This document shows positions 1 to 64,000 of a DNA stretch of 64,000 nt, piece after piece; the first letter of the stretch is position 1, and the number at the start of each line of letters is the position of its first letter. The position numbers and the translations under genes are program-made. The notes under the pieces are model-generated. The model was not told where the DNA came from. It saw only the letters and a list, made by a program, of their open reading frames with translations, and did no database searches. The stretch is taken from NCBI RefSeq assembly GCF_002554795.1, contig NZ_PDEQ01000010.1, positions 1 to 64,000 on the forward strand. Reading direction: 5' to 3'. This DNA is from Longibacter salinarum. Lineage in GTDB: Bacteria > Bacteroidota > Rhodothermia > Rhodothermales > Salinibacteraceae.

Positions 1-1
1 G

Positions 2-679
2 ATCGTGATCGGGGACGGGGAGTTTCACTGTGTCTCCCTGCTTCAGGCGGTGCAGAAGGCGGGATGGACGTACTGCGTGCGCCTGCATGCCGACACGTTC
101 GTTCGTGCGTTCGTTCGCGAGGACGTTCGTTCAACGGGGGTCGCCTCCTCCGATTCTGCGACGGATCCCGCCCCCGAGGAGACGGATGCCGCTCCCGAGG
201 AGTGGACGTATAGCCGCAATCTCGATCCCGAGCCGGGAGAGCGCCGGGTCCTCTCGCCTGTTCAGGTGACCAAGGCACACGCCTTCGGGCCTGCGCGCCT
301 CGTGTACCACTGGGCGATCGGCGAAGAGCGGCCCTGGCGCCTGGTGACCAACGCCTCCTCGCCGAGCGCGGTGCTCCGGCATTACCGCACTCGGATGTGG
401 ATCGAAGAGCTCTTTGGGGACTGGCAAGGGAGCCGCTTTCAACTGCATCGCACGCGGCTGCAGGCCCCGGAGCGCATCGCGAGGCTCGTCCTCGTACTCA
501 GCCTCATCTACGTCTGGCTCATCGCCGTCGCAAGCGCCGTCGTCAAACGAGGCGACCGATGCTCCGTGGACCGATCCGACCGACGGGACCGAAGCTACCT
601 TGCAATCGGCCTGCGATGGATCCGGCGATGTTTGCAGAACGACGCCCCCATCGACATGCGATTTACCCCCTATTTTTGA
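2..679 (+). CDS. IS4-type DDE transposase, C-terminal part (gene runs off the left edge)
   Basis: The reading frame is open from base 2, so the start lies outside the window. The first visible residues (IVIGDGEF) fit the region around the second catalytic Asp of IS4-type transposases. Near residue 129 a Y-x2-R-x3-E spacing in YRTRMWIEELF matches the family's C-terminal Y-R-E-K signature, with Gln at the usual Lys position. This Glu would complete the DDE triad that cuts and joins transposon ends. The last 50 residues are Arg-rich and look less conserved, so the 3' end may be degenerate. No clear terminal inverted repeat was found after the stop. Activity cannot be judged from this part alone. 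Confidence 0.75.
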   Translation: MVIGDGEFHCVSLLQAVQKAGWTYCVRLHADTFVRAFVREDVRSTGVASSDSATDPAPEETDAAPEEWTYSRNLDPEPGERRVLSPVQVTKAHAFGPARLVYHWAIGEERPWRLVTNASSPSAVLRHYRTRMWIEELFGDWQGSRFQLHRTRLQAPERIARLVLVLSLIYVWLIAVASAVVKRGDRCSVDRSDRRDRSYLAIGLRWIRRCLQNDAPIDMRFTPYF

Positions 680-698
680 AAACTGTCCGGTAGCTAGG

Positions 699-768
699 GT
701 TCAGAGTTCAGGGTTCTTCGCCCTCAAACCGCGAACCCCAAACCCCAAACCCCAAACCCCAAACCCCC
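699..768. repeat. Heptamer repeats including five C-tracts with G-quadruplex potential
   Basis: Three forward heptamers of type GTTCAGR (699-719) are followed by a CCCC-AAA tract repeated four times and closed by CCCCC (736-768). The minus strand therefore carries five G-tracts of four or five bases separated by TTT, a classic quadruplex pattern. The two halves are partly inverted (GGGTTC against GAACCC). The element sits just after the truncated transposase. Confidence 0.85.
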
Positions 769-844
769 ACCTTAGATCTTGCCGTCTCCGTTTCGTAGGT
801 TAGCAGCGGACGATTCGTAGACCCTCAAATTCCCCCTTCTGCTG

Positions 845-1003
845 ATGGCAAGTTCGACACGCTCACTTGGTCTCAAATTTCTCGGCGTCTGGCTCGTTCT
901 TTACGGACTGATCGACCTGCTTGACCTGTCATTCGCGTACGACGGCTTGATCATGGCGATTCTCGCTATTGTTGCAGGCGTCATCCTTCTGATCGGAGGA
1001 TGA
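845..1003 (+). CDS. Small hydrophobic protein, 52 residues, two membrane segments
   Basis: A 52-residue reading frame starts with ATG at 845 and ends in TGA at 1003. After a short basic N-terminus (MASSTRSLGLKFLG) there is a hydrophobic helix (about residues 13-29), a short acidic loop with FAYDG, and a second helix rich in Ile, Ala, Val and Gly (about 35-50). This fits a small integral membrane protein of two helices. It stands alone, facing the convergent sdh operon across a shared terminator. No family is recognised. The clean amphipathic layout is the reason to accept it despite its size. Confidence 0.55.
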   Translation: MASSTRSLGLKFLGVWLVLYGLIDLLDLSFAYDGLIMAILAIVAGVILLIGG

Positions 1004-1063
1004 TCCGTCGGTCTGGATGATGCGTCTGGGTGGGTTCACGAGACGCGTTCGGTGTCCCGCCCA

Positions 1064-1110
1064 CAAGAAAAAAGCCCCGCTTCCATTGCTTGGAGGCGGG
1101 GCTTTCTCTT
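1064..1110. terminator. Bidirectional terminator between the small membrane gene and sdhB
   Basis: A 12-bp stem (1073-1084 with 1092-1103, core AGCCCCGC/GCGGGGCT) has an A-tract on the left and a T-tract on the right, so it can end transcription from both sides. It lies 36 bp beyond the sdhB stop. Confidence 0.85.
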
Positions 1111-1138
1111 TGTGCTTCGGCGTTGTAGCAATCCGTGC

Positions 1139-1861
1139 TTACGCGGCGGTCGAAGCGCTTGCCGTAACTGCACGGCGCTTGAGAGCCGAGAGCCAGCGCG
1201 TGATGTCGATTTCCTTCGGGCACGCCTGGTTGCAGTTAAAGATCGTGTAGCACTTCCAGAGGCCATCGGGCGAGTCCACGATTTCCAGCCGGTCTTCCGT
1301 GCCGTCGTCGCGGGTATCGAACGTGTAGCGATACGCCTTCAGCATCGCAGCGGGACCGAGATAGTCCGGGTCTGCCCAGGTCGACGGGCAGGCGTGCGTG
1401 CAGGCGCCACACATGATGCACTTCGTGGCGTCCTCGATGATCTCGTGCTCCTCCGGGCTCTGGGCGCGTTCGCGCTCCGGTTCCGGTGTGTCATTGATGA
1501 GCCATGGCTTCACCGAGCGGTACTTCTCGAAGAAGCGACTCTGATCGATGACGAGGTCTTTTATAACCGGTGCAGACGGAAGCGGTGCAAACGTGACGGT
1601 TTCGCCGCTATCGTCGACCAGGTCTTTTACCAGCACAGAGCAGGCGAGCTTGTTTTCGCCGTTGATCTGCATGGCGTCGGAGCCGCAGATGCCGTGTGCA
1701 CAGCTCTTGCGGAGCGAAAGCGTGCCGTCGATGTGCCACTTCACATGAAGCAGCAGCGCGAGGGCGCTATCGAGCGGATCGGCGGGAACCTCGTATGACT
1801 CCCAGTGCGGCGCATCATCCTTCTCGGGATTGTAGCGCTTGATTTTGACGGTCAGATCCAT
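1139..1861 (-). CDS. sdhB: Succinate dehydrogenase iron-sulfur subunit
   Basis: This subunit carries electrons from the flavoprotein to the membrane anchor in complex II, at the inner face of the membrane. The 240-residue length is normal. The [2Fe-2S] centre is set by C54, C59, D62 and C74; Asp as the third ligand is also seen in E. coli SdhB. The [4Fe-4S] and [3Fe-4S] centres are set by C148, C151, C154, C158, C204, C210 and C214. It is the last gene of a minus-strand sdhC-sdhD-sdhA-sdhB operon, 109 bp after sdhA. No clear Shine-Dalgarno sequence precedes the ATG. The C-terminal tail is Ala/Ser-rich and probably disordered. Confidence 0.97.
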   Translation of the reverse strand: MDLTVKIKRYNPEKDDAPHWESYEVPADPLDSALALLLHVKWHIDGTLSLRKSCAHGICGSDAMQINGENKLACSVLVKDLVDDSGETVTFAPLPSAPVIKDLVIDQSRFFEKYRSVKPWLINDTPEPERERAQSPEEHEIIEDATKCIMCGACTHACPSTWADPDYLGPAAMLKAYRYTFDTRDDGTEDRLEIVDSPDGLWKCYTIFNCNQACPKEIDITRWLSALKRRAVTASASTAA

Positions 1862-1970
1862 ACCAATTGTCGAAATTCAATGTCGAATACCGGTGTCGGG
1901 TGCGGGCGTCGGCCGGGGCGACGCTGCCGAAGCAACGCTCCCCGGTGACGGCTCTGCCATTCGACACGTG

Positions 1971-3713
1971 CTAGTACTTCCGCTCCTTCGGTTCGAAGCG
2001 CGTGATGACGACGTCTTTCTCGGCGAACTCGTAGTTGCCGTCGCACTCGCTGTAGAAGAGCGAATGCTTGAGCCAGTCGTCGTCGTTGCGATTCTGGTAG
2101 TCCTCGCGGGAGTGGGCGCCGCGGCTTTCCGTGCGGCGGTGCGCCGAAGCGGCGATCGCTTCCGCGTAATCGACCATGAACCCGATTTCGATCGCGTCCA
2201 TCAGGTCGGTGTTAAACTGCTTGCCCTTGTCATCCACGACGACGTTCTTCGCACGTTTCCGGAGCTCCTTCAGGTCCTCCAGGGCCGTGGTCAGCGTCTC
2301 GTCGTTGCGGAAGACGGAGACGTTTTCCATCATCGTCTCCTGCAGGTCCGTCCGTACATCGACGGTCGGTTCGCCTTCGTCGCGCGTGACGGACATAAGG
2401 CGGTCAAGCTCGTTGCGCGTCCACTCTTCCGGGTTCTCCGGTAGCGGAGCGTGGGAGGCGCCCTCGTTGATCTCTTCAGCCATGGCCATGCCGGCGCGGC
2501 GGCCGAACACGACGAGGTCGATCAGCGAGTTGGTGCCGAGGCGGTTGGCGCCGTGAACGCTCACGCATCCGCACTCACCGACGGCGTAGAGGCCGGGAAC
2601 GGTGGTGCCGCGAGAGCCCTTCTCGACCTGGCCGTCCGCGTTGGTCGGGATGCCGCCCATCGCGTAGTGGCAGGTTGGGGCGACCGGGATCGGCTCCTCC
2701 TTCGGGTTCACGCCCATGTAGGTGCGCGAGAACTCCGAGATCTCCGGCAGCTTCTTGTCGAGGACATCGTCGCCGACGTGCGTGAGGTCGAGGTGGACGT
2801 AGTCTTTGCCCTTGACGCCTCGGCCTTCGCGAATCTCTTTGAAGATGCACTGGCTGACCATGTCGCGCGGGGCGAGGTCCTTCACGGTTGGCGCGTAGCG
2901 CTCCATGAAGCGTTCGCCCTCCGAGTTTCGGAGGATGCCTCCCTCGCCGCGAGCGCCCTCGGTGATGAGGATGCCCAGGCGATAGAGCCCCGTCGGGTGG
3001 AACTGGACGAACTCCATGTCCTCCAGCGGGATGCCCTTCCGCAGCATGATCGCCATGCCGTCGCCGGTTCCGGCGTGGGCGTTGGACGTCGTTTTGAACG
3101 CACGGCCATAACCACCGGTGGCGAAGCAGACGATCTTCGCGTGGAAGGTGTGGATTTCCCCGGTCAGGATTTCGTAGGCGATGACGCCAACGGCTTCACC
3201 GTCTTCGCCGAGGATGAGGTCGAGGACCTGAAACTCGTCGTAGAAGCGGACGCCCTGCTTCGTGCACTGATCGTACAGCGTGTGCAGGATCGTATGGCCC
3301 GTTCGGTCGGCGGCGTGGCAGGCGCGGCGGACGGGGGCTTCACCGAAGTTGCGGGTGTGTCCACCGAAGCGTCGCTGCGAGATTTTCCCCTGTTTGTTGC
3401 GGCTGAAGGGGACGCCGTAGTGTTCGAGTTCGTAGACCGTGCGGGGCGCGTCTTTGCAGAGCACCTCGATCGCGTCCTGGTCGCCCAGGTAGTCGCTCCC
3501 TTTAACGGTGTCGAAGGCGTGCCACAGCCAGTGGTCTTCTTCTTCGTTACCGAGGGCAGCACCGATGCCACCCTGGGCAGCGCCGGTATGCGAGCGAAGT
3601 GGGTGCAGCTTTGAGACGACGGCGACATCCGCTCCGCCTTCACGGGCGTAGAGCGCGGACATCAGTCCTGAGCCTCCAGCTCCGACGACGACAACGTCGT
3701 GCGTGAAAGTCAT
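1971..3713 (-). CDS. sdhA: Succinate dehydrogenase flavoprotein subunit
   Basis: This catalytic subunit oxidises succinate to fumarate in the TCA cycle. The N-terminal dinucleotide fold [10 protein letters not shown] (residues 11-20) binds FAD. H42 in SHTGAAQGG is the conserved residue for covalent flavin attachment. The substrate-site segments QFHPTG, ARGEGG and the C-terminal [10 protein letters not shown] motif are present. The length of 580 residues matches the family. It lies between sdhD (157 bp upstream) and sdhB (109 bp downstream) on the same strand. The order C-D-A-B and the size of the subunits fit a succinate:quinone reductase with two anchor proteins. Confidence 0.98.
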
Positions 3714-3870
3714 AACGTGAGTGAGTGCAAATGATCAGGAGAGGGCAGAAGGTGTGGGCCGGGATGCCGGTCCAGGCCGGGCACGTCGCGGTGTCGAGCG
3801 AACTGCTGGGACGATCACGCGGGACACCGCAAACGCGAGAGGCAGGGGACCGGAAAGCCGGTGTCTGGGA

Positions 3871-4329
3871 TCACCAGCCGGCCGTTATCACCGAGTAGAG
3901 ACCAATGATGAGCAAGACAAGTGCGACGGACCATGAAAGAACGCGGGCCATCACACGACCGAGTGGATTCCGAATGTAGTCGGTCAGCACGTTATTGAGG
4001 CCGTAAAACCCGTGATGCAGGGCGACAATCAGGAAGAGGATGTTGAATCCTTTCCAGAGCACTGCGTACACGGGGTCGGCGAGACGCTGCATGACGACGT
4101 TGTACGGCGTGACTTCGGCATCGGCACCGAATTTTGCTTTCACGCCGGCGGCGGCTTCATCCGAGTATGCGGGAAGCTCGCCCTGCTGGGCGACGACGTC
4201 GGTCGTGACGGACGCGACGCTGTGGTCGTAGTGCTGGACCCAGAAGTGCGTGATGAGCATGAACACGAGGAACGTCCCCGTGATGCGATGCAGAAACCAG
4301 TTGACGGCGTTAGACTTCGACTTTGCCAT
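3871..4329 (-). CDS. sdhD: Succinate dehydrogenase membrane anchor subunit
   Basis: A 152-residue hydrophobic protein with three predicted helices (about 12-30, 88-106 and 125-147). Histidines H14, H28 and the pair H105/H106 in ALHHGFYG lie where anchor subunits bind heme b or quinone. The segment NWFLHRITG is typical of the first helix of SdhC/SdhD proteins. The loop between helices 1 and 2 (about residues 36-85) is longer than in E. coli. It follows sdhC by 55 bp in the operon. The exact heme ligands cannot be fixed by eye. Confidence 0.88.
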   Translation of the reverse strand: MAKSKSNAVNWFLHRITGTFLVFMLITHFWVQHYDHSVASVTTDVVAQQGELPAYSDEAAAGVKAKFGADAEVTPYNVVMQRLADPVYAVLWKGFNILFLIVALHHGFYGLNNVLTDYIRNPLGRVMARVLSWSVALVLLIIGLYSVITAGW

Positions 4330-4384
4330 GATTCAGGAGGCTGAACGGTTGGAGCAGGCGGGCAAGCAAGGCAAGGAGATGCTG

Positions 4385-4822
4385 CTACACAACGCCGTAG
4401 TGCGCGAGGAGGGCGTAGATCGATGGGTACCCGCCCACGAGGATGAGCACGACGGCGACGGCACCGAGCGTTGCGAAGAGTTTCTTCTGGTTGGGGCTCC
4501 AACCGAGGAAATCGATAAGAACGATCCGGAGACCGTTCATCGCGTGGTAGACCACGGCAATCAACAGGCCGAACTCTCCGACCTTGTAGATGGGCGCGTG
4601 GTACTTCGCGATCAGGGCGTTGAAGGCGTTCGGGTCCGTGAGCGACTTCAGCCCCCAGACGTGAATCATCAGGTAGACGACCAGCCCGACGCCGGTGAGG
4701 CGATGCATGATCCAGGCGAACATGCCTGTGCGGATGCGATAGCGCTGGAAGCGCCCGGAGTCTTCGACGACGGACGGCTGCTTGGCTTGCGCCGCAGGGC
4801 GTTCTGCGGTTTCGACGGCCAT
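4385..4822 (-). CDS. sdhC: Succinate dehydrogenase cytochrome b subunit
   Basis: First gene of the sdh operon. The protein has 145 residues with a soluble, Ala/Gln-rich N-terminus and three helices. HRLTGVGLVVYL (H40) is the family signature in helix 1. H54 and H93 (VYHAMNGLR) are candidate heme b ligands. Together with SdhD it anchors SdhA and SdhB to the membrane and passes electrons to quinone. The start at 4822 gives the expected short N-terminus before the signature. The region upstream holds a short inverted repeat (arms GTCACA/TGTGAC at 4883-4896) that could be an operator, but this is untested. Confidence 0.93.
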   Translation of the reverse strand: MAVETAERPAAQAKQPSVVEDSGRFQRYRIRTGMFAWIMHRLTGVGLVVYLMIHVWGLKSLTDPNAFNALIAKYHAPIYKVGEFGLLIAVVYHAMNGLRIVLIDFLGWSPNQKKLFATLGAVAVVLILVGGYPSIYALLAHYGVV

Positions 4823-4882
4823 GAGAAAGAGGGGATTGGGTGATGCAGATCAGGAGACCAGCTTCCAAGGAGGAAGACGGCC

Positions 4883-4896
4883 GTCACATGTGTGAC
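4883..4896. promoter_or_regulatory. Short inverted repeat upstream of sdhCDAB
   Basis: Six-base arms GTCACA and TGTGAC are separated by two bases, 61 bp before the sdhC start. A related half (CAGTCACAC on the minus strand) overlaps it. It is placed where an operator would be, but no known regulator site is matched exactly. Confidence 0.3.
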
Positions 4897-5001
4897 TGTC
4901 GTATGACTCGGAATGAGGGAAGGTTTCGACGAAAAGCGGCGTGAGCGCCGCGAATCGAGGTTTTGCCGTGTCCGTGCTGCAGAAAAACGGGCCGGTGATT
5001 G

Positions 5002-5029
5002 GCACCCGCTCGTTGGAGCGAGCGGGTGC
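5002..5029 (-). terminator. Hairpin after citrate synthase
   Basis: An 11-bp perfect stem (GCACCCGCTCG with its complement) around a 6-base loop lies 70 bp past the gltA stop. A T-run follows only after about 20 bases on the minus strand, so termination may be imperfect. Confidence 0.5.
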
Positions 5030-5098
5030 TCAAGTCAGCCGTTGATCCCGGATGCGAGCACGGTCCATAAACCGGGTCTATTCGAATACTCGACCGAT

Positions 5099-6256
5099 CT
5101 ACCGGTTTTCGACGGGGACAAAGGTCTTGCCTTTTGGCCCAACATATTCGGCGCGCGGGCGGATCAGGCGGTTGTCAGACCACTGCTCAAGCAGGTGAGC
5201 CGTCCATCCCGCCGTACGGCTGAGGGCGAAGATCGGCGTGAAGAGGTCCGGGTCGAGGCCCAGCATGTAGTACGTCGATGCGGAGAAGAAGTCGACGTTC
5301 GGGTTAATGTTTTTGTCCCCGATCATGGTATTCATGATCTCGAGGCTGTAGTCGTACCACTTCCGCTGGTTCTTCTCCTCGCTGAGGTCTTCGACCATGT
5401 CGCGGAGGATTGCGGCGCGCGGATCCATCGTGCGATAGACGCGGTGGCCGAAGCCCATCACCTTCTCCTTATTCGCAAGGCGCTCGCGCACGTACTCGGC
5501 CGGGTCCGCTCCTTTCTTATCGATGTCGAGCAGCATGCGCATCACTTCGCGGTTGGCTCCACCGTGAAGCGGTCCTTTCAGCGCGCCAATGGCTCCGCTG
5601 ACCGCGGAGTACATATCCGAAAGCGTCGATCCGATGACACGGCTCGTGAACGTCGAGGCGTTGAGGCCGTGATCGGCATGCAGGACGAGGCAGACGTCGA
5701 ACGTATGCTCCGCAGCCTCGCCCGGCTTCTCGTCGTTCAGCATGTAGAGGAAGTTGTAGGCCATCGATCCCTCATCAAGCGGCGCGACCGGTTCCTTGCC
5801 TTTACGCAGGCGATCGAACGCAGCAATGATCGTCGGGATGGCAGCGAGCAGACGCGTAGCCTTGCGGCGGTTGGCGTCCTCCTCCATGACCTCCGCCTCA
5901 TCGTCGAAGAAGCTGAGGGCGGATACGGCCGTACGCAGGACCGCCATCGGGTGCGCAGAACTCGGTGCGTTGCGGAGAATGTCGAGCACCTCGTCCGGCA
6001 GCTCGCGGTTGGCGCGGAGGCTGCTGCGGAGCTCGTTCAGTTCGGACTCGTTGGGCAGTTCGCCATTCCACAGAAGGTACACGACCTCCTCGTACGTGGC
6101 GTGCTCGGCGAGGTCTTCGATGGTGTAGCCGCGATAGATCAGTTCGCCCTTCTCTCCATCGATAAAGGAGAGTTCGGAGTCCAGCGCAACGACCCCTTTG
6201 AGGCCGGGCGCTTTGATTGGGGCGTCTTTTTCTTTGACTGCGTCTTGGTCTGCCAT
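5099..6256 (-). CDS. gltA: Citrate synthase
   Basis: The enzyme condenses acetyl-CoA and oxaloacetate to citrate, the entry step of the TCA cycle. The 385-residue length is that of the shorter, non-NADH-regulated class found in Gram-positive bacteria and archaea. The catalytic triad is visible: H231 in GPLHGGANREV, H271 in GFGHRVY and D322 in VDFFSAS. The HADHGLNAS segment near residue 195 is also conserved. It is transcribed towards the sdh operon but separated by a hairpin and about 275 bp, so it is probably its own unit. The promoter should lie in the long gap upstream (6257 onward), where none was clearly recognised. Confidence 0.96.
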   Translation of the reverse strand: MADQDAVKEKDAPIKAPGLKGVVALDSELSFIDGEKGELIYRGYTIEDLAEHATYEEVVYLLWNGELPNESELNELRSSLRANRELPDEVLDILRNAPSSAHPMAVLRTAVSALSFFDDEAEVMEEDANRRKATRLLAAIPTIIAAFDRLRKGKEPVAPLDEGSMAYNFLYMLNDEKPGEAAEHTFDVCLVLHADHGLNASTFTSRVIGSTLSDMYSAVSGAIGALKGPLHGGANREVMRMLLDIDKKGADPAEYVRERLANKEKVMGFGHRVYRTMDPRAAILRDMVEDLSEEKNQRKWYDYSLEIMNTMIGDKNINPNVDFFSASTYYMLGLDPDLFTPIFALSRTAGWTAHLLEQWSDNRLIRPRAEYVGPKGKTFVPVENR

Positions 6257-7006
6257 GTCAGGTCGTGCAATTCGTGGTTGCGGTACCGATGCGTTCGGTC
6301 GTGCAGGTCGCCGGGCGAAGGGTCGGCTGCGGGAACGACCTCGATGGCTTCATCAGTCAAGCGTGATAGATCCTGGGAGTCGTTCCATCAGCAAAGTGGA
6401 ATCATCAGCCGGGACATACGCCGGAACGTGCACGAGGAGCCTCCGCCAAAGACACCGCAATGCGGGCCAGGGCGGGCCTCCATGAGAAATCAAGTGGGTA
6501 CAAAGAACAGGGTGCTCGGTGAGGTGGCACGGTCGGACGGCGCGTCCGGCCCGTCGCTGACGGGCCCTGGGTCATGCCAATACTCGCCGGTAATAATTCG
6601 TGCTCGTCCGGGTGTGAAAGCGAGGGCCGGTGGCGAACGCGAGCGTTTGTCTTCGCTCGTCGTGCAGGCGATAGAAGGAGCGAATCCAACTCAGTCACAG
6701 ATTCGTGCGAAACGACGGCCCGCTGCATTCATGCTTTGCCGAGACGGATCGCGCTCGGAATACAAGCGCTTCCAGCCGTCGTCCGGAAGCTTCACTATTG
6801 TCCAGATTAGACGGACAATCGGCATCACACCAAAAGCTTCATCGAGCCGGGAGTTTCGCAAACGGATGTGCCCCTGGACACGATCCATTCATCACCATGC
6901 AATAATACGTAATCCTATCGTCTTCCATGCAAGAATTTTGATTTAATCGAACAAAAGCATCGTGCATGAAGTCCCCGTCTTGGCGTAGGGGATTTCCCGT
7001 CGGCTA
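6257..7006. other. Intergenic region upstream of gltA, no supported gene
   Basis: Reading frames here lack any recognisable domain and have skewed residue use. The stretch 6890-6960 is AT-rich compared with its surroundings and could hold promoters for either direction. No RNA signature or repeat was identified except the element that begins at 7007. Confidence 0.5.
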
Positions 7007-7197
7007 TAACGTGCTTGGCGGATGCATCGTAAAAACGTAAGCGGAGCCATTCATGCCTACTCGTTCGATCCTTTGGTAGGGACGCAGGAGGTACGGTGCG
7101 CAAGATCAACAACGCCTTGTGCTGCACGTGTGGCGAGGACCGACCATCGGGAGGTCCGTACCGTTGGAAGACCAAAAGCTGTTCGCCAAGCACGTTC
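7007..7197. mobile_element. MITE-like element, copy 1 (191 bp)
   Basis: The ends are inverted repeats: TAACGTGCTTGGCGGATG on the left, and on the right the complement of GAACGTGCTTGGCGAACAG. Its inner sequence shares AAAACGTAAGCGG and GATCCTTT blocks with the copy at 35699-35876. Its right end matches the copy at 62975-63159 (GCTGTTCGCC against ACTGTCCGCC). The flanks are CTA and TCA, so the target duplication is not intact and this copy looks older. It encodes no protein. Confidence 0.65.
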
Positions 7198-8143
7198 TCA
7201 AATCGTCTTACGGGCTGGGCGTACGATGTCTGCAGATGGATTGTGAAACGCATGGGATCATTTTGGGGCAATAGGCGATATTCAGTATCGACAGCCGCTT
7301 AGCGTCCTCAGTGTCATGTATCTGCACTTGGGATGTGAGAGGAATGCTTTCGTCACCTGCCTTTATTTTGCGGGCCTTCGGGCTCGTGACACGGCAGCTC
7401 GCGATGCTCGGGTGATCCGCGTTTGTTACGGGTCCCGCCGCGCGCCGGGCAAGCGCCGGGGTGACGGACGTGCCGACGTGGGTCGAGGCCGGTCGCTCTG
7501 CACAGCAGTAGCGCGGCTCTCCTTACCGTCGCACTTGAGATCGGGTGCTTATCACTTGCTCTCACCTCGCCGCGGCATCCACAAACCTGACATGCTCACG
7601 AGCGAATCCGTGCCTGCCTCACTTCCGAGGTACGAGCTCCCTGCTCTTCGTCAAGCAACACTCCGGACGGCTCTCCGAAGCGCTGTACGCGCTACACGGC
7701 GTGCTTTCCTGCCTTTGCTCGACGCTTGGACTCTACTTCCGGTCTGGCACTGTTCCTTGCTTGTTCCGTTGCGTCGCCCGCGTTCGTCTCACTTCGGACG
7801 CGCCCGCGACGCCTGGCGCTTGCGTCATCCCGCGTCCTTGCTCGCCACTCGCGCTGTACACACCGAGTGGCCTCTCGCAGGGACGTCCCCCGGATCGACG
7901 TTCGTGCCTCCACCCGGCAGATTGACATTCACAGATTGACCGATGATGGTCGCCGCGTCGTTCGTACCCGCTTGGGTCGCGCCGCGACGATTGTGCCTTC
8001 GCGCTGCTTCGCAGGGCACAACGTATGGTTTCGCTCCCCTGGTTCGGCTCTTCGAATCACCGGCGGAATCAGACGGCTCCATCAACTCGCCGGAAGCGCA
8101 CCCGGTACACGCAGGGGTGAGGCCGCACACATCCAACCCCTAT
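7198..8143. other. Intergenic region before the RNase E/G gene, no supported gene
   Basis: About 0.95 kb of GC-rich sequence without a convincing coding frame; long frames on both strands are Arg/Ser/Pro-rich with no motif. It may be the leader of the RNase gene, since RNase E messages often carry long autoregulatory leaders, but nothing in the sequence proves this. No RNase P, tmRNA or SRP RNA signature was seen. Confidence 0.45.
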
Positions 8144-9985
8144 ATGTCGAAAGAAATTGTCGTAAACGTCGAAGATAGCCGGACACGCATCGCCATCGTC
8201 GAAGATGGCAAGCTGGCCGAGCTATACATCGAAAATGCCGAAAACAAACGTACCATCGGCAACATGTACCTCGGGCGGATCCGAAAGGTGATGCCCAGCA
8301 TCCAGGCCGCGTTCGTTGACATTGGCCAGGAGCAAGACGCATTTCTACACTTCTCGGACCTCTCCGACAATCTCGGCGCCCTCGTCGACTTTCTCGGGCA
8401 GGACAAGCCCCGCGTCGAAACTGTCGATCTCCCCGAGGAAGAGGGCAAACGTCCCGACCTCCGCCGCGGCCAGGAAATTCTGGTGCAGGTGACGAAGGAG
8501 CCGATTTCGAACAAGGGAAGCCGCATTTCTACGGACCTGTCGCTGGCCGGTCGCTTCCTCGTCCTTGTCCCGCTTCAGCGCTATGTCGCGGTCTCGCGGA
8601 AGATTACGGAGGAAAAGGAGCGCCGCCGCCTGAAGGCACTTGCATCCAGCCTCGTCCCGGAAGGGTTTGGCGTCATCGTCCGCACCGTCGCCGAAGGGCG
8701 CGACGCGAAGTCGCTCGACAAAGACCTGAAGCTCCTGATGGAGCGCTGGCGTCGAGCCGAGGAGAAGCTCGATTCGGTCGAGCCTCCGGCCCTAGTGCAC
8801 GAGGACGTTGATATGGCCTCGTCCATCATCCGGGATCAGTTCTCGGACGACTACGACCGCATCCTTGTCGATCACAAGCCACTGTTCCACAGCATCCGCA
8901 GCTACGTTCGTGCGGTGGCGCCGAAGATGGTCGATCGCGTTGAGCTGCACGATAAAACGGATCCGGTCTTTGAGGCGGCCAACATTCAGCGCGGTGCCGA
9001 CCGGGCCTTCAAGGACCGCGTCGAACTGCCCTCCGGCGGGTATCTCTTTATCGAGCGTACGGAGGCGATGCATGTTATCGACGTGAACTCGGGGCGCTCC
9101 GGCCGTGGCAAGTCTCAGTCACAGAACTCGCTGGACGTCAACCTTGAGGCCGCTCGCGTCATTGTCCGGCAAATCCGCCTGCGCGATCTGGGTGGCATTA
9201 TCGTCGTCGACTTCATCGACCTACGCGACGAGAAGGATCGCAAGAAGGTCTACGATGAAATCAAGAAGGGCTTCAAGGACGATCGAGCCGTGACGAAGGT
9301 GCTCCCGATGAGCGACTTCGGACTGGTCGAGATCACCCGCCAGCGTCTACGGCCGAGCCTCACCACGACGTTCTCGTCCGCTAACGGCGAGTCGTCGGAG
9401 GAGGACCGGGACAGTAGCAGCGGGAGCGGCAACGGCAACGTGCAGCGCATCGAGCGGAAGCTGGAGCGCACGGAAATGAAGCTTGAGGAGAGCCGCCGTC
9501 AGCTGAACCAGAAGGAGAGCGAGATCGAGAAGCTCCGTGAGAAAGCGGATGAAGGAGGCAGTGGCCCCGATCCTTCAGAGCTGCAGAGCCTCCGCGACAA
9601 GCTCAAGCATTACCAGCGCGAAGCCCGAGAGGCTCGCAAACGTGCGAAGAAAGCCGAATCCGATGCTAGGAAAGCGACGGAGAAGGCGGAAACCAGCACA
9701 AATCGGGCGCCTGCTGCCTCCGGCGACGGCGTAGCCGTGGATCCGGAGCAGGTCGTGCGCTCGATCGAGGAGTGGGTGGAGGCACACCGGAGTGACCGCC
9801 GCGCGGTGACCCTGCACGTCCACCCGTTCACTGCGGCCTTCCTGCACCGTCCCGTGCCGAGCTATCAGACGGAATGGTTCATGAAATACTATGTCCGCGT
9901 GCACATCGAGTCGGACCCCACGATGTCGCCGCTCGACTACCGTTTTGTTGACACCCGTTCGGGAGCGGTTCTCGAAGAGGCCTGA
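8144..9985 (+). CDS. rng: Ribonuclease E/G family endoribonuclease lacking the zinc-link, with a coiled-coil insert
   Basis: The enzyme cuts single-stranded RNA in rRNA/tRNA maturation and mRNA decay. From ATG 8144 (MSKEIVVNV, the usual family start) the protein has 613 residues. An S1-type domain (about 36-130) is followed by the RNase H-like and DNase I-like parts. The metal-binding aspartates are D313 (VIDVNSG) and D356 (VVDFIDL). In most members a CPxC zinc-link follows RQRxRPS and joins two subunits. Here RPS is at about 404-405 and no Cys exists in the whole protein. Instead a Ser/Gly spacer and a charged coiled coil (about 432-517) are inserted before the small domain (about 532-613). 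The frame is open further upstream, but that part has no family character. Confidence 0.9.
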   Translation: MSKEIVVNVEDSRTRIAIVEDGKLAELYIENAENKRTIGNMYLGRIRKVMPSIQAAFVDIGQEQDAFLHFSDLSDNLGALVDFLGQDKPRVETVDLPEEEGKRPDLRRGQEILVQVTKEPISNKGSRISTDLSLAGRFLVLVPLQRYVAVSRKITEEKERRRLKALASSLVPEGFGVIVRTVAEGRDAKSLDKDLKLLMERWRRAEEKLDSVEPPALVHEDVDMASSIIRDQFSDDYDRILVDHKPLFHSIRSYVRAVAPKMVDRVELHDKTDPVFEAANIQRGADRAFKDRVELPSGGYLFIERTEAMHVIDVNSGRSGRGKSQSQNSLDVNLEAARVIVRQIRLRDLGGIIVVDFIDLRDEKDRKKVYDEIKKGFKDDRAVTKVLPMSDFGLVEITRQRLRPSLTTTFSSANGESSEEDRDSSSGSGNGNVQRIERKLERTEMKLEESRRQLNQKESEIEKLREKADEGGSGPDPSELQSLRDKLKHYQREAREARKRAKKAESDARKATEKAETSTNRAPAASGDGVAVDPEQVVRSIEEWVEAHRSDRRAVTLHVHPFTAAFLHRPVPSYQTEWFMKYYVRVHIESDPTMSPLDYRFVDTRSGAVLEEA

Positions 9986-10149
9986 TTCCCCAATCCGGTT
10001 CCTGTCATGTTGCGATGCCCCGGCGCGTGCCGCTTCTTGCGGTATCGCTGGGGCGTCGTCGCTAATGACGGCAATCCGAACGCATATCACTGCCGAGGTG
10101 ACCGGAAAAGGCGACGCTGTATCGTTTTTTAGATGGATCGATTCTCCGC

Positions 10150-10530
10150 ATGAAAACCAAGACCGTCCTCGAAGAGCTCGAACAGGCAGCCGAGCAGCTT
10201 GGCTACGTCGTTCGAAAGGAGAAGGGAAACTTTCGCGGCGGCGTCTGCACCATTGACGGTGACGCCGTTATCATGCTCAACAAGCGCCACATTCCGGACG
10301 TCCAGCTCGTTGTGCTGGCAGATAGCCTTCGTGACGCACCGATCGACACCATCTATCTGAAGCCGGCCGTGCGCGACGCTCTGGAAGAGGCATGGGACCA
10401 GCTTGACGCCCGCGAGGCGGCCGCTGCCAAGGGACCGTCGGGTAACGGAAGCGATTCGACCGCTGATGGGACGGACAATTCGGACGAGGAAGCTCCGGAT
10501 GCGGCCGGAGAGGTGCCGCATGCCGGATGA
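10150..10530 (+). CDS. Conserved hypothetical protein, 126 residues
   Basis: The first 90 residues look globular: a helix (KTKTVLEELEQAAEQLGY), then strands around GNFRGGVCTIDGDAVIMLNKRH, then a helix near DALEEAWDQL. The tail is Ser/Asp/Gly-rich and disordered. The last 11 bases overlap the start of the MBL-fold gene, which suggests coupled translation and a shared role. No family name can be given. A start at 10150 is chosen as the first ATG. A short sequence 40 bp upstream (GAGGTGACCGGAAAAGGCGA) recurs at 18580 and is discussed as a dispersed repeat. Confidence 0.75.
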   Translation: MKTKTVLEELEQAAEQLGYVVRKEKGNFRGGVCTIDGDAVIMLNKRHIPDVQLVVLADSLRDAPIDTIYLKPAVRDALEEAWDQLDAREAAAAKGPSGNGSDSTADGTDNSDEEAPDAAGEVPHAG

Positions 10531-11362
10531 ACTCACCGTTACGCTGCTCGGTACGGGCACGTCGACGGGCGTTCCGGTTATCGGATGCGACTGCGAGGTC
10601 TGCCAGTCCGATGATCCGCGCGACACGCGGACGCGCTGCGCCTGCTATATTGATGCGGGCGACGTTACCTTGCTGGTTGACACGGGGCCCGACTTCCGCG
10701 CACAGATGCTGCGCGAGGATCTGCGGCGCATCGACGCCGTGCTCTACACGCATCACCACTTCGATCATATTGCCGGCCTGGACGACCTCCGCCCGTTCTT
10801 CTTCTGGAACCGGCGACCGATGCCGTGTTACGGGCACCCGTTGACCGTCGAGACCCTCGCGGAGAAGTACGACTACGTCTTCGGGACCGATCCCTATCCC
10901 GGAGCTGCGGACCTTTCCCTCTGTAGCGTCGAGGATACGTTCCGCGTGCCCACGCGCCAGCCGGCGCTTCCCCGGGGGATGAGCCCGGACGACCTCCCGC
11001 GGGGCGACGAGGTCGTTGCCGTCGATCCCATCCTGCTGTATCATGGCGATATGCCGGTCTACGGATACCGCGTTGGCGACTTTGCGTATCTCACGGATGT
11101 GAACGAGATTCCGAGCGCGAGTCTAGAGAAACTCGAGGACCTCGACACCCTGGTGCTTGATGCACTACGCCCGAACCCGCATCCGACGCACTTTTCGTTC
11201 GATCAGGCTGTGGATGTGGCCCGGCGGATCGGGGCACGACAGACGTACTTCATCCATATGACGCATAACGTGCTCCACGCCGAACAGGAGGCCCGACTCC
11301 CCGAAAACATCCACCTTGGATACGACGGCCTGCAAATCCAGGTGAACAACCGATCTGATTAG
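10520..11362 (+). CDS. MBL-fold metal-dependent hydrolase, PhnP-like
   Basis: A 280-residue metallo-beta-lactamase-fold protein. The metal-binding signature THHHFDHIAGLDD is near residue 76, and further His ligands appear in THFSFDQ and FIHMTHN towards the C-terminus. The N-terminal LLGTGTSTGVP and the CDCEVC cysteine cluster resemble PhnP and related phosphodiesterases that act on cyclic phosphates; the Cys pair may bind a structural zinc. The start at 10520 (ATG after GGAGAGG) overlaps the previous gene by 11 bases. The substrate is unknown; outside a phn operon it is more likely a general cyclic-phosphate or nucleotide phosphodiesterase. Confidence 0.88.
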   Translation: MPDELTVTLLGTGTSTGVPVIGCDCEVCQSDDPRDTRTRCACYIDAGDVTLLVDTGPDFRAQMLREDLRRIDAVLYTHHHFDHIAGLDDLRPFFFWNRRPMPCYGHPLTVETLAEKYDYVFGTDPYPGAADLSLCSVEDTFRVPTRQPALPRGMSPDDLPRGDEVVAVDPILLYHGDMPVYGYRVGDFAYLTDVNEIPSASLEKLEDLDTLVLDALRPNPHPTHFSFDQAVDVARRIGARQTYFIHMTHNVLHAEQEARLPENIHLGYDGLQIQVNNRSD

Positions 11363-11403
11363 GTAGGCTTGTGGAGCGTTGCAGTTGGCCGTGCTCCTGA
11401 CCG

Positions 11404-11856
11404 ATGTCCTCTTCACCCGAACCCTTGCTCCTCGTGAAGCTGCTCGTACTGAACGGTCCGAATCTGAACCTGCTCGGCACGCGTGAGCCCGATGTCTACG
11501 GCAATGAGACGCTCGACGATGTAGAGGCGGCGCTTCGGTCAAGCTTTCCGGATGTCGAGTTTTCTTTTCGACAAGACAACGGGGAAGGAGCGCTAATCGA
11601 TCTCTTGCATACGGCACACGAGCGGGGGTTGGACGGCGTTGTCTTCAATCCCGGCGGGTACACCCACACGTCCGTTGCCCTGCGTGACGCCGTTTCTGCC
11701 ATCGATCCGCCCGTAGTGGAGGTGCACCTGTCGAATGTGCACGCCCGCGAAGCCTTCCGGCACAAATCCTACATCGCTCCGGTCTGCGCCGGGCAAATTG
11801 CAGGACTTGGCACGACCGGTTATCACCTCGCCGTCCGCTACTTCCTCGACGCGTGA
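11404..11856 (+). CDS. aroQ: 3-dehydroquinate dehydratase, type II
   Basis: The enzyme removes water from 3-dehydroquinate in the shikimate pathway. The family start LVLNGPNLNLLGTREP holds the conserved Asn and Arg, and Y22-equivalent lies in VYGNETL. FNPGGYTHTSVALRD and the VEVHLSNVHARE segment with its catalytic His are complete. Type II enzymes form dodecamers of about 145 residues, matching this length. ATG 11404 adds a short SSSPEPLL leader; GTG 11434 (MKLLVLNGP) would give the more typical N-terminus and is a real alternative. Confidence 0.95.
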   Translation: MSSSPEPLLLVKLLVLNGPNLNLLGTREPDVYGNETLDDVEAALRSSFPDVEFSFRQDNGEGALIDLLHTAHERGLDGVVFNPGGYTHTSVALRDAVSAIDPPVVEVHLSNVHAREAFRHKSYIAPVCAGQIAGLGTTGYHLAVRYFLDA

Positions 11857-11871
11857 TGTTTCAGCAGGCAA

Positions 11872-11899
11872 AACGAGCGTTGCACGGCCGTGCAACGCT
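11872..11899. terminator. Perfect 24-bp palindrome hairpin after aroQ
   Basis: AGCGTTGCACGG and its exact complement (11876-11899) follow an A-tract, 19 bp past the aroQ stop. A T-run exists only in the minus direction. The same hairpin with a compensatory base-pair change occurs at 18516-18544, so it may be a dispersed structural repeat used as a terminator. Confidence 0.55.
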
Positions 11900-11918
11900 G
11901 TACTGCAACATCTACCAA

Positions 11919-11958
11919 GCCGAACGCTGCTACGCGCCAACGTCCCAACGCGTCAACG
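11919..11958. repeat. Octamer array ending in (A)ACG, five units
   Basis: Five consecutive 8-bp units, each ending in ACG (four in AACG): GCCGAACG, CTGCTACG, CGCCAACG, TCCCAACG, CGTCAACG. The same pattern recurs at 57665-57720. It lies between aroQ and murJ. Confidence 0.7.
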
Positions 11959-12036
11959 CCCAAATTGACGGCGTCACCGATCGCCATTAGCTTGTTGCGC
12001 CGTCCGCCCACCATCGCCTGACCTGTTGCCGCGCCC

Positions 12037-13788
12037 ATGTCGTCCCCCGAACCGAACGACCCTCTCGAACCTGACGCGAGCTCGCAGGCGTCGGATGTAG
12101 GCAGGGTCGAAGCGGAGGACACGGAGTCGACATCATCATCGGGGGGCGGAGCATCGCTCGTCGCTGGTGGCATCCTGGTCAGTCGCATCACCGGCCTGCT
12201 TCGGGAGCGCGTTCTGGCGTATTTTTTTGGCGTCAGCGCCGTGATGGATGTTTGGACCGTGGTTTTCCGTGTGCCCAATATCCTGCAGAACCTGCTCGGG
12301 GAAGGGACGATCTCGGCGGCATTCATCCCGATCTACAGCCGCCTGATCGAAGAGGAGCGGCACGAGGAAGCCGGACGGTTCGCCGGCGCCATCTTCGGCC
12401 TCCTCCTGGCCACAGCCTCTGCCATCGCTGCGCTCGGCATTATCTTCGCCGAACCGATCGTCACGGTGTCGGCACCTGGGTTCGTTGACGACGCAGCGAA
12501 GGTTGCGGCGGGCACCCTGGAGGTCGACCGATTCGCGCTCTCGGTTCAGGGGATCAAACTGATTTTCCCGATGACGGGCGTGCTGGTGCTGTCAGCCTGG
12601 GCCCTCGGCGTGTTGAACAGCCACCGTCGCTTCTTCGTCCCGTACGTCGCGCCGGTGCTATGGAACGTTGCCATCATGGCCGCGCTTGCGGGTGGAGCCC
12701 TCTACTCCATCGGCGGATTCCTTCCCACGGAGTACGACACCGACACGCTCTCGTACTTGCTTCTGGTTGGATGCGGGGGAGCGTTTGCGGGCGGCCTGCT
12801 GCAGTTTGGCGTCCAGCTCCCGTTTGTCGCGAAGGTGATCCCGTCGTTCCAGTTTTCGTTCTCCACGAAGGTAGCGGGTGTACGCGACGCCATCCGTGCC
12901 GTCGGTCCGGTGATTGCCGGGCGCGGCGTGGCACAGGTCTCCGCATTTGTGGATCAGGTGCTCGGGTCGGCGTATCTGGTGGCCGGAGGACTGAGCGCCC
13001 TTCGCTTCGGGCAACTCCTGTACATGCTGCCGATCAGCCTCTTCGGTATTTCCGTGACGGCAGCGGAGCTCCCTGAGTTATCTCGGCTGACGAAAGACCG
13101 GGTGGAGGACTTCGTGGCACGGTTGAAACGCTCGCTTGGACAACTGGCCTTCCTCACAATACCCACGGTCGTCGGGTACCTGGCGCTCGGTTATCTCTTC
13201 GTGGGCGCCCTGCTCCGAACCGGGCAGTTTGGCGTGCAGGACCAGTGGCTCGTGTATTTCACGCTGGTGTCGTACACGATCGGCATTCTCGCGACGAGCA
13301 TGTCTCGACTCCTGCAGAACGCGTTTTATGCCATCGGGAATACCAAGACGCCGGCTCGGCTTGCCGTTTTCCGCGTTGTGATTTCCGTGGCTGTTGCCTT
13401 TCCGGCGATTTTCTGGTTTCGCGAGTTCACTGTGACCGGCGTCACCGGCTTCGCGTTCGACGAACGGACGTTGACGCTCGGTGCCATGGGCCTCGGGGCG
13501 GGGGCGTCCGTGGCCGCATGGCTCGAACTGGGTGCCCTTCTCTGGTCGCTGAAGCGCGAGCTTCCCGTAGAGGTGCCGTGGGGGAGGCTGGCAAAAATGA
13601 CGATTCTCGCACTCCTATCCCTGGCACCGGCTCTGGTCGTATGGTGGGTGATTCCAGGTGCCCCGATCGTTCTACTGGCCGCGGTCGTCGGAGCCGTCTA
13701 CGCCGCTGCCTACCTTGGGGTCGCCTACTTCTTCGGCTTCTCAGAACTTGATCCGTGGATTCGCCGCTTCGTGAAACGCAGCGGATGA
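12037..13788 (+). CDS. murJ: Lipid II flippase MurJ (MviN family)
   Basis: An integral membrane protein of 583 residues with about 14 helices. It moves lipid II across the inner membrane for peptidoglycan synthesis. A disordered acidic N-terminus (1-38) precedes the family signature ASLVAGGILVSRITGLLRERVLAYFFG. The conserved FRVPNILQNLLGEG and AFIPIYSRL segments line the central cavity of the MOP-superfamily fold, and an LRFGQLLYMLPISLFG segment sits in a later helix. The ATG at 12037 gives an N-terminal extension unlike E. coli MurJ. It seems monocistronic, preceded by an octamer repeat and followed by a broken acetyltransferase gene. Confidence 0.93.
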   Translation: MSSPEPNDPLEPDASSQASDVGRVEAEDTESTSSSGGGASLVAGGILVSRITGLLRERVLAYFFGVSAVMDVWTVVFRVPNILQNLLGEGTISAAFIPIYSRLIEEERHEEAGRFAGAIFGLLLATASAIAALGIIFAEPIVTVSAPGFVDDAAKVAAGTLEVDRFALSVQGIKLIFPMTGVLVLSAWALGVLNSHRRFFVPYVAPVLWNVAIMAALAGGALYSIGGFLPTEYDTDTLSYLLLVGCGGAFAGGLLQFGVQLPFVAKVIPSFQFSFSTKVAGVRDAIRAVGPVIAGRGVAQVSAFVDQVLGSAYLVAGGLSALRFGQLLYMLPISLFGISVTAAELPELSRLTKDRVEDFVARLKRSLGQLAFLTIPTVVGYLALGYLFVGALLRTGQFGVQDQWLVYFTLVSYTIGILATSMSRLLQNAFYAIGNTKTPARLAVFRVVISVAVAFPAIFWFREFTVTGVTGFAFDERTLTLGAMGLGAGASVAAWLELGALLWSLKRELPVEVPWGRLAKMTILALLSLAPALVVWWVIPGAPIVLLAAVVGAVYAAAYLGVAYFFGFSELDPWIRRFVKRSG

Positions 13789-13845
13789 TGTGCGATCTGA
13801 GCGTTTGGGCAGCCTCTGTGTGTTCATTCACCATGAGTTTCGACT

Positions 13846-14385
13846 ATGCGTCTGCGCTTTTCTCGGGAGGAGGACCTTCCGGCTATCGTCCGGATCTATA
13901 ATCAGGCGATACGACAGGGAAAGAAAAGCCAGCCTGTGACGGCTTTTCGTGAGCCGCTTACTGTCGCTGATCGCCGGGAGTGGTTCGAGCGCCACGGCCC
14001 ATCCTCGTATCCCATCTGGGTGGCCTAAGAGGACGACGAAGTCGCCGGCTGGTGCAGCCTGAGTCCCTATCGGTCGGGGCGAGCGGCGCTTCGTCGAGCG
14101 ACAGAGGTGAGCTACTACGTCGACGCCCGGTGCCGACGGCAGGGAATCGGCTCGGCGCTCATGGATCGCGCCTTAACGGCTGCACCCGGGCTCGATTTTG
14201 ACACGGTCATAGCGATCCTGCTGGCGGGCAATGACGCAAGCATCGGGTTGCTCCTCCGCTTCGGTTTTTCGGAATGGGGCCGCCTCCCGGATCTTGCTGT
14301 TTTCGGAGAGGATCGCTACGATCACCTCATCTATGGATGTCACGTCGGAGATCTCGCTGCCAACGTTGCGGATGATGCCGGCTGA
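13846..14385 (+). pseudogene. GNAT acetyltransferase (phosphinothricin-acetyltransferase-like) split by an in-frame stop
   Basis: Two parts lie in one frame. Residues 1-60 (MRLRFSREEDLPAIVRIYNQAI onward) end at TAA 14026-14028. The frame then continues with EDDEVAGWCSLSPY and runs through the acetyl-CoA site RRQGIGSALMDRAL to TGA 14385. Joined, they form a full-length protein of about 179 residues with all GNAT motifs in order (C, D, A, B). The stop lies in the loop before the strand that usually reads VxGW. GAA to TAA would be a single change. It may be a recent loss, a sequencing error or, less likely, a recoded stop. No other lesion is seen, which supports a recent event. Confidence 0.8.
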
Positions 14386-14487
14386 CGTGTACCTTATCGA
14401 CGTTGACCGGCCCGCGTCCTCCGCTCGTATGCTGCGCATCGGCACGGTACCGACCCGCTTCGCCTTCACTTCTCCACCGATTCTGCC

Positions 14488-14967
14488 ATGGGCCGCATCG
14501 TTCGCACGGGCTCGACGCCCGCCAAGCGACGTCATCAGCACCGTCGGTCTTGCGCCGAGGTCCTGCGTCTCTTGGCCAAACGAAACCTGGCCGGTGACTT
14601 CGATCGAGAAGCACGTGATATGGTCGCGTTTCTTGTCTGGAACCTGCATGGCATCTATCGGACCATCGACGAGAGTGCGCAGACCTGGGACGAGAAGGGG
14701 TACTGGCGAAAGGCGGAAGGCTTACGCGATCGCTGGCTCTGGGCACGGACAGCAGCCCGGGAGCTCGAAGAGATGATCCGTAGCGACCGTTGGGAAGACG
14801 TCGCCCCCGCGCTCGTGCCGCTCGTCCCTCAATTTCAGGATGTAACCGTTCGGTCGATCACACGAAATGCCGACTGGTGGTGCGGCGCGCATCGCGCCCT
14901 ACTCAATCAGAGCCGTCCCGCGTCGGCTCCACCGACCGAGGCGGATTCATCCGGCTTTGTCTCATAA
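14488..14967 (+). CDS. Conserved hypothetical helical protein, 159 residues
   Basis: A basic N-terminus (GRIVRTGSTPAKRRHQHRRS) leads into a mostly helical body with many aromatic residues: MVAFLVWNLHGIYRTIDESAQTW, WRKAEGLRDRWLWARTAARELEEM. Repeated Trp/Arg positions suggest a helical bundle that may bind nucleic acid or another protein. No known family is recognised. The start at 14488 is the only ATG that keeps the basic segment. The gene lies between the broken acetyltransferase and YqgE. Confidence 0.7.
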   Translation: MGRIVRTGSTPAKRRHQHRRSCAEVLRLLAKRNLAGDFDREARDMVAFLVWNLHGIYRTIDESAQTWDEKGYWRKAEGLRDRWLWARTAARELEEMIRSDRWEDVAPALVPLVPQFQDVTVRSITRNADWWCGAHRALLNQSRPASAPPTEADSSGFVS

Positions 14968-15098
14968 TTGGACGGCATATGTCCCGTCGATCAATCCGTC
15001 TGGCGCGTCGTTTGTGCTGTTGACGGTCCGTTGGGCCCCCGGCCCCAGCACGTCCACGTTTTCGCTTGCTTTGCTCGCCCTGAGTACATTTTTGCCGT

Positions 15099-15662
15099 AT
15101 GGCTTCTTCGAACGCGCCGCTATCGCCGGGCACTATGCTCGTCGCCGCGCCCATGATGCGAGATCCGAACTTTCATCGGTCGGTCATTCTTCTGTGTGAG
15201 CATGGAGAGAACGGCACCTTCGGATTGATTCTGAATCATCCGCTCGATATGCAACTCGGAGACGTGATCGAGGAGTTCTTTGCCTACGATCCTCCGGTGC
15301 ATCTCGGGGGACCGGTGCAGCGAAATACACTCCACTACGTCCACCGCCGGCCGGAGGACGTGCCTGAGGGCGTGGCGCTGGCCGACGGCGTCGTATGGGG
15401 AGGCGATTTCGAATCGTTGAAATCCATCGTTCGTACCGGCGACGTGGACTATGGGGACGTGCGTTTCTTTCTCGGCTACGCAGGGTGGTCGCCGGGACAA
15501 CTAGAGGAGGAGGTTGAGGAGGGCGCCTGGATTCCAACATCGATCGTCCCGGACCTCGTCTTTGACAGCGGAGTCCAGGAGTTGTGGCGCGAGGTCTTGC
15601 GGCGAATGGGAGGCGAGTACGCTCTCCTCTCGACGTTTCCAGACGATCCTCGCCTTAACTAG
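15099..15662 (+). CDS. YqgE/AlgH family protein (UPF0301)
   Basis: A 187-residue cytosolic protein of the YqgE/AlgH family, whose biochemical role is not established. The signature is complete: [28 protein letters not shown], then [13 protein letters not shown], and [13 protein letters not shown] towards the C-terminus. The start at 15099 gives the usual short N-terminus before the signature. It is followed by a thioesterase-like gene after about 136 bp. No promoter was clear. Confidence 0.93.
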
Positions 15663-15798
15663 GGGCGAGCCCGGTCCTTTTGCGCTTTGTAGCAAGAAAA
15701 GATCGATTTCGAGAAACGCAGCCACAGAATGGACGTAGTAACCTTTTGCACAGCACGTACGAGTCCGAAGCCAGTCTCAGCGAACTATCAGCGCGGCC

Positions 15799-16302
15799 AT
15801 GTCGTTTTCCGATTCCTTTCTATCGCAAGAAGCGATGCAAAAGCTCGAGGCGATGATCGTCGAGGAGATGCCGATCACAAAGCATCTCGAGTTTTCGTTG
15901 GCCGCCGAGGCGGACGGCAAGCTCCGTGCGTCAGCTCCGTTGAAGCCGAACGCGAACCATATGGGAACGGCGTTCGGGGGCAGTTTGAGCATGCTCGCCA
16001 CGGTGACGGGATGGGCGATGATGCACCAGCTCGTTCAGGATACCGTCGAAGACATGAAGCGACGGGTCGAGGTGATCATTCAGGAGGGAGATATCGAATA
16101 CATCAAACCCGTCCGCGACAATATCTCGGTGATCTGCGAGCGTCCGGATGATGATACGATTGAACGCTTCCAGCGTATGCTGGACCGCTGGGGTCGTGCG
16201 AGACTCGACCTGAAATGCAAAATTGACGCTGCAGGTGAGCGCGCTGTTACGTTCATCGGGCGGTATGTCGCGCTGGCTGAAGGTGAGGATGGAGCGGAGT
16301 AG
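15799..16302 (+). CDS. Hot-dog-fold thioesterase-like protein (YiiD C-terminal type)
   Basis: A 167-residue single-domain protein. The central helix segment NHMGTAFGGSLSMLATVTGW is the hallmark of the YiiD C-terminal/hot-dog thioesterase group, and the strands after it (EVIIQEGDIEYIKPVRD) fit the fold. YiiD-type domains are thought to act on acyl-CoA or acyl-ACP thioesters, but the substrate is not known. The first 25 residues form a charged helix. A strong terminator follows 60 bp after the stop. Confidence 0.82.
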   Translation: MSFSDSFLSQEAMQKLEAMIVEEMPITKHLEFSLAAEADGKLRASAPLKPNANHMGTAFGGSLSMLATVTGWAMMHQLVQDTVEDMKRRVEVIIQEGDIEYIKPVRDNISVICERPDDDTIERFQRMLDRWGRARLDLKCKIDAAGERAVTFIGRYVALAEGEDGAE

Positions 16303-16361
16303 TTTGCCTTCGGACACGTGCGCTGCTTACGTGATGCAGCGTAACGGCAGAAACACGAAAG

Positions 16362-16390
16362 AGAGCCCTGGATCCCGGGGCTCTTTTTTT
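16362..16390 (+). terminator. Intrinsic terminator after the thioesterase gene
   Basis: A 7-bp stem (AGAGCCC with GGGCTCT) around a short loop is followed directly by seven T. Confidence 0.85.
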
Positions 16391-16705
16391 GTTCTATGAG
16401 GTTTGCGAGCGATTCCCCACCCGAATATATGCAGATGGACTCATGCCATCACGGATTATACGGGTGATCATGGGCTCAGTCTTCGATATGATCCGGCGTC
16501 TTTTATCACCGGTAATACTGCGAAGTAATGTCGAACACGTCGTGAAGAAAAAGGGGAATAGAAAATTTCTTGATGTCGCGTGTCCGGTTCGGTGTATGTT
16601 TTACGCCTCACTCAACTGACGGCGGGACTGACAATCCACCGTTGACATCTGCGTTTTCAAATCGAAGCGCAGATTCCCCCTCCCCTAATAGATTCTTACC
16701 TACCG
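16391..16705 (+). promoter_or_regulatory. AT-rich promoter region of the von Willebrand lipoprotein gene
   Basis: No gene is supported in this stretch, which is clearly more AT-rich than its neighbours. Near 16571-16602 a TTGATG box and TATGTTTT lie about 22 bases apart, close to the Bacteroidota pattern TTG...TAnnTTTG. This is a weak match by eye. Confidence 0.35.
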
Positions 16706-17818
16706 ATGCACAAGGTTACATCCCCCGCGCGGTGGACGATGGTCCTCGCGCTTCTCGTATTCGTTTTCACTGGTTGCGACTCGAATGAGGAGAGCACACC
16801 TCCTGTCGACGACGTTGTCGTCATCGGGACGCAGGTTGAAAAAGACTTCCTCAACACCGGACAGTTCGGTGTTTCCGCTACGCCCCTTTCTGCGGAAGGA
16901 CGCGGGATCATATCCAACGATGTGAAGGGTGAAGTCACGATCAGCGGCCCGAACAGTTCGGCTCTCGTTGCGAAGTCCAATGGTTCGATCAACGGAACCG
17001 TCAAGATCGAGCGACTGAACCGAGTGAGCGGTGACCCGCTCGCCGTCGTCGTCGACATTGACGACAGCGGAAGCATGGGGTCAAACGATCCCGACGACGA
17101 CCGGGTGACCGGTGCTCAGGCGTTTGTAGACGAGGTGTCTGCCAACGCGAGCAACTGGGAGATTGCGATGGCCCGCTACAGCGGCTCGACCCCGGCCCTG
17201 AACCTGAACTACACGGACATGCTTCTGGACTTCAGCAATGATGTTCAAGCGCTCAAAGACTCCGCTGCGAACGTTGAGTCTTCGGGTGGCACGCCGACCT
17301 ACGAGTCTCTCGCCGAACTCCTCATTTACTCGGAGAGCGAGCGTCCGAAGTCGAACCATGAGAAGGCCATCGTTCTTCTATCTGACGGCAACCCAAACTC
17401 CATCGCGCTCCGCGACAGCGTTTGCAATGACGCCAATCGGAAAGAGTCGCCGATTTACACGATCGGTCTCGGCCCCGCGTCGGATGTTTCCCCGGCGTCA
17501 GAGCAGTCGCAGTTTGCGATTAATGAGATGCGGGCGATCTCCGACTGCAGCGGTGCTTCGTACGCCGGTATCGACCCGAGCGATGCAACGGCTTCGTCTG
17601 AAGAGATCTACCGTGCAATCGCGACGGCCGCATCCCAGGGATCGATCATCTTCACGATCGAAATCGATCCTACGGCCCTGCAGAATCACTTCAACCCTGG
17701 CGACCTGCTGACGGGAAGCATCAACCTGACCGCCGGCGGCCAGAGCGCAGGCGGCGACTTCTCCTTCACTGTGCCCGATCCGAATGCTTCGCTCAATTAT
17801 AAGTACACGGGCGAGTAG
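16706..17818 (+). CDS. von Willebrand factor A domain lipoprotein
   Basis: The N-terminus MHKVTSPARWTMVLALLV followed by FTGC is a lipoprotein signal with the Cys at residue 24, so the 370-residue product should be lipid-anchored outside the inner membrane. A beta-rich segment (about 30-105) precedes the VWA domain (about 112-310). The metal-ion-dependent adhesion site is complete: DDSGSMG, then SGGTPTYE (Thr), then LLSDGNPN (Asp). A final Ig-like strand region (about 315-370) closes the protein. VWA domains of this kind bind protein ligands through the metal. Strong upstream AT content and its own terminator indicate a single-gene unit. The ligand is unknown. Confidence 0.88.
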   Translation: MHKVTSPARWTMVLALLVFVFTGCDSNEESTPPVDDVVVIGTQVEKDFLNTGQFGVSATPLSAEGRGIISNDVKGEVTISGPNSSALVAKSNGSINGTVKIERLNRVSGDPLAVVVDIDDSGSMGSNDPDDDRVTGAQAFVDEVSANASNWEIAMARYSGSTPALNLNYTDMLLDFSNDVQALKDSAANVESSGGTPTYESLAELLIYSESERPKSNHEKAIVLLSDGNPNSIALRDSVCNDANRKESPIYTIGLGPASDVSPASEQSQFAINEMRAISDCSGASYAGIDPSDATASSEEIYRAIATAASQGSIIFTIEIDPTALQNHFNPGDLLTGSINLTAGGQSAGGDFSFTVPDPNASLNYKYTGE

Positions 17819-17850
17819 CATCGAGACCTGGCACACTCCCCTGTAGGGGG

Positions 17851-17890
17851 AAAACGGGCGGCTTCCCTCGGGAAGTCGCTCGTTTTTTTT
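17851..17890 (+). terminator. Intrinsic terminator after the VWA lipoprotein gene
   Basis: The AAAACGGGCGGCTTCC arm pairs with GGAAGTCGCTCGTTTT, giving a long stem with a TCG-type loop and eight T. Confidence 0.88.
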
Positions 17891-17930
17891 GTTGGGTGAT
17901 TTTCGGACTTACGTATCGATCAGCCTCTGA

Positions 17931-18377
17931 TTAAATCATCTGCTCGTACATTCGGTACGCCGTCTGATTCATTCCGAGGTTCTCGTAGGTCGTCCGAGCA
18001 GCGGCATTATCCTTTTCCACGTAGAGGCGGATGCCACAGACGTCGTCCTCGTTTCGCGCCATCGCTTTGACGTGGGCGTACAGGGCCGAATACACGCCTT
18101 CACGCCTCGCCTCCAGACGGACGTACACGCTCTGAACCCACCAGAAGGTGCCATTCCGCCAATCGCTCCACTCCGTTGTAATCATGAGTGAGCCGACGAC
18201 CGTACCGTTTCGCTCGGCGACGAGGTAAAAGCCTTTTTTCGAGTCTAGCATCAAGGCACGTACGCCGGCTTGAAGTGTGGACGTGTCGAGGGATTTGTCC
18301 TCGGTCTCCTGGGCCATGGCTTGATTGAATTCGACGAGCGTTTCGACATCGGAGAGGTCGGCAGTGCGAATCTTCAT
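17931..18377 (-). CDS. GNAT family N-acetyltransferase
   Basis: A complete 148-residue GNAT protein. The N-terminal IRTADLSDVETLVEFNQ matches motif C. The central strand and loop WWVQSVYVRLEARREGVYSALYAHV form motif A with the acetyl-CoA pyrophosphate loop (RREGVYSAL in place of the usual RxxGxG/A). LYVEKDNAAARTTYENLGM is motif B. It transfers an acetyl group to an unknown amine. Just upstream of the start, three heptamer repeats (18391-18411) take the place of a normal leader. Confidence 0.9.
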   Translation of the reverse strand: MKIRTADLSDVETLVEFNQAMAQETEDKSLDTSTLQAGVRALMLDSKKGFYLVAERNGTVVGSLMITTEWSDWRNGTFWWVQSVYVRLEARREGVYSALYAHVKAMARNEDDVCGIRLYVEKDNAAARTTYENLGMNQTAYRMYEQMI

Positions 18378-18390
18378 GTTTGAGTTTAAG

Positions 18391-18411
18391 GTTCAGAGTT
18401 CAGGGTTCAAG
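18391..18411. repeat. Heptamer repeat GTTCARR, three units
   Basis: GTTCAGA, GTTCAGG and GTTCAAG follow one another 13 bp upstream of the acetyltransferase start. The same family occurs at 699 and 42961. Confidence 0.7.
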
Positions 18412-18515
18412 GGTACGCCCCGGGTACATGGGTAACAGATCACCTCGTCACAGAGCATGTTGTTCAGTGGGGGGCCGAGTAGACTGAAGGGAATGTCTAC
18501 CGAGACATTAAACAA

Positions 18516-18544
18516 AACGAGCGTCGCACGGCTGTGCGACGCTT
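18516..18544 (-). terminator. Terminator hairpin after endonuclease V, repeat of the 11872 hairpin
   Basis: On the minus strand the stem AGCGTCGCAC/GTGCGACGCT is followed by CGTTTTGTTT. The sequence equals the hairpin at 11872-11899 except for one T-A to C-G swap in the stem and one loop base. Confidence 0.7.
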
Positions 18545-18571
18545 GATCTCTTTGAAAATGGAAGGAGAGCC

Positions 18572-18652
18572 GAGCATCGAGGTGAACCGGAAAAGGCGAG
18601 TCGGGATTGTCCTTAGGTATTATCCATGGTGCCGAGGCCACAGAGTTCAAAG
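18572..18652. repeat. Dispersed intergenic repeat, copy A
   Basis: Blocks GCATCGAGGTGAACCGGAAA, TTAGGTATTATCCATGGT and CGAGGCCACAGAG align in order with GCATCGACGTGAACTGGAAA, TGAGGTGTTACCCATGTT and CGGGACCATAGG at 43050-43128. A shorter match (GAGGTGACCGGAAAAGGCGA) lies near 10096. No coding capacity is evident. Confidence 0.6.
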
Positions 18653-18668
18653 AAAAGAAAAACCGTGT

Positions 18669-19361
18669 TCACGTTTCTTGACGGCTAAGGCGGTGGGCGT
18701 GGCGGGTGGTCTCCGGGATTTTGTACCGCGGGGAGACGCGGAGCGTGAGGTCAATGGCTTCCTCAAGCGTGATGCGATGGCCGATGCTGACGTAAACGGG
18801 GTTTACGTTTGCCCGGGTGCGGAGCGCGACACCAACCTGTTCGTCTCCATCGACGAGAGGCACGGTGCTACCTTTCTCCGTGGATAGGGTACCGAGAGGC
18901 TCGCCGGTGAGGATCGACTTGGCGACGCCGAACGAGGGGTGATTCAAGACGACGCCGAGGTGACACGCAAGCCCGAATCGGCGGGGGTGCGCTCGCCCCT
19001 GACTGTCCGTGACGAGAACATCGGGCAGGGCGCCCATGTCCTGCGCGAGTTGATCGAGCGCTGGCAGAATGGCGGGCATTTCTCGAAAGCTCAGGTATCC
19101 CGGGACGTAGGGAAAGGGGATGTCGCACCGGTGTACCGACTCCGCAGCCACCGATAAATCTGGAAGCTCCAGCACACTCACTGCTGCCTGGGCGATGCCC
19201 CCTCGGATGCTGACATCAATGCCTGCGATGGTCCGGACGGGTCGGTCGTACGTCTCATCGAGATGGGTTGTCTGAACCTTTGAAGCCAACTGCTCCTGGA
19301 TGGTCCGCGCTTCAGCAGTTGAGACATCCCACTCGTGAGCGTGTACGATCGGAAGCGACAT
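18669..19361 (-). CDS. nfi: Endonuclease V
   Basis: This DNA-repair enzyme cuts the second phosphodiester bond 3' of deoxyinosine. With the ATG at 19361 (MSLPIVHAHEW) the protein has 230 residues, the family norm; a longer frame upstream lacks family character. The active-site parts are AGIDVS (first Asp), GYLSFRE (Glu) and VLVTDSQGRAHPRRFGLACHLG (second Asp and His). The segment GVAKS follows as usual. DSQG replaces the commoner DGxG. It is a single-gene unit ending in a hairpin at 18516. Confidence 0.94.
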   Translation of the reverse strand: MSLPIVHAHEWDVSTAEARTIQEQLASKVQTTHLDETYDRPVRTIAGIDVSIRGGIAQAAVSVLELPDLSVAAESVHRCDIPFPYVPGYLSFREMPAILPALDQLAQDMGALPDVLVTDSQGRAHPRRFGLACHLGVVLNHPSFGVAKSILTGEPLGTLSTEKGSTVPLVDGDEQVGVALRTRANVNPVYVSIGHRITLEEAIDLTLRVSPRYKIPETTRHAHRLSRQET

Positions 19362-19588
19362 GGAATTGAGGGCTATAAAGGGAATAACGGGTTGATCCTG
19401 TCCAGCATCTTCTCTATCGTCCACGAGCACACCCCGATGGGGTTGCGTGCGGCACAGAGAGGCGAAAGTCAATGCAAAAGTTTCCGTGAAATGGAAATCT
19501 TTGGAATCCTATCGCGGTCTTGAGCATTGAGGCTTATCCCGAGCGCAAAAACCGCCGCGTGTATGCGTTTTACGACGGCGATTTTGAT

Positions 19589-19662
19589 GGGTCTATAGCT
19601 CAGTTGGTTAGAGCGCTACGTTGACATCGTAGAGGTCAGTGGTTCGAATCCACTTAGACCCA
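19589..19662 (+). tRNA. tRNA-Val (anticodon GAC)
   Basis: A 74-nt cloverleaf with acceptor stem GGGTCTA/TAGACCC and discriminator A. The D-arm has AGCTCAGTTGGTTAGAGC, the anticodon stem is CTACG/CGTAG around TTGACAT, and the T-arm loop is GTTCGAATC. The 3' CCA is not encoded. It lies upstream of thrS on the same strand. Confidence 0.96.
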
Positions 19663-19812
19663 CACTTCCTTTCCATTCCGCATCGCACGATGGGTGTTCT
19701 TCTCACTGTACAGGCGACCACGCGAACGCCGGTCTTCGGCCCCGCGTACCCCTGCCCGTGAGAGATGGACCCGGTTTGTAGCCCACCCCGTGCGCTGCAC
19801 GCGCTGATTCTG

Positions 19813-19845
19813 GCGCTCCGTCCCTCCCGGCGGAGCGCTTTTTTT
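19813..19845 (+). terminator. Terminator or attenuator between tRNA-Val and thrS
   Basis: An 8-bp stem GCGCTCCG/CGGAGCGC with seven T ends 95 bp before the thrS start. It may simply end the tRNA transcript. Its place in the thrS leader also allows attenuation, although no T-box specifier region was recognised. Confidence 0.8.
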
Positions 19846-19940
19846 GTGCACCTCTGTCGGATCCACGAAATCGTACAGGATCGGCATTCCATACACGTTC
19901 GCCCGTTCCTTCCTCCACCTGCTATTGTCGCTCGCACGCC

Positions 19941-21917
<1,977 letters not shown>

Positions 21918-21923
21918 GTATAC

Positions 21924-22034
21924 GTTTGAAGGTGTGAACGTATGAAAGTATGGATGTGATGAGGTGCGAGCGTGGGGCTTCGAGCCCCGAATGTGTCCCA
22001 CTTTCACACGTCCAGACTTCCATACCTCCAGACA
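21924..22034. repeat. Inverted octamer arrays around a GGGGCT/AGCCCC hairpin
   Basis: Forward octamers GTTTGAAG, GTGTGAAC, GTATGAAA, GTATGGAT (21924-21955) face reverse-complement octamers TTCACACG, TCCAGACT, TCCATACC, TCCAGACA (22003-22034). A perfect GGGGCT-TCG-AGCCCC hairpin (21974-21988) lies between them. The RNA could form one long imperfect stem just after thrS. Confidence 0.75.
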
Positions 22035-22142
22035 CCCCCGTGCTCGGCCTTTCTCCTATCTTAACGGAAACCTCACAGGTGAGCCTGCGTGTATGGGTAC
22101 ACCAAAGCAATCATTATCTCCGAACTAAACGAATAGACCGTT

Positions 22143-22661
22143 ATCGCAAGCGCCGACAAAGTTCGCGTCAATCAAGAAATTCGCGCCAGCAAGGTGCGAG
22201 TTGTAGAGCCGGACGGAAGCCACGATGTCGTGGAGACCGACGAGGCCCTGAAGCGGGCCCGGGAGCATGATCTCGATCTGGTCGAGATTGCGCCCGACGC
22301 GAATCCGCCCGTGTGCAAAGTCATTGACTACGGCAAGTACCGCTACGAGGAGCAGAAGAAGGAGAAGCGGCAGCGGAAGAGGTCGAAGTCGATGCAGATG
22401 AAGGAGCTGCGCTTCCGCCCGCGCACCGACGATCATGACTTCAACTTCAAAGTTGACCACGCGCGTCGTTTTCTCGACAATGGAAACAAGGTAAAGGCCT
22501 ACGTCCAGTTCCGTGGTCGTGACATCATTTACAAGGATCAGGGGATGGATCTGCTTCGCCGGTTGATCGAGGAACTTCAGGACCTCGCTAAGATCGATCA
22601 GGCCCCGCAGATGGAGGGTCGCCGCATGGTGACAATCCTTGCGCCCGACAAGACCAAATAG
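22143..22661 (+). CDS. infC: Translation initiation factor IF-3, probable AUC start
   Basis: IF-3 keeps ribosomal subunits apart and checks the start codon. The conserved N-terminal segment KVRVNQEIRASKVRVVEPDG must be translated, yet the frame has no ATG, GTG or TTG between the stop at 22134 and GTG 22194, which lies inside the conserved domain. The only near-cognate codons are ATC 22143 and ATT 22179; ATC gives 172 residues and a normal N-terminus. IF-3 genes are known for AUU or similar starts, which the protein itself discriminates against to autoregulate. The C-terminal domain (about 95-170, with KVKAYVQFRGRDI) is complete. Confidence 0.93.
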   Translation: MASADKVRVNQEIRASKVRVVEPDGSHDVVETDEALKRAREHDLDLVEIAPDANPPVCKVIDYGKYRYEEQKKEKRQRKRSKSMQMKELRFRPRTDDHDFNFKVDHARRFLDNGNKVKAYVQFRGRDIIYKDQGMDLLRRLIEELQDLAKIDQAPQMEGRRMVTILAPDKTK

Positions 22662-23000
22662 TGCCTGACGTCCGCGTCCGCAGCATCCACAGCCTGCGTG
22701 ACGTGACGGGAGGATTTTTTACGCTGGAAAGTCCCGACCCGTCTGAAATACACAAACTACGCAGCCGAATTCACCGTATCCGGTGGGTTCGGCTGTGTGC
22801 TGTTAGAGGGAAGAAGTCGAGCAACTCGGGTGGAATTTCGTGAAGAAGCAATGGGGTTCACCAAATATCTACTGAGGTAGGGGTTGCCCGGCGTCAGGGG
22901 ATGGAACGTGCCCCCGTACGTGTCATACACACACGTCCCGCATCGCTCGCGGGAGCTCGCCAGCCTTCGAACCAACCGTCCCCCTCGGGGAGTGATGCTT
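22662..23000 (+). promoter_or_regulatory. Long leader between infC and rpmI
   Basis: No gene is supported in these 339 bp. A hairpin CAGCCGAATTCACC with its near-complement GGTGGGTTCGGCTG (about 22763-22796) and a G-rich stretch before rpmI suggest RNA structure. L20-dependent leaders regulate rpmI-rplT in other bacteria, but no known leader fold was matched. Confidence 0.4.
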
Positions 23001-23195
23001 ATGCCTAAACAAAAATCGCACAGCGGCGCCAAGAAGCGTTTCAAAAAAACGTCCAGCGGCAAGATCAAGCGCAAAAAGGCGTATCGACGCCATATCCTGA
23101 CGAAAAAGGATCCTAAGCGTAAGCGCCAGCTCCGCAAGGACACGACCGTATCTGATGCGGACGAGAAACGCGTGAAGCGTCTGCTGAGCAGTTAA
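23001..23195 (+). CDS. rpmI: Ribosomal protein L35
   Basis: A 64-residue, very basic protein of the large subunit. [17 protein letters not shown] and the later [17 protein letters not shown] are family signatures. ATG 23001 is chosen because GGGGAG at 22987-22992 gives the right spacing; ATG 22995 is too close. It lies between infC and rplT as in most bacteria, though both gaps (339 and 343 bp) are unusually long. Confidence 0.97.
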
Positions 23196-23538
23196 ACCCC
23201 CGAAAGCTGGCGTGCATACCGCGTGGGGAGCGCGCCTCGTGCGTGCTCCCCGCCGTGTGTATGTCTCCGTCGCCGCCGGCCCCAAGATGTCGGGACCGCT
23301 GCGTCGACCTCGTTCTCGGCAATAGTCGAGAGCATTCTGACGTGCAATCGTGCCGTCTGGCTGCACATTCAGAGACTGGGTCAAGATCCTTGGCTCGCCT
23401 CTGAGCGCTGGACTGCTGCATGATGCACGTTATTTCCAACTTGTTTTCCGTTTTTTCGTCACGCACGCGTTGCGCCTACGCAACAGCGCGCGTACGTTAT
23501 CGACCTGCAATCCACAATCGAACTGAGGAACGTCACAC
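23196..23538 (+). promoter_or_regulatory. Long spacer between rpmI and rplT with hairpins
   Basis: No gene is supported. The spacer holds GGGGAGCGCGCC-type and reverse GTGCGTGCTCCCC arms (about 23225-23251). A second imperfect hairpin with GCGTTGCG/CGCAAC arms lies near 23465-23495, preceded by a T-rich segment. It may contain an rplT promoter or L20-responsive structure. Confidence 0.4.
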
Positions 23539-23886
23539 ATGCCTCGCGCAACCAACAAGCCGGCCACCCGTCGCCGCCGGAAGAAGATTCTGAACATGGC
23601 GAAGGGCTACTGGGGCCGTCGCAGCAAGATTTACACGGCCGCCAAGCACGCCGTTGAGAAAGGCCTGCAGTACGCCTACCGGGATCGCCGGCAGAAGAAG
23701 CGCAACTTCCGCAAGCTGTGGATCACGCGTATCAACGCGGCTGCCCGCCAGAATGGCGTGAGCTACTCCCAGTTTATGGGGCAGTACCGCAAGTCGGACC
23801 TCGATATGAACCGGAAGGTGCTGGCGGACCTCGCGGTTCACGATCCGGATGCGTTCGAGAAAGTCGTGGAGCACGCCACGAAGTAA
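23539..23886 (+). CDS. rplT: Ribosomal protein L20
   Basis: A 115-residue 23S rRNA-binding protein needed early in 50S assembly. The N-terminal extension [20 protein letters not shown] and the [19 protein letters not shown] core are classical. [12 protein letters not shown]-type residues (here [15 protein letters not shown]) begin the globular C-terminal domain, which in other bacteria binds its own leader. A terminator follows at 24027. Confidence 0.98.
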
Positions 23887-24026
23887 TCGACGGTCCACGC
23901 GGTTCTGATGCATGCACCTCACCGCATGCTGTATCCGCGTACTGGCAGGTCTGATCGCGCACGGAGACTCCCGTCGCCACCGGATTCCGGTATGGCGATA
24001 GCGGACGATCGGTGCGGACCCGTACG

Positions 24027-24066
24027 AAATCCCGCCCCTGCTACTGGCAGGTCCGGCGGGATTTTT
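24027..24066 (+). terminator. Intrinsic terminator after rplT
   Basis: AAATCCCGCC pairs exactly with GGCGGGATTT and is followed by five T. It separates the ribosomal genes from pheS. Confidence 0.9.
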
Positions 24067-24132
24067 CGTATGCTCCTCCGACTTGCCGTTTGCCCGCTTC
24101 CCCACCACCTCGTTTGACCTTCCCTGTCCGTT

Positions 24133-25149
24133 ATGCCCGACGACCGCATCGACGCGCTCCGCGATCAGATCGAGTCTGAAACGATCGAGTCCGAAGAAGA
24201 GGCCGAGACGTTTCGCATCCAGTACCTCGGTCGCAAGCAGGGAAAAATCACGAAACTGTTCAGCCAGATCTCCGAGATCCCGCCCGAGGAACGCCCGGCG
24301 TTTGGTAAGAACGTGAACGCGCTGAAGTCGATGGCGGAGACGAAGCTAGAGGCAGCGCTTCAGACGCTAAAACGAGACCAGAGCGCCGGAGCCGCCGATA
24401 TCGATCTGACGCTGCCGGGGCGCCGCGACTTCCGCGGCACGCTGCATCCGCTCACGCAGACGCTGAACGAAATCCTGCGCATTCTCCGCCGCCTCGGATT
24501 CGAGACGTACGAAGGACCGGAGGTGGAGTCGGACTGGCACAACTTCACGGCACTCAACTTTCCGCCGGATCATCCAGCGCGGGACATGCAGGACACGTTC
24601 TTCGTGAAGGACGCGCCGGATGCCGAGGAAGGCCCGGCTGTGTTGCGGACGCACACGTCCCCCGCGCAGATTCGGATTATGCAGGCGCAGGAGCCGCCAC
24701 TCCGGGTCGCGGTGCCCGGCCGCGTGTACCGTAACGAGGCGATTTCGTACAAGTCGTTCTGCCTCTTCCACCAGGTGGAGCTCCTGTACGTCGACGAGGG
24801 TGTGTCGATGGCCGAATTGAAGCAGACGCTCTTTGCCCTGGCTCGAGCCCTGTTTGGCGAGGACGTTCGGCTTCGCTTCCGCCCGAGCTACTTCCCGTTC
24901 ACGGAGCCGAGCGCGGAGGTCGACGTCTGGGGCGAGAAACCAGACCACCCCGACGGAGGCGAATGGATGGAAATCCTCGGCTGCGGCATGGTGCACCCGA
25001 ACGTCTTCCGCTCCGCGGGCATCGACCCCGAGCGCTACACCGGCTACGCCGTCGGCATGGGCGTCGAACGAATGACGATGCTCCGCTACGGCATCGATGA
25101 CATCCGGACCTTCTACGAGAACGACGTGCGATTCCTGGATCAATTCTAA
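24133..25149 (+). CDS. pheS: Phenylalanyl-tRNA synthetase alpha subunit
   Basis: Catalytic subunit of the (alpha-beta)2 enzyme that charges tRNA-Phe. The 338 residues comprise an N-terminal coiled coil that contacts tRNA (about 1-95) and a class II catalytic domain. The motifs [38 protein letters not shown] and [20 protein letters not shown] (motif 2) are visible. [10 protein letters not shown] and [14 protein letters not shown] (motif 3) close the site. pheT follows about 590 bp downstream, unlike the tight pheST of many genomes, because a separate gene on the other strand lies between. Confidence 0.97.
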
Positions 25150-25216
25150 GTTCGAAATGCGAAGGGCGGATTTTTGAATGCGAAGGTCTAAATGCGAAGG
25201 GCGAAGTTTTTCGGAG

Positions 25217-25576
25217 CTAACGGTTTTTCTTTGCTGTTCGGATGGAGGTTATGATGATTCGGGTTAACTCATCTGCTTCCTGGTAGAGATGCTCGATTTC
25301 TGACTGCCGTTCGTTCGCGTCGATATCTCTTAGGATCTCGAGCCAGTACTTGGACTCGTCAGATTCTTCTTCAGCGATTCCGAGTTTTGAAATGAACTCC
25401 GCACGCGAGCGTGCATGGCAGGCGGCTCGATAATTTGCTCCCACGGAGGAGGCGGAGCGCATGAGTTGCCTGCTTACGATACGATAAGCCGGAGTGCGAG
25501 GGAGGTTATCGCAAAACCGGAAGACATCGACAGCAAACTTTCTCGTTCGAAACTGAAGATCCTGCATGGGTCCCAT
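25217..25576 (-). CDS. Four-helix bundle protein (S23/23S-IVS-type family)
   Basis: A 119-residue protein of the four-helix bundle family often encoded in 23S rRNA intervening sequences and also found alone in Bacteroidota. Typical residues are FAVDVFRFCDNLP, YRIVSRQLMRSASSVGANYRAAC, and the ESKYWLEILRD segment of helix 3. It forms pentamers in known members; its cellular role is not established. It sits between pheS and pheT on the opposite strand and so looks like an insertion into an ancestral pheST unit. Start at 25576 or at the Met three codons on. Confidence 0.88.
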   Translation of the reverse strand: MGPMQDLQFRTRKFAVDVFRFCDNLPRTPAYRIVSRQLMRSASSVGANYRAACHARSRAEFISKLGIAEEESDESKYWLEILRDIDANERQSEIEHLYQEADELTRIIITSIRTAKKNR

Positions 25577-25741
25577 GTGCTATTGGATGGATGTCTTTTA
25601 TGTAAAAGACACAGGGGAGACCGGGGCTCTAACGTTTTGAGATCCTAATAACTGATCTTGTCCTGAAGGACTTCGCAGTTCACCTTTAGCCTTTCGAATT
25701 CTAATTTCCTCTTTTCCACCTAACCGACTGAATCATTCCAC

Positions 25742-28231
25742 ATGGACATTAGCTATCGCTGGTTGGAACGGTACGTGCACCTGGAGGAGTCGCCGGAGGC
25801 GCTCGCGGAGCAGCTGACCATGGCGGGCCTGGAGGTGGACGACGTGTCGCCGATCGGGTCGGACCTGGAGGGGGTTGTCGTGGGAGAGGTTATGGACGTG
25901 CGGGACCATCCGAACGCCGACCGGCTGGTGCTGTGCGATGTCGACATTGGAAAAGACAAGCCCTCGCAGATCGCATGTGGCGCGCCGAACGTCGCCGCCG
26001 GACAGAAGGTGCCTGTGGCCACGGTCGGGACGACGCTCTACCTGCCGGATCGGGAGAACCCGGAGGAGCGACAGGCGATCACGATCGAGAAGCGCAGCAT
26101 TCGCGGGGAGTCGTCGCGAGGCATGATCTGCGCGGAGGATGAGCTGGGGCTCTCCGAGGACCACGGCGGCATCATGGTGTTGGATCCGGATGCTGAAATC
26201 GGTCGTCCGTTCGCGGAGTACCTGGCGGACCTTGACGTGCAGCCAGAAGATGCTGTCATCGACATCGACCTGACGCCGAACCGCCCGGACGCGGCGAGCC
26301 ACATCGGTGTGGCGCGCGACGTGGCCGCAATCAACGGACGTCAGCTCTGCCGCCCGGAGGTCAACATCCCGACCGCTGGCGGCGACGCCGCCGATCAGGT
26401 GAGCGTCGACATTCAGGATCCGGCAGGATGCGAGCGGTACGTGGCCATGGTCGTGCGCGATGTGGAGGTGAAAGAGTCGCCTCTGTGGCTGAAGCGTCGG
26501 CTTTCCGCGATTGGTTTGCGTCCGCGCAACAACGTGGTCGACATCACCAACTTCGTCCTGCACGAGGTTGGCCAGCCGCTGCATGCGTTCGACCTGAACA
26601 CGATCGCGGACAACCGGATCGTGGTACGTTCATCGGAGGGCGAGGAGACGTTTACCACGCTCGACGATAAGGAGCGCACGCTACCAGACGGCACGCTGCT
26701 GATCTGCGATGCGGAGGAGCCGGTCGCCGTCGCGGGCGTCATGGGCGGAGCAGAGAGCGAGGTGTCCGACGAAACAACCGACGTTCTGATCGAGAGCGCG
26801 TACTTTGACCCGTCGACGATTCGGAAGACGGCGAAGGCGCTGTCGCTACAGACCGACTCGTCCTATCGCTTCGAACGCGGTGTGGATCGCGACGGACAGC
26901 TCTGGGCGGCGGCCCGGGCTGCAGAGCTCATTGCCGAGCTCGCCGGGGGAACGATCGTGCCGGGCTGCGTGGATGCCCATCCGACGCCTTCCGAGACGCG
27001 AACGGCGACGCTTCGACTGGATCGCCTGACGAGCGTCCTGGGTGTCAACATTTCCCGGGAGGACGCCATTAACCATCTCGAATCCGTCGGCTTCGTGGTC
27101 TCAGACGATGGCGGCACGCTGAATTGCGAGATTCCGACGTGGCGCCCCGACGTGTCGATCGAGGAAGATTTGATCGAAGAGGTGGCTCGCCTGTACGGTT
27201 ACAACGCCATCCCGGAGCCAGCACGCGTTCCGATTCCCAACGTGACGCCGGGACAGCGACCGGTGGAGACGCTCCGCCGTCAGGTGCGCACCCTGCTGAA
27301 GGGCCGTGGCTTCCGCGAGATCTACACGAACAGCATGCTGCGGACGGAGCGCGCCGAGCAGTTTGCCATCACGCCGGGACGCGATGCCCCAGTGTCCGTC
27401 GTGGAAACGCAGAATCCCATCTCGCAGGAAATGGCGGCGCTGCGTCCGCGCCTTCTCCCCGGTGCGCTCCAGGTCATGCAGTACAACCGAAACCATGGAC
27501 AAAAGGCGCTCCGTCTGTTCGAGACCGGCCACGTCTTTCGCCGGGCGGAAGGGGATGAAGAACCTATCGTGGAGGGCTTCAGCGAGCACGAGGCGCTGCT
27601 TCTGGCCATGACGGGGCCGCACTCGCCGGGCGGCTGGGACACGGATGTTCGCCCGTCCGACTACTTCGACCTGAAGGGGATCGTCGAAATGCTGCTCGAC
27701 GATCTGCATCTGAACGACGTATCGATGACGCCCCACGACGGAGAGGCAAGCAACAATCACGTCGAACCGACCATTCATCGCCTCGACGTGCATGCGGGAG
27801 ATCGTTTCCTCGGCACGCTATCCCAGGTGAACCCGTCAGTGACGGAAGATGTAGACCTGGAAGATGCGGTGTTCGTCGCCGAGCTGAACCTGGAGGCGCT
27901 GGTCGACGCAGCTGCACCCAATGCCCGTACCGATTACGAACCAGTCAGTCGGTTCCCGGTCGTGGAGCGCGACCTGGCCGTCCTCGTGGCGGATGCGCAG
28001 TCCGTCGGGCCGATGCTCGACACGATTCGCACCGCCGGACAACCGCTTCTCAAGGATATCGACGTTTTCGACGTGTATCGTGGTGAAGGCGTCGGCCGAG
28101 ATGAGAAAAGTGTGGCCTTCACGCTCCGTTTCGGTGCCGACCGCACCCTGACCGATGCCGAGGTCGATACGAAGATCGATGCGGCCGTGAAAGAACTCGC
28201 CCGCTCCTTCGGAGCAGAACTACGCGAGTAA
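25742..28231 (+). CDS. pheT: Phenylalanyl-tRNA synthetase beta subunit
   Basis: The 829-residue beta subunit has the full bacterial domain order. An EMAP-II-like tRNA-binding domain (about 40-160, with VMDVRDHPNADRL) comes first. The B3/B4 editing domain, with DIDLTPNRPDAASHIGVARDVAA before it, follows. The B5 domain and a catalytic-like core come next, and the FDX-ACB anticodon-binding domain (about 735-829, SRFPVVERDLAVLV) ends the protein. It hydrolyses mischarged Tyr-tRNA-Phe and helps bind tRNA. It must have its own promoter because of the opposing gene upstream. Confidence 0.98.
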   Translation: MDISYRWLERYVHLEESPEALAEQLTMAGLEVDDVSPIGSDLEGVVVGEVMDVRDHPNADRLVLCDVDIGKDKPSQIACGAPNVAAGQKVPVATVGTTLYLPDRENPEERQAITIEKRSIRGESSRGMICAEDELGLSEDHGGIMVLDPDAEIGRPFAEYLADLDVQPEDAVIDIDLTPNRPDAASHIGVARDVAAINGRQLCRPEVNIPTAGGDAADQVSVDIQDPAGCERYVAMVVRDVEVKESPLWLKRRLSAIGLRPRNNVVDITNFVLHEVGQPLHAFDLNTIADNRIVVRSSEGEETFTTLDDKERTLPDGTLLICDAEEPVAVAGVMGGAESEVSDETTDVLIESAYFDPSTIRKTAKALSLQTDSSYRFERGVDRDGQLWAAARAAELIAELAGGTIVPGCVDAHPTPSETRTATLRLDRLTSVLGVNISREDAINHLESVGFVVSDDGGTLNCEIPTWRPDVSIEEDLIEEVARLYGYNAIPEPARVPIPNVTPGQRPVETLRRQVRTLLKGRGFREIYTNSMLRTERAEQFAITPGRDAPVSVVETQNPISQEMAALRPRLLPGALQVMQYNRNHGQKALRLFETGHVFRRAEGDEEPIVEGFSEHEALLLAMTGPHSPGGWDTDVRPSDYFDLKGIVEMLLDDLHLNDVSMTPHDGEASNNHVEPTIHRLDVHAGDRFLGTLSQVNPSVTEDVDLEDAVFVAELNLEALVDAAAPNARTDYEPVSRFPVVERDLAVLVADAQSVGPMLDTIRTAGQPLLKDIDVFDVYRGEGVGRDEKSVAFTLRFGADRTLTDAEVDTKIDAAVKELARSFGAELRE

Positions 28232-28564
28232 CCCGACATACGGCGCTCATTTGCGGGGTCATCTCGCAACGTATACGCCTTCAGACGAATAGAAAGACGG
28301 GCGTCGACTTGAGTTGTCGTTGCGTAAGCCCTATTGTAAAGAAACGTTAGAGGTGAATTGTCCGTCTGATGCGTGCCACAAACCTCTATTCGATGCCGAT
28401 TGATTGACCCTTTTGTTGACTAGATTGGCCGGCATCCAACCCATAAAAATTACCGTCAGGTCGACGTTGTCAACTGCGACCGCATGCGGCATTGGTACTC
28501 GTTCAGGTGCCGGTTTGGCCTGCTGTGATTCATCGATTCGGCGCCTCGTTGCGTCGTAGCGATC
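28232..28564. other. Intergenic region between pheT and the zapB-like gene
   Basis: No gene is supported in 333 bp. An AT-rich patch around 28400-28450 with TTGACT (28416-28421) and CCCATAAAAATT about 20 bp on could hold the promoter of the following cell-division genes; the match is weak. Confidence 0.35.
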
Positions 28565-29251
28565 ATGAGCGATCCCCAGCGAACCTCTTTGCCCCCTTCC
28601 TCCGCGTCGAATGGTTCCGTGCCAGACGACGAAACGGCTCCTCCATTCGAGGAGGCGGAAGATCCGAATGTCCCCGAGCCGTTCCGCGAGGCCGTGGCTG
28701 CACTGCACGAGCAGGTGCAAACAGCTGCGGATGCGATCCGAGAACTGCGCGCCGAGAACGAGCGCTTGCGGCAAAAAGTTGAGGATCTGTCGGAGCGACC
28801 GGACGTGTCCGACGACGACGCGTTCATTCTTCTCGACGACGACCGTGCCGATCTTCGCGAGCGCATTCAGAGTTTTATCGACGCGATCGACGAGCATCTC
28901 GAGACGTCTCCAGCGTCAGGAATCGACCCGGAGTGGCCCGATGAGCCGCCGGCGGAGCCTGAACCATCGGATTCCGAACCACCGGATTCCGAGTTGTCGG
29001 ATGAGATGGACGAGACGCTTGATGAGCCGCCTGAAAATGAGTCGGGCGAGACGTCCGATCCTGCCGCATCGACGTTACAGGATGGCCTTCCGGATGACGG
29101 CGAGTTTGAGGTTGAAGTACCGGACCCGTCTGATGAAGGCGAAGACCGTCCGACGTCGAAGCGAAGCCCTTGCAGGGACGAGTACACGTCTGAGCCTCGG
29201 ACCATTGGGCCAGGATTGCAGCCCCGCCGCTCCGCCCGTCGCCGTCGCTGA
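28565..29251 (+). CDS. Coiled-coil acidic protein, ZapB-like by context
   Basis: A 228-residue protein with a coiled coil (about residues 38-76: FREAVAALHEQVQTAADAIR and the following heptads). An acidic, Pro/Ser/Glu-rich low-complexity region (about 115-200) and an Arg-rich end (PRRSARRRR) follow. The coiled coil and the gene's place 80 bp before zapA suggest a cell-division accessory protein like ZapB. The long disordered tail is not part of that family, so this name is an inference from position. The acidic-then-basic layout recalls, on a small scale, the protein at 56352. Confidence 0.6.
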   Translation: MSDPQRTSLPPSSASNGSVPDDETAPPFEEAEDPNVPEPFREAVAALHEQVQTAADAIRELRAENERLRQKVEDLSERPDVSDDDAFILLDDDRADLRERIQSFIDAIDEHLETSPASGIDPEWPDEPPAEPEPSDSEPPDSELSDEMDETLDEPPENESGETSDPAASTLQDGLPDDGEFEVEVPDPSDEGEDRPTSKRSPCRDEYTSEPRTIGPGLQPRRSARRRR

Positions 29252-29331
29252 CGGTGTCCGTTCCGCATCACGTATCCGGTGAATCTCGCCTTTCTCTCCG
29301 CCCCTCGTCTGTCTCACACGTCTTGCCTCCC

Positions 29332-29754
29332 ATGGCGGAATCGAGTACGAAGTCCATCCGCGTTCATATTCTCGGTCGTGAATACGCACTTCGCGTCGAG
29401 GAAGAGGACGAAGAGCATACGCGGACGATGGCTGCGTTCGTGAACCGCCGGATGGAAGCTTTCAAGGATGCACATCCGGAGCAGGCAGAGCTTACAACGG
29501 CTGTGATTACGGCCCTTGCGCTTGCTGATGAGCTCCACCAGATGCGCGACTCAGCTACGGCGGATACGGAGCATGTCACAAGTGAGCTTCGTCGTCTGGC
29601 GGAGACGCTGTCCGATGTGATTGAGGAAAAAGCCTCACCACCTGAACGGAGCGAGGAATCGGTCGATACGCCTGCCCTCGCGATGGGCGCCGCGCAGGGG
29701 ACGCCCGTGGATGAGGAGCAATCAGAGACGCCGCCGTCGGAGCAAGGCGAGTAG
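29332..29754 (+). CDS. zapA: Cell division protein ZapA
   Basis: ZapA binds FtsZ and bundles its filaments at the division ring. With ATG 29332 the protein has 140 residues. The ZapA core is clear: SIRVHILGREYALRVEEEDEEH, then AAFVNRRMEAF, then a long helix rich in Ala and Leu (TTAVITALALADELHQM) that makes the coiled coil. The C-terminal 40 residues are acidic and Pro/Ser-rich. The frame is open for 26 codons before the ATG, without family similarity. A candidate 6S RNA follows, an arrangement seen in many bacteria. Confidence 0.9.
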   Translation: MAESSTKSIRVHILGREYALRVEEEDEEHTRTMAAFVNRRMEAFKDAHPEQAELTTAVITALALADELHQMRDSATADTEHVTSELRRLAETLSDVIEEKASPPERSEESVDTPALAMGAAQGTPVDEEQSETPPSEQGE

Positions 29755-29788
29755 TGGTGTGCCGGGCGCGAGCCGACGGTACATACAT

Positions 29789-29816
29789 CTCGCCCCTCGC
29801 CCCTCACACCTCACAT
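29789..29816. repeat. Heptamer repeat CTCRCMY, four units
   Basis: CTCGCCC, CTCGCCC, CTCACAC, CTCACAT lie 34 bp after the zapA stop. Their complement (GTGTGAG) recurs at 47212-47225. Confidence 0.65.
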
Positions 29817-29984
29817 CTCCTTCACCTAATTTCCAGATAGGGTAGCGGGTTGCGGGAAACGTGTATCCAGCAATTCGGTACGTGAGAATCCAGCAAGCCG
29901 ACGCCCGGCTCTGCAGCGTTTTAGGTAAAGAAGAATCTGCAACCTATCAAAAGGGAGCTTACCTCCGATACCGGACGGCAGGCC

Positions 29985-30165
29985 TCACCTCTGCGCCGAC
30001 ATGGAGCATCCTTGCGATGCTGCTAGCGCGAGGCTTTCCGCCCCGCGGAAAGATAACAGTGGACGTCGAAAGGCTTCGGGCGGCTACCCACATTGTCAAA
30101 GAAGAGGTTCTTCTTCCCTGGCGCTGCATCTGGCGACGCTTGCTGCTCATGCCGACGCCCCGGCC
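29985..30165 (+). ncRNA. ssrS: Candidate 6S RNA downstream of zapA
   Basis: No coding frame is credible here. The 5' part (about 29991-30033, GCGCCGACATGGAGCA) is partly complementary to the 3' part (about 30113-30158, TGCTGCTCATGCCGACGCC), so the RNA can fold as a long imperfect rod. Inside, AAGAA-GAGG-TTCTTC near 30099-30114 forms a small hairpin, like the one beside the central bubble of 6S RNA. A terminator begins at 30155. 6S RNA often follows zapA; it binds the housekeeping RNA polymerase. Ends are approximate and the call is by eye. Confidence 0.45.
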
Positions 30166-30207
30166 CGGACCGAGCCCGCTGCTCGTGTTCGACCGGGGCG
30201 TTCTTTT
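30155..30207 (+). terminator. Intrinsic terminator before the ABC-F gene
   Basis: ACGCCCCGG pairs with CCGGGGCGT across a 29-base loop that may form further pairs; TTCTTTT follows. It would end a transcript starting after zapA. Confidence 0.7.
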
Positions 30208-30263
30208 CGTATCGTCCTTCGTTCTCTGGTCCCGACCGGGGCCTCGCTCTGGTTCTTTCTCCA

Positions 30264-32261
30264 ATGATTCAGCTCACTGACGTATCCCTTTCGTTCGGCG
30301 GAACGCCCATCTTCCGCGACCTCTCCTGGACCATCACCCCAGACGGCCACCGAATCGGCCTTATCGGTCCCAATGGAGCGGGCAAGACGACGCTTCTGAA
30401 GGTGATCTCCGGCGACCTTCTCCCGAATGAGGGGCGCGTGGAAACGGGCAAGACGTCCGTTGGCTACCTGGAGCAGGACATTCAGGAGCTTCCGCCGGAA
30501 CGGTCGGTGCGCGAAGAGGCGGTCCGTGCGTTTGACGACGTGCTCGAGCTCGAACGGAAGGAAGAGCAGATCACCGCGGAGCTTGCCGAGACGACGGACT
30601 ACGAGAGCGAGGAGTATGAAAAACTTCTCGATCGGCTGCAGCGCGTTCAAGAGGCGCTCAATGCCCGAGAAGCGCATCGTATTCGGTCGCAGACCGACGC
30701 CACGCTCACGGGGCTGGGCTTCGATCCCGACGATCTAGATCGGCCGATACGGACTTTCTCCGGCGGCTGGCGTATGCGGGTTGCCCTCGCCAAGCTCCTG
30801 CTGCAGCGACCGGACATTCTCCTTTTGGATGAGCCGACCAACCACCTCGACATCGACAGCATTGACTGGCTGGAAGGGTATCTGAAAAACTACCCCGGGA
30901 GTGTCATTATCGTCAGTCACGATCGGTACTTCCTCGACCGGATGGTGAATCAAACGGCGGAGCTAACCCGCGGTCAGATTGACCTGTACGATGGAAATTA
31001 TTCGTACTACCTGGAGGCGAGGGAGGAGCGGCGCGAGCAATGGCGCAACGCGTATGAAAATCAGCAGCGCCGGATCAAGGAGATTGAGGACTTCATCGCG
31101 AAGTTCCGGTACAATGCCTCCAAAGCCAGCCAGGTGCAGAGCCGCGTCAAGAAGCTGGAGAAGATGGATCGCATTCCGGAGCCTCCGAGCGAGGAAACCA
31201 CGATCTCGTTTCGCTTCCCGGAGCCTCGACGTTCGGGGGCGATCGTGCTCGACGTAACGTCGTTTTCGAAAACGTACGAGTCCGAGGAGGGACCGGTGGA
31301 CGTGTTCGACGACGCCGGACCGCTGTCCATCGAGCGTGGCGACAAGATCGCGCTCGTCGGGCCGAACGGGGCGGGTAAATCTACGCTCGCCCGGATTCTC
31401 GATGGAAGTGAGATCTTTGAGGGCGAACGGAGCCTCGGGCACAACGTCGACATGTCGTTTTTCGCCCAGCATCAGGCCGACGAGCTGGAGTCGGGGCAGA
31501 CGGTGCTTGACGCCGTGCGCTCGGTGTCGCCAGGGACGCCGGAAACGGAGCTACGCACCCTGCTCGGCACCTTCCTCTTCCGTGGCGACGATGTGTTCAA
31601 GGATGTAAGCGTGCTTTCGGGTGGGGAGCGGAGCCGGGTCGCGCTGGCGCGGACGCTGCTTTCCCCGGCGAACTTTCTCATCCTGGACGAGCCGACCAAC
31701 CACCTCGACATCCAGTCCAAGCAGGTCCTGATCGAGGCATTGCAGCAGTACGGCGGCACCTTCGTGATCGTGAGCCACGACCGCCATTTTCTTGATGAGG
31801 TTGTCGAAAAGGTCTGGCGCGTCGGGAACGGCGATGTCCGCGAGTTCCTCGGCAACTACTCCGATTACCGCTGGCAGGTGGAAGAAGGATCGGCAGCTCA
31901 GTTGGCTGATGCGCAATCATCCGGCTCGTCGGCCGAAGCAAAATCATCGTCCTCCAGTCGATCGAACGGCCGGCGCACGAACGGCAAAAACGAGTCGTCG
32001 AAGACGGCGTCGGATGATCCTCTGTCCGGCCTGAACTCGTACCAGATCAAAAAGAAACTGGAGGAGACGGAGGCAGAGATTTTGGAAAAGGAGGAGAAGC
32101 AAGAGGAGATCGAGGATAAGATGGCCGATCCGGCGGCTTACGATGAGAATGGACAGGCTCGAGAGTTATCCCGCGCCTACAACGCGCTAAAACAGGACCT
32201 TGCTACGTTGTACGATCAGTGGGAGGCGCTCACCGATCGTGTCATGGCGATGGATGAGTAG
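30264..32261 (+). CDS. ABC-F family ATPase (Uup/EttA-like)
   Basis: A soluble protein with two ABC ATPase domains and no membrane part; ABC-F proteins act on the ribosome. ATG 30264 (MIQLTDVSLSFGG) gives 665 residues. The first domain has GPNGAGKTT (about 35-43), signature FSGGWRMRVA and LLLDEPTNHLD. The linker with YEDR-type helices (about 245-305) resembles the P-site tRNA interaction motif. The second domain has GPNGAGKST and LSGGERSRVA with LILDEPTNHLD. A Ser-rich spacer and a C-terminal coiled coil (about 590-660) are typical of Uup. The frame upstream of this ATG overlaps the terminator and candidate RNA and is not coding. Confidence 0.93.
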   Translation: MIQLTDVSLSFGGTPIFRDLSWTITPDGHRIGLIGPNGAGKTTLLKVISGDLLPNEGRVETGKTSVGYLEQDIQELPPERSVREEAVRAFDDVLELERKEEQITAELAETTDYESEEYEKLLDRLQRVQEALNAREAHRIRSQTDATLTGLGFDPDDLDRPIRTFSGGWRMRVALAKLLLQRPDILLLDEPTNHLDIDSIDWLEGYLKNYPGSVIIVSHDRYFLDRMVNQTAELTRGQIDLYDGNYSYYLEAREERREQWRNAYENQQRRIKEIEDFIAKFRYNASKASQVQSRVKKLEKMDRIPEPPSEETTISFRFPEPRRSGAIVLDVTSFSKTYESEEGPVDVFDDAGPLSIERGDKIALVGPNGAGKSTLARILDGSEIFEGERSLGHNVDMSFFAQHQADELESGQTVLDAVRSVSPGTPETELRTLLGTFLFRGDDVFKDVSVLSGGERSRVALARTLLSPANFLILDEPTNHLDIQSKQVLIEALQQYGGTFVIVSHDRHFLDEVVEKVWRVGNGDVREFLGNYSDYRWQVEEGSAAQLADAQSSGSSAEAKSSSSSRSNGRRTNGKNESSKTASDDPLSGLNSYQIKKKLEETEAEILEKEEKQEEIEDKMADPAAYDENGQARELSRAYNALKQDLATLYDQWEALTDRVMAMDE

Positions 32262-32344
32262 CCGGCCTACGCCCATCTGTGACGCCGGTTGGCCACAGTG
32301 CGGCTGGTACTATGCCCGGTCTTTCTGATTAACGTCCGTTGCCA

Positions 32345-33562
32345 ATGTCTCGTCCCATTCGTTCCCATCCTGCGATCCGCTGGGCGACTGCTGTGGTCCT
32401 GGCGATCACGCTACTGGGAGGACTCTCCGCGCCAACGGTGGCGCAAATTTTCGAGCTGCCACGTCCCGACACCTCCGATACACGATCATTCGGCGTGGCA
32501 GTGGCAATCTCCGGCGATGTCGCTATCGTCGGGGCGAGTGGAGAAAACGAGTGTGGCACCAACTCGGGTGCGGCCTACGTCTACGAACGTGATACAACGA
32601 GCGGTGCATGGAACCGGACGGTCCGGCTGACACCAAGCGAGTGCCGTGAAGGATCGTTTTTCGGAGAGACGGTCGATGCTGATGGCGATCGGGTCATCGT
32701 GAGCGCGTCGAGCGAGTTCTTCGCAGCCCCAAAGTCCAACGCCGCGTACATCTATGAGCGCCAACCCGACGGGGCGTGGCGACAAACCGCGCGCCTCACC
32801 GGAGCTGTTGGACGGGACGAGGGCGCCTTCGCGGCCGATGTGGCGATCCGGGGAGATCGTGCGGTGATTACGACATCGGGAGACGTGGACGGGAAGTTCG
32901 GGGGGAGCGTCTACGTTTTCGACTATGATGCCGGGCGCGACTCTTGGCGCCGCACGACTCGGTTGCGTGCAAGCCAGGGTGTGAAGCACGGCGTCTTAGG
33001 AGGTTCGCTGGCGATGGACGGATCGCGCATCGCGGTCGCAGCATCCACGTACTTCGACCGAAAGCCGGGATCGGTCTACATTTTCGAACAGGACGATGCC
33101 GGCGCGTGGACCGAATCGGAGATCCTGACCGGTATCGATGATTTCTTTATTTCTCTTGCGCTCCATGAGAACCGGCTGATCGTCGGCCAATCACGGGCCG
33201 GCAACAAAGGGTCCGGCATCGCAACCGTGTACCAGGATCTGGGCGCCACGTGGACAAAGGTTGTCACGCTTCGCCCGTCGACGCCGTATGAGTCTGGCGC
33301 GTTCGGGTCGACCGTGTCCATCGATGGCGAGTGGGCCCTCGTGACGGGTTATGATGAACAGCTCGGCCAGGACTTCAACATCGATCGGGTGGTCTACGCC
33401 TTCCGCCGACAACAGGACGATGGATCGTGGCCCCAGCGTCGCATCATCGATATCGGCCGTGTGGCATTTGGTGCAGCTATCGACCAGGACGGCTCCGCGG
33501 CGATCATCAGCTCCGTTCCAGAAACAGAGGCCGGGTCGGCCTACATCGTCCAACTACGGTAG
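32345..33562 (+). CDS. Secreted FG-GAP repeat beta-propeller protein
   Basis: A signal peptide (IRWATAVVLAITLLGG... ending near APTVAQ, about residue 33) directs this 405-residue protein outside the membrane. The rest consists of about seven FG-GAP-like blades with the recurring form FGxxVAIxGDxAIVGA...GSAYVYE. Examples are FGVAVAISGDVAIVGAS, FFGETVDADGDRVIVSAS and FGSTVSIDGEWALVTG. Such propellers often bind calcium or protein partners at the surface. Partners are unknown. A TTG two codons earlier could also start, but the ATG at 32345 is preferred. No operon partner is evident. Confidence 0.82.
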   Translation: MSRPIRSHPAIRWATAVVLAITLLGGLSAPTVAQIFELPRPDTSDTRSFGVAVAISGDVAIVGASGENECGTNSGAAYVYERDTTSGAWNRTVRLTPSECREGSFFGETVDADGDRVIVSASSEFFAAPKSNAAYIYERQPDGAWRQTARLTGAVGRDEGAFAADVAIRGDRAVITTSGDVDGKFGGSVYVFDYDAGRDSWRRTTRLRASQGVKHGVLGGSLAMDGSRIAVAASTYFDRKPGSVYIFEQDDAGAWTESEILTGIDDFFISLALHENRLIVGQSRAGNKGSGIATVYQDLGATWTKVVTLRPSTPYESGAFGSTVSIDGEWALVTGYDEQLGQDFNIDRVVYAFRRQQDDGSWPQRRIIDIGRVAFGAAIDQDGSAAIISSVPETEAGSAYIVQLR

Positions 33563-33691
33563 AAAAGAAGCAGCGACATCGGAGGCATGATGTGCTGATT
33601 GATGCGATGTATTTTGCTCGATCGATCTGCGGGGCAGGGTGTAGGCACCGCCGTAGCGCAAAACCTTCTCAATCGAATGCGATCTGGCAGG

Positions 33692-33910
33692 ATGGAAACC
33701 GTCGATGTTGCTGCTTTCGAGACGCTGGGCGAAGCTGAACTCGCCCGGCTGCGACTTGAGTCGGCCGGAATCCGATGCGTTCTCGCCGGTGCGGGACAGA
33801 CTGGGTTGCCAGCAGCGATGTTTTCTCGTACGGCGACGAAGGTACGCGTCCAGGTGGCGAGCGACGACGCTGAGGCCGCACGGGCAGTGCTTGGAGAGGA
33901 TCAGAACTGA
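33692..33910 (+). CDS. DUF2007-type small protein
   Basis: From ATG 33692 (METVDVAAFETLGEAELARLRLESAGI) the protein has 72 residues with the DUF2007 pattern: an opening beta strand, a helix holding EAELARLRLESAGI, then VRVQVASDDAEAARAVL. Members are described only as putative signal-transducing or ferredoxin-like-fold proteins. The frame is open for 31 codons upstream without family character. GGCAGG lies just before the chosen start. Confidence 0.75.
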   Translation: METVDVAAFETLGEAELARLRLESAGIRCVLAGAGQTGLPAAMFSRTATKVRVQVASDDAEAARAVLGEDQN

Positions 33911-34126
33911 TCTGCGACATCACGAAACTATCACGAACCTTCGTGGGTGGAAACCGAGACAGGAATTGCCTCTTACATATCGTGAAAGATCGCGGCTTCG
34001 GCATATCTCTCTCTTCTTTGTGCCGATGCCGGGAGCCTATTCGCATGATTGGGTGTCGGCTGGCGTGACGGGCCGGCTCGCCTGATCCCCCTCTCGATTT
34101 CGCCCCTCCCAGACGCTCCGGAGCAC

Positions 34127-34741
34127 ATGGACCGGAAGGCCACCTTTCTTTTTATATGTATCGCGGTCGGGCTGCTGCTGGCGGGCTGCTCTGGGTCGTC
34201 GAAGACAAAGACTCCGGACACGGATTCGTCGCCTGTCACGCCTCCGCCAACGGTGTCGGATAACGGTCCGTCCTCGCCCGAAGCTCCATCCGAGCCGCCG
34301 CCGGATGCGGTGACACAGCTGATTCAGGATGCTCTCCGATCCGACGGGAGTGTCTCATATCGAGAGCTTATCGATCGCCTCGGCACGCCGAGAAATGTTA
34401 ATACGGAGCCAGTGGCGAATACCTACGACCCGAAAGTGGTCGATACACTGCGGACGATGGCATGGTCGGGCATTGAGGCGCTCGTGTACGATGTTGCGAA
34501 CGAGCCGCGCTCCTTTCTCATCCGGTTCTCCGTGATGAGCGCGCAGTACGAAACCCCGGAAGGCCTCCGGGTGGGAGACTCGACGTCGCGCATTCTGGAC
34601 CTCATCGGAAAGCCGACGGAGCAGGATGAAGTGAATGGCGAATGGGTGTATCAGGAAAGCGATGCCACGCCGACCGCGATGATTCTCTTCATGAAGCGAG
34701 GTACCATCCAGCGAATCGACTGGGAGTTTTACTTCAGCTGA
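34127..34741 (+). CDS. Lipoprotein with a BamE/SmpA-like C-terminal repeat
   Basis: With ATG 34127 the protein has 204 residues and a lipoprotein signal (FLFICIAVGLLLAGC, Cys at about residue 21). A Pro/Ser-rich linker (about 22-60) leads to the folded part. Two segments, YRELIDRLGTPRNV and TSRILDLIGKPTEQDEVNGEWVYQ, have the LGxP...W.Y rhythm of SmpA/OmlA (BamE-like) domains. These occur in envelope lipoproteins, including the outer-membrane assembly machine. The similarity is short, so the family is tentative. The gene stands alone. Confidence 0.65.
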   Translation: MDRKATFLFICIAVGLLLAGCSGSSKTKTPDTDSSPVTPPPTVSDNGPSSPEAPSEPPPDAVTQLIQDALRSDGSVSYRELIDRLGTPRNVNTEPVANTYDPKVVDTLRTMAWSGIEALVYDVANEPRSFLIRFSVMSAQYETPEGLRVGDSTSRILDLIGKPTEQDEVNGEWVYQESDATPTAMILFMKRGTIQRIDWEFYFS

Positions 34742-35057
34742 TCCCATCTCTGCCGTTACCTTTCTCGCCCTTGGAGCGGCTTCCCATTTCCAAACGTCGA
34801 AACGATATTCCGACCGGGTTACGAGAATCCACGTCGGTTTCGAAACCCGCGGGAGATACCAGGATTGGAAGCGACGAATCTGGACCTACGACGCCGGATC
34901 CATTCTTGCATGGCATGTCCGTGTCTTGCTTTCGACGTTTTGTCCAGGTACTTGGATGATTTCAGCACAGCCAGACTGTGTCTCGGGTGTACGCTAGGTG
35001 TATGTATAGCGCAACCCGCCCCACGATTCGCTCCCTCGATTCGCTCAACTCAACTCC
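34742..35057. other. Intergenic region before moaC
   Basis: No gene is supported in 316 bp. It contains a perfect 12-bp palindrome GGTTTCGAAACC (34836-34847). No molybdenum-cofactor riboswitch pattern was recognised. Confidence 0.4.
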
Positions 35058-35615
35058 ATGGCAGATTCCTCCACGCTTACACGCTCTGAATTACAGGGTG
35101 GGGTCCGCATGGTTGATGTTTCCAACCAAACAGATTCTGTCCGAACAGCCGTGGCCGCCGGTCGCGTCGTTCTCGGCCCGGAAGCCTACACGGCGATCCG
35201 AGAAAAGAACGTCCGCAAAGGGGACGTACTTACGACGGCCCAAATTGCCGGTATCCAGGGGGCAAAGCAGACCAGCCATCTCATCCCGCTGTGTCACGAT
35301 GTCCAGATCGATGGCGTCGAGATTGAGTTTACCTTCGACGAAGAGGCACACGCGGTCGATATCCGTGCGTTCACGAAGTCGATCGGACTCACAGGCGTAG
35401 AGATGGAGGCGCTGACTGCGGTGTCGATCGCCGCGCTCACCATCTACGATATGTGCAAGTCAATCGCACGTGACATCTACGTTGAAGAGGTCCGCCTCCT
35501 TGCGAAAACGGGCGGACAGAGCGGGAACTGGAAAAGCGAACGCCCGGAGCCTAGGCAGGAATCTAAATCAACTCCGGAACCGCCCACCGAGGCCAGCACC
35601 CCGTCAGTGAACTAG
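35058..35615 (+). CDS. moaC: Cyclic pyranopterin monophosphate synthase MoaC
   Basis: MoaC turns the 3',8-cyclo-GTP made by MoaA into cyclic pyranopterin monophosphate, the first stable step of molybdenum cofactor synthesis. The family core is complete: MVDVSNQTDSVRTAVAAGRV, then KGDVLTTAQIAGIQGAKQTS, HLIPLCHDV, and TGVEMEALTAVSIAALTIYDMCKS. The C-terminal 30 residues after GNW are an added Pro/Glu/Ser-rich tail. No other moa gene is nearby. The start at 35058 gives the usual short N-terminus. Confidence 0.96.
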   Translation: MADSSTLTRSELQGGVRMVDVSNQTDSVRTAVAAGRVVLGPEAYTAIREKNVRKGDVLTTAQIAGIQGAKQTSHLIPLCHDVQIDGVEIEFTFDEEAHAVDIRAFTKSIGLTGVEMEALTAVSIAALTIYDMCKSIARDIYVEEVRLLAKTGGQSGNWKSERPEPRQESKSTPEPPTEASTPSVN

Positions 35616-35698
35616 CCCAGGAGGATAGGTCAGTGAACGAGTTCCGCGAACGTTGGCAGTGAACGAGCCAACAGACCGGCTCGTCTTGCTGTCACTCA

Positions 35699-35876
35699 TA
35701 CCCTGTTTGGCAGGATGGATCCCGAAAACGTAAGCGGCAACCCTTCACATAGGCCTGACGGTGATCCTTTCGCAATGACGAAGTAGACCTGGTTTGGAAG
35801 ATCAGCCAGGCATCGTGTTGCGAGCACCGCGAGGCCCGACCGTTGGATGGCCGAAGGTTATCCGGGAAACAGGGTC
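35699..35876. mobile_element. MITE-like element, copy 2 (178 bp) with TCA target duplication
   Basis: The left end TACCCTGTTTGGCAGGATGG is repeated inverted at the right end (complement GACCCTGTTTCCCGG). TCA flanks both sides (35696-35698 and 35877-35879). The inside shares AAAACGTAAGCGG and GATCCTTT with copy 1. It has no coding capacity, as expected of a non-autonomous element. Confidence 0.72.
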
Positions 35877-35968
35877 TCAACGGTGTGTGTGTCGTTCGCC
35901 CGGGATTCGCTTGTCGATGTCTCTCGGTGACTGTATCCTTATCGCCGTGTCCAACCCTTCTCTTGCTC

Positions 35969-36562
35969 ATGACGTCCGTTTCCGACTCACCCGTGGCTGA
36001 TATCTCTCCTGATCGTATCGCGACCTTTTCTGCTTTCGCCTCCCTGGGGTCGCTAAGCATCACGCAGGACCTGACGCATGCGGTGCTCCGCAGCATCGGG
36101 GACATGGAGGGAACCGAGCCGGAGCTGGTCGCCGAGGAGACGCTGTGCCTGGTCGCGACGGCAACGGCGCGTGCTGCTGAAGTCGGGCTCCAGGACGAGC
36201 CGGCTCACGCGAACGCGATCAGTCAGACGCTACTGAATCTGCCGTTCACGTACAGGGACTACCTGATTGGCCACGCCATGGTCGCAGAGGATGATCCAGA
36301 ACTTTCTGGCATCGCAGAAGAAGTGCGATCACGGTTGTCGCGGAAGCAAGACTTTTATACGACTCACCTGCCGGAAGGCCAATTTCCCGGTCCGCACGCG
36401 TTGAAGGACAAGATGGAGCTGTGGATGGGACGTGTGAGTCCGCCGAAGCTTCCGGAGTCTCCGCAGGAACGTCTGGAGTCACTCGGGCTCGTCGACCAGC
36501 TCCTTGCCCACGTGAAGCTGGTTCTCGCGTACGGTCGCCGGGGAGAGATTCCTCAAGGGTGA
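35969..36562 (+). CDS. Hypothetical helical protein, 197 residues
   Basis: From ATG 35969 (MTSVSDSPVADISPDRIATF) the protein is mostly alpha-helical, with no signal peptide or metal motif. Segments such as LVAEETLCLVATATARAAEVG and FTYRDYLIGHAMV look like packed helices. The C-terminal part is rich in Leu and Glu. No family is recognised. The open frame before the ATG overlaps MITE copy 2 and is therefore unlikely to be translated. A convergent terminator follows. Confidence 0.65.
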   Translation: MTSVSDSPVADISPDRIATFSAFASLGSLSITQDLTHAVLRSIGDMEGTEPELVAEETLCLVATATARAAEVGLQDEPAHANAISQTLLNLPFTYRDYLIGHAMVAEDDPELSGIAEEVRSRLSRKQDFYTTHLPEGQFPGPHALKDKMELWMGRVSPPKLPESPQERLESLGLVDQLLAHVKLVLAYGRRGEIPQG

Positions 36563-36567
36563 AACAG

Positions 36568-36604
36568 AAAGGGGCGCCGGCTTACGGGCCAGCGTCCCTT
36601 GTTT
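36568..36604. terminator. Bidirectional terminator between convergent genes
   Basis: A 13-bp stem (AAGGGGCGCCGGC with GCCAGCGTCCCTT, one mismatch and one G-T pair) has a TTGTTT tract to the right and TTTCTGTTTC to the left. Confidence 0.8.
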
Positions 36605-36636
36605 AACACATCTATGTCGTCCCGGGCCGTGTCGCG

Positions 36637-37605
36637 TTACTCCTTCACGCGGGACGCAGAGGTCGATCCAGACTGCTTTTCTTGCTCGGACGTCGACGGC
36701 ATGTCTTCCATCGACTCCAGCACATCGTCGTTCATGTCCGTTCCGCCGAGTTCCTTCTCGAAGTCGTAGTCGTCGAGCAGGTCAGAGGCGGAGGAGGAGA
36801 ACACGTCCTCGATCTGCCGGACGGAGGACTGGGTTTCTTCCACTTCCTCCATCAGGGTATCAAGCTGAAAGCTGATCTCCTCCGGATTCTGCATCGTCCA
36901 GGACTCCTCGTGGATGTATTTGACCACATCCTCGATTGTACCTAGCTGGGCTCCCAGCACTTCCAGGTTTTCGTGACCTTTCTTGAACCGGGCAAGGCGC
37001 TGCTTCAGCACCTTCATGCGTCGCTGCTTTACGCGGCGGACGCGCTCGGAGTCATCGGCCATGTCGTCTTTCAGGTCGCGAATTTGTTGTAGCACCTGTC
37101 CTTCCGAGGCGCCGTTCATCTGGCCAAGGTAGCGTTCACGTTGGTGGAGCATCTGAAGATACGACTCGATCAGCCCATCGATCTTCTTCAGATGGCTGTC
37201 CAGAAGTCCCTGTGATGCGTAGCTCAGGCCACGATAGTTCGTGCGAATCTCGTCCCGAAGGTCACGGAGACGCTTGACGCGGCGCTGATCCTCTCGATTC
37301 AGGCTACGAAAGATCTCATTCTTGGACGGCGCCTGGTTTTTCTCCGCAATCTTCTGCGAACGAACGTGTCGGCGATACCGCTCGTTGCGCGGCATAATGC
37401 CCATGTAGAGAAGCTCGCCGGCCATGACGAAAATAAGCGGCAGCCAGGCAGGCATCGCTGTGACACTTGCGATGCCGAGGGAGATGGCGACACCGGCAAC
37501 CAGGAAAAGCAGGTTGCCGCGGTGCAGAAATGCTTCCCGCGTGTAGTTTATCGGTTCTCGGCTCATACCGGACGGCAGGGGTCGATCAAAAAGCTCCCGG
37601 ATCAC
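36637..37605 (-). CDS. Membrane-anchored coiled-coil protein of the PspA cluster
   Basis: The protein has 322 residues, or 309 from the Met at 37566. Two membrane helices (about 30-48 and 52-70) are followed by a long cytosolic coiled coil (about 85-265) and an acidic, Ser/Asp-rich tail. It is the last gene in a minus-strand set after PspA and a PspA-associated coiled-coil protein, so it may dock PspA to the inner membrane, a job done by PspB/C in enterobacteria. It has no similarity to PspB/C that can be seen. The function is inferred from position only. Confidence 0.65.
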   Translation of the reverse strand: MIRELFDRPLPSGMSREPINYTREAFLHRGNLLFLVAGVAISLGIASVTAMPAWLPLIFVMAGELLYMGIMPRNERYRRHVRSQKIAEKNQAPSKNEIFRSLNREDQRRVKRLRDLRDEIRTNYRGLSYASQGLLDSHLKKIDGLIESYLQMLHQRERYLGQMNGASEGQVLQQIRDLKDDMADDSERVRRVKQRRMKVLKQRLARFKKGHENLEVLGAQLGTIEDVVKYIHEESWTMQNPEEISFQLDTLMEEVEETQSSVRQIEDVFSSSASDLLDDYDFEKELGGTDMNDDVLESMEDMPSTSEQEKQSGSTSASRVKE

Positions 37606-37700
37606 GAGGCCGGGTGGGAGGAAGTCGAATGCGCCTCGTTGCGTTCGTAGTACGCGTCAGGAGGTCACGATGTTACCACGCTTGCGGCTGCCACGAACAA

Positions 37701-38183
37701 TCAGGTATCGCGCATGCGACCGATCGTTTTGTCGGGCAGGTCGTCCTCGCTGTCATTCTCTTCGGGCGACGGGGCGGGTGTGTCGTCAGCTTCCTGCTTC
37801 GTGTTTTCGGATGCCTGGGACGGCTGAACCGACTCCTTGAACTGGCGCACGAGGTCACGTGCTCGCGCCTCGCGATCAGCAGCTGACTGTTCGCGCTCGA
37901 ACGCCGCGACATCTTCCTCTGAGGCCGTCGTCGACGGAGCATTCGCTTCGTCGTCCATCGCAACTTCGAGACGGGCCTGCGACCTGGCGACCTCGGCCGA
38001 CAGCGAGTCGAGCAGCGACTGGGTGTCGCGGAGCAGCGAAGCGCTTGCGCTCTGCATCTTGCGAACGAGGGAGGCCGACTCTTGCTGTCGCTCCGACGTA
38101 CGCTTGATCTCACGCAGACGCTTTTGCAGCCGGAGGCGCTTCTTTTCCGCCTCTTTGATCCGTTCGAATTCCTCCTTCTTCAT
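37701..38183 (-). CDS. PspA-associated coiled-coil protein with a KTIGRMR tail
   Basis: With ATG 38183 (MKKEEFERIKEAEKKRLRLQ) the protein has 160 residues: a basic coiled coil (1-75), then an acidic, Ser/Glu-rich region with a second short helix (ARDLVRQFKESVQ). It ends in DKTIGRMRDT. The PspA encoded 55 bp upstream ends in SKTIGRQRTQSE after a similar acidic linker. The shared end suggests both tails meet the same partner. No family is recognised beyond this. Confidence 0.65.
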   Translation of the reverse strand: MKKEEFERIKEAEKKRLRLQKRLREIKRTSERQQESASLVRKMQSASASLLRDTQSLLDSLSAEVARSQARLEVAMDDEANAPSTTASEEDVAAFEREQSAADREARARDLVRQFKESVQPSQASENTKQEADDTPAPSPEENDSEDDLPDKTIGRMRDT

Positions 38184-38238
38184 CGCCGATACCCGGGTTT
38201 GATTCGACCGCCGACGTGCATGCACGGACGCGTGCCGC

Positions 38239-39021
38239 CTATTCCGACTGTGTGCGTTGGCGCCCGATGGTCTTGGACGGCTCCTCCCGTTCCTCTTCGG
38301 ACGGCAGGTCGATCGTCTCCTCCTCGGAAGCGGGTGCGGACTCTTTCTGGTCCGTCATACCCATCTCCATCTTGAACTGGTTGACGATCTCGGCGGCGCG
38401 CAGCTCTTCCGCGTCTTCTTCGATCTGCATCGCCTCCGTATCGACGGAGTCGAGGGCCAGCTCCATGCGGGCCTCGTTCTTGGCCGTCTGCTCGTTGAGG
38501 CGGTTCAGCATCTCGTCGTGCGTCTGGTCGAGGCCGGAGACCTCAAACTGCTCCAGCGTATCCGCAATTTCCGCCTGCCACTGCGCCTGCTCGTGCTGAC
38601 GGAGCGCGTCTTTGGCTTCCTGAATCTTCTTCTCCTTCTCCCGCATGAACGCCTTCTTGACCTTCAGCGCCTTCTCGTAGGCGCGCTCGGCGTTCGTGAG
38701 CTGGTTCTCTGTGCGCTCCAGCTCCGCTTTCTTCGACTCGAGGCGCATCGCGTACTTGCGGGCGATGTCCTCCCGGTCGGACTGAATGGCGGTGCGAATC
38801 TTGGCCGTCAGGTCTTTGACCTGTTTTTCCGTCTTATTAGACTCCTTCTGGAGCATGATCATATTCGCCTTGACCGTGGCGATATTCTCATTCATCTCCG
38901 GGACCTGGTCGTTCAGTTCCCGGATGTTTTGTTCGAGAATGAGGCGCGGGTTCTCCATTGCGGAGACCGCTCCTCCAAAGATGGACTTGATAAACCGCGT
39001 AAACCGGGACCAGACAGACAT
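38239..39021 (-). CDS. pspA: Phage shock protein A / Vipp1 family (ESCRT-III-like)
   Basis: PspA-family proteins coat and protect the inner membrane under stress and share the ESCRT-III fold. The 260 residues begin with an amphipathic helix (SVWSRFTRFIKSIFGGAVSA). The family NPRLILEQNIRELNDQVPEM segment and a long coiled-coil body to about 215 follow. MRLESKKAELERTENQL and the ALDSVDTEAMQIEEDAEEL parts fit the later helices. After about 215 there is an acidic linker and a tail with KTIGRQR. It is first in a three-gene minus-strand set. No PspF homologue is adjacent. Confidence 0.93.
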   Translation of the reverse strand: MSVWSRFTRFIKSIFGGAVSAMENPRLILEQNIRELNDQVPEMNENIATVKANMIMLQKESNKTEKQVKDLTAKIRTAIQSDREDIARKYAMRLESKKAELERTENQLTNAERAYEKALKVKKAFMREKEKKIQEAKDALRQHEQAQWQAEIADTLEQFEVSGLDQTHDEMLNRLNEQTAKNEARMELALDSVDTEAMQIEEDAEELRAAEIVNQFKMEMGMTDQKESAPASEEETIDLPSEEEREEPSKTIGRQRTQSE

Positions 39022-39112
39022 GACGGCGGGTGAGTTCGATCAGCAGGTAAAAGCGTGGGTGGTGAATGCCATTCAGTATACTTCTCTTTAACGAGAAATG
39101 TTACACAGACAC

Positions 39113-40465
39113 TCAAGCGTTGGTACCGTGAAGCCAACCATTACGGGTGTAGCGGTCCAGAATAGCCGAGGTTGACTCCGGAGCTTCGTCGCCTGCCGTG
39201 AACGCGTCGGCTATCGCCTCCTGTGCCGCCGGGACGCGTGATTCATCCTTTGCATACAGGCGCGCCAGCACGTCTCCTGGCTTTACCTGGTCACCGACTC
39301 TTCGTTCGAACACGAGGCCAGCCGTCGGGTCAACAGTGTCTTCCTTCGTACGGCGTCCTGCGCCAAGGTCGACGGCTGCAAAGCCAATTGCGAGTGCGTC
39401 GATGTCCGTGATCGTGCCGTGCAGGGAGTCCGGGGCGACGACCTCTGCGACGGGCTCGGAGCCAGGGCGGGAGGACGGATCGTCGATGACCGTCGGATCG
39501 CCGTCCTGGGTCTCCACCAGCGTCCGAAACGTGTCCAGAGCCGAGCCATCCGCGACTGAGGCCCGGGCCTGCTCGCGCCCCTCTTCCGGCGAATCCGCGA
39601 CGCCGCCGAGAGCGAGCATCTCGCCGGCTAGGCCGATGGTGACTTCCATCAGTTCGGAGTCGTCATGCTCTCCGCGAAGGCATTCGATGCTTTCGGCGAC
39701 CTCGGGCCAGTTGCCGACGGCGCGACCCAGCGGCACGTCCATGCGGGTCATGAGCGCCGTGGTCGGCGTGCCGTTCTTCTCGCCGATGGCCGTCAGCGTT
39801 TCAGCCAGTTTGCGGGCGTCCTTCTCCGTTTTCATGAAGGCGCCGCGGCCGCATTTGACGTCAAGCACCAGTGCGTCGATGCCCTCCGCCAGCTTCTTGC
39901 TCATGATCGAGGCGGCGATCAGCGGGATGGACTCGACGGTGGCCGTGACGTCGCGTAGGGCGTAGAGCTTGCGATCGGCCGGAGCCATCTCGGCGGTCTG
40001 CCCGATGAGGACGAGTCCAATGTCCTCGAGCTGCTGACGGTAGGTCTCGATCGACAGGTCGGTACGGAAGCCCGGAATGGACTCCAGCTTGTCGAGGGTA
40101 CCGCCGGTGTGGCCAAGGCCGCGACCGGAGATCATCGGCACCGGGACGCCACACGCCGCCACGACGGGGGCGAGGATGAGCGAGACTTTGTCGCCAACAC
40201 CGCCGGTGGAGTGCTTGTCGACCTTTGTGCCCGAGAGGTCGGAAAGATCCAGCACGCGCCCGCTATGGAGCATGGCGTCCGTGAGAGCGGCGGCCTCCGC
40301 GTCATCCAGGCCGTTGAGATACGTGGCCATCAGGAACGCGCTCATCTGATAGTCCGGGACGTCGCCAGCCGTGTAGGCATTGATGAACGCGCGGATATCA
40401 TCGGGATCCAGGGATTGGCCGTCGCGCTTGTGGGCGATGAGGTGGACCGGATTGACGTCAGGCAT
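39113..40465 (-). CDS. deoA: Thymidine/pyrimidine-nucleoside phosphorylase
   Basis: The enzyme splits thymidine (or other pyrimidine nucleosides) with phosphate into base and (deoxy)ribose-1-phosphate for salvage. The 450 residues match the family. The phosphate-binding signature KVDKHSTGGVGDKVSL (about 81-96) is intact. MISGRGLGHTGGTLDKLESIPGF and the LDVKCGRGAFMKT segment complete the site. The C-terminal PYNP domain (about 355-440) is present. It lies between the PspA set and rpmE2, all on the minus strand, but with no clear functional link. Thymidine or broader specificity cannot be separated by eye. Confidence 0.95.
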   Translation of the reverse strand: MPDVNPVHLIAHKRDGQSLDPDDIRAFINAYTAGDVPDYQMSAFLMATYLNGLDDAEAAALTDAMLHSGRVLDLSDLSGTKVDKHSTGGVGDKVSLILAPVVAACGVPVPMISGRGLGHTGGTLDKLESIPGFRTDLSIETYRQQLEDIGLVLIGQTAEMAPADRKLYALRDVTATVESIPLIAASIMSKKLAEGIDALVLDVKCGRGAFMKTEKDARKLAETLTAIGEKNGTPTTALMTRMDVPLGRAVGNWPEVAESIECLRGEHDDSELMEVTIGLAGEMLALGGVADSPEEGREQARASVADGSALDTFRTLVETQDGDPTVIDDPSSRPGSEPVAEVVAPDSLHGTITDIDALAIGFAAVDLGAGRRTKEDTVDPTAGLVFERRVGDQVKPGDVLARLYAKDESRVPAAQEAIADAFTAGDEAPESTSAILDRYTRNGWLHGTNA

Positions 40466-40653
40466 GCAAACTGCAGGTTTAGGGAACGGAGATCAGATCG
40501 AAAGAAGCGCCAGCGACCGGAACGCAACGAGGACCATCCGCTGTGCGAATGGCCCTCGGAGGTCGATGCTGGCGCCGGACGGCGAGATGCCGGAGGCGGT
40601 GCGCGCGTGGCACCCTAGGTCCGGTCAGCCGACGAAATGCAGCGGCGAGACGC

Positions 40654-40902
40654 TTACTCGTCGTCTTCTTCGCCTTCGTCGCCTTCTTCGTCGTCCTGGT
40701 TGAGGCCGTAGCGACGATTGAACTTCTCCACACGACCAGCGGTGTCGACGAACTGGCGGCGGCCCGTGTAGAACGGGTGGTTCGTCGAGTCGACTTCGGA
40801 CTCGTAGTTGTCGCGATCCATCGTGGAGCGGGTGACGAACTCAGAGCCGTCGGCCAGCTTGATGGTGATTTCGTTGTACTCGGGGTGGATGTCCTTCTTC
40901 AT
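40654..40902 (-). CDS. rpmE2: Ribosomal protein L31 type B (zinc-independent)
   Basis: An 82-residue L31 with MKKDIHPEY at the start and STNHPFYTGRRQFVDTAGRVEKFNRRYG at the end. There is no Cys, so it is the type B form that works without zinc; in other bacteria this form replaces type A under zinc limitation. The last 14 residues are almost all Asp and Glu, a halophile-like feature. No other L31 lies in the window, so it may be the only copy. Confidence 0.95.
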   Translation of the reverse strand: MKKDIHPEYNEITIKLADGSEFVTRSTMDRDNYESEVDSTNHPFYTGRRQFVDTAGRVEKFNRRYGLNQDDEEGDEGEEDDE

Positions 40903-41302
40903 GACTCGGAAATGCAGATTGGAGGGTGCGCGCAGATGGCTTGGCTCGTAGCCATTTCATCACGGCTACTCGTCCTGAAAGTTTCCCCTTCTACCCGCCC
41001 TTCCATTCGAATTAGCCGCGAAAGGGAGCGCGAAGACCGGGATGTGTACATCGGCATGATGTGACGGTCTGCTATGTGGAGCACAGGACCCGGTTCCAGT
41101 GTGATTCTGATAGCGAAGTGAATGTTGCCATGAGATAGGCGCCGGTTCGATAGCTTCAAGCGAGGTCACGTTGGCTTTCGGACGCCTGATTTTACAGTCG
41201 TGCAAACAGGTGGAGAATGCGGGCTCGGTGTCTTACCATTCGGGTGGAGGTTGACTCTGTTCGCTGTGCCCGCTCTTCTCTTCCTCATTTATCGTTCCGA
41301 CT
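40903..41302. other. Intergenic region between divergent rpmE2 and pgm
   Basis: These 400 bp between divergently transcribed genes should hold both promoters. No gene, repeat or known riboswitch is seen; no promoter could be fixed with confidence. Confidence 0.4.
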
Positions 41303-42961
41303 ATGTCTGTACACGAACTTGCCGGCCAGCCTGCGCCGGAGTCCGCCCTCGCCGACATTCCCGACCTCGTGCGGGCGTATCAGACCGAACATCCGGACCC
41401 GTCCGTCGACGCGCAGCGCGTGTCGTTTGGTACGTCGGGACACCGTGGGACATCGTTGAATCGAACCTTTAACGAGGATCATATCCTTGCGACGACGCAG
41501 GCGATCTGTGAGTACCGTGCGCAGGTGGGGACGGACGGGCCGCTCTTTCTCGGCATGGACACGCACGCGCTTTCTCTGCCCGCTCATGCCACGGCGCTGG
41601 AGGTGCTCGCGGCGCACGAGGTGACCGTTATGGTCGCGGCGGATGACGGCGTCACGCCGACGCCGGCGGTCTCACACGCGATTCTCACGTACAACGATGG
41701 GCGCACGGAGGGGCTCGCCGACGGTATCGTCATTACGCCGTCGCATAACCCGCCCACGGATGGCGGTTTCAAGTACAACCCGACGACAGGCGGTCCCGCC
41801 GGGACGGAAGCGACATCGTGGATTCAGCAGCGGGCGAACGAGATTCTCGAGAACGACCTCTCCGATGTGAAGCGGGTCGGCCAGGATGAGGCACGTCGGG
41901 CGGATACGACGCAGGAGTACGACTTCCTCGGCAACTACGTCCGCGACCTTGACTCGGTCATTGACATGGAGGCGATTCGCACATCCGGGTTAAAGCTGGC
42001 AGTCGACCCGCTCGGCGGTGCCGGTGTGCATTACTGGATGGCGATTGCGGAGCACTACGATCTCCCGCTGGATGTGCTACGGACGAGTATCGACCCGACA
42101 TTCTCTTTCATGACGCTCGACTGGGACGGTGCCATCCGCATGGATCCGTCGTCACCGTACGCCATGCAATCGCTCATCGATCTGAAGGACGAGTACGATG
42201 TGGCGTTCGCGTGCGACACCGACCACGATCGCCACGGTATCGTCACGGCCGGTGGTGGGCTGATGCAGCCGAATCACTATCTCTGCGTCATGCTCGATCA
42301 CCTGCTGACGCACCGTCCGGACTGGCCCTCAGATGCCGGACTCGGGAAGACGGTCGTGAGCTCCGGGCTCCTCACGCGAATCGCCAAACACCACGACCGG
42401 AAGGTGCACGAGGTGCCGGTGGGCTTCAAATGGTTTGTCGACGTGCTGCTCGACGGTCGCTGCGGATTCGTCGGGGAAGAGAGCGCAGGCGCGTCATTCC
42501 TGCGCAAAGACGGGACGACGTGGACGACCGACAAGGACGGCATCATCGCAGGTCTCCTCGCGGCGGAGATTACGGCGAAGCGCGGCAAGGATCCGAGCGA
42601 GATCTACGAGGAGCTGACGGAAAAATTCGGCAGTCCGGTGTTCAAGCGCGTGGATGCTCCCGCGACGCCCGCCCAGAAGAAGGTGCTAAAAAACCTTACG
42701 CCCGACCAGGTGGACTCCGACCGGCTGGCGGGTGAGGAGATCACGGCCATCCTGACCAACGCACCGGGCAACGACGCCCCGATCGGGGGGCTGAAGGTGG
42801 AAACCGAGAACGGCTGGTTCGTCGCCCGCCCCTCCGGTACCGAAGCGATCTACAAGATCTACGCGGAGAGCTTCAAGGGCGAGAAGCACCTCCAGAGCCT
42901 GCTGGACGAGGCGCAACTACTGGTTGGCACCGCCTTCGACCGCGCACCGGCTGTGGGGTAG
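41303..42961 (+). CDS. pgm: Alpha-D-glucose phosphate-specific phosphoglucomutase
   Basis: It interconverts glucose-1-phosphate and glucose-6-phosphate, linking glycolysis with polysaccharide and UDP-glucose synthesis. The 552 residues fit the bacterial Pgm class. The opening VSFGTSGHRGTSL (about 40-52) is typical. The phosphorylated serine is S147 in ITPSHNPP. The magnesium loop is CDTDHDRHG, the sugar-binding loop EESAGASF, and the phosphate loop near the C-terminus RPSGTE. Heptamer repeats begin at the last base of the stop codon. Confidence 0.96.
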   Translation: MSVHELAGQPAPESALADIPDLVRAYQTEHPDPSVDAQRVSFGTSGHRGTSLNRTFNEDHILATTQAICEYRAQVGTDGPLFLGMDTHALSLPAHATALEVLAAHEVTVMVAADDGVTPTPAVSHAILTYNDGRTEGLADGIVITPSHNPPTDGGFKYNPTTGGPAGTEATSWIQQRANEILENDLSDVKRVGQDEARRADTTQEYDFLGNYVRDLDSVIDMEAIRTSGLKLAVDPLGGAGVHYWMAIAEHYDLPLDVLRTSIDPTFSFMTLDWDGAIRMDPSSPYAMQSLIDLKDEYDVAFACDTDHDRHGIVTAGGGLMQPNHYLCVMLDHLLTHRPDWPSDAGLGKTVVSSGLLTRIAKHHDRKVHEVPVGFKWFVDVLLDGRCGFVGEESAGASFLRKDGTTWTTDKDGIIAGLLAAEITAKRGKDPSEIYEELTEKFGSPVFKRVDAPATPAQKKVLKNLTPDQVDSDRLAGEEITAILTNAPGNDAPIGGLKVETENGWFVARPSGTEAIYKIYAESFKGEKHLQSLLDEAQLLVGTAFDRAPAVG

Positions 42962-43002
42962 TTCAGAGTTCAGCGTTCAAGGTTCAGCGTTCAGAGTTCG
43001 AC
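42961..43002. repeat. Heptamer repeat GTTCARV, six units
   Basis: GTTCAGA, GTTCAGC, GTTCAAG, GTTCAGC, GTTCAGA and GTTCGAC follow one another directly after pgm. Same family as 699-719 and 18391-18411. Confidence 0.75.
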
Positions 43003-43049
43003 GGGCTGTCGAATTACCTGACCGGGAATGACCACCGGAATAATAAACA

Positions 43050-43128
43050 AGCATCGACGTGAACTGGAAAAGACGGTCAGGATGGTCCTGAGGTGTTACC
43101 CATGTTGTCGGGACCATAGGGTTAGAGT
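43050..43128. repeat. Dispersed intergenic repeat, copy B
   Basis: Aligns with 18572-18652 over about 80 bases (GCATCGACGTGAACTGGAAA, GTTACCCATGTTGTCGG). Both copies sit between convergent or tail-to-tail genes. Confidence 0.6.
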
Positions 43129-43234
43129 TGGGGATAACGCTGAGGCACTTCGAATTATCGCCGTGGCCCGTTACTCGTTTAACCCGACTCTCCCCCTTTC
43201 TCCCTCTCGCCCTTTCTCGTCTTTCCCCTCCTCC

Positions 43235-43256
43235 CTCAAACCCCAAACCTCACAGC
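43235..43256. repeat. Heptamer repeat at the uvrB 3' end
   Basis: CCTCAAA, CCCCAAA, CCTCACA lie directly after the uvrB stop (minus strand), preceded by a long pyrimidine tract (about 43190-43234). The units match those at 736-768 and 29789. Confidence 0.55.
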
Positions 43257-45389
43257 TCATTCCCCCGACGCTTTGTTGCTGGCGGCTTGGCCGGAGCCGT
43301 CGTCGCTGGCGAGTTGCTCCTCGAGGTCCTCGATGCTGTCGCGGAGTTCGGCAGCGCGCTCGAAGTCGAGGTTTTCCGCCGCTTCCTGCATCTCCTCCTT
43401 CATCTGATCGATGAGGTCCTGCTTCTGGTCGTTGTCGAGGTACTTCACGACCGGGTCGGCCACCTTCGACGATAGCTGCTCGGGTCCGCCGTAGTGCTGG
43501 CGCTTCTGTCCGGAGTGGTCGTCGCCCTTCTCGTCGGCAATCGCGGTGCCGCGTCGGATCTGGTCGTGCGACTTCTTGATCGGGGCCGGCGTGATGTCGT
43601 TCTCCTCGTTGTACTCGAGCTGGATCTCCCGGCGCCGCTCCGTCTCGTCCATCATGCGGCGCATCGAGTCGGTGATCTCGTCGGCGTACAGGATCACCTG
43701 CCCGTCGACGTTACGGGCCGCGCGACCAGCGGTTTGGATGAGGGAGCGTTCGGAGCGGAGGAAGCCCTCCTTGTCGGCATCGAGAATCGCGACGAGCGAC
43801 ACTTCCGGCAGGTCGAGGCCCTCACGCAGGAGGTTGACGCCGACCAGCACGTCGTACTCCCCCAGTCGCAGACCGCGGATGATGTCGACCCGCTCGAGGG
43901 CGTCGATGTCCGAGTGCATCCAGCGGACGCGCACACCGTAGCTGTCGAGGTAGTCGGCGAGGTCCTCGGTCATTCGCTTCGTGAGCGTTGTGACGAGCAC
44001 ACGTTCGCCCTTCTCCGAGCGCTTGCGGATTTCCTCCATTAGGTCGTCTACCTGATTCCCGGTCGGGCGGATATCGATTTCCGGGTCGGGAATGCCCGTG
44101 GGGCGCACCACCTGCTCGACGAAGACGCCTCCGCTCTGCTCCAGTTCATAGTCGGCGGGCGTGGCACTCATGAAGATGGTCTGTGGCGTTTGCTGCTCGA
44201 ACTCTTCAAACGTGAGCGGCCGGTTGTCGAGCGCTGACGGGAGCCGGAATCCGTGCTCCACCAGCTTCAGCTTCCGGGCGCGGTCGCCGTTGTACATGGC
44301 GCGCACCTGGGGAATGGTCACGTGGCTCTCGTCGACGACCAGCAGAAAGTCATCCGGGAAGTAGTCGAGGAGACAGAACGGCCGTTCACCGGGCTGGCGG
44401 CCGGTCAGGTGACGCGAGTAGTTCTCGATGCCAGAGCAGTAGCCGACCTCCTGCATCATCTCGATGTCGAATTCCGTGCGCTGCTCCAGCCGCTGGGCCT
44501 CCACCAGTTTGCCTTCCTCGCGTAAGACCGCGAGCCGCCATTTGAGCTCCTCCTTGATGTCGTCGATCGCTCGCTGGAGCCGGTCCTGTGGCGTGACGAA
44601 GATCTGCGCCGGGTAGATCGTCAGGTGCTGGTCGAGTTCCTCGATCTCCTTGCCGCTCGTCGCGTCGAAAACGCTGATACGGTCGATCTCGTCGCCCCAG
44701 AACTCGATGCGGAAGGCACGTTCTTCGAAGTAGGCGGGGAAGAGGTCGACGACATCGCCGCGCACACGGAAGGTGCCCGGCTCGAATTCGATGTCGTTGC
44801 GCTGGTAAAACAGGTCGATGAACCGGCGGAGGAGGTCGTCGCGGTCGATCACCATGCCGGGCTCGACCTGGATGATCTCCTTCTTGAACTCCTCCGGCGA
44901 ACCGAGACCGTAGATGCAAGACACACTCGCCACTACCAGCACGTCGTCGCGGCCGCTGATGAGCTCGGAGGTAGCGCGGAGGCGGAGCCGCTCGATCCGG
45001 TCGTTAATGGCGACATCCTTCTCGATGTACGTGTCGCTCGGGACGATGTACGACTCCGGCTGGTAATAGTCGTAGTAGGAGATGAAGTACTCCACGGCGT
45101 TATTCGGGAAGAACTGCTTCAGCTCGCCGTAAAGCTGCGCCGCCAACGTCTTGTTGTGGCTCATCACCAGCGTCGGCCGGTTGATCTCCTCAATGACATT
45201 AGCAACGGTAAAGGTTTTGCCGGTTCCCGTCGCGCCGAGCAGCGTCTGGTACTCGTCCCCACGATGGAGGCCGTCGACGAGCTCATTGATGGCGTTGGGC
45301 TGGTCGCCCATCGGCTCGAACTCGGACTCCAGCTCGAAGGCGGAGTGCGGATCGACGTCGACGGACATGTTGGGGGGCGAAGACGACAT
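43257..45389 (-). CDS. uvrB: Excinuclease ABC subunit B
   Basis: UvrB verifies DNA damage and loads UvrC in nucleotide excision repair. The 710 residues have all parts. Walker A GATGTGKT lies at about 52-59. The beta-hairpin segment [10 protein letters not shown] wedges between strands. Helicase motifs include DESHVT, and the C-terminal UVR domain (about 655-690, [23 protein letters not shown]) contacts UvrC or UvrA. A 26-residue N-terminal extension precedes the core. The Gly/Asp/Ser tail is disordered. It follows an amidohydrolase gene by 141 bp. Confidence 0.98.
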
Positions 45390-45530
45390 ACAGAGACGTG
45401 CTGTTGAAGCGGGTACTACGGATCACACGTCAAACGTCGGCACGGCGGGCGGGTTGCGCGGCATCTACTGGAAAATGCGACGGGTGCGTAAGGGCGCATT
45501 GCGATGAGCCCTTACGTCACGCCGCGGCTT

Positions 45531-47210
45531 CTACTGCCAGTCGTCCGTGGCATACACAGCCTCCCCGTCGATGTAGGTCGCGACGACGCGGGTGTCGAGG
45601 ATGCTGTCGTCCGGCACCGCCATGATGTCCTGCGACAATACGACGAAGTCCGCCTTTTTGCCGGCTTCGAGGGAGCCGATCTCCTGCTCCTGGAACGCGG
45701 CGTAGGCGGCGCCGAGTGTGAAGGCGTGCAGAGCGGCTTCCCGGGACACGGTTTCTTCCGGCATCCAGCCGCCTTCTGGCATGTCGTCGGCATCCTGTCT
45801 GGTCACAGCGGCATGGAAGCCTTCCAGCGGATCGACGTCCTCGACCGGGAAGTCGGAGCCGAACGCGAGGTGCGCGCCGCTCTCCTTGAGGGTTTGCCAG
45901 GCGTAGGCTCCTTTCAGGCGCTCGTTGCCGAGTCGGTCGACTGCCCACGGCATGTCGCTCGTCGCGTGCGTCGGCTGCATCGAGGCGATCACGTCCATGT
46001 CGGCGAACCGGGGCAGGTCGTCGGGGTGGAGGATCTGCGCGTGCTCCACGCGGTGCCGTCCGATGCCTTCGCCGAGGGAATCGAAGGCGGCTTCGTAGGC
46101 GTCGAGCGTGACGCGGTTGCCTCGGTCGCCGATGGCGTGCGTGTTGACCTGAAAGCCGCACCGGATCGCATCGATAACGTCCTTACGCATCTCGTCGGGT
46201 TGCGTCATCAGGAGACCTCGGTTGCCGGCGTCGTCGCTGTAATCCTCCAGCAGGGCGGCGCCGCGGCTGCCGAGGGCGCCGTCCATGTACATTTTGACCG
46301 ATTGCACGCGAAGACGGTCGCCCGACGCGATCGTCCCCTTCCGGCAAAAGTAATCGAATGTGTCGCCCCGTCCGGCGATCATGGCGTACATGCGGACGGG
46401 GAAGCGGTCCTCCTCGATGAAGCGCTGGTATCGATCGACATCGGCACGGGTTACGCCCGCGTCGTGAACGCTCGTCAGGCCGTACCGTGTGGTTTGATCG
46501 AGGGCGCGCGTGAGGGCTTCGTCGAGGCGGTCCTCGGAGTATTCCGGGATTTCGCTTGTGATAATGCCAGCCGCCGCGTCGATCAGGATGCCGGTCGGTA
46601 CACCCTCGTCATCGCGCCGAATGCTCCCGCCCTCCGGGTCGTCCATTTGCTCGAGTGCCTCCATGCCGACGGTCTGCTCGATCGCCGCCGTGTTGACCCA
46701 GCCCGCGTGCCCGTCGACGCGCTCGAGATAGATCGGGCGGTCGGGGAAAGCAGCATCAAGGTCCTGCCGCGTGGGGAAGCCGGCGGAGGGCCAGTCGTTC
46801 TGGTCCCAGCCGCGCCCCTGCAGCCAGGCGCCCTCGGGAAGGTCGCTGGCAAATGCTTTGAGCGTATCGATGATAGCCTGCTTCGACGGCGTGCCGACGA
46901 GGTTCGCCTGCAAGAGGCTTCGACCGAGTCCCATCAGGTGCACGTGAGCGTCAATGAGGCCGGGCACGATGGTACGGCCCTCTGCATTCCGCTTTTCTGC
47001 GTCCGGATACGAGGCGAGGACATCGTCATTCGAGCCGACCATGACGAGCCGGTCGCCGCGTACGGCAAACGCTTCCGCCTGCGGCTGGTCTGCGTCCACG
47101 GTGTAGACATTGGCGTTGTGAACGACGTAATCCGCCGCGGGCTGGGCGTCGGCGGGTGGCGCCAGCACAAGCGTAGCGGCCAGGAGCAGGAGGGAGGCGA
47201 CGAGACGCAT
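45531..47210 (-). CDS. Exported amidohydrolase (YtcJ-like amidohydrolase 3 family)
   Basis: From ATG 47210 the protein has 559 residues with a signal peptide (MRLVASLLLLAATLVLAPP, cleavage after ADA about residue 22). The metal-binding motif VPGLIDAHVHLMGLG, the VKMYMDGALGSRGAALL segment, VNTHAIGDRG and HATSDMPWAV with FGSDFPVEDVDP are typical of the YtcJ-like branch of the amidohydrolase superfamily. The substrate is unknown. A longer frame upstream encodes a Ser/Pro-rich stretch from a purine repeat tract and is not accepted. It lies between dtd and uvrB on the same strand. Confidence 0.92.
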   Translation of the reverse strand: MRLVASLLLLAATLVLAPPADAQPAADYVVHNANVYTVDADQPQAEAFAVRGDRLVMVGSNDDVLASYPDAEKRNAEGRTIVPGLIDAHVHLMGLGRSLLQANLVGTPSKQAIIDTLKAFASDLPEGAWLQGRGWDQNDWPSAGFPTRQDLDAAFPDRPIYLERVDGHAGWVNTAAIEQTVGMEALEQMDDPEGGSIRRDDEGVPTGILIDAAAGIITSEIPEYSEDRLDEALTRALDQTTRYGLTSVHDAGVTRADVDRYQRFIEEDRFPVRMYAMIAGRGDTFDYFCRKGTIASGDRLRVQSVKMYMDGALGSRGAALLEDYSDDAGNRGLLMTQPDEMRKDVIDAIRCGFQVNTHAIGDRGNRVTLDAYEAAFDSLGEGIGRHRVEHAQILHPDDLPRFADMDVIASMQPTHATSDMPWAVDRLGNERLKGAYAWQTLKESGAHLAFGSDFPVEDVDPLEGFHAAVTRQDADDMPEGGWMPEETVSREAALHAFTLGAAYAAFQEQEIGSLEAGKKADFVVLSQDIMAVPDDSILDTRVVATYIDGEAVYATDDWQ

Positions 47211-47211
47211 A

Positions 47212-47295
47212 GTGTGAGGTGTGAGGATTGGGATATGGGAGATGAAAGGCGAAAGCGAAAGGGAGAAAGGGGGAGAAGGAGAAGGGGATGGAGAT
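47212..47295. repeat. Purine-rich tract with heptamer repeats upstream of the amidohydrolase
   Basis: GTGTGAG twice, then GATTGGG, ATATGGG, AGATGAA, AGGCGAA and further GA-rich units run for about 80 bp between dtd and the amidohydrolase start. No gene. Confidence 0.55.
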
Positions 47296-47377
47296 CGCGT
47301 GGAATTAGAGGCGCGATCATATCTCCGAAATCCCTGATTCTCAATACTCAATCCGCATTTAGAATTTCGACTTCGAA

Positions 47378-47818
47378 TCATTTTTCGATCCAGAGGGTGA
47401 CGGGGCCGTCGTTCGTAAGATGGACATCCATCATGGCTCCGAACACGCCGGTCGGGACGGGGCGGCCGAGCATGTCAGATAGGCGATCCACGAAGTCGAG
47501 GTACAGTTCCTTCGCGGGACCGGGGGACGCTGCGTCTGTGAACGAGGGCCGGTGGCCGCCGGATACATCGCCGTAGAGGGTAAACTGCGGGACGACGAGT
47601 ACGCCCCCGCCGGTGTCGAGCACGGACTCGTCCATCTTGCCGTCGCTGTCGGGGAAGACCCGGAGGTTGGCGACCTTATTCGCGAGCCATTCGCTCTCAG
47701 CTTCAGAATCGCCATCGCGGACGCCCAGTAGGACCAGTAGACCGTCATTGATTGCGCCCGTCGTTTCGCCGTCGACGACGACGGATGCTTCACTTACGCG
47801 CTGAACCAGGGCTACCAT
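47378..47818 (-). CDS. dtd: D-aminoacyl-tRNA deacylase
   Basis: Removes D-amino acids (and glycine) mischarged on tRNA. The 146 residues match the family: MVALVQRVSEASVVVDGE at the start, GLLVLLGV, then PQFTLYGD, and GVFGAMMDVHLTNDGPVTL with the Gly-cis-Pro region. The usual SQFTL motif reads PQFTL here (DNA CCG CAG), so the conserved Ser is Pro. The rest is intact. It lies between rdgB and the amidohydrolase, with octamer repeats just upstream. Confidence 0.95.
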   Translation of the reverse strand: MVALVQRVSEASVVVDGETTGAINDGLLVLLGVRDGDSEAESEWLANKVANLRVFPDSDGKMDESVLDTGGGVLVVPQFTLYGDVSGGHRPSFTDAASPGPAKELYLDFVDRLSDMLGRPVPTGVFGAMMDVHLTNDGPVTLWIEK

Positions 47819-47824
47819 GTTTAG

Positions 47825-47864
47825 GTGTGAAGGTGTGGATGTGTGGAAGTGTGGACGTGTTGGG
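47825..47864. repeat. Octamer array GTGTGGAN, five units
   Basis: GTGTGAAG, GTGTGGAT, GTGTGGAA, GTGTGGAC, GTGTTGGG fill most of the 65 bp between rdgB and dtd. Confidence 0.8.
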
Positions 47865-47883
47865 ATACCGGTCCGGAAGGGGT

Positions 47884-48474
47884 TTACAGGCGCTGTTCGA
47901 GGAAGTGTCGGAACGCGTGCATCGCTTTCTTGCGATGGCTGATGGCATTCTTGGCCCCGGCGTCCATTTCGGCAAAAGTCTGTTCGTGGGCCTCTGGTAC
48001 GAAAATCGGGTCGTATCCGAATCCTTGATCGCCGCGGGGAGCCTCTGCAATTTCACCCTCGCACACCCCGTCGAAGTAGTGTGGTGTTCCTTTTTCGTCG
48101 ATGAAACAGGCCACGGTGCGAAAGCGAGCCGAGCGATCATCAACAGTGCTCAACTCGGTGAGCATCTTTGCTGTGTTGTCAGCGGCCGTAGCATCGGGGC
48201 CGGCAAAGCGGGCCGTATGAACACCCGGTCCCCCGTTGAGGGCATCGACTTCAAGTCCGGTATCGTCGGCAAGGGCCGGAAGATCGAACCGGTCGGCGTA
48301 TGCTCGTGCCTTCTTCTCCGCATTGCCGCGCAGGGTCTCTGCGTCTTCCTCGACATCGATCGGCTCGTCCAACGTATCGGCGGCAAGGATTTCGACATCG
48401 AGATCGGACAGTAGCGCGCGAATTTCCTCGACCTTGCCGGGGTTGCGCGTTGCGAGAAGGAAGCGAAAAGCCAT
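47884..48474 (-). CDS. rdgB: XTP/dITP diphosphatase (RdgB/HAM1)
   Basis: Clears non-canonical purine nucleotides from the pool by hydrolysing them to the monophosphate. With ATG 48474 (MAFRFLLATRNPGKVEEIRALL) the protein has 196 residues. The family motifs are complete: ATRNPGK for substrate binding, ALADDTGLEVDALNGGPGVHTAR, RGDQGFGYDPIF, and the C-terminal SHRKKAM. The upstream 17 codons have no similarity and are left out. It begins the minus-strand run rdgB-dtd-amidohydrolase-uvrB, a group with a quality-control and repair flavour. Confidence 0.96.
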   Translation of the reverse strand: MAFRFLLATRNPGKVEEIRALLSDLDVEILAADTLDEPIDVEEDAETLRGNAEKKARAYADRFDLPALADDTGLEVDALNGGPGVHTARFAGPDATAADNTAKMLTELSTVDDRSARFRTVACFIDEKGTPHYFDGVCEGEIAEAPRGDQGFGYDPIFVPEAHEQTFAEMDAGAKNAISHRKKAMHAFRHFLEQRL

Positions 48475-48633
48475 AAAAGAAGATAGGGGGATGGGAAAAG
48501 CGACCGGCGGATAGTTAGGCGACACCCGGCGAAAAGCTAGCGACGGAGGGAAGAGGTGTCAAGGCGATTCGTAACAGCCACGCCACCGTTCACGTGATTC
48601 GGGCAAACGAAGAATCTACCCTCCGCGCTTGAC

Positions 48634-49164
48634 ATGCTTGTTTTCCACACCGTATCGGGAGTAGCGGCCCTTCTTCTGGGGATCGCAACCTGCGTACTGT
48701 CGAAGGGAACGACCCTGCACAAGCGGGTCGGGTGGATGTACGGTGCGTCGATGTACAGTCTTTGCCTGTCGTCGTTGTTTATTCCGGCCGACATTCTGAC
48801 GTTCGCACGTGTTGGCGGACTGGACTACGGCATCTTCCACGTCTTTGCGTTTTGGGGAATGATTCAGCTTTCCGTCGGTCTGTATATCATGATCCGACGA
48901 GAGGCCTTCGACCACCCGGTCGAGTGGCATCTTTACAACATGCTGTGGTCGGTCGTCGGTCTCATTATGGCGACCAACTCGCATCTCTTTCAGTACATCG
49001 GGCCCTGGGTGACCGGATATTTCGGCGTATCCGTGGGGTGGAGTGTCGCAATTACGGGACTTGTGCTGTGGGGGCTGCCAGCCACGATCGGGGCGATATG
49101 GATCGAACGGCTCCGGCCGGTCTACCGAGATTCGGGAGTGGATGCGGTGCCGGCAGGATATTAG
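48634..49164 (+). CDS. DUF2306 integral membrane protein
   Basis: A 176-residue protein with four to five helices. The start LVFHTVSGVAALLLGIATCVL and the HKRVGWMYGASMY segment hold the two conserved His positions of the DUF2306 group. WHLYNMLWSVVGLIMATNSHLFQ adds a third. The family has no established activity; the His pattern inside membrane helices could bind heme or metal. It ends before a bidirectional terminator shared with rpsU. Confidence 0.82.
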   Translation: MLVFHTVSGVAALLLGIATCVLSKGTTLHKRVGWMYGASMYSLCLSSLFIPADILTFARVGGLDYGIFHVFAFWGMIQLSVGLYIMIRREAFDHPVEWHLYNMLWSVVGLIMATNSHLFQYIGPWVTGYFGVSVGWSVAITGLVLWGLPATIGAIWIERLRPVYRDSGVDAVPAGY

Positions 49165-49216
49165 ATTTCCCGGGTTCACGGAACGGAGACCGAGAAACGA
49201 GAGAAGGTATCATAGA

Positions 49217-49252
49217 AAAAGGACGGCTCCATGGTATGGAGTCGTCCTTTTG
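49217..49252. terminator. Bidirectional terminator between the DUF2306 gene and rpsU
   Basis: A long stem (AAAAGGACGGCTCCAT with ATGGAGTCGTCCTTTT, one G-T pair) works in both directions. Confidence 0.88.
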
Positions 49253-49387
49253 ATTTCTGATACGAAGAGACGCTTCGTATGGGTACGCGAAAGCAGCGAT
49301 CCCGGGAGGGGGACCGCTGCAGGTCGCGATCAAACGAGCGCTGTTCTCGTGCGACGCTGAACCGTCAGGTCGCAGCGAGCGAGCGGA

Positions 49388-49594
49388 TTACTTCCGCTTC
49401 CGGTTCTTGCCGCGATTGCGGTGGCGACGCCGGCGAGACTTCTTAGCGCGAAGCCGCTTCTCCTCCGAAGGCTTCATGTACGCCATGTTCTGCCGGTATT
49501 CGCGCAGCACGCGGCTGCGGTTTACCTGGCGGCGGAAGCGCTTGAGCGCGCGATCGATCGATTCGTTTCCTCGTACTTTAACACCAACAGCCAA
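49388..49594 (-). CDS. rpsU: Ribosomal protein S21, TTG start
   Basis: S21 helps the 30S subunit with initiation. The core VGVKVRGNESIDRALKRFRR and the Lys/Arg tail RAKKSRRRRHRNRGK are clear. The only ATG-like start in frame (49711) would add 39 residues with no family character. TTG at 49594 (LAVGVKVRG) gives 68 residues and has a good GAGGGG Shine-Dalgarno about seven bases upstream, one of few strong ones here. S21 in Bacteroidota is known for unusual control of anti-SD use, so the strong SD is of interest. Confidence 0.93.
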   Translation of the reverse strand: MAVGVKVRGNESIDRALKRFRRQVNRSRVLREYRQNMAYMKPSEEKRLRAKKSRRRRHRNRGKNRKRK

Positions 49595-50164
49595 AATAAA
49601 TCCCCTCTGGAAAAGGTATTGTTCGAGTGACGGTTTGCTCGGGTCGTCCCCTGCATCGACAGGAGACGTCACGGGTTTGCGGACAGGGTACAACAGAACC
49701 GCAACGAGCATGTTTCTGCCGCGATGGCAAGCGCCGAAAACGCGGTAACGGGAGTCCGTACGATACGCGCGTCGGGAAGGTGGTGCAAGGTTGGGGGGAG
49801 GAACTGACGATGAAATCAGTGTTTGAGATCGCCCCGAATCCTGCGTTTGAGGCGTTCAACGAAAAAAGTCGCTCATATCAAGTCACGTCGCCGTCGCGGC
49901 AGGTGCAGTCAGGACAATCCTGATTGGGCGGGTTCGCCTGTCGTTTCCGATTCGGCCAAATCGTATCTTCATATGTGACTCCAGGGTTGCGTTTTTCTTA
50001 CCCCCTTCCAGTGCATGGTGTCGCGCTACCGTTCCGGGGCAGGCGGCGTTGTGCTTCAATGCAAAGGCTCAGCAGATGAATCTGTGTCCCCTTTCCCTAC
50101 CTGCATGGCATCGTGATCCGCCGGCGTGGCCATGTAGATCGGAGAGGGGCTCGAGGTGGGGAGC
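49595..50164. other. Intergenic region before the sigma-54 activator
   Basis: 570 bp between divergent genes, with no supported protein. A 37-codon frame at 49810-49923 has no sign of being real. AT-rich segments near 49960-50010 may hold the activator's promoter. No -24/-12 element was found here. Confidence 0.4.
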
Positions 50165-51520
50165 ATGGGTGCACGTACGACGGAGGGAGATAAACCGGTA
50201 TGGGTCCATAGTAATAATGCCGGAGTCGTCGGTGAGCTATGCCTGTCGTTGACAGAAGCTGGAATCAAGGCGGAAGTCTTTCGTGACGACCTCTTGCCAG
50301 AAAAAGGGCTCATCATCGTCGTGGCTGCGTCCGGATCTCAACTGGTCGAGAAGCTGATCGGGGATGTGGGAGACGGGCGGATCGTCGTCGTGGTGACGGA
50401 CCGTATTTCAGCATCCGATGCCTGGAAATTGCTCGACCTCGGTGCTGTTGATGTGATCTCGTACCATTGCCCATCGCAGGTTGCCCGGTCCATTCAGGGG
50501 CGACTCGACCGGTGGACTGCAATTGAGCACTGGATCGATGCGCCGATCGTGAGCCGTCATCTGATCGGTCGAAGCCGTGCGTGGAAGCAGGCCCTTCGTC
50601 GAGCGATTGAAGCGGCTCTATTCTCTCAAGGCCCGATCCTGATCCAGGGAGAGACAGGGACTGGAAAAGAGCTTGTGGCCCGATTGATACACACGCTCGA
50701 CCCGCGACCAGATAAGGAAAAAATTGTGGTTCTCGATTGCACGACGATCGTCCCCGAGTTGTCTGGAAGTGAGTTTTTCGGACACGAAAAAGGTGCCTTT
50801 ACAAATGCCCTCAAAACACGGGTGGGGGCGTGCGAACTGGCGGATGGAGGCACCCTTTTCCTGGATGAGATCGGTGACCTCCCGGGGACGCTGCAAGCGG
50901 AGTTACTGCGCGTGATCCAGGAAAAGACGTTCAAGCGTGTCGGAAGTCATACGTGGCGCTCGGCCGAGTTTCGACTGGTTTGTGCAACGCACCGGGACCT
51001 GCGGAAAATGATCGAGGGCGGGACGTTCCGCGAGGACCTGTATCACCGAATTGCGGGATGGGAGATGGTCCTTCCACCACTGCGCGATCGTCGCGAAGAC
51101 ATCATCCTTCTTGCGAATCACTTTCTCGCAGAAATCGGGACCGAGACGCCCATTCATCTCGATCCTTTGGTTCAAGATGCCCTCATGGGTCGAGACTTTT
51201 CTGGGAATGTGCGCGAGCTACGGCAGCTGATTCGCCGCATGGGCGGACGGCATCTCGCCGGAGGCTTGATCACGATGTCAGACCTGCCGGCCGAGGATGG
51301 ACGTCTGTTGGGTCGCGAAACGGGGCTCAGGAATAACAACGTTCGTCAGTACATTCGACAGGCTATCGCGTCGGGAATTGGGTTAAAGGAGCTATGCCGC
51401 AGGACCGGAGATCTCGCGGTAGAGATCGCACTGGAGGATGCCAATGGAAACGTTAGTCAGGCGGCTGAGCGTTTGCAGGTGACACGCCGGACGATCCAGA
51501 TGCGTAAAGCGCAGTCATGA
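50165..51520 (+). CDS. Sigma-54-dependent activator with degenerate receiver domain and GAFTNA loop
   Basis: An AAA+ enhancer-binding protein of 451 residues; ATG 50165 is preferred to GTG 50156. The N-terminal 115 residues fold like a response-regulator receiver by pattern, but the phosphoacceptor position reads IIVVAASGS, so Asp is missing. The AAA+ domain has Walker A GETGTGKE (about 162-169), Walker B TLFLDEIGD and the Arg finger region FREDLYHR. The sigma-54 contact loop reads GAFTNA (about 210-215) in place of GAFTGA. A Fis-type helix-turn-helix ends the protein (NVSQAAERLQVTRRTIQ). It converges on the four-gene minus-strand set at 51614-57302 and probably controls it. Confidence 0.9.
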   Translation: MGARTTEGDKPVWVHSNNAGVVGELCLSLTEAGIKAEVFRDDLLPEKGLIIVVAASGSQLVEKLIGDVGDGRIVVVVTDRISASDAWKLLDLGAVDVISYHCPSQVARSIQGRLDRWTAIEHWIDAPIVSRHLIGRSRAWKQALRRAIEAALFSQGPILIQGETGTGKELVARLIHTLDPRPDKEKIVVLDCTTIVPELSGSEFFGHEKGAFTNALKTRVGACELADGGTLFLDEIGDLPGTLQAELLRVIQEKTFKRVGSHTWRSAEFRLVCATHRDLRKMIEGGTFREDLYHRIAGWEMVLPPLRDRREDIILLANHFLAEIGTETPIHLDPLVQDALMGRDFSGNVRELRQLIRRMGGRHLAGGLITMSDLPAEDGRLLGRETGLRNNNVRQYIRQAIASGIGLKELCRRTGDLAVEIALEDANGNVSQAAERLQVTRRTIQMRKAQS

Positions 51521-51613
51521 GATCAGGATGCTGGGGACATCGGTGCGTTTGGGTACACGTGTTACACTGATTGATCCAGGACTCGGAAGCTCAGGGAAAC
51601 GCTCTCCCATTAT

Positions 51614-52660
51614 CTACCATCGGATTTTGACGACGCCGGTCGGTACGTTGCGAACACGTTTATTGATGTAGAACGTGTTTCGTCCGAACTGTTTGATGCC
51701 GTCCACCTCGCCGATCCACTCCATATACCGCTTGGTATGGCGAGCGATGTAATTCCGCCATTCCTGGTAATTTGGAGCACGACCGTAGCGGCGTTTGAAG
51801 TAGATGTACGGGTTTGCGAAGTCCGTGGCGTTTCCAACCGGATTCGGAAGCTGGCCTCTCAACCCCCGTATAGCCATTCGTCTGGACGATGTCTTCAGAT
51901 TCCGCCACGATCGGTTTCGCAGTGGCCGGCCGGGGTGTAGCGGACTTGAGTATTTGTAGAGAAACGAGGCGAACGTGGGGTAGCTGGATCTATGGTGCTG
52001 GAGGAATGCATACAGGTTCAGCATCGACCAGACGATCGCGGCGGTCTCGGGCGTTTCGCGGCCGCTATTTTCCCCCTCGAGCATGCGCGCGGTCACAAGC
52101 AGATCTTCCGGGGTGAACTGGTAGAGGCCGATGGTCCGAGTAAAGTCTCTATTTGACTTCAACGTGAGCTTGCCCAGCGCGATCTCCGACAATCTCGGAG
52201 GGGTCGGAGCATCGGCAGGGCCTTGATGCGTAGATCTGCCGCGCAGAACGCGCCGCATGGCCCGCCACGTTTTAGGACCGAGAATGCCGTCCACAACAAG
52301 GCCGTTGGCACGCTGCCATCGTGCAACCGCCTGCGAAAACACGGAGAGTGCAGGCGTCTGGCGTCGAAATCCGAGGAGCCGAACGATGGCGTTGAACGCA
52401 CGGTCCCAGCCGAGCCGTCGAGCCCAGTACAGGTTGCGCCGGTTGGCTCTTTCGAGACGAATGCGGGGCACGTGCTCGAATGACATCGATTGGGACGCAG
52501 TGCCCGCACGAGGTCGCGAAGGATAGCCTCCGATCTCGTGCTTCTTACGCTGATTCCGACGAGAGCGGCGGGCCCGGCGTTTAACAGGTTTTTCCGCCCG
52601 GCACTTCGGACACATGCAGGTCGAATCTTGAGGCGAGAATGAGCGCCGAATTGTAGGCAT
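51614..52660 (-). CDS. Peptidoglycan-binding protein with a SleB-like hydrolase region and CxCxxC N-terminus
   Basis: 348 residues. The N-terminus has a CMCPKC cluster (Cys 15, 17, 20) and an Arg/Lys-rich stretch (about 22-40), with no signal peptide. A PG_binding_1 domain follows (about 104-138, FSQAVARWQRANGLVVDGILGPKTW). A region with TARMLEGENSGRETPETAAIVWSMLN (about 190-215) resembles SleB-type cell-wall hydrolases and carries the candidate Glu pair E195/E197. The C-terminal 100 residues are basic and aromatic. Without a Sec signal, export by another route or release by lysis would be needed. It is last in the minus-strand set, 149 bp after the 694-residue gene. Confidence 0.72.
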   Translation of the reverse strand: MPTIRRSFSPQDSTCMCPKCRAEKPVKRRARRSRRNQRKKHEIGGYPSRPRAGTASQSMSFEHVPRIRLERANRRNLYWARRLGWDRAFNAIVRLLGFRRQTPALSVFSQAVARWQRANGLVVDGILGPKTWRAMRRVLRGRSTHQGPADAPTPPRLSEIALGKLTLKSNRDFTRTIGLYQFTPEDLLVTARMLEGENSGRETPETAAIVWSMLNLYAFLQHHRSSYPTFASFLYKYSSPLHPGRPLRNRSWRNLKTSSRRMAIRGLRGQLPNPVGNATDFANPYIYFKRRYGRAPNYQEWRNYIARHTKRYMEWIGEVDGIKQFGRNTFYINKRVRNVPTGVVKIRW

Positions 52661-52809
52661 GGCGAAGCGACCGGCTGAGCGAAACGGATTCGAGTATGTG
52701 TAGCCTCAGGATCCAAAGGCTGCTGGCAAGCTGGGGAAAGGGAGGCGAGAATCGAGGTCATCTCGATCCTCGCCCTCTGCGAGACGGTGATCGGTTATGA
52801 AGTCATCCT

Positions 52810-54894
52810 TCAGCGAAGACTCCGGCGCTTGGACGACGATTGACGAGTTAGCTCCGACTGGACGGCTCCCGGAATGCGCTTTGTGCCGTTCCCCTTCCGG
52901 AGTTGGTTGGTTCGCCGACGGATGAGCTTGGCGGGCTGCACGGTTCGCATCTTGGCGATGGTCGCATTGGGGGGCGCGGCCGACAGATCGATCCCGGTCA
53001 GAGCCTGATAGGCGTGGATGTAGCTCTTCACCTCCGAGCGCCAGTAGCGAGCCCAGTTCTTCGCCCGGTCCTGATCGATCGTCTGAACCCAGTCGCCCAG
53101 GCGGATGGACAGCAAGAGTTGCTCGCCGTACACACCGAGGTCGCGGAAGTGATTGACGGGAAGGCCGGTCCAGCCCTGCATCGTGTTCATGATGTCCACC
53201 TGTCCCATCCATTCCTCCTGATACGGCACCATCGGACGTCCGCGCAGGAACTCGCGCATCTCGTCTCGGCTCAGCATATACTGCATCGTCATCATCTCTG
53301 AGCGCGCGGTCCAGGGCAAGTCGCCGTACTGATTATGTGCTCCCTGAGCGAGCAAGATGTGAACTTCCTTCAGGGCATTCAGAAGGGCGAAGCCATCTGA
53401 GATGATGGTCGTGTTGTTGTCCTCGATGTAGAACTGGGAGCAGCGAAGGAGCAGGTTGTGGAAGGCTTCCAGAAAGTGAACACGACTGTCCGCGGTCCGC
53501 ATCTGAGGCACGGCTTTGCCTTCGAGCGCCAGCCCGTACTGGTGTGCATACTCATGCACCCGTCGCGACACCGACAGTCGCTGGAACTCGTTCTGCACAA
53601 ACCCCCAGATCAGATTGTTGAGTGGGCGCAGTGGGTCGAGCGTCAGGTTAGCGAGCGGGTCATTTTGTCTCAGACTCTTATTCTGGAATCGGAGACTGAT
53701 CGCGCTGAGCGCCTGAACGAGCATACCGGATTCGTGCCAGTACGACCAGATCAGCTCGATCATGCACGGATCCGGGTTCGAGATACCATAGCAGAACGGC
53801 GATTCCGTAAAGGCATCACTCAGGCCGTCGCTGAAGTTGGTGGTAACGACTTGCTGGATGTAGGGTAACCGGTCTCGGCCCAGAAACGTCGTCAGGTAGT
53901 CCGTTAGCTCACGCCGAATCTCTTCGTGGCTTGCGGATCGTTGGAGACGACTGCTCTCAGCCGCGAGATCCTGTTCGTAAGCGTCCGTGTCGATCGTGAT
54001 GTCACCACATCCGAAGAGCAGGAGGAACGCATCGGTGGCGACACGAAGTAGGTTGTACGCCTCCACATTCCCCGTCGTGACGAGACCAAACTTTAGCTTG
54101 TCTTGCTTGCGTCGAAGTTCTTCGGTGACGGCATTCGGTACCTGGCCGTCATTCGTGTTCTCACAAAACACCTGGTCGATGAACTCCTTGTAGGCGCCAA
54201 ATCGTAACCCGTCTGTGCGTTGCCGGATTGCGACCCACAACGCCTGGTCCCTCGTCGGGTTGGCCTCGGGTCGCGTCAGCCGAACGTCTTTTGTTTCCTC
54301 CGAGAGATTGTCGATGATGTCTGGGTCGGCATACAGGGTTTGATCCTGGATCCGGGCCACCTCAGCCAGTTCGACATCGCCCTCGGACCGGAAGATTGCT
54401 TCGATTCGTCCGACGACGTCTTCTCCCCCGGTTCCCTGGTAGAGGGGAATGGACCGATCGCCCGTTCGGGACAGCTCGCGTCCGGGGAGTGGGGAAATCA
54501 CGACGGGGAAGCGGCCGTTGGATTGGGCTTGTTCGTCGGATCGGGCCAGCGCACCGGAAAACGTACCATCCTTCTTCTTCGGAAAGATTCGGAAGAACAC
54601 GCTCGGGGTGACGGTCGGATCGGCAAGAGCGGTGTTTGGGATAACAAAATCATCGAAGACGAATCGGAAGGAATCGTCTCCAGTCGATTGCGAGTCCGTA
54701 TCTGGAATTAGGGCGACGGTTGCGAGTGCATTATCGACACCGGCAGTCCGTACATCCGCTGCGAAGACGGCAAGATGAAGCGCTGGAAGCGTGTCTGGTG
54801 TAATCGATTCCTCTCGGGACTCGATGGTGCGAAACGCTTGTGGCTGCAGGAAGACCGAGCCCGTGATTGTATATGTCGGGGTAGGATCAGGCAT
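52810..54894 (-). CDS. Large protein of unknown family with beta-sandwich N-terminus, 694 residues
   Basis: No known family can be assigned. Residues about 1-140 look like one or two beta-sandwich domains (YTITGSVFLQPQAF, LHLAVFAADVRTAG, FRFVFDDFVIPN). From about 190 on, the protein is long and helical, with many aromatic residues and well-formed segments such as ELIWSYWHESGMLVQALSAI, LDPLRPLNNLIWGFVQNE, DSRVHFLEAFHNLLLRCSQF, LPWTARSEMMTMQYML and NWARYWRSEVKSYIHAYQAL. The last 45 residues are Arg/Lys-rich. Such dense motifs indicate strong conservation. There is no signal peptide. It lies 57 bp after the zincin-like gene and is probably co-transcribed. Confidence 0.75.
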   Translation of the reverse strand: MPDPTPTYTITGSVFLQPQAFRTIESREESITPDTLPALHLAVFAADVRTAGVDNALATVALIPDTDSQSTGDDSFRFVFDDFVIPNTALADPTVTPSVFFRIFPKKKDGTFSGALARSDEQAQSNGRFPVVISPLPGRELSRTGDRSIPLYQGTGGEDVVGRIEAIFRSEGDVELAEVARIQDQTLYADPDIIDNLSEETKDVRLTRPEANPTRDQALWVAIRQRTDGLRFGAYKEFIDQVFCENTNDGQVPNAVTEELRRKQDKLKFGLVTTGNVEAYNLLRVATDAFLLLFGCGDITIDTDAYEQDLAAESSRLQRSASHEEIRRELTDYLTTFLGRDRLPYIQQVVTTNFSDGLSDAFTESPFCYGISNPDPCMIELIWSYWHESGMLVQALSAISLRFQNKSLRQNDPLANLTLDPLRPLNNLIWGFVQNEFQRLSVSRRVHEYAHQYGLALEGKAVPQMRTADSRVHFLEAFHNLLLRCSQFYIEDNNTTIISDGFALLNALKEVHILLAQGAHNQYGDLPWTARSEMMTMQYMLSRDEMREFLRGRPMVPYQEEWMGQVDIMNTMQGWTGLPVNHFRDLGVYGEQLLLSIRLGDWVQTIDQDRAKNWARYWRSEVKSYIHAYQALTGIDLSAAPPNATIAKMRTVQPAKLIRRRTNQLRKGNGTKRIPGAVQSELTRQSSSKRRSLR

Positions 54895-54951
54895 GGGTTT
54901 CGATTGGGTTGAAAGACGGAAAATGGCCTGGATACGTCCTCGAAATTGTCG

Positions 54952-56322
54952 CTAGTGGGTAGGTGCTTTCGGGATCTCCTTCGGCAGGCGGGTTCGGTCT
55001 GGGTGGAGAGTCGAGCGGAGGGCCCAGTAGTTGAGCAGTCGCGCGAGGAGTTGTCCCTCGGCGTCTGCGCTGATGCGCCCGTCCGCTTTTGCCTGGCCGA
55101 GAACGGCAAACACGAGGGACGGGTCGTGTCTGATCATTTGCTCGACATCACCTTGCCATCGGGGCCAGAGCGAGCGGAACAGTCTGGGCTGTCGCTCGGG
55201 TACCGGGAATAGCGTTTCAAGCGCTCGCCCCTTCATTCTCGCGGGCCGGTGACTCCGCAGAGCGCGAACGAATGTGGGCATGTGCCGATGAACGGCCGCG
55301 AACACATTTCGCTCTCGCTTTCGTGCCTCCCGCAGCGGATAGTACCGGTGCCATGACGCCTCCAGCCGATCCCACTGCGGGTCCGGGAAGAGCTGCCGCC
55401 CCATCTCGCAACTGAGCAGCACGCGCACCCACGGCGGTGGATGGGGGTCGTCTGCTCCCAATCGGAAAACGAACGCTCGCGGTAGCGCCACCACCCCCAT
55501 GAGCCCCAGTGTGCTGCCTACGCCGAGTTGTGCGATCGCCCATAGATCAGCGATAATCTCGGAAATCCACCGCTCCCAGTAGATCCAGATGGCTTCTGAA
55601 CGGGATCGCCGGTTCAGGTCGTAGCGAATCGAACTCACAAGGTCCAGAAGGGCTGCCCCCTGATGTCCGACTTCGTGGAGAAGGGAAGACGCGATGCCAC
55701 TGCCGATCATCCGTTCGCGCGGTACTCGAATAATCGCGACAGGGTTACGTCCACCGCCGGGGAGGCGCGTCCGGGCCCGCCGAATGGCCGCTCCCTGTCC
55801 GCGGTCGAGGTAGCACAGCACGGGCGGTGGGCGATACGGAGCTCCTGGAAGAGCGAGCGCGCGGGCTGCGACCGTATCGAGTCCTCCCAGACGAGCGCCG
55901 TGGTCGTGTTCGCTTCGCTGCGTCAGTACGTCGGCAAACAGATCGAACTGCGTCAGCACGCGATTGAACATCAGCTTCAGGTGCACGAACCGCCCGTGTG
56001 CACGATTGGCGGACGTTCGTCGGCCCGTTGGACTGTCGAGCCATCGCAGGTACTCCTCGACACGTCTTCGCAGGTGTTTTCGACCCTGTACGAGATAGCG
56101 TTCGATCGCCTGCTGGGTGACCGGCCCGGGAGCAGCTGCGGGCGTCATCGGCATCAGCAGCGCAAACGGCTTCACGCGCGACAGCCGATCCAGCAGAGCA
56201 AGGGCTTCTTGTCGAAGCAACTCGTGGGATGAAAGGGTAGACGGACGAGGCATTGGAAGCGAAGGCATTGGAGAACAGGCCGGCGGACTGTACCCGACCG
56301 TCGGGTGGGTCCGATGCGTCAT
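54952..56322 (-). CDS. HExxH zincin-like protein of unknown substrate
   Basis: 456 residues from the first ATG; Met 19 or 24 could also start. The motif HEVGH (216-220) is followed about 35 residues later by WISEIIADLWAI, whose Glu (255) or Asp (259) could be the third zinc ligand, as in gluzincins. A Pro-rich segment precedes it. The C-terminal half is helical and Arg-rich (MKGRALETLFPVPERQPRLF), ending with a segment like a terB-type helical bundle (FAVLGQAKADGRISADAEGQ). No signal peptide is seen. It follows the polyacidic gene by 29 bp and so is very likely in the same transcript. A protease that processes or activates a partner is the simplest guess. Confidence 0.7.
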   Translation of the reverse strand: MTHRTHPTVGYSPPACSPMPSLPMPRPSTLSSHELLRQEALALLDRLSRVKPFALLMPMTPAAAPGPVTQQAIERYLVQGRKHLRRRVEEYLRWLDSPTGRRTSANRAHGRFVHLKLMFNRVLTQFDLFADVLTQRSEHDHGARLGGLDTVAARALALPGAPYRPPPVLCYLDRGQGAAIRRARTRLPGGGRNPVAIIRVPRERMIGSGIASSLLHEVGHQGAALLDLVSSIRYDLNRRSRSEAIWIYWERWISEIIADLWAIAQLGVGSTLGLMGVVALPRAFVFRLGADDPHPPPWVRVLLSCEMGRQLFPDPQWDRLEASWHRYYPLREARKRERNVFAAVHRHMPTFVRALRSHRPARMKGRALETLFPVPERQPRLFRSLWPRWQGDVEQMIRHDPSLVFAVLGQAKADGRISADAEGQLLARLLNYWALRSTLHPDRTRLPKEIPKAPTH

Positions 56323-56351
56323 TCACGCACAGAAGCGACACCTCCTCAGGT

Positions 56352-57302
56352 CTAGAAGAAAAACTCCTTGTCCGCCCCGTTCTTCTTCGCCAACCCAGGA
56401 GCGTGCTTCGCCGAGGCTTTCTTAATTGCCTGCTTCGCCACCGTTTTCGCGGGGAGCATTTTGGGTGCCTCCATGGCTTCTCGCGTGGCTTCGCCTGCCA
56501 GTCTCACGTAGCGGCGGGCCACTTCGAACTCCTGATCTTCTGGGCTCAGACCTTCGAGCTCGAGGCCGAATGCGTCCGAAGCCAGCTTTCCGAATCGCCC
56601 TCCATAGTGCCGACCGCGGCGACCGAAGAACTCTCCGCCGATGTCGCGTCCGAGTGCGGGGAGCACCTGTCGTCCCGTGTACCGTAATCCGCGCGTCAGA
56701 GCACGTCCTGTGCGCGATCGCATGAAGCGACGGCCGTACCGCTGGATGCCGGGAGAGGGGCGTCGGCGACGGTAGCGGCGGCGAGGAGACCGGTACGTGC
56801 GTCGACGGCTGTGCGGGTGACGGCGTCTCCGCCTTCTTCGTCTCCTTCGTCGGCGCCGTTTGCCTCCTCCGAACAGTCCCTTCACGGCTTTGCCGGCGAA
56901 CTTGGCCGCTTTCGGCAGAATTTTTTTCGCTGCACCGATCGCGACAGGAGCCAGAGCAGATGCAATGGTGCCGAGGAACTGGTCCATATCCTCGTCATCT
57001 TGCACGGTCAGCAGCTCGGCGGCAAGCTCCATCTCCGTCTGTTCGTCGAAGGGGCCCGGCATGTCATACTCGAACTCGTCGTAGTCGGAGTCATACTCAA
57101 ATTCGAACTCGTCATCGTCCTCGTCGTCGTAATCCGCTTCCCACTCGTACTCGAATTCGTCGTCTTCGTCGTCCTCGTCAAGAATGGCATCCAGATCGGA
57201 CTCGTATTCGAACTCGAATTCGTCGTAGTCTCCGTCGTATTCCATTTCCAACTCTCCGTATTCGTCAGGGTGCTCCAGGGTCGTGCGGTCCAGGTCGTGC
57301 AT
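56352..57302 (-). CDS. Polyacidic/polyarginine protein, first gene of the sigma-54-linked set
   Basis: With ATG 57302 (MHDLDRTTLEHPDEYGELEM) the protein has 316 residues. Residues 1-108 are almost only Asp, Glu, Tyr and Phe in repeats like DEFEFEYESD. A hydrophobic Ala/Gly helix follows (about 109-146, FLGTIASALAPVAIGAAKK), then 13 Arg in a row (about 149-161) and an Arg/Tyr/Gly-rich part to about 240. The C-terminus is an ordinary helical domain (LSPEDQEFEVARRYVRLAGE) with a Lys-rich end. The Arg run uses six different codons, so it is not a simple DNA expansion. A sigma-54-like promoter lies upstream. Opposite charges in one chain could drive condensation or carry cargo. Confidence 0.75.
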   Translation of the reverse strand: MHDLDRTTLEHPDEYGELEMEYDGDYDEFEFEYESDLDAILDEDDEDDEFEYEWEADYDDEDDDEFEFEYDSDYDEFEYDMPGPFDEQTEMELAAELLTVQDDEDMDQFLGTIASALAPVAIGAAKKILPKAAKFAGKAVKGLFGGGKRRRRRRRRRRRRRHPHSRRRTYRSPRRRYRRRRPSPGIQRYGRRFMRSRTGRALTRGLRYTGRQVLPALGRDIGGEFFGRRGRHYGGRFGKLASDAFGLELEGLSPEDQEFEVARRYVRLAGEATREAMEAPKMLPAKTVAKQAIKKASAKHAPGLAKKNGADKEFFF

Positions 57303-57383
57303 TGTATTTTTTGGTCTGGTTGAAATGGCCGTGTGGAAGCTTGCTCGGGCACGTCGATCCGCTTCGGATGTGCGAACCTGTAT

Positions 57384-57399
57384 TTCAAGCGGTGTGCCA
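57384..57399 (-). promoter_or_regulatory. Sigma-54-like -24/-12 promoter of the polyacidic operon
   Basis: On the minus strand TGGCACA-CCGC-TTGAA matches TGGCACG-N4-TTGCA with exact spacing. The -24 GG is present; the -12 GC reads GA. It lies about 82 bp before the start at 57302, which fits with a sigma-54 activator in the same locus. Confidence 0.55.
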
Positions 57400-57418
57400 T
57401 AGCCATAAATAGCTGCCT

Positions 57419-57456
57419 GGGCTGTCTGGGGATGGTTTTTGTGAAGGTGACAGCCC
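57419..57456. promoter_or_regulatory. Inverted repeat upstream of the sigma-54-like promoter
   Basis: GGGCTGTC (57419-57426) and GACAGCCC (57449-57456) are perfect complements with a 22-bp spacer. They start 20 bp upstream of the -24 box. This is a candidate upstream site for the activator. Confidence 0.45.
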
Positions 57457-57553
57457 GTTGGGTGCGAAGTCGATTTCGGCGAATCGGGGACGGAGCGGAG
57501 GTTTGCGAACCATTTTTCGCAGCTCGTACCGCTTGAGTCACATCGGTGAACAC

Positions 57554-57586
57554 GTAAAACGCCCCACAGCCGGGAAGCCGTGGGGC
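57554..57586 (-). terminator. Second terminator downstream of the oxoglutarate dehydrogenase gene
   Basis: On the minus strand TGCCCCACGGC and CGGCTGTGGGGCG pair around TTCC (one mismatch in the stem) and are followed by TTTTAC. It insulates the polyacidic operon promoter from read-through. Confidence 0.7.
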
Positions 57587-57664
57587 ATTGGGGGAGGAGA
57601 GCGATTGGGGCGGTCGATAGAGAAAGCGGGGTACCTCCGTGGCAACTCGACGCGGAGCTGTAGT

Positions 57665-57720
57665 GCCCAACGCCGAAACGCCGCAACGTTTCAACGCTCC
57701 AACGGGTGAACGTTAAAACG
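57665..57720. repeat. Octamer array ending in AACG, seven units
   Basis: GCCCAACG, CCGAAACG, CCGCAACG, TTTCAACG, CTCCAACG, GGTGAACG, TTAAAACG: seven 8-bp units, six ending in AACG and one in AAACG. It lies between two terminators; same family as 11919-11958. Confidence 0.8.
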
Positions 57721-57752
57721 CCCGCCCCGGCCGGAAGCCAGAGCGGGCATAG
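57716..57752 (-). terminator. First terminator after the oxoglutarate dehydrogenase gene
   Basis: On the minus strand GCCCGCTCTGGC and its partner GGCCGGGGCGGGC flank a TTCC loop, followed by GTTTTAAC. Confidence 0.75.
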
Positions 57753-57778
57753 CATCCACTCGAATGTTGAGCGTCGGT

Positions 57779-60700
57779 TTAGGCGTCGAGGCCGAGTGCG
57801 GCCATGACCACTTTCTCTTGCTCGTGCTTATGCACCTTGGCGGAGCCGGTGGCCGGGCTGGCGCTGGCGGGGCGTCCGACGTACTGGACCTGCTCCTCGC
57901 ACGTGCCGTGGATGTCGGCCAGCAGCTCGTCCAGGCGCCAGCGGAGGAAGGACCAAGCGCCCATGTTCTGCGGCTCTTCCTGGACCCAGAACGTTTCCGC
58001 ATCCTGGTAGCGCTCAAGCTGCTCACAGAGATCCTCTTCCGGGAACGGATAGAACTGCTCGACCCGGGTGATGGCCACTTTGTTCTGCAACTCGTCGTGG
58101 TTTTCAAGCTCCTTGACGAGGTCGTAGTAGACCTTGCCGCTGCAGATGAGGTGACGCTCCGTGGTCGACGGATCCGTCTCAGCCGGGATGACTTCCTGCA
58201 CGCCGCCGTCCGTGAGTTCGTCGGGCGTCGACACGCACATCGGGTGACGCAGAAGACTCTTCGGCGTCATGACGATGAGCGGCTTCTTGACGTCGCGCTT
58301 GACCTGGCGGCGAAGGGCATGGAAGTAGTTCGCCGGGGTGGAGAAGTTGGCGACGACCATGTTCTGCTCGGCGCAGAGCTGCAGGAAGCGCTCGAGGCGG
58401 GCGGAGGAGTGCTCCGGTCCCTGACCCTCGAAGCCGTGCGGCAGCAGTGCGACGAGGCTGGAGGTCTGTCCCCATTTCTCCTCGGCGGCGCTGATGAACT
58501 GGTCCCAGATGATCTGTGCGCCGTTGGCGAAGTCACCGAACTGCGCCTCCCACATGACGAGCGCCGACGGGTCGGCCACTGAGTAGCCGTATTCGAAGCC
58601 GAGGACGGCGTACTCCGACAGCAGGCTATCGTAAATCAACAGAGGCGCCTGATCGGGCGAGAGATTATTGACCGGGGTGTACTCGTCGCCGTTCTCCTGA
58701 TCGATCAGCACAGCATGGCGCTGACTGAACGTGGCGCGTCGCGAGTCCTGACCGGTCAGGCGGATCTTGGTGCCTTCCTGAAGAAGCGACCCGAAGGCGA
58801 GGATTTCAGAGAACGCCCAGTTGATCCGTTCCTGCTCGTAGAAGAGGTCATCCCGCTTCGCGAACTGACGCTTCAGCTTGGGATGGACGTTGAAGTCGTC
58901 CGGCAGGTTGGTCAGTGCATCGACGACGCGCTCAAGATGATCGCGCTTCGCCCGGGTGTCGACCTCGGGGAGGCGGGCATCCGCCTTGCGGCGTGCTTTG
59001 CGCTCGATCGTCGTCTCTGCGTCCTTCTCCTCAAGATCCTTCGTACGGTCGAAGGCCTCCTGCAGGCGGTCGCGATAATCGTCGAGCATCTGCTCGGCCT
59101 CGTCCGGCTCCAGTTCGCCGCGGCGGAGCAGGAGCTCCGTGTAGAGCTTGCGGGGCGAGCGCTTCTCCTCAATCTTCTCGTAGAGGAGCGGCTGCGTGAA
59201 GGTCGGCTCGTCGCCCTCGTTGTGGCCGTGGACGCGGTAGCACATCATGTCGATGACCACATCCTTGTTGAAGCGCTGCCGGTATTCGAAGGCAAGGCGC
59301 GCGATGCGTACGCAGGCTTCGGGATCGTCGCCGTTGACGTGGAAGATCGGCGCCTCGATGGCACGTGCCAGATCCGTCGCGTATGTCGACGAGCGAGCGT
59401 CTTCCGGGACGGTGGTAAAGCCGATCTGGTTGTTGATGACCAGGTGGACCGTGCCGCCGGTCTTGTAGCCGCGGAGCTGGCTCAGGTTGAGCGTTTCTGC
59501 AACCACACCCTGCCCCGGGAACGCCGCGTCGCCGTGGACGAGGAGCGGGAAGACCTTGTCGTAGTACTCGCCGTCCGTGTTGGACGGGTGGTCGCCGCGC
59601 ATCAGGTTCTGCTTCGCGCGCACCATGCCTTCCACCGTCGGGTTGACGGCCTCGAGGTGGCTCGGGTTGGAGGCGAGCGTGACGTCGATGTCTTCGCCGT
59701 CCATCGACGTGAAGGTGCCCTCGTTGCCAAGGTGGTACTTCACGTCGCCCGATCCCTGCGTCGTGTTGGGGTCGATGCTTCCCTCAAACTCGGAGAAGAT
59801 CTGCTCGTACGGCTTGCCGATAATATTGGCGAGCACGTTGAGGCGGCCCCGGTGAGCCATGCCCATGACGACCTCCTCGAGCCCCTGATTGGCGGCGTCG
59901 GAGAGGATGGTGTCGACGATCGGAATCATCGTCTCGCCACCCTCCAGCGAGAAGCGCTTGTGCCCGATATACTTCGTGTGCAGGAAGCGCTCGAACGACT
60001 CCGCCGCGTTGAGCTTCTGCATGATCCGAAGCCGCTCTTCTTTCGAGAGCGTCGGCTCGTCGTTTTGCGGCTCGATGCGGCTCTGGATCCACTTCTTCTC
60101 TTCCGGATCGGAGAGGTGCATGAAGGCCGTGCCGATCTTCCGCGTGTAGGCTTCGCGGAGGACCTTCAGGATCTCGCGGAGGGGAAGGCGTTCTTCTCCG
60201 CCCAGACCGCCGGTGATGAACTCGCGGTCGAGGTCCCAGACGGTGAGGCCGTACGTGGCGGGATCGAGCTCGGTGTGGTATTGCCACTCGTAGCCGAGCG
60301 GGTTCGTGTCCGCCTGCAAGTGGCCGCGGACGCGGTACGCGCGAATGAGCTGCAGGACCGACGCTTGTTTCTCCGTCATGTCCAGCTCATTCTGCTGGCC
60401 GGGCTGACCGAGTTGCGGAGTCGAGTCGCTGAGCATGCGGAACGGTTGGTACGGCACGCCCAGATCCGAGAAGAGCTGGTTGTAGAAGTCGTGCTGCCCC
60501 ATGAGCTGCTCCTCAATGTAGTTGAGGAACGCGCCGCTTTCCGCACCCTGGATGACGCGGTGGTCGTACGTGGACGTGAGCGTCATGACCGGCGAAATAC
60601 CCGCTTTGCTCACCACGCTGTCGGCGTATCCGCGGTACTCCGGCGGGTAGCCGATCGCGCCAGCACCAACGATGACGCCCTGTCCCGGCATGAGGCGCGC

Positions 60701-61495
60701 GACACTCATCGACGTGCCGATCATGCCCGGGTTCGTGAGCGTCGCGGTCGTGCCCTCGAAGTCTGAAATCTTGAGGTTGCCGTTCCGCGTCCGGTTGATC
60801 AGGTCGTTGTACGTGCCGAGGAACTGGGCGAAGTTCATTGACCCAGCGTCCTTGATGTTTGGCACCATCAGCGTGCGCTTGCCGCGCCGCTCGATGTCGA
60901 TCGCCAGACCGAAGTTGATCTGCTTCGGCATGATGTGCTGCGGCGTGCCCTCCTCGTCTCGAGAGAAAGTGCTGTACAGCGACGGCTGTTCTTTCAGCGC
61001 CTGCACGACCGCGTAGGCGATGATGTGCGTGAACGACACCTTCTCGCCACCGACCTGGCGCTGGTAGTCGTTCAGCAGCTTCCGGTTTTCGAGGAGAAGC
61101 TTCACCGGCATGCGGCGAACGGAGGTCGCCGTCGGGACGCCGAGGCTGTCCTCCATGTTCTCGACGATCTTCGCCGCCGGCCCACGGAGCGCCTGCACCT
61201 CGACCTTGTCCTCGGCAACGGCTGGAGCGGACGCCGGCGTGATCGGGGCGCCATCCCCGGTCGGCTGCTTTGCCTCGGCAGGCTTGGCCTGCTTATCGGG
61301 GGCAGAGGGGGCGGCCGCAGTCTCACCATCACCTTTTGGTGGCGTTTCCTTCGTTGGCGTCGCCGCGACGAACGACTCATCGGGGTGGTAATCAGCAAAG
61401 AAGTCCCGCCAGCTTTCGCTTACGCTGCTGGGATCCTCTTGGTATTGCTTGTACAGCTCTTCAATGTAGCCCGTATTGAATCCGAGGGAGCTCAC
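57779..61495 (-). CDS. kgd: Fused 2-oxoglutarate dehydrogenase E1 / succinyltransferase domain protein
   Basis: A 1238-residue multifunctional enzyme like actinobacterial Kgd/OdhA. The short E1 N-terminal segment (LGFNTGYIEELYKQYQEDP, 1-40) is followed by an Ala/Pro linker (about 45-97). An E2-type acyltransferase domain (about 105-330) has its catalytic His312 in TYDHRVIQGAESG. The TPP-dependent E1 part (about 370-1238) has HRGRLNVLANIIGKP, HGDAAFPGQGVV, INNQIGFTT and YRVHGHNEGDEP. No lipoyl domain is present, so a separate lipoylated E2 protein is needed. It catalyses the 2-oxoglutarate to succinyl-CoA step just before the Sdh reaction. Two terminators follow. Confidence 0.95.
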   Translation of the reverse strand: MSSLGFNTGYIEELYKQYQEDPSSVSESWRDFFADYHPDESFVAATPTKETPPKGDGETAAAPSAPDKQAKPAEAKQPTGDGAPITPASAPAVAEDKVEVQALRGPAAKIVENMEDSLGVPTATSVRRMPVKLLLENRKLLNDYQRQVGGEKVSFTHIIAYAVVQALKEQPSLYSTFSRDEEGTPQHIMPKQINFGLAIDIERRGKRTLMVPNIKDAGSMNFAQFLGTYNDLINRTRNGNLKISDFEGTTATLTNPGMIGTSMSVARLMPGQGVIVGAGAIGYPPEYRGYADSVVSKAGISPVMTLTSTYDHRVIQGAESGAFLNYIEEQLMGQHDFYNQLFSDLGVPYQPFRMLSDSTPQLGQPGQQNELDMTEKQASVLQLIRAYRVRGHLQADTNPLGYEWQYHTELDPATYGLTVWDLDREFITGGLGGEERLPLREILKVLREAYTRKIGTAFMHLSDPEEKKWIQSRIEPQNDEPTLSKEERLRIMQKLNAAESFERFLHTKYIGHKRFSLEGGETMIPIVDTILSDAANQGLEEVVMGMAHRGRLNVLANIIGKPYEQIFSEFEGSIDPNTTQGSGDVKYHLGNEGTFTSMDGEDIDVTLASNPSHLEAVNPTVEGMVRAKQNLMRGDHPSNTDGEYYDKVFPLLVHGDAAFPGQGVVAETLNLSQLRGYKTGGTVHLVINNQIGFTTVPEDARSSTYATDLARAIEAPIFHVNGDDPEACVRIARLAFEYRQRFNKDVVIDMMCYRVHGHNEGDEPTFTQPLLYEKIEEKRSPRKLYTELLLRRGELEPDEAEQMLDDYRDRLQEAFDRTKDLEEKDAETTIERKARRKADARLPEVDTRAKRDHLERVVDALTNLPDDFNVHPKLKRQFAKRDDLFYEQERINWAFSEILAFGSLLQEGTKIRLTGQDSRRATFSQRHAVLIDQENGDEYTPVNNLSPDQAPLLIYDSLLSEYAVLGFEYGYSVADPSALVMWEAQFGDFANGAQIIWDQFISAAEEKWGQTSSLVALLPHGFEGQGPEHSSARLERFLQLCAEQNMVVANFSTPANYFHALRRQVKRDVKKPLIVMTPKSLLRHPMCVSTPDELTDGGVQEVIPAETDPSTTERHLICSGKVYYDLVKELENHDELQNKVAITRVEQFYPFPEEDLCEQLERYQDAETFWVQEEPQNMGAWSFLRWRLDELLADIHGTCEEQVQYVGRPASASPATGSAKVHKHEQEKVVMAALGLDA

Positions 61496-61631
61496 AGTGG
61501 ACCGGGGGTTTGACGTAAAAAGGGAACAATCACGACCGCTTCAGCACCCATGCGTTACGAGGCATCGCGGGCAAGGATTCGGGCGGGTTCCGATTGGCGG
61601 AAGCCGAATGTAGAATTCAAAAGACCGGGAG

Positions 61632-61695
61632 GTCTGGAAGTGCGGAGGTTTGGACGTGTGGACGTTTGGAAGTGTGAGGGTATGAGAGTACGAGA
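61632..61695. repeat. Octamer array GTNTGGAN, eight units
   Basis: GTCTGGAA, GTGCGGAG, GTTTGGAC, GTGTGGAC, GTTTGGAA, GTGTGAGG, GTATGAGA, GTACGAGA: the longest array of this family, just past the SDR gene's stop. Confidence 0.85.
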
Positions 61696-61715
61696 GCACA
61701 TGAGCTTAGGGCGTT

Positions 61716-62792
61716 TTACAGCCAGCCTCGGTCTTTGTACCAATCGATCGTGTTGGCGACGCCGTCTGCCAGGTCGATCTGTTGGTGGTACCCGATTTCA
61801 CGTTTTGCCTTGTCGCTGGAGCAGATGGTGCAGGCGTGTCGGATCTCCTTCGTCTTCTCGCGATTGAGCGCGGGGTAGTCGCCGGTGAGGCGTCCGAAGA
61901 GCTCCGATGCCGCGCCTACGGCGCCGACGAGCGGCGTGGGAACCGGAACGGTGAGAGCCCAGGTATCGAGGGCGGATGTGGCGGCGTCTTTGACGTCGTT
62001 CCACGAGTACGCGCGCTCGCTCCCGATGAAGTAGGTCTCGCCTTCGGCGTCCTCGTGCATGGCGGAGTCGACCATGCCCCGGGCGAGGTCCTTCACGTGC
62101 ACCAGGCTCACCGCGGGTTTCGACGCGGGACCCGCAACGGGGCAGATGTGGCGCTGGACGGACTGAAAGAACTGCAGGATATCCCGATCCCGGGGTCCGT
62201 ACACGGCCGGCGGACGCACGATGGTGATTGGGAGCACGTCCGCGTACGACTCCGTCATCTGGTGGGCGCTCCGGATCGCCTGCTCCATCTCGGCCTTGCT
62301 CCGCCCGTAGCGGCTGACCGGCTGCAGCGGCATGTCCTCGGTGGCCACGTCCGCTTCGCACCGACCGACCGCCGCCAGACTGCTCGTTACCAGCACGCGA
62401 TCGACGTTCGGTGCGGCATGCTTGACTGCGCCAAGCAGGTTCATCGTGGCCTTGACGTTGGCCTCCTGCAGGGCGTCGTACGTTCGGGCCCGCGTCCGCC
62501 CGCCGACATGATAGACGCGGTCGACGCCATCGAGAGCCTCCCACAGCATCTCGATATTCGACAGCTCGCCCCGCACGTACGTGATGCGGTCCGGGGCTTT
62601 TGCTCGGATCTCATCCAACCACTTCGGCTCCGATCGGACGAGGCAGCGGATCTCGGAGACCCCGCGACGCAGGAGCTCTTCGACGAGGTGACTTCCCACG
62701 AATCCGGTGCCTCCGGTGACGAATGCGGTGCCGGACAGGTCATCACTGCCTTTGGAGGCGGACATCGACTCGTACTGCGCGTAGGTGGTCAC
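61716..62792 (-). CDS. NAD-dependent epimerase/dehydratase (extended SDR)
   Basis: 358 residues with an N-terminal Rossmann fold: FVTGGTGFVGSHLVEELL (about 24-41) binds NAD(P). The catalytic pair is in YGRSKAEME (Tyr and Lys), with SSLAAVG giving the Ser. VRPPAVYGPRD and the C-terminal substrate region follow family order. The substrate could be a nucleotide sugar, a steroid-like or a flavonoid-like ketone; the sequence does not decide. Arrays of octamer repeats lie on both sides in inverted orientation (61632-61695 and 62932-62974). Confidence 0.9.
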   Translation of the reverse strand: MTTYAQYESMSASKGSDDLSGTAFVTGGTGFVGSHLVEELLRRGVSEIRCLVRSEPKWLDEIRAKAPDRITYVRGELSNIEMLWEALDGVDRVYHVGGRTRARTYDALQEANVKATMNLLGAVKHAAPNVDRVLVTSSLAAVGRCEADVATEDMPLQPVSRYGRSKAEMEQAIRSAHQMTESYADVLPITIVRPPAVYGPRDRDILQFFQSVQRHICPVAGPASKPAVSLVHVKDLARGMVDSAMHEDAEGETYFIGSERAYSWNDVKDAATSALDTWALTVPVPTPLVGAVGAASELFGRLTGDYPALNREKTKEIRHACTICSSDKAKREIGYHQQIDLADGVANTIDWYKDRGWL

Positions 62793-62931
62793 GGGGCGGG
62801 AACGGATTGGTCAGGAGAAACACCGTATCGCGTAAGCGCCGAGCCGTGGAAGGTTCGGGACTGGAATTGCGAAGCGGGAAGTGCGAAAGGCGAAGTGTTT
62901 ACATCGAACCGTCGCGCCGGACCATGAGCGC
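62793..62931. other. Spacer upstream of the SDR gene with short GCGAAG-type repeats
   Basis: No gene. TTGCGAAG, GCGGGAAG, TGCGAAAG and GCGAAGTG (about 62867-62898) form a short degenerate octamer run like that at 25155-25206. Confidence 0.4.
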
Positions 62932-62974
62932 TTACACATCCACACATCCGAACCTTCAAACTTCCATACCTTCA
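62932..62974. repeat. Octamer array, reverse orientation, interrupted by MITE copy 3
   Basis: TTACACAT, CCACACAT, CCGAACCT, TCAAACTT, CCATACCT are complements of the GTNTGGAN units. The MITE copy starts right after, so it seems to have inserted into the array. Confidence 0.75.
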
Positions 62975-63159
62975 GAACCTGTTTGGTGGATGAATCGGTA
63001 GCCGACACGAGCGAAGCGACTGACGCAGTAAACACAGTGGGCGAAGCCCGTGTGGAGCGCTCAGGCGAGTCATGTAGCGGAGCTACTTGGCAAGTGAAGT
63101 AGCTGCACAGGGCGAGATCCACGAAGTCGCAGACCAGAGACTGTCCGCCAAACAGGTTC
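62975..63159. mobile_element. MITE-like element, copy 3 (185 bp) with TCA target duplication
   Basis: Left end GAACCTGTTTGGTGGATGAA; right end is the inverted GAACCTGTTTGGCGGACAG. TCA stands on both sides (62972-62974, 63160-63162). The best preserved copy. An internal hairpin ACAGTGGGC-GAA-GCCCGTGT is visible. Ends and the 3-bp duplication recall IS5-type (TNA) elements, but no full parent element is in the window. Confidence 0.78.
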
Positions 63160-63254
63160 TCAAACCTCCACACCGTTTTCCCTCGGACACATCCGATCGC
63201 ACAGCCCGTAGGTATTCGCGTGCATCGAACTTTTGTCACCCACCTTCCCAGCTC

Positions 63255-63692
63255 ATGGCCACCTTCGACTTTCCCCGCGAGTACGGCGTCGACCTGAATG
63301 CCAAGACGACCTTCGGTAGTGCCCGTGCGATTCAGAAACGGATCGAGGACGTCGTCTCCGGACAGATTAAGGATTTTCTCGTGATGGACGAAGGCAAGGA
63401 GGTCACGCTTATCGGGGAGGCGCCGTCGCAAGCTGTGCGCGAGACGGCCATTCTGCTCGCCGGCAACGTGAAGGGCACTGCCCGCGTCAATGACGACGCG
63501 TTGATGGTCCAGAACGCGGAGACGAAGCCGGAGGTGTCGTTTCACCGGGTCGAAGAAGGCCACACGCTGGCGAGCATCTCCGAAGCGGAATATGGCGACG
63601 CCGGCAACGCCATCCAAGTCCGTCAGGCGAATGATTTCCTGCTGGACGGGAACGAGGAGGTTGAACCGGGGCAGACCATCCGGCTACCGTAA
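63255..63692 (+). CDS. BON-LysM protein (YgaU/Kbp-like)
   Basis: A 145-residue soluble protein with an N-terminal BON domain (about 22-88, IQKRIEDVVSGQIKDFLVMDEGKEVTL) and a C-terminal LysM domain (about 95-145, HRVEEGHTLASISEAEYGDAG). The same pair is found in E. coli YgaU/Kbp, a potassium-binding protein; LysM domains elsewhere bind peptidoglycan. There is no signal peptide, as in Kbp, so a cytosolic role is likely. ATG 63255 is the first that keeps the family N-terminus. A strong terminator follows. Confidence 0.88.
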   Translation: MATFDFPREYGVDLNAKTTFGSARAIQKRIEDVVSGQIKDFLVMDEGKEVTLIGEAPSQAVRETAILLAGNVKGTARVNDDALMVQNAETKPEVSFHRVEEGHTLASISEAEYGDAGNAIQVRQANDFLLDGNEEVEPGQTIRLP

Positions 63693-63741
63693 GTGGGGTA
63701 TGGGCTGTGGGGTTGGGGGGCACGGATTTGTTCAAACCAAT

Positions 63742-63782
63742 CGTATGGGCGCATCGCAATGCGCCCATACGGCGTGTTTTTT
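63742..63782 (+). terminator. Intrinsic terminator after the BON-LysM gene
   Basis: A perfect 13-bp stem (CGTATGGGCGCAT with its complement) is followed by GGCGTG and six T. Confidence 0.9.
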
Positions 63783-63798
63783 ACCCCATCCCCACATT

Positions 63799-63999
63799 TC
63801 ATTTCCGGGTGCAGCGGACGACGTTCTCGATGTGCGGCGTGTGGGGGAACATGTCGACCGGCTGGACGCGGTCGATGCGGTAATAATCCTTCAGCAGGTC
63901 GAGGTCGCGCGCCTGCGTCTGCGGGTTGCAGCTCACGTAAACGAACCGCTCTGGATGGAGGTCGGCAATCTGCTGGACGACCTTCTTGTGCATGCCCGC
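63799..63999 (-). CDS. 23S rRNA (uracil-5-)-methyltransferase-like protein, C-terminal end (runs off the right edge)
   Basis: Only the last 66 codons are in the window. [26 protein letters not shown] and [15 protein letters not shown] are the C-terminal motifs of the RlmC/RlmD/TrmA group. The Cys of SCNPxT is the residue before the catalytic site region that accepts the RNA base. These enzymes transfer methyl from SAM to uracil C5 in 23S rRNA or tRNA. Which member it is cannot be told without the N-terminus (TRAM domain and iron-sulfur cysteines). Confidence 0.9.
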
Positions 64000-64000
64000 G

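What the first reader, a model, noticed from the sequence alone, without database searches (positions are those of the whole stretch)
56352..57302. Charge-block protein: 108 acidic residues, a hydrophobic helix, then 13 arginines
The acid block is made of Asp/Glu alternating with Tyr/Phe, the basic block of Arg with Tyr/Gly. The run of 13 Arg uses six codons, so selection on protein and not slippage keeps it. This layout fits a condensate former, a DNA/polyanion carrier, or a protein kept soluble until the acid part is cut off, possibly by the adjacent HExxH protein.
Basis: partly seen in the sequence, partly recalled or inferred. Interest (0 to 1): 0.68.

Follow-up and report, generated by a model that had tools for sequence, protein, structure and literature searches.

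The report
Charge-balanced glycine-zipper protein with metalloprotease partner
The odd acid-then-arginine protein is an extreme member of a bacterial protein family that nobody seems to have described; it sits beside its own zinc protease in a cassette of cell-wall-cutting and other candidate effector genes found in at least five phyla, which looks like an unstudied bacterial weapon or self-lysis system.

Summary
The gene (56352-57302, minus strand, 316 aa) has an acidic first block (54 Asp/Glu in the first 108 residues, not 108 acidic residues), an amphipathic stretch, and 13 Arg written with six codons. It is not an orphan: 42 related loci plus a Rhizobium plasmid carry the family, and all 40 aligned members keep an acidic block (9-53 D/E) followed by a basic core (6-46 K/R, 0-3 D/E). 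The core's signature is a glycine zipper, then a motif with five invariant Glu. Acid and base numbers rise together (Spearman 0.74; 0.74 after tree correction). The Arg run is private to this genome. The partner at 54952-56322 has conserved gluzincin-type motifs (HEVGH 44/44, Glu 43/43) and occurs in all 43 loci. Behind the pair lie a conserved protein of unknown fold, variable cargo (peptidoglycan hydrolases, trypsins, OmpA, one deaminase-like) often marked CxCxxC, and a convergent sigma54 activator. Most likely: a neutralised, membrane-active core protein, unmasked by its protease, in an effector cassette. Activity and cleavage are untested.

The parts
56352..57302 (-). Charge-block glycine-zipper protein ('HOM', 316 aa)
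   Evidence: family of 40+ members
57024..57302 (-). Acidic block, residues 1-93 (48 D/E, 1 K/R), starts with family motif MHDLDRT
56964..57005 (-). Conserved V-x-[ND]-[ED]-x-E-L-x-x-F-L-G motif (residues 100-113), resembles the E-L-x-x-I-x-G part of double-glycine leaders
   Evidence: E 38/40, L 36/40, F 39/40, G 36/40
56859..56969 (-). Hydrophobic/amphipathic Lys-rich stretch, residues 112-148 (partly an insertion relative to the family)
56820..56858 (-). Run of 13 Arg, residues 149-161, all six Arg codons; private to this genome
56589..56651 (-). Glycine zipper, residues 218-238 (G at 218, 222, 230, 234, 238; F at 226)
   Evidence: exact spacing of 4 in 35/40 members
56517..56567 (-). Family motif GLELEGLSPEDQEFEVA (residues 246-262), E248 E250 E255 E258 E260 invariant
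54952..56322 (-). Partner metallopeptidase MP1 (456 aa), 29 bp downstream
55663..55677 (-). HEVGH predicted zinc-binding motif of MP1 (residues 216-220)
   Evidence: H, E, H conserved 44/44
55558..55560 (-). Glu255 of MP1, predicted third zinc ligand (E-I-x-x-D)
   Evidence: 43/43 conserved
52810..54894 (-). MP2, 694-aa conserved partner of unknown fold; its HEYAH is NOT conserved, so not a metallopeptidase
51614..52660 (-). Cargo gene: CxCxxC + PG_binding_1 + weak SleB-like match (candidate peptidoglycan hydrolase)
52601..52618 (-). CMCPKC, the CxCxxC motif shared by many cargo proteins
50156..51520 (+). Convergent sigma54-interaction activator at the far end of the cassette

Best explanation
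The protein is the core component of a mobile effector cassette. The glycine-zipper/basic core is the active part: it is expected to oligomerise and disturb or insert in membranes. The acidic N-block is a built-in neutraliser that balances the charge of the core, keeping the stored protein soluble and harmless. The adjacent gluzincin-type protease removes or clips the acidic block, probably near the conserved ELxxFLG motif, when the sigma54-linked activator switches the cassette on. The unmasked core then permeabilises a membrane, either the producer's own (lysis that frees the cytoplasmic cargo, here a peptidoglycan-binding hydrolase-like protein) or a neighbour's. Shown: family, charge layout and co-variation, glycine zipper, peptidase motif, gene linkage, cargo types. 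Inferred: zinc binding, cleavage, membrane activity, regulation, direction of killing.
For: Layout kept in all 40 aligned members across at least five phyla. Acid number in the N-block follows basic number in the core: Spearman 0.74 without the window protein, phylogenetic contrasts r 0.74 (p 5e-7), partial 0.62 after GC content. Zipper of small residues at exact spacing 4 in 35/40. MP1 in 43 of 43 loci, next to the charge protein in 41; reverse search from MP1 finds a charge-block protein upstream in 5 of 5 other genomes. MP1 keeps H216 E217 H220 in 44/44 and E255 in 43/43; its model (pLDDT 88) aligns weakly with M48 BepA, Z 7.9 and 7.5, and Zn peptidase 3c37, Z 6.6. Cargo includes PG_binding, trypsin, OmpA, Amidase_2, GH25, glucosaminidase, M23, VanY, M74, YkuD, LCAT and an AID/APOBEC-like deaminase domain. 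Sigma54 activator in most loci; RpoN present in the genome. Patchy spread: 1 of 114 genomes of the order.
Against: No experiment; no cleavage site known. In the window protein the residues between the zipper glycines are partly charged (GRDIGGEFFGRRGRHYGG), a poor membrane segment, and the highest 19-residue hydropathy is modest (about 0.5-1.4) in the whole family. The acid block also correlates, more weakly, with K/R in the C-terminal tail (0.48), so the co-variation is not exclusive to the core. No immunity gene recognised. Some family members in the cargo zone carry CxCxxC instead of the acid block. No convincing -24/-12 promoter upstream.
Confidence: 0.4

Rival explanations
1. Scaffold or condensate: the acid and basic blocks of different molecules pair with each other and with tagged cargo, forming a cytoplasmic store or a coat in which effectors are concentrated; the protease remodels cargo rather than this protein.
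For: Opposite blocks that nearly cancel (net -3 to -17 in all but one member); alternating acid/aromatic pattern; several cargo proteins carry short acidic/aromatic stretches of their own and a shared CxCxxC motif.
Against: Does not by itself explain the conserved glycine zipper and the invariant C-terminal Glu motif; zippers are typical of membrane or self-associating helices.
Confidence: 0.25
2. Surface-displayed contact toxin like Caulobacter CdzC/D: the zipper protein is exported, forms aggregates on the producer and kills on contact.
For: Extended glycine zipper, leader-like ELxxFLG motif, frequent two tandem copies; CdzC/D are glycine-zipper killers (PMC5380434).
Against: No Peptidase_C39 exporter in the genome, control positive; the zipper is interrupted by Pro or charges; length and leader end differ.
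Confidence: 0.12
3. Nucleic-acid or polyanion carrier: the Arg block binds DNA, RNA or lipopolysaccharide.
For: 37 Arg in residues 148-235 of the window protein.
Against: The Arg run is absent from all relatives; the family's basic core is a Lys/Arg helix region with a glycine zipper.
Confidence: 0.08
4. Cell-wall maintenance or morphogenesis cassette, not antagonism: sigma54-controlled remodelling of the producer's own wall.
For: Most recognisable cargo acts on peptidoglycan or has OmpA domains.
Against: Cargo also includes trypsins, an LCAT-like lipase and a deaminase-like protein; presence is patchy, unlike housekeeping.
Confidence: 0.15

Closest known systems
Cdz glycine-zipper bacteriocins (CdzC/CdzD, Caulobacter; PMC5380434)
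   Same: Extended GxxxGxxxG helix after a leader-like segment; two proteins side by side; proposed membrane target
   Different: About 220-340 aa instead of 60-151; acidic block of tens of residues; G followed by K/S/R/N rather than G[G/A/S]; proline or charges inside the zipper; no C39-type exporter found; own metallopeptidase
Polymorphic toxin systems with releasing metallopeptidases (PVC-metallopeptidase; PMC3482391)
   Same: Variable effector domains linked to a HExxH peptidase
   Different: Peptidase is a separate gene, signature HEVGHQ...ExxxD instead of HExxHxxQ-E; no Pfam match; no known trafficking domain recognised
M48 metallopeptidases (BepA)
   Same: HExxH + downstream Glu; weak structural alignment over residues 137-433 of MP1
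   Different: No significant sequence match in Pfam or PDB; Z below 8, not enough for membership
Cationic antimicrobial peptide precursors with acidic prosegments (own knowledge)
   Same: An acidic propiece balances a cationic membrane-active part
   Different: Eukaryotic, short, secreted; no sequence relation tested

Membership tests
Cdz-like glycine-zipper bacteriocins | 60-151 residues long | tested here: not met
   219-341 aa for most members; window 316 (definition)
Cdz-like glycine-zipper bacteriocins | Leader ending in G[G/A/S] | tested here: not met
   After the conserved G: K 22, S 5, R 5, N 4, G 2, T 1 of 40; Thr in the window
Cdz-like glycine-zipper bacteriocins | Glycine zipper not interrupted by proline or charge | tested here: not met
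   Zipper present, but Pro inside it in 33/40 and charges in the window protein
Cdz-like / class II bacteriocins | Export by a peptidase-containing (C39) ABC transporter | tested here: not met
   No PF03412 match in the genome; 8 of 14 controls positive
PVC/eCIS toxin loci | PVC-metallopeptidase signature HExxHxxQ-E | tested here: not met
   HEVGHQ, with Q directly after the second His; no such Pfam match among 38 MP1 members (definition)
PVC/eCIS or T6SS delivery | Contractile tube/sheath genes | tested here: inconclusive
   No VipB (PF05943), E. coli control positive; PF06841 search had no positive control
Gluzincin-type metallopeptidase (MP1) | HExxH and a downstream Glu ligand | tested here: met
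   44/44 and 43/43 conserved; zinc binding itself not testable here
M48 peptidases (MP1) | M48 fold or profile match | tested here: inconclusive
   Z 7.9 to BepA, no Pfam hit
Metallopeptidase (MP2) | Conserved HExxH | tested here: not met
   Consensus is RRxYEYDHHYG in relatives
Known anti-phage defence systems | Match to PADLOC models | tested here: not met
   No hit for six cassette proteins
Polymorphic toxin systems | Experimentally or genetically linked immunity and shared N-terminal trafficking region | tested here: inconclusive
   Shared CxCxxC in 23 of 95 cargo ORFs; no immunity gene recognised

The most novel reading that the evidence does not exclude
A previously undescribed, horizontally spread class of bacterial effector system: a charge-neutralised glycine-zipper pore former activated by a dedicated gluzincin-type protease, with CxCxxC-marked effectors lacking signal peptides that are released or delivered without any known secretion machine.
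Probability: 0.35. Interest if true: 0.88.

Novelty: new variant of a known kind. Interest (0 to 1): 0.7.

Why it matters
Three core proteins shared across at least five phyla have no accepted Pfam, NCBIfam, PADLOC or PHROG family, yet they anchor loci full of candidate antibacterial effectors. If the mechanism holds, it is a new way to store and arm a membrane-active protein (charge balance tuned by evolution, released by a partner protease) and a route to many unrecognised effectors through the CxCxxC mark.

Tried and rejected
Phage origin: no relative in viral contigs. MP2 as the protease: HExxH not conserved. Sigma54 -24/-12 site upstream: best scores are within the shuffled range. Fold identification of MP2: nothing above Z 3.7, which is not evidence of a new fold. 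PDB sequence search with all three families: nothing convincing. Slippage as the source of the Arg run: rejected because all six codons are mixed. Foreign base composition: GC of the cassette (0.56-0.64) is close to its surroundings. Literature: no paper describing this cassette found in five searches of open-access PMC papers; subscription papers and preprints are not held.

Full report
What is there. The gene at 56352-57302 (minus) encodes 316 residues. Residues 1-93 hold 48 D/E and one K/R; from 109 to about 148 the chain is hydrophobic and Lys-rich; 149-161 are 13 Arg, coded by all six Arg codons; 148-235 hold 37 Arg in all. The alternation of acid and aromatic is real: 15 of 16 aromatics in residues 1-84 have acids on both sides, 4.3 expected.

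Family. One scan of genome contigs with the protein found 42 loci, and a plasmid search found two Rhizobium plasmids. Hosts include Bacteroidota (Hymenobacter, Pontibacter, Algoriphagus, Saprospiraceae), Pseudomonadota (Nitrosomonas, Variovorax, Microvirga, Rhizobium), Nitrospirota, Calditrichia and Actinomycetota (Nocardiopsis). The alignment of 40 members shows: an MHDLDRT or MYNNE start; the acid block; E-x-E-L-A-x-E-L-L-x-V-x-N-E-x-E-L-x-x-F-L-G; a core with nearly no acids; a glycine zipper with six positions spaced exactly by four in 35 of 40; ELEGLSPEDQEFEVA, with five invariant Glu; HAPGLL; and a tail GRWxRRGxxIxLxG that the window protein lacks (it ends KEFFF, and only 29 bp separate it from the next gene). 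The window protein has about 70 extra residues in the core, including the Arg run; no relative has more than four Arg in a row.

Charge balance. Counting D/E in the N-block and K/R in the core over 40 members gives Spearman 0.76 (0.74 without the window protein); per-residue density 0.89. Independent contrasts on a tree of the peptidase give r 0.74, p 5e-7, without the window protein. Both counts also follow GC content, but the partial correlation stays at 0.62 (0.73 with lengths as well). A control pairing of N-block acids with K/R of the C-tail is weaker (0.48) though not nil. Total net charge stays between -3 and -17 in all but one member. This is the best sequence evidence that the two blocks act on each other. 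It is correlation, not proof of contact.

The peptidase. The gene 29 bp downstream (54952-56322) has relatives in 43 of 43 loci. In 41 loci it lies next to a family member; in the two Nocardiopsis loci it lies elsewhere in the locus. HEVGH is conserved 44/44 and Glu255 43/43 in an E-[IL]-x-x-D context, the gluzincin layout. No accepted Pfam, NCBIfam or PDB sequence match exists. The AlphaFold2 model is confident (pLDDT 88); Foldseek finds nothing significant, while the second aligner ranks BepA (M48) at Z 7.9/7.5 and Zn peptidase 3c37 at 6.6 over residues 137-433, which is suggestive only. A search from the peptidase, independent of the charge protein, found five further genomes in the phylum sample. 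Three have clear family members directly upstream, one a divergent one (E 6e-14) with the same acid/basic order, and one an 896-residue protein, not an HMM hit, with acidic stretches and Lys/Arg amphipathic helices. The pair is therefore the most stable unit.

The cassette. Next comes MP2 (41 loci; 694 aa in the window). Its HEYAH, which could be mistaken for a second protease site, is not conserved; much of the C-terminal two thirds models with high confidence but matches no known fold. Many loci continue with a PLP enzyme resembling BioF/serine palmitoyltransferase and an amidohydrolase, both missing in the window. Between them lies variable cargo. Of 50 cargo proteins scanned, 11 have PG_binding_1, 10 a trypsin-like domain, 6 OmpA, 4 Amidase_2, and single members match GH25, glucosaminidase, YkuD, VanY, M74, M23, CHAP, LCAT and AID/APOBEC-like deaminases. 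CxCxxC occurs in the first 260 residues of 23 of 95 cargo ORFs against 2 of 525 other ORFs (odds ratio 84); a few of the 23 are ORFs whose coding status is doubtful. The window cargo protein has CMCPKC. A crude hydropathy check shows no clear signal peptide in most of the tagged ones. Several loci carry a family member in the cargo zone with CxCxxC in place of the acid block. A sigma54-interaction activator, convergent, closes the cassette in most loci and in the window; the genome has RpoN, but no sigma54 promoter could be recognised.

Distribution. In the window's order only 1 of 114 genomes has the peptidase, in the phylum sample 6 of 394. That patchiness, across phyla, argues for horizontal spread and an accessory role.

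Interpretation. I favour a stored, charge-neutralised, zipper-bearing membrane-active protein that its protease unmasks, with effectors set free or delivered at the same time. The likeliest alternatives are a scaffold/condensate for effectors, and wall remodelling. Comparison with known systems: it works somewhat like Cdz glycine-zipper killing (PMC5380434) and like polymorphic toxin loci with releasing peptidases (PMC3482391), but fails tested defining features of both. No defence-system model matches, and the phage-family matches are to the cargo's peptidoglycan-binding repeat and, weakly, of one relative's zipper region to tape-measure proteins. I therefore call it a new variant of antagonism-type cassettes, with a fair chance that it is a class of its own.

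Limits. Nothing here demonstrates zinc binding, cleavage, membrane action, killing, immunity or regulation. Locus gene calls are mechanical ORFs. Family size is a lower bound because the scan needs short exact peptide patterns.

Noticed in passing
L037:8459-9178, L042:16664-17395, L045:7965-8792, L039:17942-18793: Paralogues of the charge-block protein in the cargo zone start with CxCxxC and basic residues instead of the acid block, then keep the FLG motif, basic core and tail.
   Followed up: partly
Cargo zones of 19 loci; window 52601-52618: CxCxxC followed by Lys/Arg marks many unrelated cargo proteins (23/95 versus 2/525 other ORFs); it may be a loading or sorting tag.
   Followed up: partly
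L023:15646-16803 and similar Hymenobacter cargo: Fast-changing family with a deaminase-like CxxC look; among 50 cargo proteins one matches AID/APOBEC-like deaminase models, which one was not resolved.
   Followed up: partly
L024:14095-15210, L015:18777-19604: A BioF/serine-palmitoyltransferase-like PLP enzyme and an amidohydrolase are conserved cassette members in most loci but absent from the window; their role is unexplained.
   Followed up: no
window 52810-54894: MP2: a widely conserved protein with many invariant Trp/Tyr/Glu/Arg and no known fold or family.
   Followed up: partly
L056:6054-8744: 896-aa protein upstream of a divergent peptidase with repeated acidic and Lys/Arg amphipathic segments, possibly a fused or expanded version of the charge-block protein.
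   Followed up: partly
L055:8098-12348: Minimal version of the cassette: divergent charge protein, peptidase, possibly MP2-like protein and an M15/VanY-like gene, without a recognised sigma54 activator.
   Followed up: no
window 57779-61495: Long 1238-aa ORF directly upstream looks like a fused succinyltransferase/2-oxoglutarate dehydrogenase E1; unrelated to the cassette.
   Followed up: no
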